Positions 1-64,000 of a stretch of 64,000 nucleotides of DNA are shown in pieces. Positions within the stretch are counted from its first letter, which is position 1; each line of letters begins with the position of its first letter. Both the position numbers and the translations under genes were made by a program. The DNA is from Grifola frondosa (taxonomy: Eukaryota > Basidiomycota > Agaricomycetes > Polyporales > Grifolaceae): assembly GCA_001683735.1 (NCBI GenBank), contig LUGG01000001.1, positions 248,001 to 312,000 of the forward strand. The letters run 5' to 3'. The notes beneath the pieces are model-generated. The model was not told the origin of the DNA and did no database searches. It worked only from the letters and a program-made list of their open reading frames with translations.

Positions 1-330
1 TTTCTTGCTCACTCTCATAACCTTGCTCCGCCAGGTAAGTGATTTTTCTTCTTCGTCTCTCGCCTGCCAAGCGCCTCGGTCTTGCTGATCGTGCGACTTG
101 TTTTATCTAGTACTCTACGGTTTTACATTACCCTCCACTTCCGCCCGTTGCTGCTGTGCGCGAACGCACTATCAACGACCCTCACTTACACATTTGCTAG
201 ATAGCGAATTCGTGCAATCTAGACCAGCCACCGCCGGTCGCTTTTTTCTCCCGGCTACATACCGCGTGTGCGTTCCTGGCGCGTGAGATTAGACATCGTT
301 CAGTATATCGGCCACACGTCAACTCAAATA
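1..330. other. Upstream region of the F-box gene
   Basis: A pyrimidine-rich stretch at the window edge with no supported coding frame. A good donor-like site (gtaagt) lies near position 35 after ccgccag. It could be a 5'UTR intron of the F-box gene or the end of a gene that lies outside the window. I cannot tell which. Confidence 0.4.
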
Positions 331-2454
331 ATGGCGCGCAAGTCAGCTAAATTGTGTCAGAACAAAGTTAAGCCAGCAGATACTGGCTCAGGAAGGACAT
401 CGGGGACTCGCCGTGCCATTCGTGGGCGACGAGGGGGCCTCGCGAATATGCCCAACATGCCCCTTGACATAATCTCCGAGGTAGGGCACGCTCAAATTAC
501 CGTAGATGACATGCAATCGTTGACGTGCACCTAGATCTCAACCCACCTCGAACCTCGCGACCTGCTGCAGTTGGCGAGAACGAACAAAGGCTTCCGGGCG
601 TTCTTCACGAGCCGTGCCTCATCAGCGCTTTGGAAGGCTGCTAGACTGAATGTGCATGACTTGCCTGATTGTCCGCCGTTCTTGAGCGAGCTGGAGTACG
701 CAAATTTCGTGTTCTCCTCTCATTGCCACGTAAGTGCTCTGCAAATAGGGGCCACATCACGCTGAAACCCCTCTGGCTGCCCTAGTTTTGTCTCAAGAAT
801 GGCAACTCGACCATTATCTGGAAAATTTATATGCGATGTTGCAGTAGCTGTATGAACACGCAGTGCGTCGCGATATAGTTGATCCACTGTAGGATACTCC
901 AAATTGATGTCAATGGCTAGATTCATCATTCCCGCACATCACATGTCGACCATTACTACTAATTTGACTAATCAGCAAATTAAAGATCATTTAGTTCCGG
1001 TACCTATCCGCGACAAATATTGTAAGCATATTTCTCGTGAACCTGGGCAACGCTAATCACCATTGAAAAGACCGCACCGGATTTTGCAAATATCTGGCAG
1101 AAAAGGTGGCAGAAGCTCTGCGCGACATTCCCGCCGAAAAGTCTGTCAACTTTCTTGAAAAACAGAAGTTGCTTGTGAAAGAATCTAAAGTGGGTCACTC
1201 TTTCGCCCGGATATCTCATAGTTGATGGTAGTCTACCTCTAGCACGCAGAACTACTGAAAGATTGGAGCCTAAGAAAGCGCGCATGTAGAGCGGAGGAGT
1301 TGAAGGAGATAAAACAATTGCGTTACGACGCGTGAGTTTCGTTTACAAGCTGTTCGCTTTGACTGACAAATTCCAATCCTCAGCATTATCTTCCGTCTGA
1401 GGAAAGATGGATGGGGGCCAGAACTTGACTTTATGGAGAAGCGGCGTGAGATTGCAACGTTCTCAAGACTCGATGTTTTCCGGCAGCCCGCAAAATTAAC
1501 GGACAGGAGTACGTCTTCCTTTTCTATTCCAAGATGTGCAATTTTAGTAACACATTTATTCTACTAGCGTGGCCTAAAGTTGAAGAGGGACTGAGACCCC
1601 ATCTGGAGGAAATACGATACCGTGTTATTTATCACGAGCGGGATGAAGTGCTCAGATCCCGATTCCGACAGTTCGAGGACCTGATCAGTGATTTCTGCGG
1701 CTCCACAGCTCAAGATCAGAAAGTCATGCCTCACTTAATCGACTTCCTCGTGATGCCAGAGTTTCAAGCACTTGGCGATGCGCCGAACGCGAGGATAATC
1801 ACCACTGAAGACATCCGTGCGCTTCGGGATCAGATGCCAACCTTAATAACGCGCTGGAACGCGGCAGTCAAGGCAGAGCTTGCTTCGTTACTATCTGAAT
1901 ATGTAGCGCCACAGGAAGATTTGGAGCTCTTCGACCTTGCGACAGCAATCTTCAGCTGCTCGCATAGTCACTGTGATCACAGGTCTCTCCACCGATATCC
2001 AGACGTTGTCGCGGACAATTGTCTACGCCAACCTGCTTACCTGAAAGCGTCGCACATAACAGAATATAGAGACAAAGCCATCGAAATCGCCTGCGAACGT
2101 CCGTGGGACTGCAAATATACCAGGGGCTGGACGGAGAGAAGGATCGGACATGCTCGCGAGGTTGTACGATGTTGTGGGAAGGATCCGGACCGTACGCTGA
2201 GACAGGAGATGGATGCTCTTGACGTCAAACTGAAGTGCACAACATGTGAAGCAGAGAGGCCTTACTTTCACATCTCCCCTCAGACCTGGGACAATAAGGC
2301 AAGTGGCATTTCCACAGCTCCAGATCTCGATGCTGAAGCGGCCGAATTGCAGATTGTACATCTGGGTCAATATCGTTGTGATCCTAAATCATTGCTATTG
2401 GTAACTGATGATGGAAGTGCCAAGGTAGAAGAACTAGAAGATAGTCGTCCCTGA
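331..2454 (+). CDS. F-box protein with Cys/His-rich centre
   Basis: Probable substrate adaptor of an SCF ubiquitin ligase. I read eight exons: 331-480, 535-729, 786-862, 921-1021, 1071-1189, 1243-1331, 1384-1508 and 1568-2454. They join in frame to about 580 aa. The F-box (MPLDII..ISTHLEPRDLLQLART) spans the first intron. It is followed by a short Cys pattern (HCHFCL...CCSSC) and a long helical C-terminal half, an arrangement common in polypore F-box expansions. A second Cys pair (CTTCEAERP) lies near the C-terminus. The ATG at 331 is the first that keeps the F-box in frame. The substrate is unknown. The gene looks intact. Confidence 0.85.
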
Positions 2455-3268
2455 CGCTGTTCTAGAATTTTGTCTCCGTAGTTTTTGAACGTGAATACGA
2501 TCCGTTCAATCTTGCTCGTTGTGGTAACCGGTTCGCATTTCGCCTCATGATGCCTCTCCAAGGTCGAAGCCTGCATTGACAAAACGAAATGTTCCCCATT
2601 TGTCGTACAGGTTGTCACTATGCACATATAATTGCAATAGACCTTGATCCCGGACGTTCAACGCTCATTGACGATGTGCTATCAATGTCCACAGTCTGTA
2701 TCATCTGGTGTGCTCCAAGATTGCGAGATACTCAAGCTTCTAGGAGCTGGCATTATGCAGCGTTGCCTCCCCTCTGTTTAGAAGTTGCGGCGCATATTGC
2801 AAGCCAAGCGATGGAAGGTCCCCCGTTTCTGAATCGCATTGTCGTTCATTTCAAGATGGTGCAATACTAATATTCTATACATGGCAGATCTGAAGCCTTG
2901 CCGGATTCGATGCAGCTTGATGTGCGACACCCAGGTTCGTCGTCGTCTAGTAAGTATAACTGTTCACGCGTGCAGCTTCATGATTTCCGTGTGTGTACCC
3001 GTTGCCACCTGGCTTCGACGGTGATCGCATTATTGAAGAGCGAAAGAAACGTATCTCGCAGGTCTTCCCTTTCGCGTACGCGACAGCTACTGAAACACGG
3101 CAAGGCAATCGAAAGGATCACGTGTGAAAACGCGTCGCGAGTTGATCACGAGGTCGCACGTTCGATTACACCGCGATCAGCCGCGACACTTTGACTTCGT
3201 GTGACCAGGTCGGTAGCGGCGCACAGTTGTGCAGCTAGTTTGCATTTTGTCTTCAAACCATATTCACC
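2455..3268. other. Intergenic, no gene seen
   Basis: Between the F-box and ABC genes, which point the same way. It holds only short overlapping frames without family resemblance or convincing splice sites. It should include the F-box terminator and the ABC promoter, but I recognise no specific element. Confidence 0.5.
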
Positions 3269-6005
3269 ATGCCTCGACTCTCTAGGAGGAGTCGCAGTAC
3301 ATGTAAGGGGACTTTCGATCCTCGCGATGCTCAGCGTGTCAAACATACCCGCATCGGCGTGTGGGACCTCTACGAGGAGATCCAGCCAGAGCTTGCACAT
3401 GTACCCGGTTCGTCGAGACTCGAGCATTATCTTGAGATGTATCAGAGCTTCCCATATTTGTGGAGAATGATCAAGGACATTCTCAGTATACAAAGCTGCT
3501 GGTGGTTATTGGTTCTCTATTTTTCTGTGGATGCTGTAGAATCGTTGCTGCCCGCTGCTGCTCTGTGGTATTAGTGTTCGTTGTCTCGCTTGACATGCTC
3601 TCTGCTGAGGTACTTCCCATCGGCAGGTATTCTGGCCAACTATTAACTATTGTACGTTCTTCATACGCCACGCCACGTACGCTTTAACATGAATGCTCTG
3701 TAATACAGCTGCAAGTTGCGATAGATACACGCACTGTTGACAAGGAGCTTCTCCTGCGCATATCCCTTGGGCGCATCGCATGTACCGTTCTGAAGCGAGT
3801 GCTCTCCTCCGTCAGAGCACGGCTCTCGTACCCGCTCAGCATTCGTGTCAAGCAACAATACTCGATCCACCTCTTCCACGCCCGCGCGCGACTCGACCTC
3901 CCGACGTTCGAGGACTCTGCGGTGCAGCGCCAGCTCGAAGATGCGTCCAACTCATCCGGGAACGGGTTCGCATGGGACAGCCTGCAGATGGCGATTCACA
4001 TCATAACCGCCGCGGTAGAGGTCGTGTCCCAGGTAGGAGTACTCGCAAGCGTTCTGAGGGACCAGCGCGATGGGTTGTTACTCGCTATAATCAGCTGCTC
4101 TGCGTCGGCGTTTGATTGGTTTAAGACCCAAGGAGCATTTTCGCGCGCAGTAGGTATGTATTCAATGGCGTTGTGAAAACGTTGGTTAACGTATATGAAC
4201 TCAGTATGGGCGGCCACGACGAAGAACAAGGATTACATTCGGATGCAGGGTCTAAAGCGTGTTGTCAATGACATAGAACATCGCAAGGAATTCATTGCAG
4301 GGAATCTCGCGGGTTTAGCACATCAGGTAGGAACAGCATATCATCTCTATATATCGCTGAAATACAGCTTCCATCGGTAGAATTCAGAGAAATGGTGCAT
4401 CGTGTAGGCATTGACGCCGGAGACTACTGGGAGTTACTGGAATCGCGACCCATCCCGATGAAGCTTAGATACATGTCATTATGGCAAGACCCTCTTCGGG
4501 AGTTGCCTCAAGTACGTCGTTCCATTCTCGTGTCTGATATCTAATCTCACACTATTACAGATTGTCTTCACGCTACGTGCCGTCCAGTATCCTTCTTCGA
4601 TGCCAGTTTCGCTCGCGTCCTTGAACCTCATTCAACAGACGACGCTGCGCTTCACTTTGGCATTATACGGTTTGTTCCAGAGGACTGGTTCTGTTGCAAA
4701 ACAGCTAGCGGCCGTGCGCAGACTGTATGAGGTGGCGAAGATTCCGAACCGCGTTGTTGATGGGGCTGTTCCCTTTCCTGAGGATGCACAGAATCTTGTA
4801 TCGGGCGTTTCTCTAGAGTTTAGGTCAGTAGGCTGGCTCCTTTTTCCCTCGATAGGTTTGAATGTCTTGTTTTTGGACACAGGAATGTATCGTTCAAATA
4901 TCCGGGCGCCGAGAACTTTGCAATCCGCAATGTATCCTTCAAACTCGCTCCGGGGCAGCTTTGCGTACATCTTTCATCTTCTCCCGCAGATCTATACATG
5001 TTTATAACGTCCCGCCAGGTTATTGTTGGTGCCAACGGCTCTGGGAAGAGCACAATTCTGAAGCTCATTGTCCGCCTGTACGACCCTGAAGAAGGACAGA
5101 TATTCGTCAATGGACTGGACATTCGAACGTTGAAGCTCTTCGACTTGCGTCAGGCGATATCCGTCCTATTCCAAGACTACACTCACTTTCCCCTCTCGGT
5201 CAGTATGCCGATGCCCACACTGGCTCCAGGTCTCACTGTCCATTTCCTATTCATAGATCAGAGACAACATCGCACTTGGGGACCCTTCAAACTTCCGAGA
5301 TGACGAACGCGTTTATAAAGCTGCGAAGTTGGGTGGCGCTGAGCAATTTATAGAGCGCCTGTCGGACGGATTCCATACTTACCTAGAGCGTCCCGTGCGC
5401 GATTATTATGCCGGGCTCCCTGAGGGCACGCATACGCTGTTTGGACGAGACGTCAACTATTCTGCGGTTCGTGAGCAGGGAGCCATGACCTCGACGAATG
5501 GACCCTCATTGAGCGGGGGCCAAATGCAAAGACTTGCCGTGTTTGTATCCGGATTCGCGCTCTACGTATGGTGGCTAATTAATGTGTTGTTACAGTTCAC
5601 GAACATTCATGCGGTCGATTGTTTCTGAGGACGCAAAGGTCGGGCTGCTGCTCTTCGACGAGCCGAGTGCTTCTCTGGATCCAACTGCGGAGCACGGTGG
5701 GTCCTCCGGCTGGAGCGGCGTCTTGTCACTGACATTTTCCACAGATCTCTTCGCAAGACTTCGTGAGCTTCGCGGGAGCAAGACCATGCTCTTCTCATCA
5801 CACCGCTTCGGGAGCCTCACGCGACATGCCGATCTGATTCTGTCAGTCTCAGCGAGTCGCCTTTCTGGATGACGCATGCTGACGATGTGATTCCAGGTAT
5901 ATGAACAATTCTGTGATCGTGGAGGCCGGAACTCACGACGAACTACTGAAAAAGGAGGGAGAGTACGCGCGCATATGGATGCTCCAAGCACAAGCGTTCC
6001 TCTAA
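3269..6005 (+). CDS. ABC transporter, half-size, fused TM and ATPase domains
   Basis: ATP-driven membrane transporter with one membrane domain followed by one nucleotide-binding domain. Twelve exons read cleanly: 3269-3567, 3627-3651, 3709-4153, 4205-4326, 4368-4511, 4561-4823, 4883-4964, 5019-5198, 5257-5540, 5596-5696, 5745-5841 and 5897-6005, giving about 716 aa. The ATPase part shows Walker A (VGANGSGKST), the signature (LSGGQMQR), Walker B (LLLFDEPSASLD) and the switch His (SSHR). The membrane part has several hydrophobic segments but diverges from classical exporters. It belongs to a fungal group often annotated only as a P-loop or HlyB/MsbA-like ABC protein. Exon 2 is 25 nt. The substrate cannot be inferred. 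It is convergent with the DUF6534 gene. Confidence 0.9.
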
Positions 6006-6282
6006 GACGGTGTTGCTTTATACTACTCCTGCTACTGGTGCCACCATAACCTGCCAGATTGCTGACTGCCGTTGTCGAATGGATCGTGCTGCACGACACT
6101 GCAAACCGCAAGACGGCTCTTGGACCATGAAGCTCTGGCCATACACTTGGTTTGGATGCATGGATTATATTCTTGTTCTACAAGTGATTTAAAAGGAAAT
6201 GTGTACATCTACGACGGAACATAAACCTACAATCTCGTACGACATGACGCGCCGGCCTATCCAACCGGTGGACTACGCGTTC

Positions 6283-8374
6283 TCAGACTTCTTCCTCGGG
6301 CACGGCATCCATTTTACTCTGGGTGCCGCTGAATTGCTGCAGTGCAGTCAGCATGTTCCGAATATCTGCGACGGTAGCCAGTGTCACTCACCGCCATAGA
6401 ATGGAAAGTCGTCAGATTGGATCCGTGGGTGCTCAAGTACGTCTGGTGGATGTCGTGTCAGAGCAAACGTGCGTGGGATCATGCGTCTGAGCTAACCTTG
6501 TCTATACTCTCTGGAGGTGCGACGCGGAACTCGGACAGAGCGACACTTCCCTCCGCTGATGTTGCTATCGCGCGCAGTGATTCCCGGGAGTTGAGCCTGA
6601 GAAACGTCAGGGTTTGTAAGGTGGTGCATGGATCTGTAGATGCCCGGAATCATACATGGCAAGGAGCGAATTTGCGTAGACTGCCAGGTGGGGTTGTCAG
6701 CATCAGTGAGGCATCCACGGAGGTGGACATGGGACGTACAGTTGTTGACAAAGCCGTAGAAAAACAGATACACCAGGTTATTAGGCATGGTAAGGAACTG
6801 CACGCAGATGTCAGGCGCAGGTGTAATTGAGGAACCAACGAAGCGTACACAAATCAGTATGACGATGTCTGTAATGCTATGGATTTCGGTCAGCCTGATT
6901 TTGCCCAGAGCGAAGATATCAAGAATACCTTGTCAGTAAGCCAGAGCTGATAGTGTACATGATAATCTTATTCATAATCGTGTTCGTGCTGTCAGGAGTC
7001 CGTGTTATTGCAAGCTAGGGGCTCTGTACAAAGGATAGTTGGCTCGCCTTTTGATGCTTGAGCGTCTTATCACCAAGAAATAACACATCGACGATGCAAT
7101 TGTGATATCCACCGCAGCAGCAAGAGCGAGACCGGTGGTGAAGTATGGCTGTCGGCAGTACAGATATGAGATATCAATTTGCGTGTTAGATGTAATAACG
7201 ACGGCTGGACTCACAGCTATCTTATGGAATTCAGCGTAGTCTGGCATCTTGAATCTGGAAGGTCAGTTGAGTACGCATCTTATCTTCTATTCATTAGCGC
7301 TCACGTCAAGCCCATAACGGCTGTAGAAACGTCATGTCAACGGTTAGGATGGTGCTAGCTATATACCTGAAGTCGGATGCTTACCGATCTCGAACCCTGC
7401 GTTCAGCAGTTCGAGTCAATACGATAATCAAAGCCCAGGCTGATAGTTTTGAATCTCACCGAAGTGGGCTATGGCAAGCGCAAACTGTGAAACCATAGAT
7501 CTCAGTTATTTTACGCAGATAATACTATCGTATGTGGCTTACCGTGATGAACGACAGATACCAATTCCTGTTGCTCACTGGAAATGTCTCAGTGGCTGAT
7601 GTAGTTACCTTGGATTTTGAGAGACGTACTAATCCAGATTCTCCGGGCATAGAAGCTATTTACAGAATTAAGCACAAGTTGATCTCAGTACAAGCGTGGA
7701 TCCGCACCATTGTACGACAAGTGTTATCAAGGCCTGTATTCGAAAATTGCATTAGTGTTCAGTCTATCTTGAGCATCATCTTAAGTGAGCCCTACCGTAA
7801 TACCAGTTGTAACCTAGAAGTTGCTAATGCATTAGCTTGGGAAAACTTGGCTCCTGTGGTACAGGCTCACATCATCTACACTGTAGATTGAGAAATTCAG
7901 AAATAAATCTTTTCTCATAGTATCAAGACATACTGTGTAGTCGCGAGCAACGCAGAAGGGTTACCATAATTTGTGATCAGGTTCCAGTACAGATAGTGGC
8001 CGATTAGAAATTCATGAGCAGTCTCCAAAATCCTATGGAGGAAAGTTCGTGAATACGAATTCCACAACCGGATGTGTATCGGAGGTGGCACACAGACCAT
8101 ATGAAAGTGACCTGTCATCGACCCGCTCTGAATAAGTCTTCCGACCATTAAATACACGTGGTTCGCTACATACAGTAGATTTAAGAAACTGTGTATCGTT
8201 CTTGCCGAAACGGATGAAGTACAGGTACGTTTGAAAGGAAGTAAATCCGTACAATCTACTTATGTGTTAGCAAACCTGCGGGAAATGCACGGGCAAACAC
8301 GTTACTGACACAGACGAAATCAAAATACTAATGGACATCGCGCCATAAGTCGGACCTAGATTTGTGGTAGACAT
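6283..8374 (-). CDS. DUF6534 seven-helix membrane protein, copy A (21 exons)
   Basis: Fungal multi-spanning membrane protein of unknown function. Typical family blocks are present: NLGPTYGA at the N-terminus, then FTSFQTYLYF, FLIGHYLYWN, QCFYARRIW, TGLALAAAVDITIA, LTMPNNLVYLFFY and LNSRESLRA. I resolved 21 exons: 8310-8374, 8174-8258, 8098-8111, 7934-8032, 7871-7880, 7796-7813, 7708-7733, 7630-7655, 7543-7577, 7460-7484, 7385-7396, 7305-7320, 7215-7254, 7048-7148, 6929-6988, 6849-6876, 6740-6797, 6656-6680, 6497-6596, 6392-6442 and 6283-6336. They total 948 nt in frame (315 aa). Exons of 10, 12, 14, 16 and 18 nt occur. The intron after 7048 has a GC donor. Copy B has nearly the same exon map, which supports this model. 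Confidence 0.85.
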
Positions 8375-8931
8375 CTTGTAGTGTTGGACGGCGTGCTGTG
8401 AACTGCAAAAGTCTATCCGATATTATATATGCCTGGTTGCTCGGAAACCGAAACACAGCATCATGGCGCTACAAAAGTTGCCCGGCTACCGGTTACGGTG
8501 ACTCAAGAACCTTAATGAGGAAAACTCCACAAAGCTAGCCCACGTCCATTCTTGAACGGATTGCGCATTGATTCTGGTCCTCATCATCATCTTGATGATC
8601 AGATAGGACCGCTGCGGTCAGAAACACTACCGGATTCTGCAATCTCTGAGTAAGTCAGCGTTACGAGAGAATATCTGCATCATCTGCATCAGAGACGAGC
8701 GCTGAGCGCTGAGCGCTGAGTGCTTACCGAGTGCTGATAAGTAATTTACGTCTGCGTCGTAGCACTGGATCGCGAACAAATCGTTACATAAGCATACGAT
8801 CATGACCGGGGAACAGACCTCGGACACCCATATTAGATCACATCAACCGTCGATAACACTCCAGATCCGCCTGAACAATTATTTAGAACTGACTGGCAGT
8901 GCACGGAATGCGGCGGTAGTAACCTTCAACG
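8375..8931. other. Divergent intergenic region
   Basis: Separates the DUF6534 copy A start (-) from the hydrolase start (+), so both promoters should lie here. A 7-bp unit (gagcgct) is repeated in tandem three times near 8697-8720. I see no other structured element. Confidence 0.5.
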
Positions 8932-10325
8932 ATGACGGTCTTGCATGCTGAAGAGTTTACGCTGCGTGGGGATGCATGCGACGGAGGTCTTGCACTCTCT
9001 TTCAAGCGCTACACACCACCGTTGATCAAGCGTAATCACCACAATTCGATTGCTCTTTTGTTAGCCCATTGCGTCAGCACTCGTATGTCCTACTACCGAC
9101 TAGTCTAAGCTAAATATCTCAACTATTTCTAGACAAGGAGACATGGGAGCCTACTCTGTCCCATCTCTTCGACCTCCAGCTGGCCGCGCAGAGGGATGAT
9201 TTCAACGACAGCAGCGTCTGGATCAGTGAGGCATGGGTGGTTGATGCACCGAACCACGGACAGGCAGCGGTGTTGAACGCGACGGCGCTCCTGGCGATGC
9301 CAGAAGGAATCTGTAAGTCATTCACGCGAACCGGCCCATCCGAATCTCAACTTGTCACAAATCTTGCTAGCGGGATACTGCTGGGCTCGCGCAGTGGGCA
9401 AACTGTTGACGTCGGGTCTGATCCTCGCGAAACAGATAATCGGTATCGGGCATTCCGCAGGATCAGCCATCATGTATGTGTAGTGGAGATTGGTCACGTG
9501 CAGGCCCTGGATCTAATCCCTCGCCTTTGTAGGATATTGTCGACGTCGACTTATCCCCTGGACGCGCTCCCTTACTCATCCATGATTCTCGTCGAGCCCG
9601 GCATGATGACGCGGGAAATATTTGCCGAGGCGTTCAAGGAGCCGGTTCTCCTGAAGGAGGTAATGGATGCGACAAAGACTAGGAAGGATATCTGGCCTTC
9701 ACGTACTGCGGCTCTGGAGTGGTTCAAGAAACGCGAGCCTTGGCGTCGCTGGGATCCTGCCGTGCTCCAACTACTCACTGTAGGTCTGGTCTTGACGCTG
9801 ATGGGATAATCATGCTGACTTACCGACATTGGCTTTGAAAGCAATATGCCCTGCGCGATCTACCCACCAAAACGTATCCAGATCGCAAAAATGGCGTGAC
9901 CCTCACGTGTACTCGTGAGCAAGAGACGATGTCCTACGGTATTTCGAAGATGCATTCGACAGCCTCGACCGCCTGAGCGAACTATGTTCCACCATTCCCG
10001 TTCACACCATTTTCGGCAGCAGACACGATCTGATGTACGTCCCATTGCTATCGATCCACGACTCAGAAAGGAACACTCCTGATGCAATTTTAGTGCCAAA
10101 GAGACTCACGAAGGCATTGTTGACCCCAAGCAAGGACGGAAGATGGCGTCGATCAGCACTGTTCCAGACTCTGGACATTTGGTGTGTGAAATGGCTGTTT
10201 CTTAGTGTTGTGGTCGCGTGTTCACAGGTGCTTGTCAGGTCGCACAAGAGAACCCAGCTGGACTAGCGCTAGCTCTTTGGCGCATTCTCAACCAGCCCCA
10301 GCAACCGAACCGGAGCAGGCTGTAG
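8932..10325 (+). CDS. Alpha/beta hydrolase, with an apparent one-base frame break
   Basis: Serine-type alpha/beta hydrolase of the fungal AB-hydrolase-1 group. Exons are about 8932-9082, 9133-9312, 9371-9473, 9533-9779, 9842-10034, 10094-10181 and 10239-10325. LLLAHCVST leads into KETWEPTLSHLFDL. The nucleophile elbow GHSAGS gives the catalytic Ser. IFGSRHDL near 10,010 and DSGHL before the last intron fit the Asp/His end of the triad. The exons total 1049 nt, one short of a whole number of codons. The frame changes between about 9917 and 9925 (CTREQE, then DDVLRYFEDAFD). This may be a sequence error or a real lesion. A 50-nt cryptic intron starting at 9875 would restore frame but would remove a conserved-looking block. 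The substrate is unknown. Confidence 0.8.
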
Positions 10326-10630
10326 AGCTTTTGAGCACCTTAAGATTGAAATTTGGGTTGTGTGGTTCGGATTCAGTATCCTGTAGTTGAAAGGCTGCAC
10401 GATGTTTGTTCGACCACATGGGTATTGAATATTGAATAGTGGTATCCACCATTCGACATCACTACTGCTTGCACCTGCAGAACGCGGAAGCAGATACAGT
10501 GTTGGTCGACGCCACCGACGCCACCAAGATACGCACCTCGATCAATCTCATCCACTCGATCAGACACACAACTCGATCTCGGTTTGTGTCGGATTTGAGG
10601 CCGCGAAATACAAATGGTTGAAATTGATAT

Positions 10631-12782
10631 TCATCCCTCGCTCTTCTCGCCATCCTCGCCAGGCCTTTCGAGCGCCCACTTCTCGTCCGTCTGTGAATGC
10701 AGCGGCAGCCCGCGCATGGCGAGACTCACGAGCAGGCCCCCTCCAGCGATCCCGATCAGGACGCGCCATATCGTCACGAGAGACTCCGCGAAGGCGCGCC
10801 TGACTTCGTCTTTGAGCGGCTGTGACAGCGCATGGACCTGCGGCACGAGCGTGTACGCGATGCTCGCGCCATTCGCGAACTCCGCCGCGAACGCGACGGG
10901 GAGCCTGCTCTGCAGTCCGTTCTGGAGGATGAGGCCCCCGATCGTCACCGCCCACACCTGTGGCACCGCTCCCCCTAGAGCGGGTCGACGCGCAGAATGG
11001 CTGCAACGCACCTGGGAGAGCGAGCGCAGGAATACGAAGAAGGATAGTGCAGGGCCGTTCAGTGTGACCGGGAGGGGGCCAGCACCGGGAAGTAGGCGGT
11101 GCTGTACACCATCCCGATCCCCAGTCCTGTCACGATCTGGTACCCGATGGAGGCACCACGGGATGTATTGGTGTCAGTCATGCTGAGCAAGCCGAGTCCG
11201 ACCATGGCCAGAGCCCAGCCCAGGCAGATTTGAGGCCTGTAGCGCTTCGTTATCTTCACGCTGGCCCCGACGATTATGGAGATGGGTGCTGTGGTGAACG
11301 TAATCCCGAATAAGTCGATCCCGGATGCGATTGGTGAGGTGCCTTTGCAGGCCTGATAGTAAACAGGAAGATAGTCTGGGAGATGTCAATGTATAAAGCA
11401 CTTCCCACGTGGCCTGCACTCACAGACGAGGTTCACGATGAGAAATGAACATAGAGCAATCTGGACGTAACTGGATGACGTTCGTTGACATTTGAGCACA
11501 TGTGAGGCGCGATCGCTTACCCGCTGAGGCTTGTCCGGTTTGACACCAATGTCGCAGGAACCTGGACGAACTGAAATAAGCGGGAACACCATCCGCAATT
11601 CGACAATACATGCCATCGGATTGTGACAAAACCGAAGTTCATATATCATGAACGTGATGACTCCCACTACGCCTACACAAAGAGGGACGAGGACTTGAGG
11701 AGAACTCCAAGGGAACACTACACCACCCCAAGTCAGCGCAATAACGCATGCACATGTTGAACCGATAATGATGGCATTCCCGCTACGAGTCGCAATATGA
11801 GAGCTGTGAGCACGATGCTCGAAGACAGAAACGCACACAAAATCGATCATCGCAATCTTCTTCCGAATATTTCCTGGTGGGGACGGAAGTGTGACGAAGG
11901 CTAAAACTAACACAAAGGAAAGCCCGGCGAGCGGAAGGTTGAGGTCTGAAGAAAGACGGATACATTCAGCTTGCTTACAAACTCGCGCTAGCGAGTTTGG
12001 ACGAACAGAACAGCCAACGCCAGGTAGTGTGGTGGGCCAATGCGCCGCCAATAAGTGGTCCTATGCCTCCTGAAACAGCCCACGTCCTAAGGGACGAGAC
12101 TTATTAGCGGAGAATGTATGGAATTGATGAATAAAGCGAGTGTTCCAGTCCGAATAGTCCATTGTAAGTTCCGCGTTCACTCAGAGTGACCATGTCTGAG
12201 AGGACGATCTGACTGAGGGCAAATATGCCTCCAGCACCAGCACCCTGAATCGCTAACGTAAAGATTGATTCAAGTTATTGACACCCATGAATACCAAAAT
12301 GAAGCCTACTTCTGGCAGCAATGAGCATGTTCATATTCCGCGCCGCGCCGCCAAGAGCACTTCCAATGCAAAAGAGGACGAGTGCAACAAGCATCACCGG
12401 TCGTCGACCGAAGATCTGTGCTGAATTGTCAGAGCGGCGAAGGATAAATAATGACGAAATTACCTCGGCCATGCCCCCGCTCAGAGGAAGAAGTGCAGTG
12501 GAAGCGAGACCATAAGCACTAGCTACCCAAAGGAACTGAGTGGCGTGAAGATCGCTCGAAATGACCGGTAGTGCGGTAGACACTGCAAACTTGAGGGTTC
12601 AATTAGTTGGGCACGTGATCTAAGACGATGGTGACGGAGCGTACACTCTCGAGAATGGCCAAGAAGAGAGAGACGATCAAGGCGAGAAGGACAAGCCAAA
12701 ACCTGAAGCCTTTGCGGTTTGAAGGGGATGGAGAAACATTTGACATGTCCGGAGAGTCCTCAACTGTGTGTGCGGAAGACAT
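10631..12782 (-). CDS. MFS multidrug-type transporter, with an apparent frame break
   Basis: Proton-coupled exporter of the 14-helix drug:H+ antiporter type. Landmarks are [20 protein letters not shown] (motif A), [32 protein letters not shown] (motif C region), [23 protein letters not shown] and [13 protein letters not shown]. The start ATG at 12782 opens an acidic N-tail followed by the first helix. Exons 1-3 are 12647-12782, 12464-12582 and a block starting at 12415. Two introns appear to use GC donors (12087-12137 and 11562-11613). Near 11074-11078 a run of five C on the coding strand makes FPVLAP run out of frame before [13 protein letters not shown]. One more C would join them. It lies convergent to the hydrolase and may form part of a metabolite-handling neighbourhood. 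Confidence 0.82.
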
Positions 12783-14631
12783 GACTCTACACGCCCGTTT
12801 CGATGTAAGGTTTGAGCGGTCTTGGCAACGGATATTTTACTAATATCGAATTTGATATCATCGGGACCTTCCTGGGAGCCTGTTACGGTATTAAGTATTA
12901 AGCCAGCGGAGATCTGCCGCTAATGTTGCCAGGACCTTATTTTTGAACATTAGGAGGCTCTGAGTATATAGGATTACATCAATGTCATTCAGTGTATTGC
13001 AATAATATTATTGTTGAAGGTCCCATACTCCTCCGCGCTTATTGTCGGAACTTTTGAAATTGAGTTATTATTATAACTTCGGCATTATAAGTCCCTATAA
13101 GGCTCATACTTTCCACGCAGCAATTAGTGATAAGTCCCGCAACTTGTTCACGCCTGTCCCTTGGCTTCATGAAACTCGGGCTCAAGAATTAAAATCAGTG
13201 TCCTGAGACTTTTCCTCCCCCTAAGTAGTGTTTTCTGCCTCTTCAAACATTTAATTGAACACTCTGAAACTTGATATGTTGCACCAACAAGCCCTTGAGG
13301 GTCTATCAAGCATTTCTTGTACATGAGAAGCAAAGAAATGGCTAAGTCAATTTAATGATTTAATGTTCATTAAATTTAAACAGCTCAAGGTAGTATGTGC
13401 TCGTGTGGTCTAATGGTAATGGTATCGGAGGATTTGTAGTTTGGAGTATACAGCGGTCGTGTGTTCGAATCCTCCATGTAATCTTCAAAGGTATGGTGGT
13501 GATTATTTTTAATGAATTAACTACGGGCGTCTTCTCGGCTCCCCACGGGTTTGACGCTGATAACGAGTTTCACCGCAATATGTAAGTGATTATGGATTAT
13601 AATCAAATTTTTTTAATTGCCGACCAATATCTCCGCAAGATTATCCGAACAGGTCAGTGAGATATGGGGTCATCAAATGGTTGCCAATAGCGTGATTGAC
13701 CATCTTACAGACCTCTCGGCGAGATCCGATAAGGTCACCATGGCAGGTTAATTCATATCTGGCTCGAAGGTTGCTGTAAGGTCCTAAATAAACGCGGGCG
13801 TGTAGAGCAGGAATATCCTTGAAGCTTGGAGGGACTCAAAGAGTACCCTAGATATCCCAAGGCGCCGGCGTAAACACCCATGGAATTCAAAAGGATGCAG
13901 AAGAACCGCTGTCCGCGGTCCTGGCCAATGCTGCCCGGCGATGCACCTGAGGCCCGAGCTCGAATTTCAAGCTAGCGCCTGCTGCTAATTGGTTCACAAA
14001 GCCTTCACAAGAATTAATATCGAACAGCTCACCGGGGATATATGTAACCGGCACAATGAATCATATAGCTGCGCTATGCTATTCGGACCTGGCATGGCGT
14101 GGACATTCAGAACTGCACTTTCTCGCGTCACGTTGAGCCTGTGCCGCCAGATCCGAATCAGAACGAAGCAGATGGAAGATGCACTTCTATGCCGCGCCCT
14201 TTGTGAGAACCTCATGGGCCGACCGTGCGTGAACCGTGCAGCTGATTCCTCCGTGACGGTCGGAAATTCGCACCGGTGTGGTTCTCCGGCAGAATTAGCC
14301 TCCTCAGGCTTTTCCTCTGTGCATCTGCAAGTTGGCATCAGAACGGTATCAGAATCGAATTTGTTCTGACCGTCGACTGAGTGACACAATAAGCTTATAT
14401 GAAACAGCGCTGTGGTCGAAAGTCGAAAACGAGAATAGAACTTCCATTGCGTTATCCATATACTCACTCTCGCGTAGCAGTGCAATCGGCGCTTATCATT
14501 CTGGTGGCTCCAAGCTCAATTTCGTTTGATGCGCGTGCTCGTTTACATTTAATATAAGATTTCCAGTTCCTTTGCACATTGACGACACACCGAAAATACT
14601 TACTAAAATTCCAGAGCAATTCATGCGTGCC
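12783..14631. other. Long AT-rich intergenic region
   Basis: Between the MFS start and the P450-1 stop, with no supported protein gene. The part from 12,840 to 13,650 is AT-rich and looks like worn, non-coding DNA. A tRNA-like pol III promoter pair lies within it and is listed separately. A 163-codon minus frame at 13,994-14,485 has no family pattern and I treat it as chance. Confidence 0.5.
13399..13480 (+). other. tRNA-like sequence with A and B boxes (relic or SINE-like)
   Basis: A consensus A box (tggtctaatgg, 13406-13416) and B box (gttcgaatc, 13463-13471) are about 46 bases apart, as in a tRNA gene with a long anticodon region. The seven bases before the A box do not pair with the bases after the T-arm, and the T-stem is poor. 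I therefore do not call a functional tRNA. A decayed tRNA or the head of a tRNA-derived SINE are both possible. Confidence 0.3.
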
Positions 14632-16767
14632 TCACTGATACTCCTCCAGCAGTGCAGGGTCGTGAGATCCGCGCGGCGTAAGAATGCAGTCGACATCCTT
14701 GATACGACTGCAAGATATCGCTCTGAACAGACTTTCTGTAAGACAATAAGATCACCACATACCACAATGCACCGACCTCTCAGTACGTTCAATTTGTCCC
14801 TCGTTAACCCAGTTGGACAGCGGTCATCAGCTTGAGGACCCGGGACGGGAGAGATTTCAAACGTATTCAAGATGTGGGCAATGTTGAGAAATAGTACGGC
14901 ATCAGCGAGATGAGAACCTGGGCAAATTCTGTCCAGATCCACATCATCGGAATGTCCCAGACAACCATGAATAAAGAAAGCGCACCTTTTTCCGTAGCCG
15001 AAGAAATACGACAACTTCGGAACCCCTTGCACGTCTGCGTCTGACGATTGGTGTAAGAATCGTTCCGGACGAAAGCAGTCGGCCTCCTCGTAGATAGCAG
15101 GATCGCGTGAGACAGCCCTATGGTATGGTGAGCATTGAAGGAAATGGCACAGCTCATACTGACCACTGATTAGCGATGAGAATGGCTCCCTTTGGGATAC
15201 GATAGCCCATGTACTCGTCGTCCTCAGTCACGTTCCTCGAAACTTTGGAAAAGTATAAGGCGATCGTACATGAGGTTTGGTACAACAGCGTAGGAAAATT
15301 AAGCCTCTTACCCAATGGAGCGACTGGAATCCATCGCAAAACTTCGAGCACCAACGCGTTGATATACGGTAAGTCATGTCGATCGGCCATAGCTGGGAGC
15401 CTTCCGCGTCCTATCACGCTACTCAATTCAGCCTGCGCCCGCCTCTGTACCTCTGGAAACCTGGACATGGCGAATAGAAAAGTCAGCATTGCAGATTGAA
15501 CCTAGCCCTCAAAGAGTTATTTTGTGCGAGACCGAAAGATCGATCATGACTTCTCACTATTAGCATTCCGCCTGAACAAGAAATAAGATTTTAAATATTC
15601 ACGGGTGCGGTTGATGCGTGTAACTCACCTGCAGTCATTGTAAGAGCAACCAGTTTGAACTCGTCGTTATCCAGTTCAGCATAATCCTCTGTACGGCCAA
15701 ACGCATTCCCCATGTATGAGGAGGTTGAAGAGGCCGATTTCTTTATAGCGTGAGCGGAATGTCATCGAGAATGAAGTGATGCTCACGAGGCTATCACGTG
15801 CGAGACGCATCGTAGTCTCTGCTAGCTGGGAGACTTGACGGCGCCAATAATGGGCAACTTTCAGCGTTTCTAATCCGGGGAGCCATCGTGGAAGGTAGCA
15901 CACTAGACAACTAGTGAACAGAAGATCTAGATCGGACATCTAAAGGCCACGAACGAAAGGGCAGCCTGTCTAGCAGCGCGTAGGATCCACCTAGCACATC
16001 TGAACCGAATATCGAGATACGTTTGATACTCGACAATAAACTGTCGTCGTCGCCGTCACCTCCATAACCAGTCGACATCTTGAGGTAAAGCCAGCAGAGT
16101 GACCTATACTTCCATTAGGTTACGAGGCTTTCAGACAACCTGCTGACTTGCTTATCTATAAGTTCATCCAAACGCCGGCAGCCTGCTTCAGCAGCAAAAC
16201 CTTGGACCAAACGACGCGAAGCTTCTTCAATGTCGGCGTCGTAATTGCGTAGCGCACGAGGGTTAAGCTCAAAATGGAATTGCTTTCTGGCATTGCTGAA
16301 ACGAGTACCGAGTGCCATGAAGGGTAATGTGGAACTCAATCCAGAACTACAGGCAAAAGAGTCAGTAAATAGACAGCTCGATCACAAAACGGCCCACAGC
16401 TCTGCCATCTTTGGAGCCGGCTTGTCCGTATACGAGCTCGAACGCTTGGTGAAGAATGCATCTACAGCTTGAACGGAGTTGAGCACGATGATAGTGCGAC
16501 CAAGAACGTGGTAGCAGCAAATTTCGCCTGCGGGGACATCAGAATCTGGATTAGATATGTCTGGCAGATGCTTCAACAGGACTGACCAAATTTTTTAGAC
16601 ATTTCATGAAAGTAAGTCCAAGGTTCGGCTCGGGGAATTTGATTGAAATTTCCCACGAAGGGAAGGCCTTTGGGGCCCGGAGGAAGAGAGACAGGTCTGC
16701 GCCGGAGATAGAGAAAGAGTAGACATATGGCTAGACAGACTAGAAGAAGTTGAATGAGTTGCCTCAT
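14632..16767 (-). CDS. Cytochrome P450 (P450-1), atypical I-helix
   Basis: Membrane-anchored fungal P450. The start at 16767 gives a hydrophobic anchor (LIQLLLVCLAICLLFLYL), then RRRP and the proline hinge PPGPKGLPFVGN. Later blocks are YTDKPAPKMAEL, EVQRRAQAELSSVIGRGRLP, the ExxR of LEVLRWIPVAPLG, VTEDDEYMGYRIPKGA, FRPERF and the heme loop FGYGKR-ICPG, which is split by an intron. The normal AGxDT of the I-helix sits on a 14-nt microexon (15558-15571) and reads GGMLI, so the usual Asp and Thr are missing. The last exon ends in DPALLEEYQ. Frames and splice sites are otherwise good. The enzyme may use unusual chemistry or be non-functional. The substrate is unknown. Confidence 0.85.
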
Positions 16768-17573
16768 GTCAGTTCTACGCTCCTGGAACAACATTGTTTC
16801 GGCAGATAAATGAGGTCGGCGGTAGAGACTAGAATTAATACTCACACCATGTCCATCATTTATGCGAACACATGCAGTCACTAGCGCTGCATCCAAAGGT
16901 TGGGAGTTAGCGCGTCAGCTTCGGCCATCAATACTACTGCGGTGCCTTCAAGAGATCCCGGGATCCAGCATCACTTCAAATGATCATCATGAAGAACCAA
17001 GTCACGCACGCACCTCTCTCTGATGTTACAACTGGCTGTGCGAGAAGCTGCAGTGGTATTATACTAGGCCACGACTCACATGTCCCTGGGGCTCATCTTA
17101 TCATCACTGGACAGCATTCGGAACAGAGCAGTGAGATGGAGCGCCCGGGCAGCAGACGTCCTGATGGCGGTTATACGGACAGCCGACAGGCGCTTATTAG
17201 GAGCACTCCTCGCGCGACCACTTTAAACGTAGTGGTATTCCGAAAGTTCGCCTGCATCATACGCAAAACTAGTCTTGAATGAACATATGTTAGAATTCAG
17301 CATGCAAAGTTCTAGTGAGGATGACTTGGTTTTTGTTCTACATAAGGATCATCGTGATTGAGATATATATTTCCTATCCAAATTCGACGGATGCATCCGT
17401 AGCCGAATGGGTATATCCCTCAAGCAATAACGAATGTGATAGGATGTATCTGTTCATAATGTGTTGCATTATTCGGATGCATCCGAGGAAACGAAAGTCC
17501 TGAGTCACAAGCCGGAGTGCGAGAAGAAATGGCTATCTGAACAATGCATACTCCCAGTGATCCGTGAGCTCAC
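16768..17573. other. Intergenic between P450-1 and DUF6534 copy B
   Basis: Upstream of P450-1 and just downstream of the DUF6534 copy B stop. No coding frame is supported. It contains two perfect 14-bp palindromes, listed separately. Confidence 0.5.
17387..17486. promoter_or_regulatory. Pair of CGG-N6-CCG palindromes
   Basis: acggatgcatccgt at 17387-17400 and tcggatgcatccga at 17473-17486 are perfect 14-bp palindromes 86 bp apart, sharing the core cggatgcatccg. Inverted CGG triplets spaced by six bases are the known target form of some Zn2Cys6 regulators; yeast Ppr1 prefers N6. They lie 620-720 bp upstream of the P450-1 start. A regulatory role is inference only. Confidence 0.35.
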
Positions 17574-19641
17574 TCATGCCTCCTGGAGCTCCACCGTAGG
17601 ATAGAGTGTAGCACTTCGGCCTGTGCGAGTCTGCTAAGATAGTATAAGTCTCTTGCGCGAGAAGGTATTTGCGAAACTCACCATAGATGTTTCAAAAGTA
17701 CTCCTCATATCCGAGCCGTGACTACCTATCCAATTCTGCCAGCGTTAAGGATGAGTGACCACCAAAGAGTAGATTATAAGGTCCAACCTTGTCTAGCTTG
17801 TGAGGTACGCCGGGCGCAACTTGGAACTCGGACAGAGCAATGCTTCCGGAAGTATCTGCATCGACGATTGCTCGCAATGATTCGCGAGAGTTGAGCCTAA
17901 CAATAATTAGATGTTAAGAAAGAATGTACGTTGTGGAACGTACATGGCAAGGAGCGAATTTGCGTAGACTGTTGAAAATCATACTTGGTTAGGTATTTGT
18001 AAATAGTGGTGTTGAACGTACAGTTATTGATGAAATCATAAAAAAACAAAAACACCAAATTGTTGGGCATCGTGAGGAACTGTATAATAATGTTAAGACA
18101 GGCAAGGAAGGGCGGTCACCCAGCGTCACGTACGCAGATGAGAATCACGATATCAGTTATACTGTCATATGGGGTTAGTGCCAGATTTGCTCTGTTGTAA
18201 AGAAGTCGACGGACCTGGTCAACATGCCCGAACTGACTGTGTGCGTGATGATCTTGTTCAGAATGGCATTCGTGCTATGTCGCAAGACAGGTTTAGAAAG
18301 AGCGGGGTATGAGGGCGAAACACTCGCCTTTTTATACCACTGCGGTTTATCGTCAAATAATAGGAAATTGAGGCCGCAATGGTGATATCGGTTGCAGCAG
18401 CAAGCGCAAGACCAGTAGTGAAGTACGGCTGTCGCAAACACGAGCTTACAGTACAGAACCTAGTACGGAAATCCGTGCAACAGTGACACACCTTAGCTAC
18501 CCGTTCGAAATCAGTATATTGTGGCAAAAGAAATCTTCAGAGGGGAATATAAGTGTATGATCCAATACAGACAATACGAACTAACGTTAAGACCATAACA
18601 GCTATGCAAAGCTGTGTGTTAATAAATAGAATTGTATGTTGACTCTTGCTTGCTTACCGATCTCGAAACCTCATGGCCAAACATCTTAGTTAGTGACTAT
18701 ACGAGTCGAAATTGATGAGACTTACCGAAGTGGGCCACGGAAAGAACAAACTGTGATAAGGTAGAGTGAGTCGTTTGTCGAAACTAGCCACGCGAGATGT
18801 CACTCACTGTAAAGGTAGGTAGGTACCAGTTCTTGTTGCTCACTAAACATATCAACATATCTATATCTTGGTACCAGCCATCATGATCTGACTGCGAGAC
18901 GTACTGATCCAGATCCTTCTCGAATAGAAGCTGACTTCAACCATTCAGCAAATGTTATATCGGCATATAGCATGCATCCGCACCATTGCACAACCAGCGT
19001 TATCAATGCCTGCATTTGATCAGATATAACATATGTGGTATCATGTAGCTCACCGTAACACCAGTTGTAACCTAGTAGTTGTCATTATTATTAGGTGCAA
19101 CTTGAGAAAACTGCGCGCGGATGGTCAAAACTCACATCGTCGACGCTACGGTTAAGTCATTGTCATTTAGACCTGTAATTATATGCAAAACGGGAGGACG
19201 TACTTCGTAGTCGCGACTAACGCGGAAGGGTTTCCGTAGTTTACAATCAAGTTCCAGTATAAGTAGTGACTAACGAGGAATTCATGAAGTGTCTCCAAGA
19301 CCCTGCCAAATATAACAATGAATAATACTTATCGTCAGCTTCATGTTGATGGTATATGGGTATACGCACCATATGAATGCTACCTGTCATCCCGACATTC
19401 GAATGAGTCCGCTGACCATTAAATGTAAGCTCGCACCATACCATGCACTTGAGAAGTCGCCTATCATTCTTGCCAAAACGTATGAAGTAGAGATACGTTT
19501 GGAAGGATGTAAATCCATACAACCTACTAAAGGGTCAACGAGTCTGAAAGCAAATAATTATAGACGTCTTACTGGCACAGAAGATATTAAGATACCAATC
19601 AATGTTGCACCGTACGTCGGGCCAAGATTCAAGGTTGACAT
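17574..19641 (-). CDS. DUF6534 seven-helix membrane protein, copy B
   Basis: Paralogue of the gene at 6283-8374. The ATG at 19641 starts MSTLNLGPTYGA. The same blocks follow: FTSFQTYLYFIRFGKND, the 14-nt exon for VAFIW, FLVSHYLYWN, the 10-nt exon, VTTGVT, ALITLVVQ, CFYSRRIWI, SNKNWYLP, VLSVAHF, the 12-nt exon, TGLALAAATDITIA, ITDIVILIC, LTMPNNLVFLFFY and LNSRESLRAIV. The ending is QTRTGRSATLYPTVELQEA. The GC-donor intron after the AAAAG of exon 14 is shared with copy A. Intron 1 also needs a GC donor here, where copy A has GT. All joined exons stay open. I infer an old duplication with about 9 kb now between the copies. Function is unknown. Confidence 0.82.
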
Positions 19642-20302
19642 CACAGTGCGTACTCCTGGTGCAAATCAGACTAAGTCCTTCAATTCAGAGCTCGGAGTTA
19701 TATGTGTCCTGCTAGAGCCCTGCCCAGAGACATTGGATCGCTGTTCTGGGGAAATGATGAACAAGAGGAGAACGCTTCAGATTCAATGAATGGTCTCCGA
19801 TGATTCGTTGAGAACTCGATGTGCGGACGTGTGAATACAGCGGACCTCCTGATCATATCCCTAGAAACTTGAACATTTAGGGATATCAAGTTGTCAGTCC
19901 ACATGAGCAAACCGCAGTGTCATCGTGGCCTGCATCAACGCGGCCGTCAATTGATAACAATTAAAGGACCTTGTTACGAAGATCTGTCAACATACATTGC
20001 CTTCCATCTTTTCTCACGGCGCAAAGGAGGGCAGGTTTAAGATCAAAGCTTCTAGCAGCTGCATACACATCTACTGAAATGGAAACAGTTACTCATCGAA
20101 TGCCGCAATTATCGCAAGTTTTCCTCGAGTATAAGGGACTTGAGCGCTGAGCCTTGATTAGCCACTCATGAAATGTGATTCCACTGATCAATAAGTAACA
20201 GTACTCACCCGACTTCAAGAACCATAATTTATACGTACTTCCATTCATGGCGAACGCAGGATAGCACCAATCGAAAGTAAATTTCGAGTCTTCCAACATT
20301 CG
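19642..20302. other. Intergenic, no gene supported
   Basis: Upstream of DUF6534 copy B and ahead of the LINE fragment. A 68-codon minus frame at 20,093-20,299 begins MLEDSKFTFDW and has a donor-like site after 31 codons. I do not recognise it and find no second exon. Confidence 0.4.
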
Positions 20303-20749
20303 TCAAAGAGGAGCAAATCGACACATCATGAAATTCGCGAGCACCGCCGAGCACTCGCCCGCCTTCTGGCCGCGGACCATCCCTTTGCTGTTGAGCAGCG
20401 TCGACGGCAAGGGTTCCACGGCGACATCCCTCTACTGTGGCGGGTGTGTCGTTTCTGCGCCTGCCGTGGGGCGGTTGAGACTGAGGCGCACGTCCTTGTC
20501 GACTGTGCCGATCCTCGTCTGGTCGCGCTCCGCGAGCCTTTCCTGCAGGTCGCCTGCCAGTGTGTCCCCGCGCTCCGGCACCAACGCCGGTCGCTGTCCG
20601 GCCTGCAGTTCCTGCGCACGCTGTTCGGCCATCAGCCTCTGATTGCCCTATTTGCTCAGTATGTATATACAGTGTTTGAGCTATGTGCAGCGGTACCTTC
20701 CCTAGAAATCTCTACTTTGGAGCAGTACCTTGCCTTGTCCGCGACGTGA
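20303..20749 (+). mobile_element. LINE (non-LTR retrotransposon) 3' fragment
   Basis: An open GC-rich frame encodes HRRALARLLAADHPFAVEQR, then HGDIPLLWRVCRFC, then GAVETEAHVLVDCADPRL. This tryptophan plus CxxC...H....C knuckle ends the reverse-transcriptase protein of fungal non-LTR elements. The RT core is missing upstream, so this is a 5'-truncated copy, the usual result of target-primed reverse transcription. The composition change against the AT-rich flanks supports insertion. The frame ends at the TGA at 20747-20749. Confidence 0.75.
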
Positions 20750-20788
20750 TACGCCGCAGGGGAGGGACGAACGTCTGTGGGACCGGTC

Positions 20789-21000
20789 TCATCAGCAAAA
20801 CTCGAACTTTCCTTTATTGTACTTTTAGTTACTTTTTGCTATTTAAAATACTTATTAAGAAGAAAAAGCAAAAAAAGGAGGGCTCGCTCCTTTTTTTACT
20901 TTTTAAATGCCCAAAAAAGGCAATTTTTCACGTTGATAAGAAGAAAAAGAACCGATAAGAGCCCAAAGAGTGGCAAGGAAAGTTCGAGTTTTGCTGATGA
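20789..21000. repeat. 212-bp element with perfect 26-bp terminal inverted repeats
   Basis: Bases 20789-20814 (tcatcagcaaaactcgaact..) are the exact reverse complement of 20975-21000. The interior is strongly AT-rich and holds smaller hairpins, for example aaaaaaaggag pairing with ctccttttttt around 20873-20897. There is no coding capacity. It looks like a MITE-type or fold-back element. It begins 40 bp after the LINE frame, so it may instead be a structured LINE tail. I see no clear target-site duplication. Confidence 0.6.
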
Positions 21001-21310
21001 ACCCATGATCCCAATTTACCATAAATCAACAATACGAGCGAACTTGTAGAACAGATGATCATTTTGATCATTTTTACTCCTTGCCAGAGAGCATCATCAT
21101 TAGACAAAGTGAAATATTTACGTCCATATAGCCCAATGCAGTATACTTCACCGATCAGTAGTCTCTCTCTCTGTGCACTGAGGGATATCATTGATAATTT
21201 ATCGACACTAGTCATACATAATACCACAACAACTGAATAAATACCCTTCGTGTGAATTTAAAAACGGGGTGTCAAGTGTGAAACATTTGTAGATACATAA
21301 AGGAAACCAA

Positions 21311-23497
21311 TTACGACGAGCCTCCAAGCACAGTCTGCGCACGGATTATCGACTCAGCCTTGTCAGATCGTGGGAAAATCTTGCATTTGAACGGGCTCGG
21401 TACACTGTCGAACAAAATGTATCACGAATGAGAACAACACAAGATTCAACGACAACAAGACGAACCTGACTAGCCCAGATCCGTGCGTCACCTGTGGCTC
21501 GATTCCCGTCCGCTCTCGTCTGTCGCCTTAGCAATGTTGAAGACGGAAAGGATAGATGCCACGGCAACCCACATCGACCAGTCTGCCAAGTGTCGTCCGG
21601 GACAGATCCTTCACGTATCATGATGACCTCCGTGTCAGTACAAAGGAAAAGAGCGAGTGGTGTGCCTTACCTCCTTCCAAAGCCGAAGACGGCACGTGCA
21701 GGGTCTGGCTCGCCCTGGGCGTATCTGTCCGGATTGAACCTCGCCGGGTCTGCATACACAGCCTCATCATGCAACATAGCCCTTAATACGCAGCACAAAG
21801 TGTTATCGATCCGGAAGCGGCCGCATGCGACATACACTCACCAGATATTTGCAATGACTGTTGTCCCCTTTGGGATGTACATTCCGCGGTACTGGTCGTC
21901 CTCCGTGGTCGTATGGGCCACGCCTGTAAGACCGTGCTCAGTCAACGTGAATGATCCTACGGTCAGTATACTGACCGAGCGGAGATACAGGTTGCCATCG
22001 CAAGGATTCCTTCACTATGCCATCGATATACGGTAACGAAGATCGTTCCCGAATATCGGGCAGACGGTCTTGCCCAAAGACACGGTCAAGTTCCTCGTGG
22101 GCCTTCTGTTGCACTTCAGGATACAACATCATAGCCAAAAAGAAATTGGTGAGCGCAGAAACAGTCTATTCAATGAATATTGAGATCTTCGGACGCTGAG
22201 AAAAACACTTAATCTACGCACTGTGTCTGCGCCAGCTGAAATTAAGTTACGTTAAGCAGAGCTGAAGTAGAAATCTCATGCAACTCACCACTGTAGACGA
22301 CGCCGCCACAATTCATAATCAGTTCGTGGCGGTCGATCCCCTCAGTCTGTAGGTCTGACTCTAGAAGAGAAGCGACCATAGAAGGTACTGCTGTACCGGA
22401 TGCCTGTCATTAGGACAGTCAGTTGAGAGACATATGAACGATACTGGGAACTCACGATACGTTGCTTGACCATAGAATAAGGGGCGGAACGCATTCTAAC
22501 CGAAAGCTCACGGCCTTTTCGGGCATACCGCTTGAAAGCTGCACCGGGAAACCATTCTGGAATATATTTCACTGAGATAAATATAAGCCACAGGAGAAAA
22601 CAGCGCAGTGTGATGAACCGACGAACAAACTGGAAGAGAATCCACAAGGAAGTTACCAGGAGCCCCAACACCCGTCTCCCTCACTCGTTCGGCGAGATCC
22701 ACATACTCGTCTCCTTGCGGGGAGACTTGATGGCCATATGTGATCATCATGATGATGGCGCCCGCCATGCTGCGGTAAAGCATGAGATACGAGATCACGA
22801 GGGAAAGTTCAGGAAGTTCAGAAGGTCACCTCTTCAGATGATGCACGAAATTATCGGGAGTATCAAGCAGATTTTCCAAAAAGACTCTGACTTCTTTCTC
22901 AATAACTGGATGACATGACTGCGCAACGATGGATGGCAGGAATTGTTGTTGAACAATGCGGCGATGAACGAAAAAACGAGGTCCGTATGACATCAAGACT
23001 AAATTCCATTCCCAACCCATCCTAGAAAGATTATCCCGTTCACGTCGATTGGATGTGACCATAAATAGACGACTCACAATTCCTTGAGCATGACGAGTCG
23101 CGGTCTGTCGGAGTATATTGCCCCTTTCTTATCGAGCAGATCATTTGCAGCTTGCACGGAATTGATGGCCATGATAGAGTTGCCAAGAACCTGGAGATAG
23201 ATAATATCGCTTCCTTTGGTTGCATAAGAGGTCAAGCAATGAGCTCAAGAGACAAAGTGTATGTGACATACCATATTTCTCGCTCAAATCTCTGTACTTG
23301 AGCCATTCGTTACCTCCTCGAGGCAGATCATGGAGATTACCAACGAAAACACGACGCTTGGGCCCAGGTGGATAGGGCAGTCGTGATGGATTTCGGGCGT
23401 AATGGGTAAAGTAGCGATAGAACACTGCGGCCACGAGTAACGCGATGAGAGAGGCAGAGAGTAAAGGAGACGCAGTTTGGAGAGACTGGAGGTTCAT
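21311..23497 (-). CDS. Cytochrome P450 (P450-2)
   Basis: Microsomal fungal P450. The start at 23497 gives a hydrophobic anchor, then [20 protein letters not shown]. An in-frame upstream opening to 23569 exists but lacks a better ATG. Landmarks are [49 protein letters not shown], the I-helix motif [17 protein letters not shown], ExxR in [34 protein letters not shown] and the heme loop [15 protein letters not shown]. The last exon has the typical [13 protein letters not shown] tail and ends at 21311. AGADT is encoded by a 14-nt microexon at 22222-22235. All key residues are present. The substrate is unknown. It sits next to a CFA-like methyltransferase. Confidence 0.88.
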
Positions 23498-24000
23498 GCT
23501 GGAAGAAGCTGAACGTAAAGCTCGCAGCGCTCGTGCGCAAGAGCCTGATGACAGAAGAATGCCACACACAGCCGCATGTTATCGCCGAAAAGTATCATCA
23601 ATATGATAGCGTAGCCTGAGAACCAAAAACGGCTGAAAACGGCTTGAACCCGATTTGAACAGACGCTTCTCTGATTTCTGATCGTATCGGGTCGATCTCG
23701 ATTGTTCCGGTGTGCATGACCCCGAACACCGACCTTCTCTCACCCTCGTGGCGATATGAAACTTGTTCAGAACATCATGCATCATGCATCACGACCTTCT
23801 TGATTGTGAATGCAGCATCCTTTTGTGTTCGAAAACACCCACAGGATCTATGTCTCCAAACGCCGTTGATATCGGTTCATCCACCAGATGTTGATTGACG
23901 TCTGCCTAACGGTGGGACAATGGCTGTGAAGAAACAACATCGCTATAAAGCGATTTGATTTCTGTGTCATAATTGTACGCTCCAACCATCCCTCGTTAAC
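23498..24000. other. Divergent promoter region of P450-2 and the CFA-like gene
   Basis: No coding frame is supported. P450-2 (-) and the methyltransferase (+) start at opposite ends, so shared control is possible. I recognise no specific site. A short tandem atcatgcatcatgcatc occurs near 23774-23790. Confidence 0.45.
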
Positions 24001-26045
24001 ATGACCGTTCATTCGCCCACCTTAGTATCACAGGTATTCTCCAGCAACCTGTATTCCGGCTGGCTACAGCAGAAGGTGATACAATATGGTAAGAAATGAT
24101 CAATTGCATTTATTATAGGTATAAATGACTGTGTCTAACTTGAGTCGCTTTCTGCCCCTCCACCGGTGTAGCACGAACATATGCGTTGTCGGTGTTGAGT
24201 ACAGGAATTGTCCGAGGCCAGCTCCGGATTACAGATTCTCATGGGACATACTCCTTCGGCTCTCCTGGCCTGCAGGAAAAGTCAAAATACCCGATCGTAT
24301 CCATCACCGTCTTAAACGACAATATGTGGGCGCGAATTTTGTTGTCCCACGATATGGGCCGTGAGTTCGATCGACTTCGCTCGGTAGCGAAACGAGCTGA
24401 TCTCGTACAATCTCTAGTCTCGGAGGCTTACATGAGCGGCGAGTTCGAAACGTCTAGCTTGAAGAGCCTCTTTGATGTGCGCCATGTTCGCTTAAGCAAT
24501 TTGGCCACTTGGATTGATGTGGACACGATAGTTGTGGCTTGAGAACCGAGGCTCTTTGCATCCACTCTCTACAACATTTAGCACGATGGTATCGTATATA
24601 TCGTCCCTCGCCATCAGGGCTTTTGGACGTCAGAGTCTGTCTATGGCAGTCAAGAATGTGGTAGGTCATGGCCGATTCCAAGTCTGCAGTAACAGACATC
24701 CTGATACGGCTGCCGCATCCCAGGTCGAAGCGTATGATACCAGCAATGCGTTGTTCAAGGTGATTCGCCATTGCCAGTGACAATGAAAGAGTTCACTCAA
24801 ATGTTTTGTACATATGCTTCCTCAGTGAGGAGATGATGTACTCGCGCTCTCTGGGGAGAAGCCGAACATGGCGTCCGAGGAGATCTGATGGTTGGCTCCG
24901 CGGATGATGATTTACACAATGCGCAAATGCGCAAGATACGACATGTCTTGGCCAAAGCTCGAATAGCTCCCGGACATCGTCTGCTCGAGATTGGGACAGG
25001 ATGGGGAGCTATGGCAATCGAGGTATGGGAATTTCGTACTTTTCGTGCTCGACTCATTCTGAATAAATTCTGATCAACTTAGGCTGCGCGACTTGGATGT
25101 ATTGTCGACACCGTCACGCTCTCTTCTCAGCAGAAGCTGCTTACTGAGGAGCGGGCTGCGTCGGCCGGGCTCAGCGATCGCGTTCGTGTGCATTTACTGG
25201 ACTACCGACAGCTCCCTGCATCGTTCGAAGGAGTCTTCGACTCGTTTGTCAGCTGCGGGATGGTTGAGGCAAGTGCGGAACGCTTGGTCGACTTTCGGTT
25301 GCTTGCTGAGTTTCAGTCATCCGTATCGCAGGCTACGGGATTGAACGACCACACGACGTATTTCAAGGTAATAGACTGGGCTCTGAAAAAGAATAAAGGT
25401 GCTGCGGTTATCTCGGCGACCGCACAGCCTGAATTCCGGTACTCCAAGTTCCAGTAGGCTTTTGTCGTCGTATCTATGTCAGCCGCATCTCGTTTTTTCT
25501 GACAGGCCGGACGATTTTGCGCGTCACTATCATTGGGCGAACACATTCCTACCCAACGCGACTTACTTTCCTCTGGCCGCTCAAGAGGCGGTTCAGGGAC
25601 GGCTTGTTCTGCACAGCGTCGAAGACCATGGTCCACGTGAGTTACCTAGTATGTTTAGTTTCCAACAATAATATTCACCACTTTCGCACTTTCATCCAGA
25701 CTACCCTCGTACCTTGCGTGAGTGGGGAAGGTATCTATTGGTTTCACAAAGTCAGATGCATAGAGGTGCTGATATGCAGTCTAGACGGTTTGAGGAGAAT
25801 TTCCGAGGGGACGTGGTTTCGAAAGTCATTGAAGAGCAGCCTGGACTTGCGGACAAACAAGCAATGGAAGCTTTCAAGCGAAAATGGAAGTATATGTTTG
25901 AATATGCTGAAGCCGGCTATGCAAGAGCATACACGTCTTTGAACTGTTGGACGTTCGCACGACCGGTAAGCGATTAAGGCGACTTACTCTACGTCGTTGT
26001 CTGATGATTCTGCAATAGGAATATGTTGTTGAATGCTGCGACTGA
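24001..26045 (+). CDS. Cyclopropane-fatty-acyl-phospholipid synthase-like SAM methyltransferase
   Basis: Transfers a methyl or methylene group from SAM, in the known family to an unsaturated acyl chain or sphingolipid. Exons carry SGWLQQKVIQYG, ARTYALSVLSTGIVRGQL, SEAYMSGEFET, LWLENRG, SEEMMYSRSLWGEAE, the SAM motif LLEIGTGWGAMAIE, VTLSSQQ, SCGMVEATG (with the Glu of the family active site), HSVEDHGPHYPRTLREW and NCWTFARPEY. The intron 25269-25331 has a consensus GC donor (gag|gcaagt). One acceptor is not resolved: between LFK (ends near 24762) and CFLSEEM (from 24815) I find no AG in the right phase. In context it may act with P450-2 on a lipid, but that is inference. Confidence 0.82.
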
Positions 26046-26786
26046 CGACATTGCCCTGTGAATCGGTCTGTAGAAATTTGTCCTTCGTGAAGTTCGGATG
26101 AGGATTTAGTTTCTATGCTATATATGCTATTTATTTTCGGATGGTAGGATCGGTGAGGCCATTAGTACCGAGTTTACCTTCATTGACAGGCTGCAATGGT
26201 GGACTTTTTTCATGGCATCTCAATTCAGCGTTGACTTCTTTTGATGTCCGAGTTAGTCACACTTCGCTAACAGACCTCCCAAGCTCGTAATAACATTATA
26301 GATGTCCGAAAGTTCCGTAATGCGCCTTAATTTTGAGCGCTGTAAGCTTAAATTTGAAGGCCAAATTAGTGCATGAAAACGGACCTGTGGCGGACTGTGG
26401 CTGCGAACCAAATTCGACTTGATGGCTTGTTCAAACAAAACACAATTCGTCAAGTGATATTTCACAAGGGCCGAGGTCACCAACGGATTCAATATGAAAT
26501 GAATGATTTGTCGTAAGCAGTGCCTAGTGCTAGTGAAACAAGTTGAAGGTAAGTGGGTGATGGTCACACCACCACGTGGCTTGGACTGCGAGGCCATTTG
26601 CTCGCTCTTGAGTCTCGTCGTCGGGCAAGTGCAGTATACCACCGTCTTAGGTTCCTATACCCCTTATCTAGGCTCCCTCGTGTAGCCCGCTGCCGCCGAC
26701 AACGTCGAGGCCAGCAGCTATAATCTCCCACGTTGCTCGCCGTGTAGTGGTTTCTCCGCTATGGCGACACACAACCGCGCCAACAG
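26046..26786. other. Intergenic, no gene seen
   Basis: Between two genes on the plus strand. Small frames on both strands carry no family pattern. The coiled-coil gene's promoter and 5'UTR should lie towards 26,700-26,786, which is rich in CT and GC. Confidence 0.45.
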
Positions 26787-29700
26787 ATGCTACCTAGGCT
26801 ATTCATCCCTCCCTCTCTCAACTCCCAGCAGCCCATGTCCTTCGCAGAGGGTGCGCCAATGTTCGCCGCCGGACTGCCCTCATCAATTCAGCAGAGTTAT
26901 CACCCGCCTTTCGCGATGCATCATAACCCGCTCCAGACTCCCATGCAACCCGCGTTCTTTCCTCAGCCCCCAGGGGCACCTGGACGACCAGCGCTTCATA
27001 GAAGTCACCCCAGTGTTGCTCAGCTCGCCGCGGCGGGGATACTGCCTCCTCCCGGCATACCCATGACGCCTTTAGGTCAGAATGGATTCCCACAGCCTTT
27101 GATACCAGGTCTCCACCTTTGCTCCACCATTCGTCCCTAGGAGTAAGAGGTCATCTAGTGTTTCCGTAGGAGGTCCCCCGAAAGCTGTTCTGGGCGGCCC
27201 GCAGCGCAAAGTGAGTCCGCTGCCTCCCAATGCTACAGTGACACCGGTTTCCGCTCCAGCCCCAAAAGCGAAGAAGGTCATCGTGAATTTCCCGCGTGAG
27301 ACAATACCTGGCGAAGGAGACGCCCCTTCTACGCGCGCATCGTTTGCACGGACACCTTTGCGACCCTCTGAGGTGTCAGAGGAGGCTACAGTTCGATACC
27401 CAGAACTCACCACAATAGAGTTATCCCAACGGATTCATGGAGATATCATCTTCCGAGTACAGTGGATGTGTTCCTTCCTGGCAAGGTCTGTACACTTAGA
27501 TGCCGATTTCCATCACTGCTCTTAAGTTCCATGAAACGATATTGCTATAGACCGCTTGGGATACGATCAAGCGCAGTATTATAGAAGAGAAGTTGGAGAA
27601 GTTGGGTGTCGAGCGGGGCTCCGGCAGCTCTGTTCCTCATATCCTTGCTCCCCATGCGCGCGCTGCTTCGGTATGTTATGATGTATGCGCTGAATGTTCT
27701 CAATGATTCAATTCTCGTATTCCGATATCATCCCCTGCGGATCCCGCGCTTCTCTTCTTCAAACTCAACAAACTACAGCAATCGCAGAACGCGTCCTCCT
27801 CCAATTCGTTGTCGACATCACCTCAGCCACCTATAAACCTCACAACCCCGCCGCCTAATCAGCTTCCCCCACGCTTCCAAAACAGACATGGCCACAGCAT
27901 GTCCCTCGTTCAGCCGCCTTCGTACCAGTCTCCTCCGCCGCATTACCACCATGGTGGTGCACTCAATCCGTTCGGCCGAACGCGACGCTCGGCTCAGACC
28001 AGATCCTACAACGCTTGTCGCCCGCACCTATACGTTCACCGCTAGATAACATAATAGCGCCGCAGGGTCGGGTTCCGGCGAACTTGTCTTCATTAGCGCC
28101 TCCGCAGCATTATCGAGGCCTGAGAGTCGCCCCGATTTCATGCGCGGATTCGGGCTAGATATACTGAAGAGGAAGAAAGCCGGAGGAAGAGGTTACTGCT
28201 ATGGAAGGTGTTCATGAGGACAGTGCAATAGTGAACCACAGTGTGATGCAGGAGGAGCGTAGGAAGTAGACCTGGATGGCGTAGCACTGTTGGACACAGT
28301 CGTATCCACTCTCGACATGTTTCTCGTTTATCTGCCGCCTTGTCTCTTATTTCGGTGGGCGGTGTGGAAGAACCGATCGTGGACATCGAGGTAGTGCCGG
28401 AAAGGAGCCCGATTGGAGACGTGGAAGTGGAAGACGTAGATCAGACCTGGACGAAGTCGTCGGAGAATGGACAGGCTCAGAGGATTTGCATACTGCTGAG
28501 ACATCTGAAGATGAGGTTCTGTTCTCTTCTATCAGCGGTCATTCCGGATGTTGATCTTGGTTTCATTGTCTCAGAGTATCGGTGAATGGTCCAACCCGTC
28601 AGATGAGGAGCGCGCTCGCCAGGAACGCTGCATCGGCGCATGATTCGTCGTGTCAAGCAAGTGAAGCAAGAGCTAGAGATTCCAGGAGATTGCCAAATTT
28701 CCCGCGTCCTCCTGGACTGCTCCGGGTTGCTTCAAGCAAGAGTAGATGATGATATGTATCTAATCCCAGCGAAGATGGCAATACGCTTCTGCAGGATCCT
28801 TACCTGGCCGTCGAACAGGAGGAGTATTATTCTCGGCCATCATCGAAGTTAAGCGGCAAAGGTCGGCCGCTCCCTCCTCTTCCGCATTCGCGCACAGGAT
28901 CCTCGCAGCTATCTAATCACGACCCTGCCTTGGCACATTCGCGCACTGCCTCTGAGCAACGCTTTCTTATGGAGGTCTGCATCCTCGTCCGGTTACGGCA
29001 GCGACAGTGCGCACCGAGGCACTAATCCTCATGCGAAGCCGTTCGTGTTTGGGGTGTCGACATCTTGCCCGCAGAATTTGCCCGGCCAGGCGTCTGCACC
29101 GAGCACCGTCCCACCAAATCATACTCGCACACCTTCCGTCGGGAAGCCACTCAACGCTGCTGCACTAGAATTTAAGCCTACCGGCTTCACTTCCGTCCAC
29201 CTCCAGGCGTACCGCAGCTGGCATTTGTCACTCCACAAAGCTCCCGTCCTCTGCCGGTACCGCCCGAGATCGTGCCAATTGCTGCAAGGGCATCTCAAGG
29301 CAGGAGAAGAGACAGCGCCGCGGATCGAGTGTTGGAGCTGACGGTGACGGTGAGGATGAGGATGGCGTGAACAATATGTCGTCCTTCAAGTTCCCTCCGT
29401 CGGCGGACGACGTGCGGGTCATGAGACATTCTGCGCCTGCCAGTCCACCGTCCAGTGGATCAGCAAGAGACTTCTCGCTCAATACCTCCACGAAGCCTTT
29501 CACTTTCTCTGGCTTCGCCAGCAGCCTGCCATTCATGCCGAAAGAGACGACGCCCCTTCCCCATCCCTTAGTATCTACCTCTCAAACCACAGAGGGAGAC
29601 GAAGAGAACCTGCCCATTGTGCCATCTCCTGACCCAATTGATGAAGACGCTAAATCAGCAGAAGAGCTTCCGTTCCCGCCGGCCGCCAAGCCTAAGCGGG

Positions 29701-32700
29701 CTCCCATCCCGTTGGACTTCAAACACCCAGTATCAACCAATACCGTCCCTGCAGGTCTGTTTAAGCTCTCGTCAATGGCGAGAGTGAGAGCGCACTCGCA
29801 GGGCTGTTCGATCAAGGCTCAGTTCCAGAGACATCTATGAGCTAGTCCGAGACAGTCACTTGACGACTTCCATGTTCCCAGAATCGGCCGAGCTCGTTTG
29901 TTCACCGAACCTGGCTTGACGGATATCTCGCCCGGTCGTGGCGATGTATTCAGTGTGCAGCGGAGACGCTCCTTACCTCCACGACATATCCTTGGTGACG
30001 AAGATGATGACTCTGGGTCGGAGGTATTGATTCCCCCGATCAATCTCGCGAGGCGGGTGGAAATGCAGCAGTACGAACAGAGGCTGGAGGTCCTTTTGGA
30101 GGAGAAGTTCGGAGGCATCAGGCAGGCATTGGAGGAGTACAAACAAGCTTCTAGTGGGCAAGCTTTAAATGCGTCTGCGGAAGCGATGATATCCGAGGTT
30201 GTCTCTCTATTCCATGCGCAACTCCAGGCATCGGCTGCCAAGAGCTTGGAGGACAGCCAAATGGATGCTCGTGGGAGTTTGACTTCGAGATGATCAAAGA
30301 CGTCATAGAGCAGAGTCATGCGGAGTCGCGTTTATCATCCAAGGGGAATAGCGGAACTTAGAGATGCTCGGAACGGGCAGACGATATTGAGCAAGTCGTT
30401 GAGGACCTCAGCGAGCGAACGGTGAATGCTGTCATGGCATCAATGTCTCAGCTAGTGGCCCGAGTGCAGGCCATGGAGAATTCCCGACTACCGGCAGTTG
30501 CAGAGAGGGAGATACTGGTTCGCGACCTGGCGACGGTACTGCTACCACAAATCGCATCCCTTCGTCCCGACCCCATTGACTACGAGACCCTCACCAATCA
30601 ACTGACGCAGGCGGTCAAGCCACATATTTCACAACTGATCGACCTCGCGTCAGATAAGCGTGAAACTGGGGCTCATTGTGGACCGACTTGTGCCCGTAAT
30701 TCCATCTTTGTACCCTTCTCTGGACATGGACGCAATCGTTGGTGCTCTGACAACGGAAGTCAGGAAGATCATTGGACCTTTGGATGCCCATGAAATGAAG
30801 AGCAGGTATCAGATCTCGTGTAGAGCGCCTCGATCTCGCCTCGCAGTTCGAGACAAGACGTTCAATGTTGACATTCTCTCCGAGAAGGTCGTCGAGAATC
30901 TTCGCACGCTTCTGGGTCCCCTTCAGGCGATTCAGACTACCGTGGACAGTCTGGCGCAAAAGGAACAGTCGACAGTTGTCCAGGGACAGGACCAATCTTC
31001 AATTCGTCAAGATATTCTCGATCTGCTTTCTGACATTCCAGCACAAATGTGTTCGGCGACTGAGGCCCTTGCAGCGCTGAGGCTGAATTTGTCAAATATG
31101 CGCAGTCCCTTGAACAGAATCCATCGTCATCGAAGAGTCTACACAATATTGAAGCCATTGTTTCCGACGTAGCGAACGAGCAAAGGCGGTTGACATCTCA
31201 AAACCAGGAGTTCTCTGACTTCTGTTCGGATATCATAAAACATATCAACGCTTTACCGGAGGCCATGGTTGAGGCTACGAAGGTCCTTCAGAATGCCCAT
31301 GCTGACTTTGCGGCCCGTGATTCATCTCAGAAGGACTCGGAGGAAATCCGGCGGCAAATGGCTGCGAACGCTGAGCTCCAGGTACAACTGGCCAAGGCCC
31401 GCGGTGCTCATGGTCAAGTGCGCGTTGAGAAGGATATCCTCATAGAGCGGTTGAAGACTGCTGAAGACGAGCGAGATCGCTTGAGTGCGAAGGTGGATAC
31501 ATTGCAGACGTCAATAGCTGCGAAGGCTTCGGAGGCCACAGCAACTGAGGCGAGGAATGCAGAACTAGAGGAGGCCCTCGCACGAGCTCTTGAAAGGGTG
31601 AAGGCTGCAGATGTTCAAGCACAGACCGCACAAGAACGTCTCTCTCAACTTGAGAAAGCCAACCATGAACTTGGGCTAGAAAAGCAGCAGCTGAAGTCCA
31701 AGGTCAGACGTTCTCGATTTACATCTGATACAAGTGAGCTAAGTACGGTCAAATAGGTTGATTCACTCAACTTGCGCGTCACTTTCGTCACCCGTGAGAA
31801 GGAAAGTATCGGAGACGAGCTCAGTGTTCTGCGGAAGCAAAATGAGGACCTCACTAGCCAGCAGAATCACTGGGATGAACTTCGTCGTGCGTCTGAGCAG
31901 ATTCAGATGCTCGCCAATCTGGTTGGACAGGCCGACACCGAGGAGATTCAAGAGCTCAGACGCATCCGTGATCGGAGCAAGGTATTGGAGGGCGAACATG
32001 CCGCCCTGCAGAGACGTCTGAAGGAATACGAGACCAAAACGATGAACAGCGAGAAGGTGGCTCAGGCCTCTCGTCAAAGTCTTGCGCAAGCTCAGCAGCG
32101 CGCTGTTGAATGGGAGCAGCGTACGAAGGAGTACGAAGGCCAACTCGAACTTAACGAGATCAAGCTTGAACAAGCAGAGCAAGCACACGCGCAGCTGGAT
32201 GCAGATTATTCTGTGGTGAAGTTGCGACTCGAGGAGAGAGACGCAGAAGAACGGCTAGACAGGGTAGGCTTCGTTGATGGGCATCGAGATAAACGCAGCT
32301 AACATCTGTATAGGATCGGCAGAACAAACTGCGTGACCAGATTGCTTCCTTGGAAGCGCAGGTCGCGCGATTACAGGCGGAAGTGGATCAGTCCAAGAAG
32401 GCTGCAGCGGCCTTGCAGGCTCCACTATACCAGAACGGTCATTCTCATCCCCCACCACGCCCAGATTCGCGGGCGAGTACCATCTATGGTGAGAGCCGTG
32501 GTAGTACTCCACTAAGCCAATACAATGGCGTACGGGGGTCCAGCAATGTCCAAGTTCTGACGCCTCCTCAACCTTCCGTATGGGATTCCATTCATGCGCC
32601 CAATGCGCGCCACGAGAACCCTATACGGATCCAAATGACACCAAAGGCCAAGCGTCTCACCCTGAACCAGTACTATCGACCTCAGATACCCTCACCGACT

Positions 32701-32754
32701 CCGAGCAATGTCTCGGCCGCGCCGACGTTGGGTGATGACGGCTGGTGGGCATGA
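26787..32754 (+). CDS. Large proline-rich coiled-coil protein, frame broken many times as read
   Basis: I do not recognise a characterised homologue. The N-terminal third is low-complexity and rich in Pro, Ser and Gln (MLPRLFIPPSLNSQQPMSF; GGPPKAVLGGPQRK; VDVFLPGK near 27,450). The middle has acidic stretches (EEPIVDIEVVPE). The C-terminal half from about 30,000 is a long coiled coil, for example LEEALARALERVKAADVQ, LRKQNEDLTSQQNHWDELR and LRDQIASLEAQVARLQAEV. The tail QYYRPQIPSPTP...GDDGWWA ends at 32754. Between about 27,100 and 31,100 the coding-quality frame jumps at least eight times without usable introns, whereas 31,190-32,754 is clean. A scaffold or cytoskeletal role would suit the shape only. 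Confidence 0.65.
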
Positions 32755-33040
32755 AGGTCTTCTGGGAATACTAACCTATCTGCTTTCGTCTTTCATTGGA
32801 TGTTATTGGTATGCATACTCTCGTGTCCATCTCTCTATTATCTAGTTTGCCCATTGTCCGTACATCTTATGCTACGCAACACTTCAATACCACCGCTTCA
32901 TCTCATACACGGTCAGAACGGGATATTCCTTCATCTGTTGTACACTTCTGGAATATATTGCATTAATCTGAATGATAGACTGAACGGGAAAATATATACT
33001 GCGAGAACGTGAGGATCATTATCATCAGCGGAGTCGTCGA

Positions 33041-34855
33041 TTAGAATGGCGGCGCTGGCGGCCAGATCCAATTCTGCACTGCCGTCACAGCCTCTTGAGG
33101 GTCCTCTGGCAGTCTAAACGTGGTTTTAGCATTCAAAAAACATTACAGAGTATCGAAGAGACGTACCTGAGCTTCGGCACCCATCTGCCATTCTTCTTGT
33201 GGAAGAACCGCGGGATGTGTTTCTGCCCGCTGTCCTCTCGTACGCGGCGCAACTCCCGCTGTGATTCCTCCACAGCAGTCTTGGCTTCTGTCGCCGCCTC
33301 CATATCCTTTGCGATGATGGCCTTCGTCAACTTCGTCCAGAGGCTAAATTATGGATGCGTTAACAGAAGATCACACGACCAGAGCCCTAAAGGTCACAAG
33401 TACCGGCGCGACTCGTTCGGGTCCTGATGCTCCTCCGGGGGCACGAACTTCGGCGCGATCTTCTGGCCATCCTTGTCGACATCGAACAAGACGCGCTTCT
33501 CTCCGCTCTGCGGGCGCTGTACGTTATTTGACGAGGGCCGTTCGTCCCAAACCAACCTGCAACATACCTTAACGCTCTTATACTCCATGACCGCGCTCCA
33601 CTTCCCGCCAATTTCTCCAGTATCGGTATTTCCCCGCCGTATCCGACCTGCGATCGCGTTATATGTCCCTGAGAAATAGCCCTTCCACAAGTCGTGAGAC
33701 CCAGAACACAATGGAAAAGACGAGCAACGAGGACACGCCGCACTTTGGTCTTAAACTGTATGTCTGCAAAGTAACCGTTCCTGTCGTTCCGCGCGGTGCA
33801 CGAGTCGCCTAGCTCAAGGACCATCTTCCCCCACAAGATGCCCCGGGCATACATATTCGGCATCGAAATAACGTACTCTGCAACATGGTCACCAGGCTAT
33901 GAAGAGGTTTTACACAGTGCGACGCACCTCCGTCCTCCGGACGCCCGAGAAGGTAAACACGATTCTCGCCTTCCATATTCGTTGACACGCTGTTCCCGAG
34001 GAACTTCGACTTCGGCCGCAACTCGCCAACGATGGCAACCTTGTTTGCGGGAGAAACGTAGTAGAACGCGGATATAGGCGGGTGGTGAGACACTGTGGTT
34101 TGATACATGTTAAATGATGGGTCACTGGAGCTAGTGTGTGCCACGCACCCTGCTCTGCAATGTAGAATCCCTGACTGCCATCTGGATAATCATACCTACA
34201 ACGGAAAAACTCCCCGAGGACAGGATTATATCTATACAATGTTCACGCGCACACAGACAAAGACATACAACAGGCTCAACGGGCGAGCAGAAGAGAATAA
34301 CGCGACACCCACGGTTTCTTCACGCCCCGTGGCTTAATATGCCACCCTGCCAGATAGTATTGGAGTACACGAATGAACCGTTCCTCAGAATCGTCACAAT
34401 TCTCGGCCCTGGAGGTAAACGCACGAGTCGTTACGAAGGGTCAGGAGGGGAGGAGACATGCACTTGCCCAAAAAGGAGATCAGGATGCGACATGAAGTCG
34501 GTGATGCGCTCTAACATGCTGCGCGGCTCTAGCACAAATGTCGGGAATGTGACCTTGGAGAGGTCCATCCCCACCCTTTGGGAGGTCGGCGCGACTGGCA
34601 AGCTGAGACAGACACAGAGTGACGTACCTGAGCTGGGATATAAGCGATGCGATGATAGATCCCTCATTCTCATCTCTACAGTAACAGTCATCGTCGTCTG
34701 GGTCAGTGGCAGTAAAATAGAACATGAGAGGGGACGGACAAGATCGATGTGTCGTCTGGCTCAGTGTCCTCAGGCATTTTGTCCTCATCGGAGTTCCCTC
34801 GTGGCCTATGTACCTTCTGAGTGAGAGAACTCGCCTGGTTGAAGAGACCCATCAT
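33041..34855 (-). CDS. Oxysterol-binding protein-related protein, Kes1/Osh4 type
   Basis: Soluble sterol/PI4P exchanger at membrane contact sites. The start at 34855 gives [10 protein letters not shown]. The protein has only the lipid-binding domain, with no PH domain, as in the short yeast Osh proteins. Landmarks are [20 protein letters not shown] (lid and first barrel strands), [14 protein letters not shown], the family signature [14 protein letters not shown] (split by an intron), [31 protein letters not shown] and the C-terminal WIWPPAPPF. The intron 34409-34467 has a GC donor (gg|gcaagt). Exons join in frame and the gene looks intact. Confidence 0.92.
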
Positions 34856-35308
34856 GACTGAAGCGTTGCAGGGGGGTGGTTGCAGCGTGTATCAGTTCAA
34901 GAACATATAAAGGTTACTGCGCTCAGAGTCTGCAAGCAAAGGAGGGCTGTTTGGCTGCTGTTATTTGAAAAGCACGTACGTCAAAGTGAGGTAACGATAG
35001 TTGTGCAAATGCGCAAGCAGATGGAGGGAAGAGAGAAAGGTAGGAATGTCCGCCACAGCCTCCTGCAGGCTTGTGCACGGTGACGCATCCGGCACCATTC
35101 CGCCGATTCGGTACGTTTGCCTCGGGCGCAAAGCCCACAACCAAATTCATCAAACCGGAGCACCGGAAGCATTCCATTTACACTCCTCCATAAAATCAAA
35201 CACCAAGCTTGGAAGAAAGACTAATATTTCACTTTCAATCAAAACATCACAAGGACATGAGAACAAAATCTACTCTACACCACGCCTCTGATATCTAATG
35301 AACACGTA
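34856..35308. other. Intergenic between the Osh-type gene and DBP3
   Basis: Contains the promoter of the Osh-type gene and the 3' end of DBP3, both on the minus strand. No additional gene is supported. Confidence 0.5.
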
Positions 35309-37539
35309 TTAGTCAAAGGTGATTTTAATGGGTCCACTCGGGGTCGGAATGTCGTCTCTGAAAAATGCCCCGTAAGCACTATGAGTCTTCTTTTTGATGG
35401 TCATCGGGAACTTCTTCAGCCCTTCGGCTTCAAATCCACTCTCCCTAAGCACACGCGCCAACTCTCCTGCGAGCGCGCGCTCGTGGTTGTCACCGGTGAA
35501 AAACGTGATTGATTTGCCACTCTTACCCCCACGGCCTATGCGCATACGTCAGACGTGCCTAGCGCACACAAGCACGGAACACTCACCAGTTCGTCCGATC
35601 CGATGAATATAATCTTCAATCGTGAGCGGGAAGCTGTAGTTGATAACCGCCGCGACATTAGGGATATCCAGACCCCGCGCGGCGACGTCCGTCGCAACAA
35701 GCAGGCCTGTCACGCCAGTCTTGAAGTTCTGCAGTGCCTCCATCCGGGCGGACTGCGACAGGTCTCCGTGGAGACCGCCGACTGTATAGCCCTTGCTGCG
35801 CAACATGCCCTCTACACGAGTGGCTTCCTTCTTGTACAACACAAATACGAGAATTCGCGAGTCTTCTGGAGACCCGGCTCCGCTTGACTTTTTGTGGGAC
35901 AATGTGCGGAGAAGGCCCAACAATCGAGAACTATAGCCGTAGTCAGTGAATGCAGTGCAAGCATTGTGCTTGTATTGCTTACTCTTTTGACCGCGCATCG
36001 TCAAATACCTCTACAACTACAGATGGACTGGTATATTTAAAAAATACCAAGTAATACGATGCTACACGTACCTTGTTCTACTCGACTGTTGGCAGTGAGA
36101 TCATCGCTCCCGACCGTAACACGCACGGGGTCGCGTTGGAACGAACCGGCAAGTCTTCGTACTGCTTCTGGCCAGGTTGCACTGACTGCAGGAAAATTAG
36201 AAAATATTAAATCAACCAGAACTGTTAACCTAGTGTGCTCACACATCAGAGTCTGACGCTCAGCGCCCTGCTTCGTATGTCCAATGATAGAGCGGATGTC
36301 GTTCTCGAATCCCTTGTCAAGCATTCGATCGGCTTCGTCCAATACAAGATACGAAACTCTAAGAAGAACACAAAAGCATGAGCATATACGTTGGCGCAAA
36401 AAAAGTAATCCACATACTTCGTCAAGTCACAAGCACCATCATTCACGAGATCGAGAATACGTCCTGGGGTGCCGACAATAATCCTCGTCGTCTTCCCATC
36501 CTTGTTCGCATTCTTGAGCGTCTTAATCTGTGGAGCCTTGTCCACGCCACCAAATACGGCCACGCTAGCGATCCCGAATGGTTCTCCCAGCGCCAAGAGT
36601 GTCTCATGTGTTTGGATCGCAAGCTCGCGGGTGGGCGCCATAACTAGCACAGAAACTGTCGTTCCCTTTTGCTTCTTAGATTCACCAGCGGATATCAGAC
36701 GTGCAAGAGCGGGTAGGCCAAATGCGAGAGTTTTGCCGCTAAGCTGATATCAATTATGCGAAGACACCTGGAAGAAAATGAGCGCACCTGCCGGTCTCTG
36801 CAATCCCAACAACATCACGGCCTTCCAACGCAGGCGGCCATGAGCATGCTTGGATGGGATGGGCTCCTTGAACCCGGCGAATGCTGATCGTAATCCAGAT
36901 GGAACATCCAGTTGGTCGAAAGAGATGATGGGTGTAATGCTACCTGCGCTCTGGGGTACGTGCAATGTAATCTCATTTTTGGTCAAGAAGGCTTCTATTT
37001 CTGCGGAGGCGGGTGCAGAGGACGTCGCTCCAGAAATAGGTTCTGAAAGTGTTGCCTCAGCAGATGAGTCCTTCCGTTTCTTCTTCTCTTTCTTCGATGA
37101 GCTTGATTCGGCAATGGCAGACTCTTCGGCATCACGTTTTCGTTTCCTTTTCTTTTCGAGCTTCGTATCCCCTGATGGTTCCGCTTCTCGTACAGTGAGT
37201 AGTCATAAAATAAAATAAAAGACTAAGAACAACTTACCTGACGAATCCACGACCATTGAACTACCAGCAATGCCCACTTCTACTGCTGCATCCTCAACCT
37301 CAGCAGCATGTTTCTTCTTCTTCTTTTTCTTCTCCGGCTCTTCCACGCTATGGGAGGCTATAAATCCTTCTGAGTATCATGCAGCACCGCGGACGATGTA
37401 CAACATACACACCGCCTACATCGCCCTCCTGTTCTTTATCACGTTTCTCTGCGTTCTTCTTTTCGCGAGACTTTTTGGACTTCTTATGTTTTAAAGAAGC
37501 ATCCTTCGCAGGCACTTCAGAGTGCAGTTCCATAGTCAT
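35309..37539 (-). CDS. DBP3: ATP-dependent RNA helicase DBP3
   Basis: DEAD-box helicase for 60S ribosomal subunit assembly in the nucleolus. The start at 37539 ([13 protein letters not shown]) leads into a long Lys-rich tail ([35 protein letters not shown]), typical of Dbp3. Then come [15 protein letters not shown] (Q-motif region), the P-loop [14 protein letters not shown] split by an intron, [62 protein letters not shown] and HRIGRTGRGG. The C-terminus SGPIKITFD matches the family end. All catalytic motifs are present. It starts about 230 bp from ARP5 on the other strand. Confidence 0.93.
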
Positions 37540-37770
37540 TGCAGATATTGCCAGAGATGAGACGTAAATGGGAAACTGAAACTTGAGAATCAAAAAAGTT
37601 CGGCACGTGATATTGATGCTCGTCACAGTCACGTGTGACATTATAGCATTTCTTAAAGCGGTAATGTAGATTGAGAGGGTTTGGGCGTCTATTGGCTGGA
37701 TGTGAAGTCTTAAAATGCTGATGACAGCTTTAGCATTGCCGGTTCTTCCCTTTTCTTGTCTTCGACAGTT

Positions 37771-40629
37771 ATGCAGGTCGACGAAACTCTTAATATAACA
37801 CGTCTGCCCATCCCATTGCTCCCTAACGTTCCTCGTCGTGCATCATACGACGAGCATCGCTCGCAGCATACCCCGCTCATCATCGACAATGGGTCAACTA
37901 ACCTGCGCTTCGGATTCTGCACATCCACTTCTCCGCGCTCTGGGCTCAACGTGGTCGCGCGGTACAAGGAGCGCAGAACCAATAAACCTCTCTTGCTCTT
38001 CGGGGAAGGCATAGATGCCGAAGGTGGCGCGAAATCGCAGGCGAAGACGCCATGGGAGGGAGACGTCCTATTGAACTTTGACGCTCTTGTAAGTCAGTGC
38101 TGCTCCTGTGTGTCCGTAATCTGAATGATAGTAAGCTGTGTTTCTGACTGGGATGATCAGGAGAACGCACTCGACTATGCGTTCATACAGCTTGGCATCG
38201 ACGCACCAAGCGTTGATCATCCTGTTCTCATGACCGAGCGTCTATGCTCACCCCTGCACTCTCGAGCGTGTATGTACATGCTTCTTCCCTTTAATAACGA
38301 CTTTCAATTTATTTTTGTCCTAGTGACATCCGAACTTATGTTTGAACAATATTCCGTGCCATCTCTGGCATTCTGTGTCGACTCCATGATGTCATTCTAT
38401 CACAACAATCTACCCGCTCTTTCCAACCCGTTCACTTCGGACGGTCTGGTTGTGTCATTTAACACTGCATCAACTTCTGTCATTCCAATCCTGAGCGGAA
38501 AGGGTTTGATGAGTCACGCCAAGCGAATGCCGTGGGGTGCAATGCAGTCAACGGATTACCTCATGAAGTTGATACAGCTCAAGTATCCGACGTTTCCGAC
38601 GCGTGTCACTACGAACCAATGCAGTGTATGCCAACCGCTATTCCACCCTCTCCTCGTAACTGACTGACCGTCGCACAGTGGATGCTTCAGAATTTTTGCG
38701 AATTCGCTATCGACTATCCCGCGCTCCTGCGCAAGCTCAAGGATCCGCTTAACATGCGCGCATCGGAGCGTATCATTCAGTTTCCGTACACACTGCCAAT
38801 TGTAGAGGAGAAGACACAGGAAGAGCTTGCGCGTATCGCGGAGCGGAAAAAAGAACAGGGACGCAAGCTCCAAGAGCTGGCGGCGAAATCTAGACAGGAG
38901 AAGGCAGGGCGTTGTCCCTCAATCTTTGAGCTTTCCTGACGAAACTACGTCTACAGCTGGTCCAAAAGGAGAACGACCTGCAGCATTTGCTAAGCTTGAG
39001 AGAACAGCGAGACGAGGAGGACAAGAAAGAATGGGCGGTATGTCAGCGTCTTACGTCTAATGCTATTACTCACATTGCGTAGGACATACTCCAAGAGGAA
39101 GGTTTCACGAATGATGCGGCTTTGGACAACGCAATCAAGAAGTTGGAGAGTGACATGAAAAGGGCGCGGAAGAAGGATGCGGATGGAGAAGATATGGAGG
39201 TAGGAGCATGCGCAGATTCACGGTTCAAAACTTACCTTTATCCAGGAAGAGGCACCGTCGTTCCCGTTGGTCGACATTCCTGACGCAGACGTATGTAGTG
39301 CTCTGCTTCTTCGCGTGACGTGTTCTGACATGAATGATAGCTAGATGAAGAACAATTAAAAGAGAAGAAGAAACAGAAGCTGATGAAAGCAGGATACGAC
39401 GCGCGAGAACGTGTAAAGCGGGAAAAGGAGCGCGAGCGGGAAGAGCGGGAGGCAGAGAAAAAGCAAGAGGAAGAGGAACGCGACCGAGATCTAACTGGCT
39501 GGGCAGCAAAGCTAAGAAGAGAACAAGAGGTACGCGAGTGTTTGTTTTCACTTGATCTTTTCAACATCTCTGTTGTTTCATAGGCGATCATGAACCGGAT
39601 CAAAGAGCGGACTCGCAGAAAGGCGGCGCTGACAGATCGAAAGAGCGCCGCTGCGCAGGCGAGGATGAAGAGCATAGCAAACCTCGCAGCGGATGACAGG
39701 GTCCCTAAAAAGAGGCGCAAGGCCGGAGGAGGTATGCACGCGTCTCGTGAAGCAGGAACGAAAAGCTGATCGTTAATCAGAGGATACGTTTGGTGCTGAC
39801 GATGCGGACTGGGCAATATACCGGAAAATTGTAAGGCCATTTTCGACATTATGGTTACCACGTTAATCACGAAAATACTATGCAGAATACTGCAGCGGTG
39901 TCGTCTGATGAAGAAGAAGATATGGCGAATTTGCAGGCAGTGGAGCAGAAGCTACTAGCCTATGACCCATCATTCACCGCAGAACACACACATGCATCTT
40001 TGTCTTCACAGAGATCTGCGCTGATATCTGCCTTCAGACCACAATACGAGGAGGGCGACGTTGAGGGTTTGTCAATTTTACTTTGGCTACGCACTCCAAT
40101 CTGACGTGTCCTCGTAGGGAGGGCACGCTTTCATCTCAACGTTGAGAGATGGCGCGTGTGCGAAGCTTGGTTTCAACCAAGTATGGCGGGTGTTGATACA
40201 GCAGGATTAGGTGAAGTATTGCAGAATGTTCTAGCTCGATTCCCAGATTCCGATAAGGGACGATTGGTGAAGGTACGTTGACGATACTGTCTACATATGC
40301 TCATCTAACAACACTATATAGAATGTTTTCGTCACGGGCGCACCATCACAATTACCTGGGTTATTCCCACGTTTACAGGCGACCTTACGTCCGATACTAC
40401 CTCCGAAATGTCACTCGAGATTGTACGCGCTATAGACCCATCTCTGATGCTTGGAGGGCATGGAGACTTTGCCAAAACTGAGGAGTTCAAACACGTCGGC
40501 GTGACGAAGGAAGAATACAATGAGTGGGGTGGTGAACGAATCAAGAGGTGGTGGGGAGGGAACTGGAATGCCTCCGTCGAACCTAGGCAGTCTATTCACA
40601 TTGTATCCGTATCCTGTATAAATAGGTAG
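37771..40629 (+). CDS. ARP5: Actin-related protein 5 (INO80 complex subunit)
   Basis: Nuclear actin-like subunit of the INO80 chromatin remodeller. The ATG at 37771 begins MQVDETLNITRLP. The actin-fold phosphate loop IIDNGSTNLRFGF follows, then VDHPVLMTERLCSPLHSR, SELMFEQYSVPSLAF and SFNTASTSVIPIL. After that comes the long charged Arp5-specific insertion (REKEREREEREAEKKQEEE and similar). The actin fold resumes with VFVTGAPSQLPGLFPRLQATL. Exons 1-3 are 37771-38088, 38161-38269 and 38324-38625, and exon 4 starts at 38679. The intron 38904-38956 has a GC donor and joins SRQEK to LVQKENDL. I end the gene at the stop at 40629 after WWGGNWNAS. An alternative splice could extend it slightly. Confidence 0.9.
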
Positions 40630-40757
40630 ATTGCTATAAGACAACGCTGGTGCAGAGGCGGCTGCAGCGTTGTGGCAGTACAGAGATGAAACCAACCAGG
40701 GGAATACTCCTGAGAACATGAAAGTATGTACACGAATGTCAAAGCAACTTCGCTCTA

Positions 40758-41707
<950 letters not shown>

Positions 41708-42283
41708 TTTATGAAACGACAAGGACTATAGACTGTGGTGAGCTCTAAGATATCCAGAGACTTCTACGGGTTATGGACGTACCAGAGAGTCGAGTAGAGG
41801 AACTGCGCGCTTGTGGATCGCTACCAAGTAACCTCCGCCACGTGCCTCAATTTCTCGGTGACTTCTCGTGACGGGTATCGTCACTGTCACTGTCACTGTG
41901 CTGCCTGCTCGCCGCGGCGCCCAATTTTCTCGAACAACCTCGAGTGTCTACAAACAGTACACACACGAGAAACAACACCTTGTTCATACTTTGGACAATC
42001 CAATTGCATCTGCGCTATTCTGCGTGTTTTGCTTCCAATACTCGTCCTTTCAGGGCTGTATTGTGGAATTTCAGGCTCCTGTTGATCCTTTTGGGCAAGG
42101 AGCCTGCTCACCAGTGTGTGCTCAGTGGCACACCTGTTATCATCTCAGAGCGCTTGTCAGACGACAACCTGAGCCTCGTTGTTTGAAGCAGATTAATTGC
42201 TTCGGTACATGAGGTACTGCGCAGACTATATACCGCGACGACCCCTCGCACATCGTGGTGACCCCACATATACCTTGAACGTC
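41708..42283. other. Divergent promoter region (Rab and giant helicase copy 1)
   Basis: The Rab gene starts leftward and the helicase gene rightward. No coding frame is supported. A short tandem of tcactg occurs near 41,880-41,898. Confidence 0.45.
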
Positions 42284-45200
42284 ATGAGAGACATTCCAAA
42301 CAACATCACATCCTCCTCCGGGAGAGGTCATTTCTCTGTCGGTATGGCTCTTTCAGACTCTTCGTTACTTCGGAACGAGGTGGCAGTCGAGGCCGCAATT
42401 CGCGGTCTCGAAAGTTACCTCGGAAAGGAAACAAACGTTGAACATCTCATCAACGATCTATTATCCATCCCACACTTGTTCGAGTTTGTTATGTCAGGTA
42501 AGTAACTTGGTTCTGCATGTTCAGATGTTCCTCACTGGCCATTTGCAGCTGTGGCCAATGAAACATTTCTTGCGTTGAAGGCTTGGATAATTCAACATTT
42601 TCCCGCAAAACCAGAAGATTTCGCAACCTCCATTGTATCGGTGCTATTATCTCGCCTCTCATTGTCCTTGGTATTTTTGCCGTATTCGTCCTCTGCCGAA
42701 GAACCTGGGCGCCTGAAAGAATGTCGTCGCTCTGTGGAATTGGCTCTCGCGGTCCTCCAGGCAATACCTAGCCTTGTCTTTGCTGATGAAGTTGAAGTTG
42801 TCGATGACGATTTAGACGAATTTCAGTCAGCGTTTCTGGTCAGACGGAGGACACGAAGTAAAAAGCAGGTCAAGCGTGCCACCCGTCGCCCATCATCGAT
42901 CGTAAGCCTTTCGACAACATGCAGGTATCCATTCCCTCCACCAAGGAGGAAGCGGACGGAATTAGCGTCAAAGATCCTCGAAGATCAGGGGATATTTTAC
43001 AGGTTACTTGTTTACCTACGGTCTGGCGTATCATATCAACTGAAAGTGGCTTTCCAGTACTATCTGGAAATCTTCCGTTATCCCCAGCTGACTACCACAT
43101 TCAAAAAGGCGTATTTACCGCAGGAGTTATCCTTCTACGACGCATCCACCATCGAAGAGGACGATAATGTGGAAGCAAACACAAGCTTGGCAAATGATGA
43201 TATACCTGCGGCGTATCCGATGGTACAGCCGATGAAGGCTGCGCTCTACTTCGACAGTGCAGATGGCTTTGGCGAATGGAGGATTCTCATATCTACCCGG
43301 GCGGATCGTGACCTACGGCAGGCTCGCAAGAAGGACGCAAAGATCTTTAGAATCATCATCAAGAAGATCAGGCGCGTGCACCTGTCACGCCATGCAGCGC
43401 GAATGCTGACAACGATTATAGGGAGCTATCCAAAGGGCACTTCTCCGATGACAATCAGAAGCGGCTAACTGGCCTCGAAGTTGAAGTACCGATCTATGAG
43501 GCGAAGATGACCAGAGATTCCCGTCTCGTGGTAAGTAGGCTTCATATATAATAAACTCCGTATTCATCTTGTGCAGTATCAAGTGGACTGTATCCCAGAA
43601 TTTGAAAGTGATGTGAGTCTTCCCTTCATCTCCCTTGACCTTGCGAAGTATTGACTTGTCCATCCAGGTCGAACGACAAGGTTCGAGTTTCATGCTTCGC
43701 ATATTTATCGTCTTCTAAGATTATAACATATCTGTGATGCAGTCCTTCGCATCTTCGGTATCTACACCCATGCACAATTGGATCACCGTTTCTGGGATTG
43801 CATGGGCCAGCAGCTCGGTCGGAAGGGAAAGGAATATAGACAAAGGTAGGCGATGTCAAGCCCAAACCTTTCAGCGTGTTTGTTGAATATCGGTCTCCGT
43901 GTGCTAGATGCGTGTTCCGCAACAAGCCGGTTAATGCGGGAGACAATGTGATTATGCCGGCTTCCTTTCCTCCGCCATCGGACGACATGGTGCTGTCGCC
44001 ATCCGGTATACCCGACTTACGCAAAGAGGATTTAGAAGAGGTAAGGCCCGATAGCTTGTGGTTCATGATGTCGTTTTCCTGATACACTTATTATAGCTTC
44101 ACTCACTTCTAGTGTAAGATAAGAAGCAACTATTATGAAGTCCGTAGCGTAGATTGATTTCATTCAAACAGACTGGAGAAATTTGTCACGTTCTCTCAGG
44201 TATTATTCTCTGCTGCCACCGTTGATTATTTCTTACAATTGGTCGCCCAAAGGCTTTACTCAACAGTGAGTACGACGCCGTCAGGCTGAGCTGTCTCTGA
44301 TCATGAAGCAACTTAGGCATACTCGCTGATCAAGACGTGGCGCATGTGTTCGATGTCTCGTACGTATATCATTTGTCCTTCTCATGTCACTGTTGACTTA
44401 TGCTGTTATCTAGACCTCAAGAGAAGAAGATCATAGAGCACACGTCCTCATGTTACGTCCTTGGTATGTGTCACATCAATTCCTGAAGCTATGACTTTAA
44501 TTATCGGACGGATGCAGGGAGAAGCGGCACAGGGTACGAATATTTCTTTCTCCTGATGTGAAGGTTAAATACGAAGGCGTTGTGCAGGAAAACAACTACA
44601 ATGCTGTTCAAGATGCTTGGGATTGAACGATCCTGGGAAGCCTATCGTGATGCTATGCCCAAACCACGCCAGTTGTTTGTGACACAATCGCGGGTGCTCG
44701 CAGAGAAAGTGGAAGAGTACTTTGCCAAGCTCATCGAATCGTTGGCAACAGCGAATCAATCGCCCAAAGAGTTAATCAACATAGCAGCCACGAAGAAGAA
44801 TCAACAGGAACAAGGGCTTGTTGATCGTGATGAGGAGATCTACTGGCGAGGAGATCTTCCGAAACGGTATAGCGAGTTGAAGGACGAGCATTTCCCATGT
44901 TTGTCACCTTCGATCATGTGAGCATTGTAAATTGCAGTTCCGATCTGGCTTCTGATTTTACTGTTGTAGCTCTGCCGATTGTTGGAAGCCGAGATGAACG
45001 ACTCCAAAACTTTACTTTCTAAACGAGAAGCGATATCGCGAGCTATGCAGGAAGATGTGCAAGCGAAGGATGCTCTCAATAATGGCGAAGTACTGTCGAA
45101 TGACTATATGCAACAACAAAGGCCTCGTTCGTCTCGTTCGGCACTTTTTTAGAAGCCTACTGGTCCCATTTCCCACAATCGCTAACAAAAGGATTAGGTA

Positions 45201-48200
45201 AATGAGCCTTAATGTCTAGTAGCAGCATCATTAATGAGTCATCGATGCAGACCCTACTTTGGTTTTTGGCGAATTCATGGGCGAGTAATGGCAAATATGT
45301 CGTTTCGTGATGCTGACAATTTTCTTAGGCGTGATCAAAGGGTCGGAACAGACATTGAAGTGTGGCGAAGGATTTCTAGACAAGGACGCGTATTACAGTT
45401 TGAGCCATCGTTCACAAGCAACATTCTCGAACCAGCGTGACGCAATCTACAAGTTGTTCCAAGCTTATCTGAAGAGAAAGAGAGAGCGCGGAGATTACGA
45501 TGCTGCAGATAGGTACGTTTTCTCTTTCATGTCCAGATGGATGTGTCTGATGATGTCTTTAAGGACCCATGCAATTTTGGATGGCCTTCGCGTCCAAGGT
45601 GTTCCAGGGAAAGAAGTTGATTTCATGTCTGTGTCACTGGCTTAACTCAAGGGCTCGCATTCGCTTACTGCACACCTCCCATAGATACGTTGACGAGGCG
45701 CAAGACAATCTCTTAATTGACGCCCTGGGTCAGTGTTACCCATACGGCGGAACGGAATGAAGGTGTTGACTGATATTCTCTAGTGTTGAGGTCCATTTGT
45801 AGGAACCCAAATGGGCTGTTCTGGGCTGGCGATACTGCGCAAACCATCTCAGTTGGAAGTGCCTTTAGGTTCAATGACCTGAAGGCATTTCTATATCGCG
45901 TAGAGGAGGTAGGGTATTTCTTTCTCCTTCTAGCCATGCTGAATTAATTTCCTGCTATAGGCGAATGCGGGGCCACATGCAGAGAGTCAGACGCAGCCAC
46001 AATCGTTCCAGTTAACCGTCAATTACCGTTCACACGCGGGGATTGTCAGCTGCGCACATTCTGTTGTCGAGTTGATCACGGAATTTTGGCCTCACGCGAT
46101 AGATTTCCTCGGTGAAGAAAGAGGCATGATTGATGGACTCAAACCGGTATTTTTCAGCGGCTGGGACCAGAACACAGTCCGATATGAACAATTCTTGTTC
46201 GGCGAATCGTACGCTATGTTCAGCAACCCCATTGTCCAGTCGCTTACTATTGCTTGACAGAGGTAGCCATATAGAATTTGGAGCTCAACAATGTGAGGCA
46301 AACCCACTTAACCGAGCTTAGATGACTGAACGAATGTTAGGCATCTTGGTCCGAGACGATGCCGCTCGTGTCAAGTTGCGGGAGCAAGTGGGGGATATCG
46401 GTTTGATCATGTCAGCTCACCTTATATGATGAATTACTACAGTCTTCTGACTATGCCCCCCCACAGGACACTGTACGAGAGCAAGGGTTTAGAGTTCAAC
46501 GATGTAAGTCAATTCTCTGAGGTGCTTGGATATCTTTTAATTTATGGATATAGGTCCTGCTTTACAACTTCTTCGAAGATTCTACCGTCGACCTCTCACA
46601 ATGGCGAGTAGTTTTGAATGCTCTGCCCGAGAGAGAGTGCGGGAATCATCCCGCTCCGCGCTTCGATGATACTCGTCATAGCGGTGTATGCCGTGAGGTG
46701 ATAAACCAGTGACTCGTAACATCACATCACACTAACGGTTATATACAGCTCAAATTCTTGTATGTTGCAATTACCAGAGCACGCAAGAATCTATGGATAG
46801 CAGATTGCTCAGAGAAGGGCGAACCAATGAGGGTCCGTCTTTCTTATCAATTGTGTCTACGATTTGGGAATATCTGACAACGAATCAGGTTTTCTGGACT
46901 GCTCGGAATCAACTTCAGAACTGCACCCCTGGCACAGATGTACCGCGTCTTGCTATGTCCTCCTCGGCAGAAGATTGGGCAAAAACTGCACTTTCTCTAT
47001 TCAACAACAGGCGGTACCTGCAGGCTATGCACTGTTACGAACGCGCGGGACTTCCACGAGAGAAGGCTGTCGCTCGCGCCTACTACCTTCGAGAACAGGC
47101 CAGAGCTACCCCAGTCATCCCTCGTTCAGATGGCATTGCACAATCAACAGCTTTTACCATTGCAGCTGAGGCTTTCTTAAAATCAGCGGAACAAGCCGTG
47201 AAAGAAAGGCGGGCATACTACCGAATTGCGGCGGAGTGTTATGTGCTTAGTGGTGATGATCGCAAAGCTGGTCAAGCATATCTTTCTGCATTAGAGTTCA
47301 CTCTCTCGGCCCAACATTTCCGGAAAGCAGGAAGGTTTGACGAAGCGGTGAAAGTGATCAAAGCTCACCGTAGCGAAATGACCCACACCGTCGCGGATAG
47401 TATCGTGGATGTCTCTCGACTATACTATCTGAGTAAACAGAAAGTCAAGTACGTGCACATTCTCTCCCTAGTTCGAAGTAGTCACTAAATCTATGGTCAC
47501 GCAGAGAGGCGAGAGAGCTTTTCGAATCGGATGAAGACGCACTGGAGTACATGGACGACTACGGTCTTGATATTGCTCGTGCCACGCTTTTGGAGGAACT
47601 CGGTAGATTTGCGGATGCTGCTGAGCTACATCTTGCTGAAGGACACACACTCGACGCTATCCGGCTTTTCTTGGCTGACCAACAGAACTCGATATCTGTA
47701 CGGCGAGCATACCAATGTTTGCTTGATGGATTATGGCGCCACTTATCGTGTGGAATCATGTTTCACTCTGACTCTGCGAAGGCCAATGTCACACTGCAAG
47801 AACTGCTTCGTTTATCTGCTCAGTTGAATCATGCAAGCTCGGATGAAAACTCGGATGATGAGGTATGCTGTCTTCTCGCCTCATAGATACTGCGCGTACT
47901 CATGCAACCACACTCTAGATGTCGATGTTCCGCGCCATCGCATCCAGCGACCTTGCGAGGCTGCTGCAGCTAGGAGAGAAATTCTATCTTCTTCACCACA
48001 ACATGGCAGCAGCTTTTTTGTGCATGGATCACGTCTTTTCCACTATGCCCAAGCTTCAGGCGGCCTCTCTTTCGCAGATCGCCACGAAACTCCAAACCTT
48101 CCTATCCTACGCGCAAATGCTCCAGAAATTTGTCTCTGACTCAGATCTCTGTAACAACAAGACCATTCGCAAGCTATTCGGATTCGAAGCGTCGACAGAA

Positions 48201-50816
48201 GAGTTGTTCCTCATTCCTAAGGAGACATCCCTGTTTACGCAAATCAATGACCGGTTAACCCCTACAGCACGTAGCACTGATGAAGGATCAATTGTCGTCC
48301 GCTGGGAGTTAGAGAGGCTTATCGGGTTCTTCCTCAGAGGTCGACTTCTGCGGAGAGTCATCCAGGAAAACGAGATGTGCCACACGTTGCGGGCCTTTCG
48401 ACCATGTCTGCCTTTCATCATCTTCCGCCACTGTAATCGACAGGAATGTCCCAGAGATCACGTCGATCCAGCCTTTTATGACGCGAATGCCTATAACAAT
48501 CGCGTTCGCGTTCATCTTCAACAGATCCTCATCTATCAAACTCTGCATGCAGTAGAGAACGGGGCAGAGCGAGACAGACAAAAGCGGTACGCTATTATTT
48601 AATATCATTTAATATATCACCTCTCTGATTGTAGACACTAGTGATTGGCTTCGACAACTATATGATGCCCTTTTCCCCCCGCATTATAAGATGGGTTCGC
48701 TCCATCTTCTTGCGACAGCCATGATTCCGGAGTTTCAGAAAGGCCTTCAGGTGGTGAGAACATGGGTACCAGAGCTATTCTACGCTCTTGACCCATACGC
48801 CGCGCAACATCAATTTCTTTCGTCGCTTACGAGGGCGGCCGCGTTGAGCTACACCTTCGATTCATACGCGGCTCATCATTATATCCGCCGCGCCAATTGC
48901 TACTCCATGTATCGTCCCCCACATCTGTTACGTAGCCCCGACGCTTATGTTGTTCATGATATCCTGGCGTTCATGGAGGACAATCACCAGAACTCGTTAT
49001 CTAGGGGAATCCTCTTCATGAAGTGAGTCTACTCCACCTGAATTCGAACCATGCTCATGTCATCTTGCAGACATGTTCTCGACAACCAAATTCCCATAGA
49101 CATCGCTGTCCTCTGTGACTTTCTGGATCACCTCTGTGGATCCCTTGTTATATCTGTTCGATTCCAGAGAGATTCCACGCTGCATGACGTCACACTACCG
49201 CGAAGCTGGCTCGTTCGCGAGGTTCGGGCTATAAACAAGGCAAAGTTGAGAGATACCGGACTATCGTTCGTATACGTGAAGTCAATGACAGCCTTGTTGG
49301 AGCAGATATATACAGGGCTTTCTGCTGGTGAGCGTAATGATGTTGTGTGATCATTGTCCCCTAATGCAGTGCATAGATTACCTCCTTTTTGAACGTCGCG
49401 CCCTTTCAAATCTGGGTTTCCAAATCAAAAATGTGTTCTTCGCTAGAATGTAAGCGGTACTGAGACTCATAGTGATGATTTACTAACTTGCATTTGTTAG
49501 CTGTCGAAATCTGTGTTTGTGTATGTTCGCTACCACGTATTCCTTATCGCTGTCTTGATCTAATCTGTTTACTCCAACAGTGGGTTATAACATCCGAACG
49601 TGGAGTTTGAAAAATGAGATTTTCAGAATCATCACTTCCGTTCGCAAGCCAAATCGGCAATTCAACCCACTTATTGAATCGTGCGTATCTCTTCATGTAG
49701 TGAAGGCTATACTATAACCTGAAATGCACAGCTACGTTACTGCAAGAAGTTGGGAGTACCTAGCGCGGACGGTCCGAAGCTCTGTTACCGGATCACCATT
49801 GGACGAGATGATTCAGCTTCACGATGCCACTCGGATGGTCCGCAACATGGAGCTACCCAATGTGCGGCGAATCGTCTACAAGCATCTCGATGAGATTCCA
49901 GGCCTCTTGAATAGTGGAGGATTGCTGCTTTCCAAGACCGTACTGAGAGGTGAAGCCCTCCCATTCGTACCTACGCGTCCAGGCTCTGCGAATGTCGCTT
50001 CTGGAGACCAAACGAACGAGCTTTTGCCTGTCTCTGCGGATGTGTCGGTGGACGCAGATCCATTGTTCGACGACGACGAAGGCAATGATGACATCATCGA
50101 GAACACTGTGAATGTGGACGATATCGCACAGGCCATTGATGCCGGACAAACGAATTCTGCCCCAGCAGCCCCAACTGAAGCGGAGGTCGCCGCAGCAAAC
50201 GCCATTCAAGTCGCTTATCGCCAGTATCTAGCTCGACGGCGCACCACCACGAAGACTACACTGCACGAGATGAGGCGCCGTATCTTCACTGCGTTTCAAG
50301 AGGCATCACACACCATGCAGTGGCCGCACAAATATTATCGCTTCCTCTACCTGGGACCCCTCCCGCATCTGCTCGTCTGCTTGGAATGCATGCAGAACCA
50401 CATCCATACCGCGAAAAATCATGCCAGGAAGCGGTTCATGGTGGTGCAGCATATTGAGTTAGAAAATGCACAAGCAGCCTTCTCGGTTTGGGCGTATGTG
50501 TCTTTTTCCTTCCTCGCGTTTGCTCTACCTATTAACACCTATGATTCCTTTCTCCAGAGGTCTCTTGAAAGATGTGGTGAGGTTGCAGAAATTGCTCGGT
50601 CCGAAATCTGAGTTCCATGTCGGGCGCGATTTGGTACAACTCAAAGCTCGCGTGGTGGAAGTGGAGCGGCTCATGCATAGCGTACCCTCAGGACCTCCGC
50701 TCGAGTGGCAGGAGGACATGAAGATAGCGGTGAAAGGGATTGTAAAAACGAAACAGCTGCCGGTGAAGGAAGTGAAGCCAGAGCTCAATGTTGAGGATGT
50801 CTTGGAGGATTACTAG
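42284..50816 (+). CDS. Giant UvrD-like (TRANK1-type) helicase, copy 1
   Basis: Superfamily 1 helicase-like ATPase embedded in a roughly 2,000-residue protein. The start at 42284 gives MRDIPNNI. The N-terminal third is family-specific (IPHLFEFVMS, AAYPMVQPMKAALYFD). Motif I GRSGTGKTTTM is split by an intron at 44,540-44,588. Then come TQSRVLAEKVEEYF, motif II YVDEAQDNLLIDAL near 45,690, motif III GLFWAGDTAQTIS, VNYRSHAGIV near 46,013, motif V TLYESKGLEFNDV and motif VI YVAITRARKNLWI near 46,750. A TPR-like helical region (ALSLFNNRRYLQAMHCYERA) and an IQ motif (AIQVAYRQYLARRR, about 50,197-50,240) follow. Frames shift at 42,880-42,995, probably from indels. Catalytic motifs are intact. Its cellular role in fungi is not known to me. 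Confidence 0.82.
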
Positions 50817-51096
50817 TACCAGCTGATTTTGGTCTCATAGTTTTGGAATGTCGTATGTCTAAATTTCAGTGTTATGAGATCCAGACGAAACTGCTAAATT
50901 TGCCACACTCCGACACTACAACTCGTGTAACTACACACTATGTACGATAATACTCAGAACATTACGCTGTAAACAGAGCACATACAGCAACGCAATACAA
51001 CCGATCAATCGTCAGTTACGGTCCCATCCATGCCATCCAGGAGCGTTCTGCCTGTCCGGAGACTTCTACTAAATTGTACGCAAGATCCAGTGTATA

Positions 51097-53278
51097 TTAC
51101 CTCCTTGATCGAGTGCTCCTCGCCGATGCACTGCGCGATCGCTCACATCGCTGCCTGAAGTCGGCATATGCCTCGCGATCCACGCGATGCAGATAATATT
51201 GGCCGCCACCGCTGCCCCAAGAGACACTCCCGGGATGGTATTCTCGTGTTTCCACAGTGAAAATCGAGCTGATATCGTCAAGCTGTGCGAATTGCCATGT
51301 GAGGATGCTATCAAAACGAAAACATAGCTAAAGTACATACATTACGCTCGGTGCGCCGGGAAGAAGAGCCGAATTCTTTCAACGAGATGACTATAGCGCC
51401 TTCCTTTAGGTCCAAGAACTTGGATCGCAGGGCGTCGTTCACTGTTCGTGACTAAATCAGTACGGCACGCTAATATCAGAGACTGGGTACGCACACTCCT
51501 CGTCGAACACCTTGTTGTTCACAAGCACGACGTCGGCCTCCGCGATGAGTTCGTCCACACGTGCGCTTCGGAGCATGTCGCCCTCCTCCAGATCGACCTC
51601 GCCCATACGCACGCCCCACATCCGGCAGCGCATCTGGAACTGGGCCAGCTGGCTCCGCGCGATTTTCGCAGGTGCAGGTAAAATCTCCACCCCAAAGCCC
51701 CGGCATCCCGTTTGCAGGCTCGCCTGTAGCACCACGTTTCCCACTCCCGCGCCAAGATCCACAAACAGCGAACCCTCGCCGAGGCCTGTCGCTCGCACGA
51801 TATCCCATACCAACGACGGCATCAACTCCCCATATACGCCTGACGAGAACGCTTCGTACTTCTGCAGCTCTTTCCGGTGCGGCATCACCGCCCGTTGGTA
51901 CGTCTCATCAATCATCCGCATAAGCACCTTCCTCGGTATGCCCGCCGCTGTCCACGACTTGACCGCCTCTCGAAGCATGTTGGGCGGTGATGGTTCGAAC
52001 GCATCTGCGGGAAGCGGTGGATACTTGAGCAGCCGCAGCTGCGTATTGATGGCCGCCATTACTTTCAGAAACATCGGGCCGTCGTGTCTGCGAATTGCAC
52101 GACGGAGAAGGCGGAGCAGATCCACAGAAGGAGGCTCCGAGTCCGAGGATCGCGAAGCATACTGAGAAACATCCGAAAGCGAAGACAACGAAGAGAGCGA
52201 CGAGAGCGACGAAATCGACGAAATCGACGACAAAGACGATGAAGACGCAGAAGATGAGAGTGACGATGGTGAAGAGAAAGGCGACCCTAAGGGCGTAGAG
52301 GGAGAAGAATCTTCGTCCCATAGATTTTTGTCCGGTAACGTGCCGAATAGTGATTGCTGAGCTGGGGTGAGATAGCCTGGATGATTTATCAATTTCTCTA
52401 CAGAAGGGAGAAGATGAAAGTTACCGCACACTCGAATATTGTATGTATTGTACTTTCCAGACACATTATTGGATGGAAGAGGTCCTTGTCTTTCGGAACC
52501 AGTAAAATAATCCTGGGAACGGGTTACCGGGGGATAAAATGCGCTCTCGGGAACCTTACCTCTCGCATGCACTCGTGTTTGGATATTCCAACTCGGTTAC
52601 TGGGTAATTGGTAGGATGTGGCTCGAAAGATTTGTCCTCTGGATCATCTGGGTTGGTAAAGTCTGCAGCCCGGATAGGTGTCATCATAAACCATGCGTGA
52701 ACTACCACGAACTCACATGCTCTATAATCCTTCATATTTTCCTTGATCACGGTCTCGTAGCTGAGGAAGCCAAGTCCCGGCCTGCCGTCTTCCTCCGCCC
52801 AACATTCGCGGGGAGGTGGCGCATCAAACACGTTGAAAACGGATGTCGAGCGAGACGTGTCGCGAGACGCGTCATGGTATCTGTTCGATTGCGGCTGTGT
52901 GGTAGGCTGAGGAGACGGTGCAACTGAGGACTGTCGACTTGGAAGAAGCGGTTTCTGAGAGGGAGCGTAGCTGGAGGAACGCGACGCGACAGATGACACG
53001 CTGGGAGAGCTGACGCGCTGCTTCTTCGCTATAGGTTCTAATGTATCCGACGTTGCTCCCTTGCGCTTGAGTGCATGAACAGGGGTAGGAGTGGATGATG
53101 CAGAACGCGCGGTGAGCGCGAGAGTGCCAGACTTCAGGGGCCGCTCGTCTACTACACGCGACCTGCGCACAGTTACAACAGAGGATTGTAGCTGGGAGGT
53201 AACCGGTCTTGTGGACTTAGACTTCGAGAAGAAGCTGTGGTCGGTGGACGACTGGCGAGGCACGGGAGTCGTGATCAT
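51097..53278 (-). CDS. DOT1: Histone H3-K79 methyltransferase DOT1
   Basis: SAM-dependent methyltransferase acting on nucleosomal H3 Lys79. The catalytic region shows YLTPAQQSLFG, ETYQRAVMPHRKELQKYEAF, YGELMPSLVWDIV, SAM motif I LFVDLGAGVGNVVLQASL, GFGVEILPAPAKIARSQL and the substrate-pocket block ADVVLVNNKVFDE. The downstream exons add LKEFGSSSRRTERN and VSWGSGGGQYYLHRVDREAY, ending at 51097. The N-terminal part is Ser/Pro-rich and basic (SQLQSSVVTVRRSR, LKRKGATSDTLEPIAKKQR). I give the first in-frame ATG at 53278, but a plausible family block (YIDPARRLG...IDTLRGRN) reads on upstream to about 53,450 without an ATG, so the true 5' end is unresolved. Confidence 0.9.
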
Positions 53279-54024
53279 AGTAGCAGACGACCAGGGGACC
53301 AAGTTCCGACCGCGCAATGTGTCGATGGGGTCAGAATTGCTGCTAGCTGCTCCTAAGCGTCGCGCAGGGTCAATATATAATAGTACAACACGGACGAGAG
53401 GGTCGCAGTGGTGCCGCCGAATGTCAAACAGCGGAGGTATTCAAGTTCCAGTCACTCCCTGCTGCGCCACAAATCTTACGCTGTCACGGCGTGACTCACG
53501 CGACGCGATATCGTCACGACTCCGTGGTTGTCGGCACGACTGTACTCTGGCAATTCTCTCGCTGTGTTCACCACGCTGCCCGTAGCCAGCTGGATCTAGT
53601 CCAACAAAATGCTAAATATGATGCCTCAGATAACTACAATCTATGGGGCCTTTTGACCGAGCAAGTCAAGGCGAAACCTCAAGATGACGTTCGGACTAAG
53701 GTAAATATCGATGTTGACAAGGATGCAGTCATACAGCTGATTCAACTAAGTGTACTATGGCCCATGAATTTACGCTGTGTTAGAAAGGACATTGTAGGTC
53801 TATGGTTACGAACACATGAATTAACTTGAAGATAGCGCCCGAGCTCTCCTTCGGAGTCCTTCCATATTCGTAACAAGGTTCATAGTATGGACCCACAATC
53901 TACGTATGGATATGAATGCCTCGTTCCCCGCAGCCTATCTGATTTGATCCACGAGGTGTAAGACCGTGACGATTTATCCCGCAGAAATATTGATTGGAAG
54001 GACTGCACCATACTGTCATCCAAC
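53279..54024. other. DOT1 5' extension and divergent intergenic region
   Basis: The first 170 bases probably still belong to DOT1 (minus strand, open frame with YIDPARRLG). A plus frame at about 53,580-53,829 encodes SQLDLVQQNAKYDASDNYNLWG and onward for about 80 codons. I do not recognise it and find no start or partner exon. The helicase copy 2 promoter should lie at 53,830-54,024. Confidence 0.4.
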
Positions 54025-57000
54025 ATGAAGAACGGTGTGCCATCTCTTCCCCGGACTGATAGGAAAAACAAAGGCCGCGTCGGAATAGACCTGACGTTGT
54101 ACGATGCGGTGGCACTGAAAGATGAGGTGGCCCTTGAGGTTGCCGTCAGCGTTCTCGAGGACACCCTCGAGTTCAATTCCGTCAGCATTGACCAACTTGT
54201 TGAAGACTTAACGTCTATTCCGCACTTATTCGAATTCATGCTGTCGGGTAAGCAGTTCCTTCAAATCGACTCTGAAAAGACACACCTCACCAACCGACAC
54301 AGCTGTGAGCGAAAGCACTTTTGTGAAATTCCGCACTTCAATTTTGAATGATTTCCCATCCACGGCCGAGAATTTCGCAGCTTGTAGCGCGTCGAAACTG
54401 TTGCGCCAATTCTCCGCCTATCTCTTTTTCCTCTCCTATCCTCCATTGACGGAGCCTCCAAATATAAAAGATTGTCGTCGCGCCGTTGATTTGGCTGTTC
54501 CCGCTTTGAAGGAACTATCATCTATATCCTTCACTGAGGTGAGGCTTGTCCATTGGCTGTGTTTTAAACCTAATCATGACCTGCAGGTCCCCGCTTCCAG
54601 GAAGAAAAGATCTACCAAACGAGCAAGTATGAACATTGCCGTAGACCGGAAACCTTTTGAGGCGCTGGGTGTTGATACCCCGTGCACAAAAGAAGAAGCC
54701 GATAGACTAGTAACGAAGGTCCTCGAGGATCAAAAGGGGGTGTTGCAGGTACGACATCTGTCTGAACATATCTCGCGATCGCGTGCACCAACATCATCTG
54801 CAGTCTTATTTTGAGATTTTCCGCATGTCAGCTCTAGCGGAAACATTCAAATATGCTTACATCCCTCGGTTCCCTGCCGGCAAGTCGCATTCCGTGTCTG
54901 AATCAGTCCACGCTTCAGGCCATGATATGCGAACAGCATATCCCATGGTACAGCCCATGAAGGCCGCGCAGTATTTCGACAATGTGGCTCATTTTGGTCA
55001 ATGGCGAATTTTGGTCTCAGACCGCGCGAACCGCTTCTTACGTCAAACACGCAAGAGGGAGAGAAAGCTGTTCGATATTATCATAAAAAAGATTGGGTTT
55101 GTATCCTCCACCTGATGAGATATATACACGGTTGCTGATGATGCGTTAGCGAATTATCGAATGGTCATTTCTCTAGTGATAATCAAAAGAAAGTGGCAGG
55201 TTTCGACACAGCAGCAGTGCCAATTTTTGAGGCCAAGATGTCTCGAGATGCTCGCCTCATAGTAAGTTTCAACATTGTGTATATACCTCTCGAGCCGAAC
55301 CATATATAGTACCAGGTTGACTGTGTCATGGACTTTGATAACGTACGTCCTCCTGCGCGGTGTACATTTCTGATTTCTTATTTCAGGTTTTAGGTCTTTC
55401 GCCAAGGTCAGTCCTCATACTTTGTTCAAGATCTTGTCCCTGAGCAATGTCCCCTAGCTATCCGGATTTATGGTGTCTACACCCATACTCAACTCAGTAG
55501 GTTGTCAAGCTTCTGGGAAACTCTCGGACGAGAGCTAGGCAAGAGAGGCGGTTTGTACAGAGAACGGTAGGTACCTCAATGCCCCAATCATGCCTTGCCA
55601 TAGGCCTTATAATCATGTTTGCCTCAGATGTCTCCGTCGGCTGTCGCTTGCTACGGACAGCAACGTCTTTCTGCCGGAATCATTCCCTGTCAGATTGAAT
55701 ACCATCGATGTCGATACTTCACCTGCTGCCCTCACCATGCCCACTGATAATGACGATTTCGAGGTGCGCCATCACTGAAGGTGCTATTCCCGTCCATGCT
55801 GAGATGTCTCTGTGCAGTTGGGCGAGTTACTTGTGTATGTCCATCATTACAGCGGATCGCCGGTGCAACTGACGGTTCTCTAGACTACATAAATATGTGA
55901 CGCTATCGCAGGTGATTCTGTCAACTTTCTCTGCTGAAGTAGTATTCATATTTGTATTTGTCATTAGGCTCTCTTAAATAGTCCGTTCTGCATTAAACCG
56001 CCGTAATTCACATATTTCATCTGCATTTCAAGGTATACTCAACGATCAAGACTCGGCATACCTGTTTGACATGTCGTACGTTCCGCTCGAGTTCTTGTTA
56101 TGGCCACTTTGTATTCACTACGCACATAGATCTCAGGAGAAGATGATTATTGAACATCCAACATCATGCTATGTAATTGGTGAGTTGATGAAGCGGCCAT
56201 GTTTATGGTCACTGACATATAAACCACGGTGTTCAGGGCGGTCGGGTACTGGGTGAGCCGTTTGCTCGCATGTGACCATCATCCATTGATTATTTTTCGC
56301 CATAGCAAAACGACTACTATGATGTACAAAATGCTAGGTATTCATCGAGCATGGGAGACATTCCATGGTAGCATGCCTAAACCCCGGCAGCTTTTCATGA
56401 CACAATCGCGTGTCTTGGCAAACAAGGTTCAAGGGTATTTCGTCCAACTCCAAACGTCAACTGCCGGCAAACAGGACACTGCATATGCTACTGAGCAATC
56501 TCAACAGGCTCAAATCATGTATGATCAGGACGAAGAATTTCTTCGCCAGAATTTGCTTCCTCGTCGTTTCGGAGAATTAAAGGATGAACATTTCCCGATG
56601 TTCATTACTTTTGATCACGTAGGTCATGTCGTATGTCTCTCATCTGTATTTGATTTACCATGATATCATAGCTGTGTTATCTGCTTGAGGCCGAACTAGA
56701 TAGCGCATCTGGAAATGTCTCTGAATACGTGGAGAATAGCGACAACATGTGAGTTGATTTGTTTCGTTGTTCGAAAGGTTGAACAACGGGCCTTACGATT
56801 TTCCAGCGACTATATGCAACAAAACCGTCTTTCGTTCGTCTCCCTCAACGTTTTTGTGAACTCATATTGGCGTCACTTTCCCGAGCACCTGAGGAAGGGA
56901 TTGGGTATGTGTATTCATTGTAGATGGTCTATTCGCAGCAGCTGAAACAAACTGGAGATCCGACGTTAGTGTTCGGAGAGTTCATGGGTAAGCAGGCACT

Positions 57001-60000
57001 CATATGTTCAGAATTAGAATGTCATATGCCCTTCCAGGTGTGATCAAAGGGTCCGAAAGGGCGTTAGAATACGAGGACAAATATTTGGACCAAAGCACCT
57101 ATCTTGGTTTCAGCAACCGTTCCCAAGGCACCTTTGTTGGTCAGAGGGAGAATATTTATGCCCTCTTTCAAGCTTACTTGACGCGAAAACGAGAGCGCAG
57201 GGAATACGATGCTGCCGACAGGTAATTTCTAGCGTACATCTCATACGGCACCACTCATGTTTCTTCACCGGTAGAACACATAGGATCTTGACAAAGCTGC
57301 AAAGCGGTAGTACTCCTGGTCAGCTTGTCGACTTCCTGCAAGTGATTTGGAACTGTGTTGTTTTTCACATCTGATATCAGTTGTTCAGATATGTTGATGA
57401 AGCACAGGACAATCTGTTGATCGACGCCCTGAGTGCGTACTATAATCATACTAGAGCTTTCACAGACATTAAAAGTGCCGACATGTTATCATAGTCCTGA
57501 GATCATTGTGTAGAAACTCTGATGGTCTGTTCTGGGCTGGCGATACCGCGCAGACCATCTCTGCGGGCAGCTCGTTTAAGTTCAATGAACTCAAAGCATT
57601 CCTTCACCGAACTGAGGTCCGTGCCCTTACACCTTGGTGACTAGTCTCACTCAAATTCACTTCGACTTATCGTAGACACGCAGGGGCGTCAGCAAACACT
57701 CATCGCAAACGCCTGAAACCTTTCATCTGGCTGTAAATTATCGTTCTCACATGCAGATAGTCGACTGCGCGCAAACCGTCATAGAGCTGATCGCCAAACT
57801 GTGGCCACATTCGATAGATCAGCTCAACTCCGAACGTGGTCTTGCGCGTGGCCCCTAAGCCGGTGTTCTTCATTGGAAATGATTCAGACACAGATGCATT
57901 TAATTTGAGGCAGCTACTCCAGGGCCTTCAGAGCGAACCGTGAGTTGCTGACATGCACCGATCATTGATATTTTTTTGATAAGTTTTAAACCAGGCAAGG
58001 AAAACTGGAGCTCGGGGCCGATCAGTGTATGTCAAATTTGTACCATCTTGTTCAAATGGTTAAAGCGCCCACCTGACAGGTATTCTTGTCCGGAACGATA
58101 CGACAAAAAGATGGCTATATTCGTTGTTTGGAGATGAAGTTGGCATGATTATGTAAAGTTGACACTTACAGCTACTTATTTACTCACCCTAACTCAAAGC
58201 TTTGATAGGACACTGTATGAGTGTAAGGGTCTGGAATTCAACGACGTAAGGGCTCAACGTATGATATGTACTACTTCTGACATATAATTTGTGCAACAGG
58301 TCTTCCTCTACAACTTTTTCAAGGATTCGACCGTTGATCACGCTCAGTGGCGAGTAGTGTTCAACATCTTGCATAACGATATTTCGGCCTTCCTTTTGGA
58401 CCAAATACGTGACAGTAGCGTTTGTCGGGAGGTTTGTTTAATTTTTCATTAAGAGACTCCTGCTGACCTTTCCTGCGCAGCTGAAATTCCTGTATGTCGC
58501 CATAACAAGGGCCAGAACTAACCTGTTCTTGACCGACTGCTCCGAAAGGGCGGAACCCATGCGTGTACGTGGCCCATTTGCCCCATATTAGTTTGATATG
58601 CTGATATCAATGTAGGATATTTGGACGATGAGAGAACAAGTACGGATCTGGGCTCCAGGAGACTATATGCCACGCCTTGCCATGGGATCTTCGCTTTCCG
58701 CTTGGGCTGAAAGAGCGCACAATCTGTTCGACAACAAAAAATATGAAGCTGCGATGCACGCATTCGAGCGAGCGCGACTACCTCATGAGAAACACATCGC
58801 TGAATCATATCATCTCCGTGACTTAGCGAGATCGACAAATCTCACGAACGATTACCTCGACGCTGCGGAGAAATTCATGGAATCTGCCAAATATGCGACA
58901 TTAGTTTCTAATAGGCGGAAGTACCTCCGGATCGCAGGGGGTTGCTTTGCAGATGCGAAGGCTTATGGCGAATCGGCGAACGCGTATGCTGAAGCAGAGG
59001 AATTTATTCTCTCCGGTCATCAGTATCTAAAACTCCAGAAGTTCAAGGAGGCCTTCGACGTCGTGAACTCAAATCGAAATACGCTCACGAAAACGGAAGC
59101 AGATACCTTCGTTGAACCGATCCGTCTTCATTACTTCCGGAATGAACCGGTAGAGTGAGTGATGTCTCTGCTTGCTTTATCATTACATTGCTGAATTTGA
59201 AGGATAGCGATGCCCTAAAATTATTCTCGACGGATGAAGACGCCATTAGTTTCATGAAACACCACGATCTCTATCCTTGTCTTATAGCCTTCCTCGAGAA
59301 ACTAGGAAGGTATTCAGATGCTGCAGGGGTGCACCTCGAGAGAGGTAATGTGTTGCCAGCAATCAGGCTTTGTTTCAAGAACAGCTCAGACGGACGATCG
59401 ATACGATGCGGAGAGCAACATCTTCTGAAGGAACTATGGATGAAGTTGACGTTTGGTGTAAAGCCTGGCTCGAAAAGCTGGGGTACATACCTTATTCAAT
59501 TGCTGGATGCCGCAAAAGAAAGACCCTTGTCGGCCGTGTCCTTCCGACAACCAGATGACATTGACGACCAGGTACGCCGCCCTATCTTATTATCTACCGT
59601 GGGTACTCATGCATATGCTAGATCATGATGTTCCTCGCTATCGAGCGTGGGGATGCCGACAAGTTACTGAAACTTGGTTATAGGTTCCTCCTCAGGAAGG
59701 ACATCTCATCCGCGATACTCAGTCTTGACAACGCGTTCGATAACTGGAACGAATTAGAGATGAATTCAGCAAGCGATGCGGAAATCATAGAGATTCTCCA
59801 AGCATTCCAGGCATATGCCCATCTCTTGAAAGGATGGATTACTAAACCATCTTGCGCCGATCCCCCCTACGACGCCTATTCGGCATTCGAGGCTCAAACA
59901 AAACCGGTAGAGTTCTGTTAACGAAGGGAACCTTCCTTGATCAAGCTGCGTCCTGCGACATGTGGCAAACCGTCTCGGAAACCGACGATGGGAGATTCGT

Positions 60001-61962
60001 ACATGGCACGGTGCTTACAGGACTTCTTCGTTCAGCTCTCGGTGACCACCTGGAAAAGAGAATAAAAGACGAGAATCGAATGTGCCAAGCATTGCCAGTT
60101 TTCTCTCGCTGCGTCTCCTGCGCATTGTCCGGGCAGTGCTACAGAGGAGAGTGCCCGAGAGAACACGAGCACGGCGATCAGCCTATGGAGAGTGAGGCTC
60201 TTCATTCGCGGATGCGTATCTGCTTTCAGCAATTATCAATACACGACCTCAATTCAGCTGACGGGAGAACAATGCAAACGGAACGACGGTTAGTCGCCTT
60301 CATTAACTGAGACACGATTCTCACTTCATACAGAGTGTGGCTGGGAGAACTCTGCCATACCATATGGCCGCCATTCTTCCAGCTCGGAACGACATTCATG
60401 TTTAATCCAGCCCTTGTCCCTGATTTTTTGAAAGGTCGCCAAGTCGCCCGCCTATGGATTCGCGATTTGATTCACGGCTTCAGTCTCTACGACTCATCCG
60501 GTCCTCTTCTGATCACTATTCCCGAGATAGTGACTTTGAGCTTCATGCTTGAATGTCTTGGTGCCGATGCCGACATCAAACCTGCACACGTCAAGTCTCA
60601 AGAATTCAAAGAACATGAGAAATGCTTGTCTGGGGAATCTTCATCGTTCTCTCCGCATGATCAAGCCTCTGGTGTGATACCAGCAGTCCAGTACTTTTTG
60701 TATGCTGTGTGTCGTAGTCCGGCGACTTTCCATATGTCTGACGAAATGCTTGCTTTGCAGATCTGTGGTCAAGCGAAACTTACGCATCGATATGAATGTC
60801 CTATGTCATCTCTTCGATACCTCTGCGGTTCATTCATTTTATGCTTCCGCAACCACAGACCTTCGCCATTGCACAACATAGTACTTCCCCATGCCTGGCT
60901 CAACAGTCTATGCGCCTGGAAGTTGAATTTGGGCATGACTCGAAATTGGGAGGCCTTGGATTTGTTTGTCAAGTCAGTGCCAGACCTTCTGAAGCAGATA
61001 CTGGACGGCTCACGAGGCGGTGAGTCCAACCGGATCTATGTCATGCTTGTGAGCTATAATCACGCGCGATGATGGCAAAGCACATGCGATCGACCTTGAC
61101 CTCCAAATTCGCCGTATATTGCGCTTGTGAGTTTACTCGCCATATGGAGCCGTCAAGAATTTAATGACCTATCAATTCCTCTAGCTTCAGAGGTCTCATC
61201 CTTCGTGAGCAATTCTCTCGACAGCCAGACATACCAAAGACTTAAATCACTCCTAGTTGGTCAAAACATCGTTCAGCGGCATTTCCCAAACACAGACAGA
61301 AATGAATTCGACCTCCATTCGGTCATCTTGCAGATCCTGACTTCTTTGCCGCAGCAGATCAACAATGGCATTATTCACTCTTTTCCTCTCAGCGAGTATG
61401 TTGTTGTACGCACCTTAATCATGTCACAGGCTGACAAATGAGCAGATACATTAACGCGAAGGAATGGCGCCATCTTCTACGCGCGCTCTGGAGAACTGAC
61501 CAAACCACTGCTGAACTCATTCATCTGCAGGATGAAGTAAGAATTAAGGTCGACGCAGTCATGATCCCAGGCAATCTACGATCAATCAAGTTCGAGACCT
61601 TAGACAAGCTCCCATCCTTGCTTGCATTCACTCCACCCAGAGCGTCGCGGCGCACGCCCGCTCCCTTCCCGACAGAGTGGATGCCGCCTAAAGAGCTCCT
61701 TCCCCCCACCACACAAACCTCTGTTGACTCTCAGGTATCGGGAGGCATCGCGGAGGCGGCACCTGTGAATGGCGAATCACCGCGCGAGGTTTCCGCTGGT
61801 CAGCAACAATCGGTCGCTGATGAAGGGCAGCTGGACCTTGCTTTGATGGACGTACAAACTAGCGTCAGTGCTCAGTCGAAGGAGGAAGCGATGGAGGACA
61901 AGATTGTGGCAGTCATCGAGAGTGCGGCCGCTGGTCAGCAGAATGTGGCTATCGAGGGTTGA
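54025..61962 (+). CDS. Giant UvrD-like (TRANK1-type) helicase, copy 2
   Basis: Diverged tandem paralogue of the gene at 42284-50816. It starts MKNGVPSLPRTDRKNKG and shares IPHLFEFMLSG, the KEEADRLVTKVLEDQ block and AYPMVQPMKAAQYFDN. Motif I GRSGTGKTTTM has its intron at the same codon (near 56,252-56,306). Then come TQSRVLANKVQGYF, motif II YVDEAQDNLLIDAL (57,388-57,432), GLFWAGDTAQTIS, VNYRSHMQIVDC, TLYECKGLEFNDV and YVAITRARTNLFLTD. The TPR-like region (KYEAAMHAFERARLPHEK) is kept. The C-terminal IQ-motif part of copy 1 is absent and the frame ends at 61962. One base near 57,851-57,857 breaks the frame between ERGLARGP and KPVFFIGND. Confidence 0.8.
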
Positions 61963-62239
61963 GGCGAGGTACTTGTCAAAGGCTCATTGGAGTTGTAGTC
62001 AACAGAGGAAGTTCGTTTGTAGTAGCATCACAGTCATGTACTGATCCTTTCCATAACGATTGATTTCGACATCCGCATCGATCACGCCCGCTTTTTCAAC
62101 GAAGATGAATACATTGTGCTAGAAGGGTCAAGGAAGAGGCTCAGTCATTACATCGTTGATCCAAAGATACATCAAAAGCGCACGAATACATTTCTATTGG
62201 TGTTACACACATAAAACCCTATCACCAGCACTAACGCTC

Positions 62240-63262
62240 TCAGCTACTGGCCGTTGCGGAGAAACTCAGCGTCTCGAGTCGCCCGCGTCCTTTACACTCC
62301 TTTTGCAGAAGCTCGTTGAGAACGCGAATCTGGCCAGGATCGATCAACATCACCTGCACCAGAGTAATGATCAGTGTCCGATGAGGTGCAGGAATCACTA
62401 CGCCCACCGTCTCCCATTCCTCTGTACCAAGATTGTCTCGCTCAACGCTGTCCGCAGATTCGGCAACCCGCACGCGAAGGCGTTCGGCATCGGCAGCAGG
62501 CATCACGATGCGCACTCGCATGCGGGCGCGCTGAATGGGCAACTTAGACTCTGTCTGCAGGAGTTTGATGCATTCGGAGGCCTGTGCGAGCATGAGAAAG
62601 CGATCTCACGAGAAGACGAGGAGCGTACCTGACTCTTGGCGTTCTTGCCGGGGCGCACGCTAAAACCGGCTTCTGTCATGGCCTTTTCAATGATGCCGAC
62701 AGGATAAGGGCGTTGCGTTGCGGGGTCTACACATTTTTCCGAGACGAGAGTCGCAATCTCGCGCCGGATGGAAGTCAGATCGTGTTCGCGTTCTTTCTCG
62801 CCAACTTGCAGCTCGCCCTTCTTCAAAATCTAAAACCACATCATGAATAAGAGGGGATAATATTATAGTAGGGGAAAAGGCACGACCTCCTTGACGATCG
62901 TATTAGTGTCGGTGGTGGAAAACGCCTTCTGAAGGTCTTGGCTCTTCGCGAGCTCGCCTTTGGAGACGTTTATGAACACATTTGCGATCTGAAGTACGTC
63001 ATCGATGTCTGTTTCCACACCGCTGCGCCATTCCTGCACTTTGTTCTTGTAGCAAGCAATCTGATAAATCTAATCAATATTTCTATACGGCGACGGCGAA
63101 AATGAAGGAGACGTACCTCGAATCGCTTTCCGCCTTTCTTCAAGCGGACGATTGATACATTGGTGAGCCTATGTAAAGAGATTGTTAGACGTTCACAGAA
63201 TGCGAAAGGTTGCGCGAACGAGTATCACACTTGATCTGATTTGATGGTTGCTGAATGGGCAT
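62240..63262 (-). CDS. SDO1: Ribosome maturation protein SDO1 (SBDS)
   Basis: Helps release eIF6/Tif6 from 60S subunits in the cytoplasm. The start at 63262 reads [33 protein letters not shown]. This is the first SBDS domain, with EWRSGVETDIDDVLQ and the conserved FINVSKGELAKSQDL. The second domain follows (ILKKGELQVGEKER...CVDPATQRPYPVGIIEKAM), then the C-terminal ferredoxin-like domain (ARMRVRIVMPAADAERLR, RVLNELLQKECKGRGRLETL). Five exons join in frame. The total is close to the usual 250 aa, and the gene appears intact. It is convergent with helicase copy 2 and divergent from the BAR gene. Confidence 0.93.
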
Positions 63263-63610
63263 TTTGAACCGGGATTACGCCGTGGGTGAGTACACTGGGC
63301 GAGAGGCGTTGGCGATCTGAAGATAAATTGGTAGAGCAGAATAAAAATCCCTTTGCAAGTGTATAGAGTCAATGGGTGAGGAGCGTTAAGCTCGGAGCCG
63401 TATATGGTGTCCCCATTTGGACGCGGGTGTATCGCCTCTTACATAAGCGCTTAGATTGGCAGCGATCGCAGCACCGCCGAGCCGCTTGTTCGTCGCCGAG
63501 CTCACTCTCTCCCCTTCCCGTTCCTCTCCTGTTGCCGTCACCATCAACAACGAGAGCACATCTTCCCATTTCTTATTAGAAATTATACCTAACTCATCCC
63601 TTGACTCAAC
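63263..63610. promoter_or_regulatory. Divergent promoter of SDO1 and the BAR-domain gene
   Basis: 347 bp separate two ATGs facing away from each other, so both core promoters must be here. CT-rich tracts occur at 63,495-63,540, ahead of the BAR gene. No specific factor site is recognised. Confidence 0.5.
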
Positions 63611-64000
63611 ATGAAAGGAATCACGAGGGCATTTGCGCGGTACACATCCGCTCTCTTCCAGAGTTTGTGGCGGAAATACTGAAAGTATGACGAATTTATG
63701 ACAGGACACCGCACATGCTGACCACAAAGGTCGGGATGTCCAAGAGTGCGTACTTGATTTGTGAATACTTGATGCAGCGAACTGAGTTCTGCTGCTACCT
63801 CCTCACGTTATCTGCCTCATGTAGAGTCGTCCGACGCGGAATTCGACGATTATGCGCATCGCTTCTCGTCAATAGAGACGGCGACAGAGAAACTACTGAA
63901 GGATAGCAAGGGGTACACCGAAGCCGTCTCGAAGCTTTTCACGCACGGAGCTGAATTTGCTACCACCTTCGCCGCTCTCTACCATCCCGTACCGGGCGAA
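63611..64000 (+). CDS. BAR-domain protein (RVS161/RVS167 type), partial
   Basis: Membrane-curving protein of endocytosis and actin patches. The gene runs off the window. Exons are 63611-63639, 63705-63745 and 63825 to the end. They give MKGITRAFARTPHMLTTKVG, then MSKKSSDAEFDDYAHRF, then SSIETATEKLLKDSKGYTEA and the start of the following helix. This is the N-terminal amphipathic helix and first helix of an N-BAR fold. Whether an SH3 domain follows (Rvs167 type) or not (Rvs161 type) cannot be seen. Confidence 0.82.

What the first reader, a model, noticed from the sequence alone, without database searches (positions are those of the whole stretch)
6283..8374. A 315-residue membrane protein assembled from 21 exons, many of 10-26 nt
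DUF6534 copy A joins 948 coding bases from 21 exons, a mean of 45 nt. Exons of 10 (7871-7880), 12 (7385-7396), 14 (8098-8111), 16 (7305-7320) and 18 nt (7796-7813) are flanked by GT/AG-type sites, keep phase, and restore family motifs. Introns outnumber coding bases. Exons this small lie below the length usually thought to allow exon definition, so intron definition must carry nearly all of the splicing. Automated annotation would probably call this a pseudogene.
Basis: partly seen in the sequence, partly recalled or inferred. Interest (0 to 1): 0.8.

Follow-up and report, generated by a model that had tools for sequence, protein, structure and literature searches.

The report
Receptor-like genes with conserved tiny exons
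A maitake mushroom gene for a seven-helix, receptor-like membrane protein is cut into 21 pieces, some only 10 to 18 letters long, and most of its relatives found in the same genome are cut at the same places, so this looks like an old, working gene design and not a broken gene.

Summary
The gene model is real. A spliced alignment to a profile of 17 non-Grifola homologues, holding no intron information, finds the same 18 core junctions: score 490, best of 300 shuffles 26. It is not a one-gene oddity. Copy B (19641-17574) also has 21 exons, 17 of equal length. Of 30 other DUF6534 loci in the genome, 27 share the ladder: 411 of 486 intron positions match, 35 expected; three loci share none. In public relatives, 21 of 30 internal insertions fall on these junctions, so the ladder is probably old in Agaricomycetes. 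Copies A and B are under purifying selection (dN 0.14, dS about 2). The pseudogene forecast is wrong: Grifola frondosa A0H81_00119 is this locus with all the small exons; only start and one GC-AG intron differ. Fungal microexons are known; I found no report of this ladder. No RNA reads could be checked. Side lead: two models match yeast Ste2 best.

The parts
8310..8374 (-). exon 1 (65 nt), ATG at 8374
   Evidence: start also in copy B; public annotation starts at 8338
8174..8255 (-). exon 2 (82 nt)
8098..8111 (-). exon 3, microexon of 14 nt; helix TM2 (place read from the copy B model)
   Evidence: same length in 27 of 30 other loci
7934..8032 (-). exon 4 (99 nt)
7871..7880 (-). exon 5, microexon of 10 nt; start of TM3
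   Evidence: same length in 21 of 30 other loci
7796..7813 (-). exon 6, microexon of 18 nt; TM3
   Evidence: same length in 24 of 30 other loci
7708..7733 (-). exon 7 (26 nt)
   Evidence: 24 of 30 other loci
7630..7655 (-). exon 8 (26 nt)
   Evidence: 24 of 30 other loci
7543..7577 (-). exon 9 (35 nt)
7460..7484 (-). exon 10 (25 nt)
   Evidence: 16 of 30 other loci
7385..7396 (-). exon 11, microexon of 12 nt; TM4
   Evidence: 16 of 30 other loci
7305..7320 (-). exon 12, microexon of 16 nt; TM4
   Evidence: 15 of 30 other loci
7215..7254 (-). exon 13 (40 nt)
7048..7148 (-). exon 14 (101 nt), followed by a GC donor
   Evidence: copy B has the same exon and a GC donor
6989..7047 (-). intron 14, GC-AG (gcgagc...cag), placed differently in the public annotation
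6929..6988 (-). exon 15 (60 nt)
6849..6876 (-). exon 16 (28 nt)
   Evidence: 22 of 30 other loci
6740..6797 (-). exon 17 (58 nt)
6656..6680 (-). exon 18 (25 nt)
   Evidence: 15 of 30 other loci
6497..6596 (-). exon 19 (100 nt)
   Evidence: first 64 nt; whole
6392..6442 (-). exon 20 (51 nt), poorly conserved tail
6283..6336 (-). exon 21 (54 nt with TGA stop), poorly conserved tail
17574..19641 (-). copy B (public A0H81_00123): 21 exons, 17 of the same length as in copy A; GC donors at introns 1 and 14

Best explanation
An intact, functional gene of the fungal DUF6534 seven-helix family. Its coding sequence is cut by about 20 short introns at positions that most paralogues share, so the microexons are constitutive coding pieces of an old gene layout and not regulated cassettes. 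Shown: gene model, shared positions and phases, purifying selection, short introns with ordinary splice sites. Inferred: each intron of 50-66 nt is recognised on its own (intron definition), and the two introns beside a 10-18 nt exon are removed one after the other, because two spliceosomes cannot sit on it at once. Also inferred: the ladder predates the split of several Agaricomycete orders and persists mainly because intron loss is slow.
For: Intron-blind profile alignment recovers the model (shuffles). Copy B: 17 of 21 exons of equal length, while its introns resemble those of A hardly more than shuffled ones (mean identity 0.55 against 0.53) and dN 0.136, dS 1.98. 27 of 30 other loci, at 20-35% identity to A, share 411 of 486 intron positions and phases; random placement 35.0, maximum 56 of 1000 trials. 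In 117 public homologues 21 of 30 internal insertions of 5 or more residues lie within one residue of an A junction (chance 0.175, p 3.5e-10) and 20 of 52 deletion ends do (p 2.8e-4): misread introns and dropped exons at the same sites in other species. 28 homologues are uninterrupted reading frames on contigs under 3 kb (hand-picked from the list); 23 of 28 fill all five microexon segments, as spliced transcripts would. Introns beside microexons have the same donor, acceptor and length statistics as the others (p 0.66, 0.88, 0.15). Sequential removal: shown for plant microexons (PMC8831610, passages).
Against: No RNA reads were available: inclusion in mRNA is not shown for this gene. That the 28 short contigs are transcripts is inference. 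Exons 11 and 12 were resolved at exact length in only 16 and 15 of 30 other loci; in 8 and 9 of the rest an intron of 85 nt or more sits in their place, which may hide a missed exon or be a real loss. Three loci share no intron position. A branch-point motif CTRAY was found in 135 of 397 introns (58.9 expected after shuffling) and in 10 of the 18 core introns of A.
Confidence: 0.9

Rival explanations
1. The microexons are regulated cassettes: inclusion or skipping switches between a full receptor and shortened forms, as reported for one Trichoderma transcription factor.
For: Exons 6 (18 nt) and 11 (12 nt) can be skipped in frame, and skipping exons 3, 5 or 12 gives early stops at residues 56, 95 and 150, so switching is possible. 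A precedent exists in a filamentous fungus (PMC11121469, passages).
Against: Three of the five lengths are not multiples of three. Splice sites beside microexons are not weaker than others. 23 of 28 uninterrupted homologues fill all five segments and the other five are shorter proteins. No extra synonymous conservation in microexons: among the 30 closest paralogue pairs listed, synonymous difference was lower in microexons than in long exons in 5. A versus B did show lower pS in microexons (0.45 against 0.73; 25 codons), a weak hint the other way.
Confidence: 0.07
2. Copy A is a decaying pseudogene whose frame only appears open because splice sites were chosen to suit.
Against: An intron-blind alignment finds no stop, insertion or deletion over 268 profile columns; copies A and B diverge at synonymous sites about 15 times as fast as at amino-acid sites; the GC donor is also in copy B; public annotation calls it coding.
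Confidence: 0.03
3. The shared junctions are an artefact of my aligner, which would place gaps where the profile is weak.
For: The same profile was used for all paralogues.
Against: The profile carries no intron data; shared sites agree in phase as well as position, with exact exon lengths whenever both flanks were found; two different profiles give the same junctions for A and B; public annotations made independently give the same exons; the three odd loci share none.
Confidence: 0.02

Closest known systems
Microexons of Phanerochaete chrysosporium cytochrome P450 genes (PMC1184071, abstract and passages)
   Same: White-rot Agaricomycete; exons down to 6 bp; small introns; members of one gene superfamily.
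   Different: There the microexons are spread over families, with about one third of the genes carrying any; here five sit at fixed places through most of the family found.
One-nucleotide exon of Fusarium CYP621A (PMC12940212, first third of the text read)
   Same: Fungal, constitutive, inferred from intron phase and a conserved motif, found by homology; a double-length intron was the clue.
   Different: A single exon in an ascomycete gene, backed by RNA reads.
Conserved plant microexon clusters (PMC8831610, abstract and passages)
   Same: Position, phase and size conserved over deep time; often misannotated; mostly constitutive.
   Different: At most two clusters per gene in the passages seen; introns flanking them are enriched in splicing motifs, which my comparison of splice sites did not show here.
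PRP-40-dependent neuronal microexons of animals (PMC8378409, passages)
   Same: Exons too short for exon definition.
   Different: Those are regulated and mostly have long introns; the two PRP-40-independent ones, with very short introns, are the better parallel.
Basidiomycete alpha-amylase genes with 8-22 introns (PMC3584928, passages)
   Same: Very intron-dense basidiomycete genes with short introns.
   Different: There introns were gained after gene transfer; here most are shared by distant paralogues.

Membership tests
DUF6534 (Pfam PF20152) | Pfam profile match above the curated cut-off | tested here: met
   78.6 bits against 28.2, residues 166-253
DUF6534 (Pfam PF20152) | Seven membrane helices | tested here: met
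   On the model of copy B, 78% identical to A over the aligned part: seven long helices and a short eighth, mean pLDDT 83.6. Copy A itself was not folded.
Microexon (30 nt or less; strict 15 nt or less) | Length | tested here: met
   10 of 21 exons are 30 nt or less; three are 15 nt or less
Microexon (30 nt or less; strict 15 nt or less) | Included in mature mRNA | tested here: inconclusive
   No reads available; uninterrupted homologues on short contigs contain the segments, their origin as transcripts is inferred
Intron-defined splicing | Introns short, exons not limiting | tested here: met
   Introns 50-66 nt; median 55 nt over 397 introns of 25 genes, introns over 75 nt having been left out of that set
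Intron-defined splicing | Spliceosome assembles across the intron | not testable with these tools
   Needs biochemistry
STE2 class 1 fungal GPCR (Pfam PF02116) | Profile match | tested here: not met
   None of 51 members matched at E up to 10, within the limits of HMMER's filters
STE2 class 1 fungal GPCR (Pfam PF02116) | Ste2-like arrangement of helices | tested here: inconclusive
STE2 class 1 fungal GPCR (Pfam PF02116) | Couples to a G protein, binds a peptide pheromone | not testable with these tools
   Needs experiment

The most novel reading that the evidence does not exclude
DUF6534 is a large mushroom receptor family with a Ste2-like fold, in fungi said to lack Ste2, and its genes keep one ancient ladder of five microexons in helices 2 to 4. 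Each receptor mRNA must then pass about ten strictly ordered intron-defined splicing steps, and the ladder is kept because that splicing gates receptor expression.
Probability: 0.12. Interest if true: 0.75.

Novelty: new member of a known kind. Interest (0 to 1): 0.45.

Why it matters
One genome holds at least 113 exact copies of five fixed microexons of 10-18 nt: 103 in other loci (sum) and 10 in copies A and B. That is a natural set of replicates for asking how intron definition handles exons too short for exon definition, and in what order neighbouring introns leave. It also warns annotators: public DUF6534 proteins carry stray insertions and losses exactly at these junctions, in a family already proposed as a new class of fungal GPCRs (PMC12842992, section 3.5 and passages). 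Against a Grifola frondosa average of 5.97 coding exons of 217 nt per gene (PMC12028448, passages), 21 exons of 45 nt is extreme, but it is a variation on known intron-rich fungal genes.

Tried and rejected
Stronger splice sites next to microexons: not found (donors p 0.66, acceptors p 0.88, intron length p 0.15, CTRAY p 0.20). For that test seven loci (L001, L002, L009, L014, L017, L026, L030) and all introns over 75 nt or off the A positions were left out.

Extra synonymous conservation in microexons as a sign of splicing signals: A versus B suggested it, the 30 closest paralogue pairs listed did not (higher than in long exons in 25 of 30, perhaps partly from alignment errors).

Dating the ladder by a tree: the three loci without the ladder form one long-branched clade whose place is unsure, and the tree has no root, so loss and regain versus outgroup stays open.

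Sequence link to STE2: none by Pfam. The genome search with PF02116 found nothing, but its control genomes did not ring either, so it shows nothing. No PDB sequence match.

Plasmid DNA search: no match, as expected. Six raw neighbouring reading frames: no Pfam match.

Papers: 8 searches. The four papers holding 'DUF6534' were looked at by passage (one section of PMC12842992 in full); those passages do not speak of exons. So 'undescribed' means not found by these searches.

Full report
What was claimed.

The gene model. On the minus strand I joined exons by splice sites and phase, giving 945 nt and 314 residues (recount). The protein matches Pfam DUF6534 at 78.6 bits against a cut-off of 28.2. 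To remove hand bias I built a profile from 17 homologues from other sources and wrote a spliced aligner that knows codons and generic splice dinucleotides but no intron positions. It returned the same 18 core junctions with no insertion or deletion, score 490.3. Dinucleotide shuffles of the region (300) had mean 18.3 and maximum 26.4. Apart from tiles touching copies A and B, tiles of the window on either strand listed reached at most 27.0. Nine short exons were tested one by one by shuffling the interval between their neighbours: 0 of 500 shuffles reached the real score in each.

Public annotation. The locus is Grifola frondosa: P0001, A0H81_00119, equals a 21-exon splice of this stretch exactly, and P0002, A0H81_00123, equals copy B. 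The annotation of A differs from my model in two places. It starts at 8338, while copy B and many homologues carry the upstream N-terminus. It places intron 14 at 7073-7015, reading LLAITRTPD where my model, with a GC donor at 7047, reads VIRRSSIK; copy B reads TINRSGIK there, which favours the GC donor. So the pseudogene forecast fails, though one junction was probably misread.

Copy B. It has 21 exons, 17 of the same length as in A, the same 18 core intron positions and phases, and GC donors at introns 1 and 14. Exons of A and B are alike while introns are hardly more alike than shuffled ones (0.55 against 0.53). dN is 0.136 and dS 1.98; dS is near saturation, so the ratio of about 0.07 is rough.

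The family. A Pfam search of the whole genome gave 30 other loci (a lower bound by the tool's own note). Intron-blind alignment with a second, broader profile of 29 proteins scored 98 to 411 (40 shuffles of one locus: maximum 24.5). In 27 of 30 loci the introns fall at the positions and phases of gene A: 411 of 486, with 35.0 expected by random placement and a maximum of 56 in 1000 trials. Exact-length microexons: exon 3 in 27 of 30, exon 5 in 21, exon 6 in 24, exon 11 in 16, exon 12 in 15. Where exons 11 and 12 were not resolved, an intron of 85 nt or more usually sits there (8 of 11 and 9 of 12 ladder loci), as if the exon were hidden; this was not resolved further. L002, L014 and L026 share no intron position with A and have 6 to 8 introns. 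Some ladder genes have extra introns, for example exon 4 split into 42 and 57 nt in L011, L016 and L025.

Other species. Genomes of other fungi were not available, so I read the traces left in public proteins. Among 117 homologues, 30 internal insertions of 5 or more residues were found; 21 lie within one residue of an A junction where 17.5% would by chance. Of 52 ends of internal deletions, 20 do. Examples: Serpula at intron 17, Punctularia at intron 10, Mycena vulgaris at intron 7, Ganoderma sinense at intron 15, and Mycena metata and a second Serpula protein lacking the exon 3 segment (species names). Nine of 30 insertions and 32 of 52 deletion ends do not fit. Of 28 homologues that are uninterrupted frames on contigs under 3 kb, picked by hand from the list, 23 fill all five microexon segments, and one (P0012) holds an insert at intron 3 that reads like a retained intron. 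I infer that these are assembled transcripts.

How it probably works. All 20 introns are 50-66 nt. Over 397 introns of 25 genes, donors follow GTRNGT, acceptors YAG, 10 use GC, and introns beside microexons do not differ from the others in donor, acceptor, length or branch-point motif. This fits recognition intron by intron with no special help. Two published results fit: in C. elegans, microexons with very short introns do not need PRP-40 (passages), and in plants the two introns beside a microexon leave one after the other (passages). That both hold in this fungus is inference. Skipping exon 3, 5 or 12 would truncate the protein at residues 56, 95 or 150; skipping 6 or 11 stays in frame but removes part of helix 3 or 4.

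Known or new. Fungal microexons are in print. What I did not find in print is a fixed ladder of five through a gene family (searches). I file the finding as a new member of a known kind.

Noticed in passing
window 7047-6989 and 18327-18275 (introns 14 of copies A and B): A GC-AG intron conserved in both copies; the public annotation of copy A avoids it and so carries about nine probably wrong residues.
   Followed up: partly
L002, L014, L026: Three DUF6534 loci form one clade and share none of the 18 ladder introns but have 6 to 8 others: either an outgroup, or complete loss and regain of introns.
   Followed up: partly
L010, L012, L015, L018, L019, L020, L022, L024, L027 (contigs C3 and C15): A set of nine close DUF6534 copies on two contigs that look like recent duplicates (pS 0.16-0.40 in the closest pairs, pN/pS often above 0.5), unlike the strongly constrained A/B pair.
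   Followed up: partly
models of P0002 and P0029: Best structural match of DUF6534 proteins is the ascomycete pheromone receptor Ste2, about 4 Z units above the best non-Ste2 rows, with no sequence link.
   Followed up: partly
window 5510-5550, plus strand: Reads LSGGQMQRLA in one frame, the ABC transporter signature as I recall it; an ABC-type gene probably ends just before copy A. Not searched.
   Followed up: no
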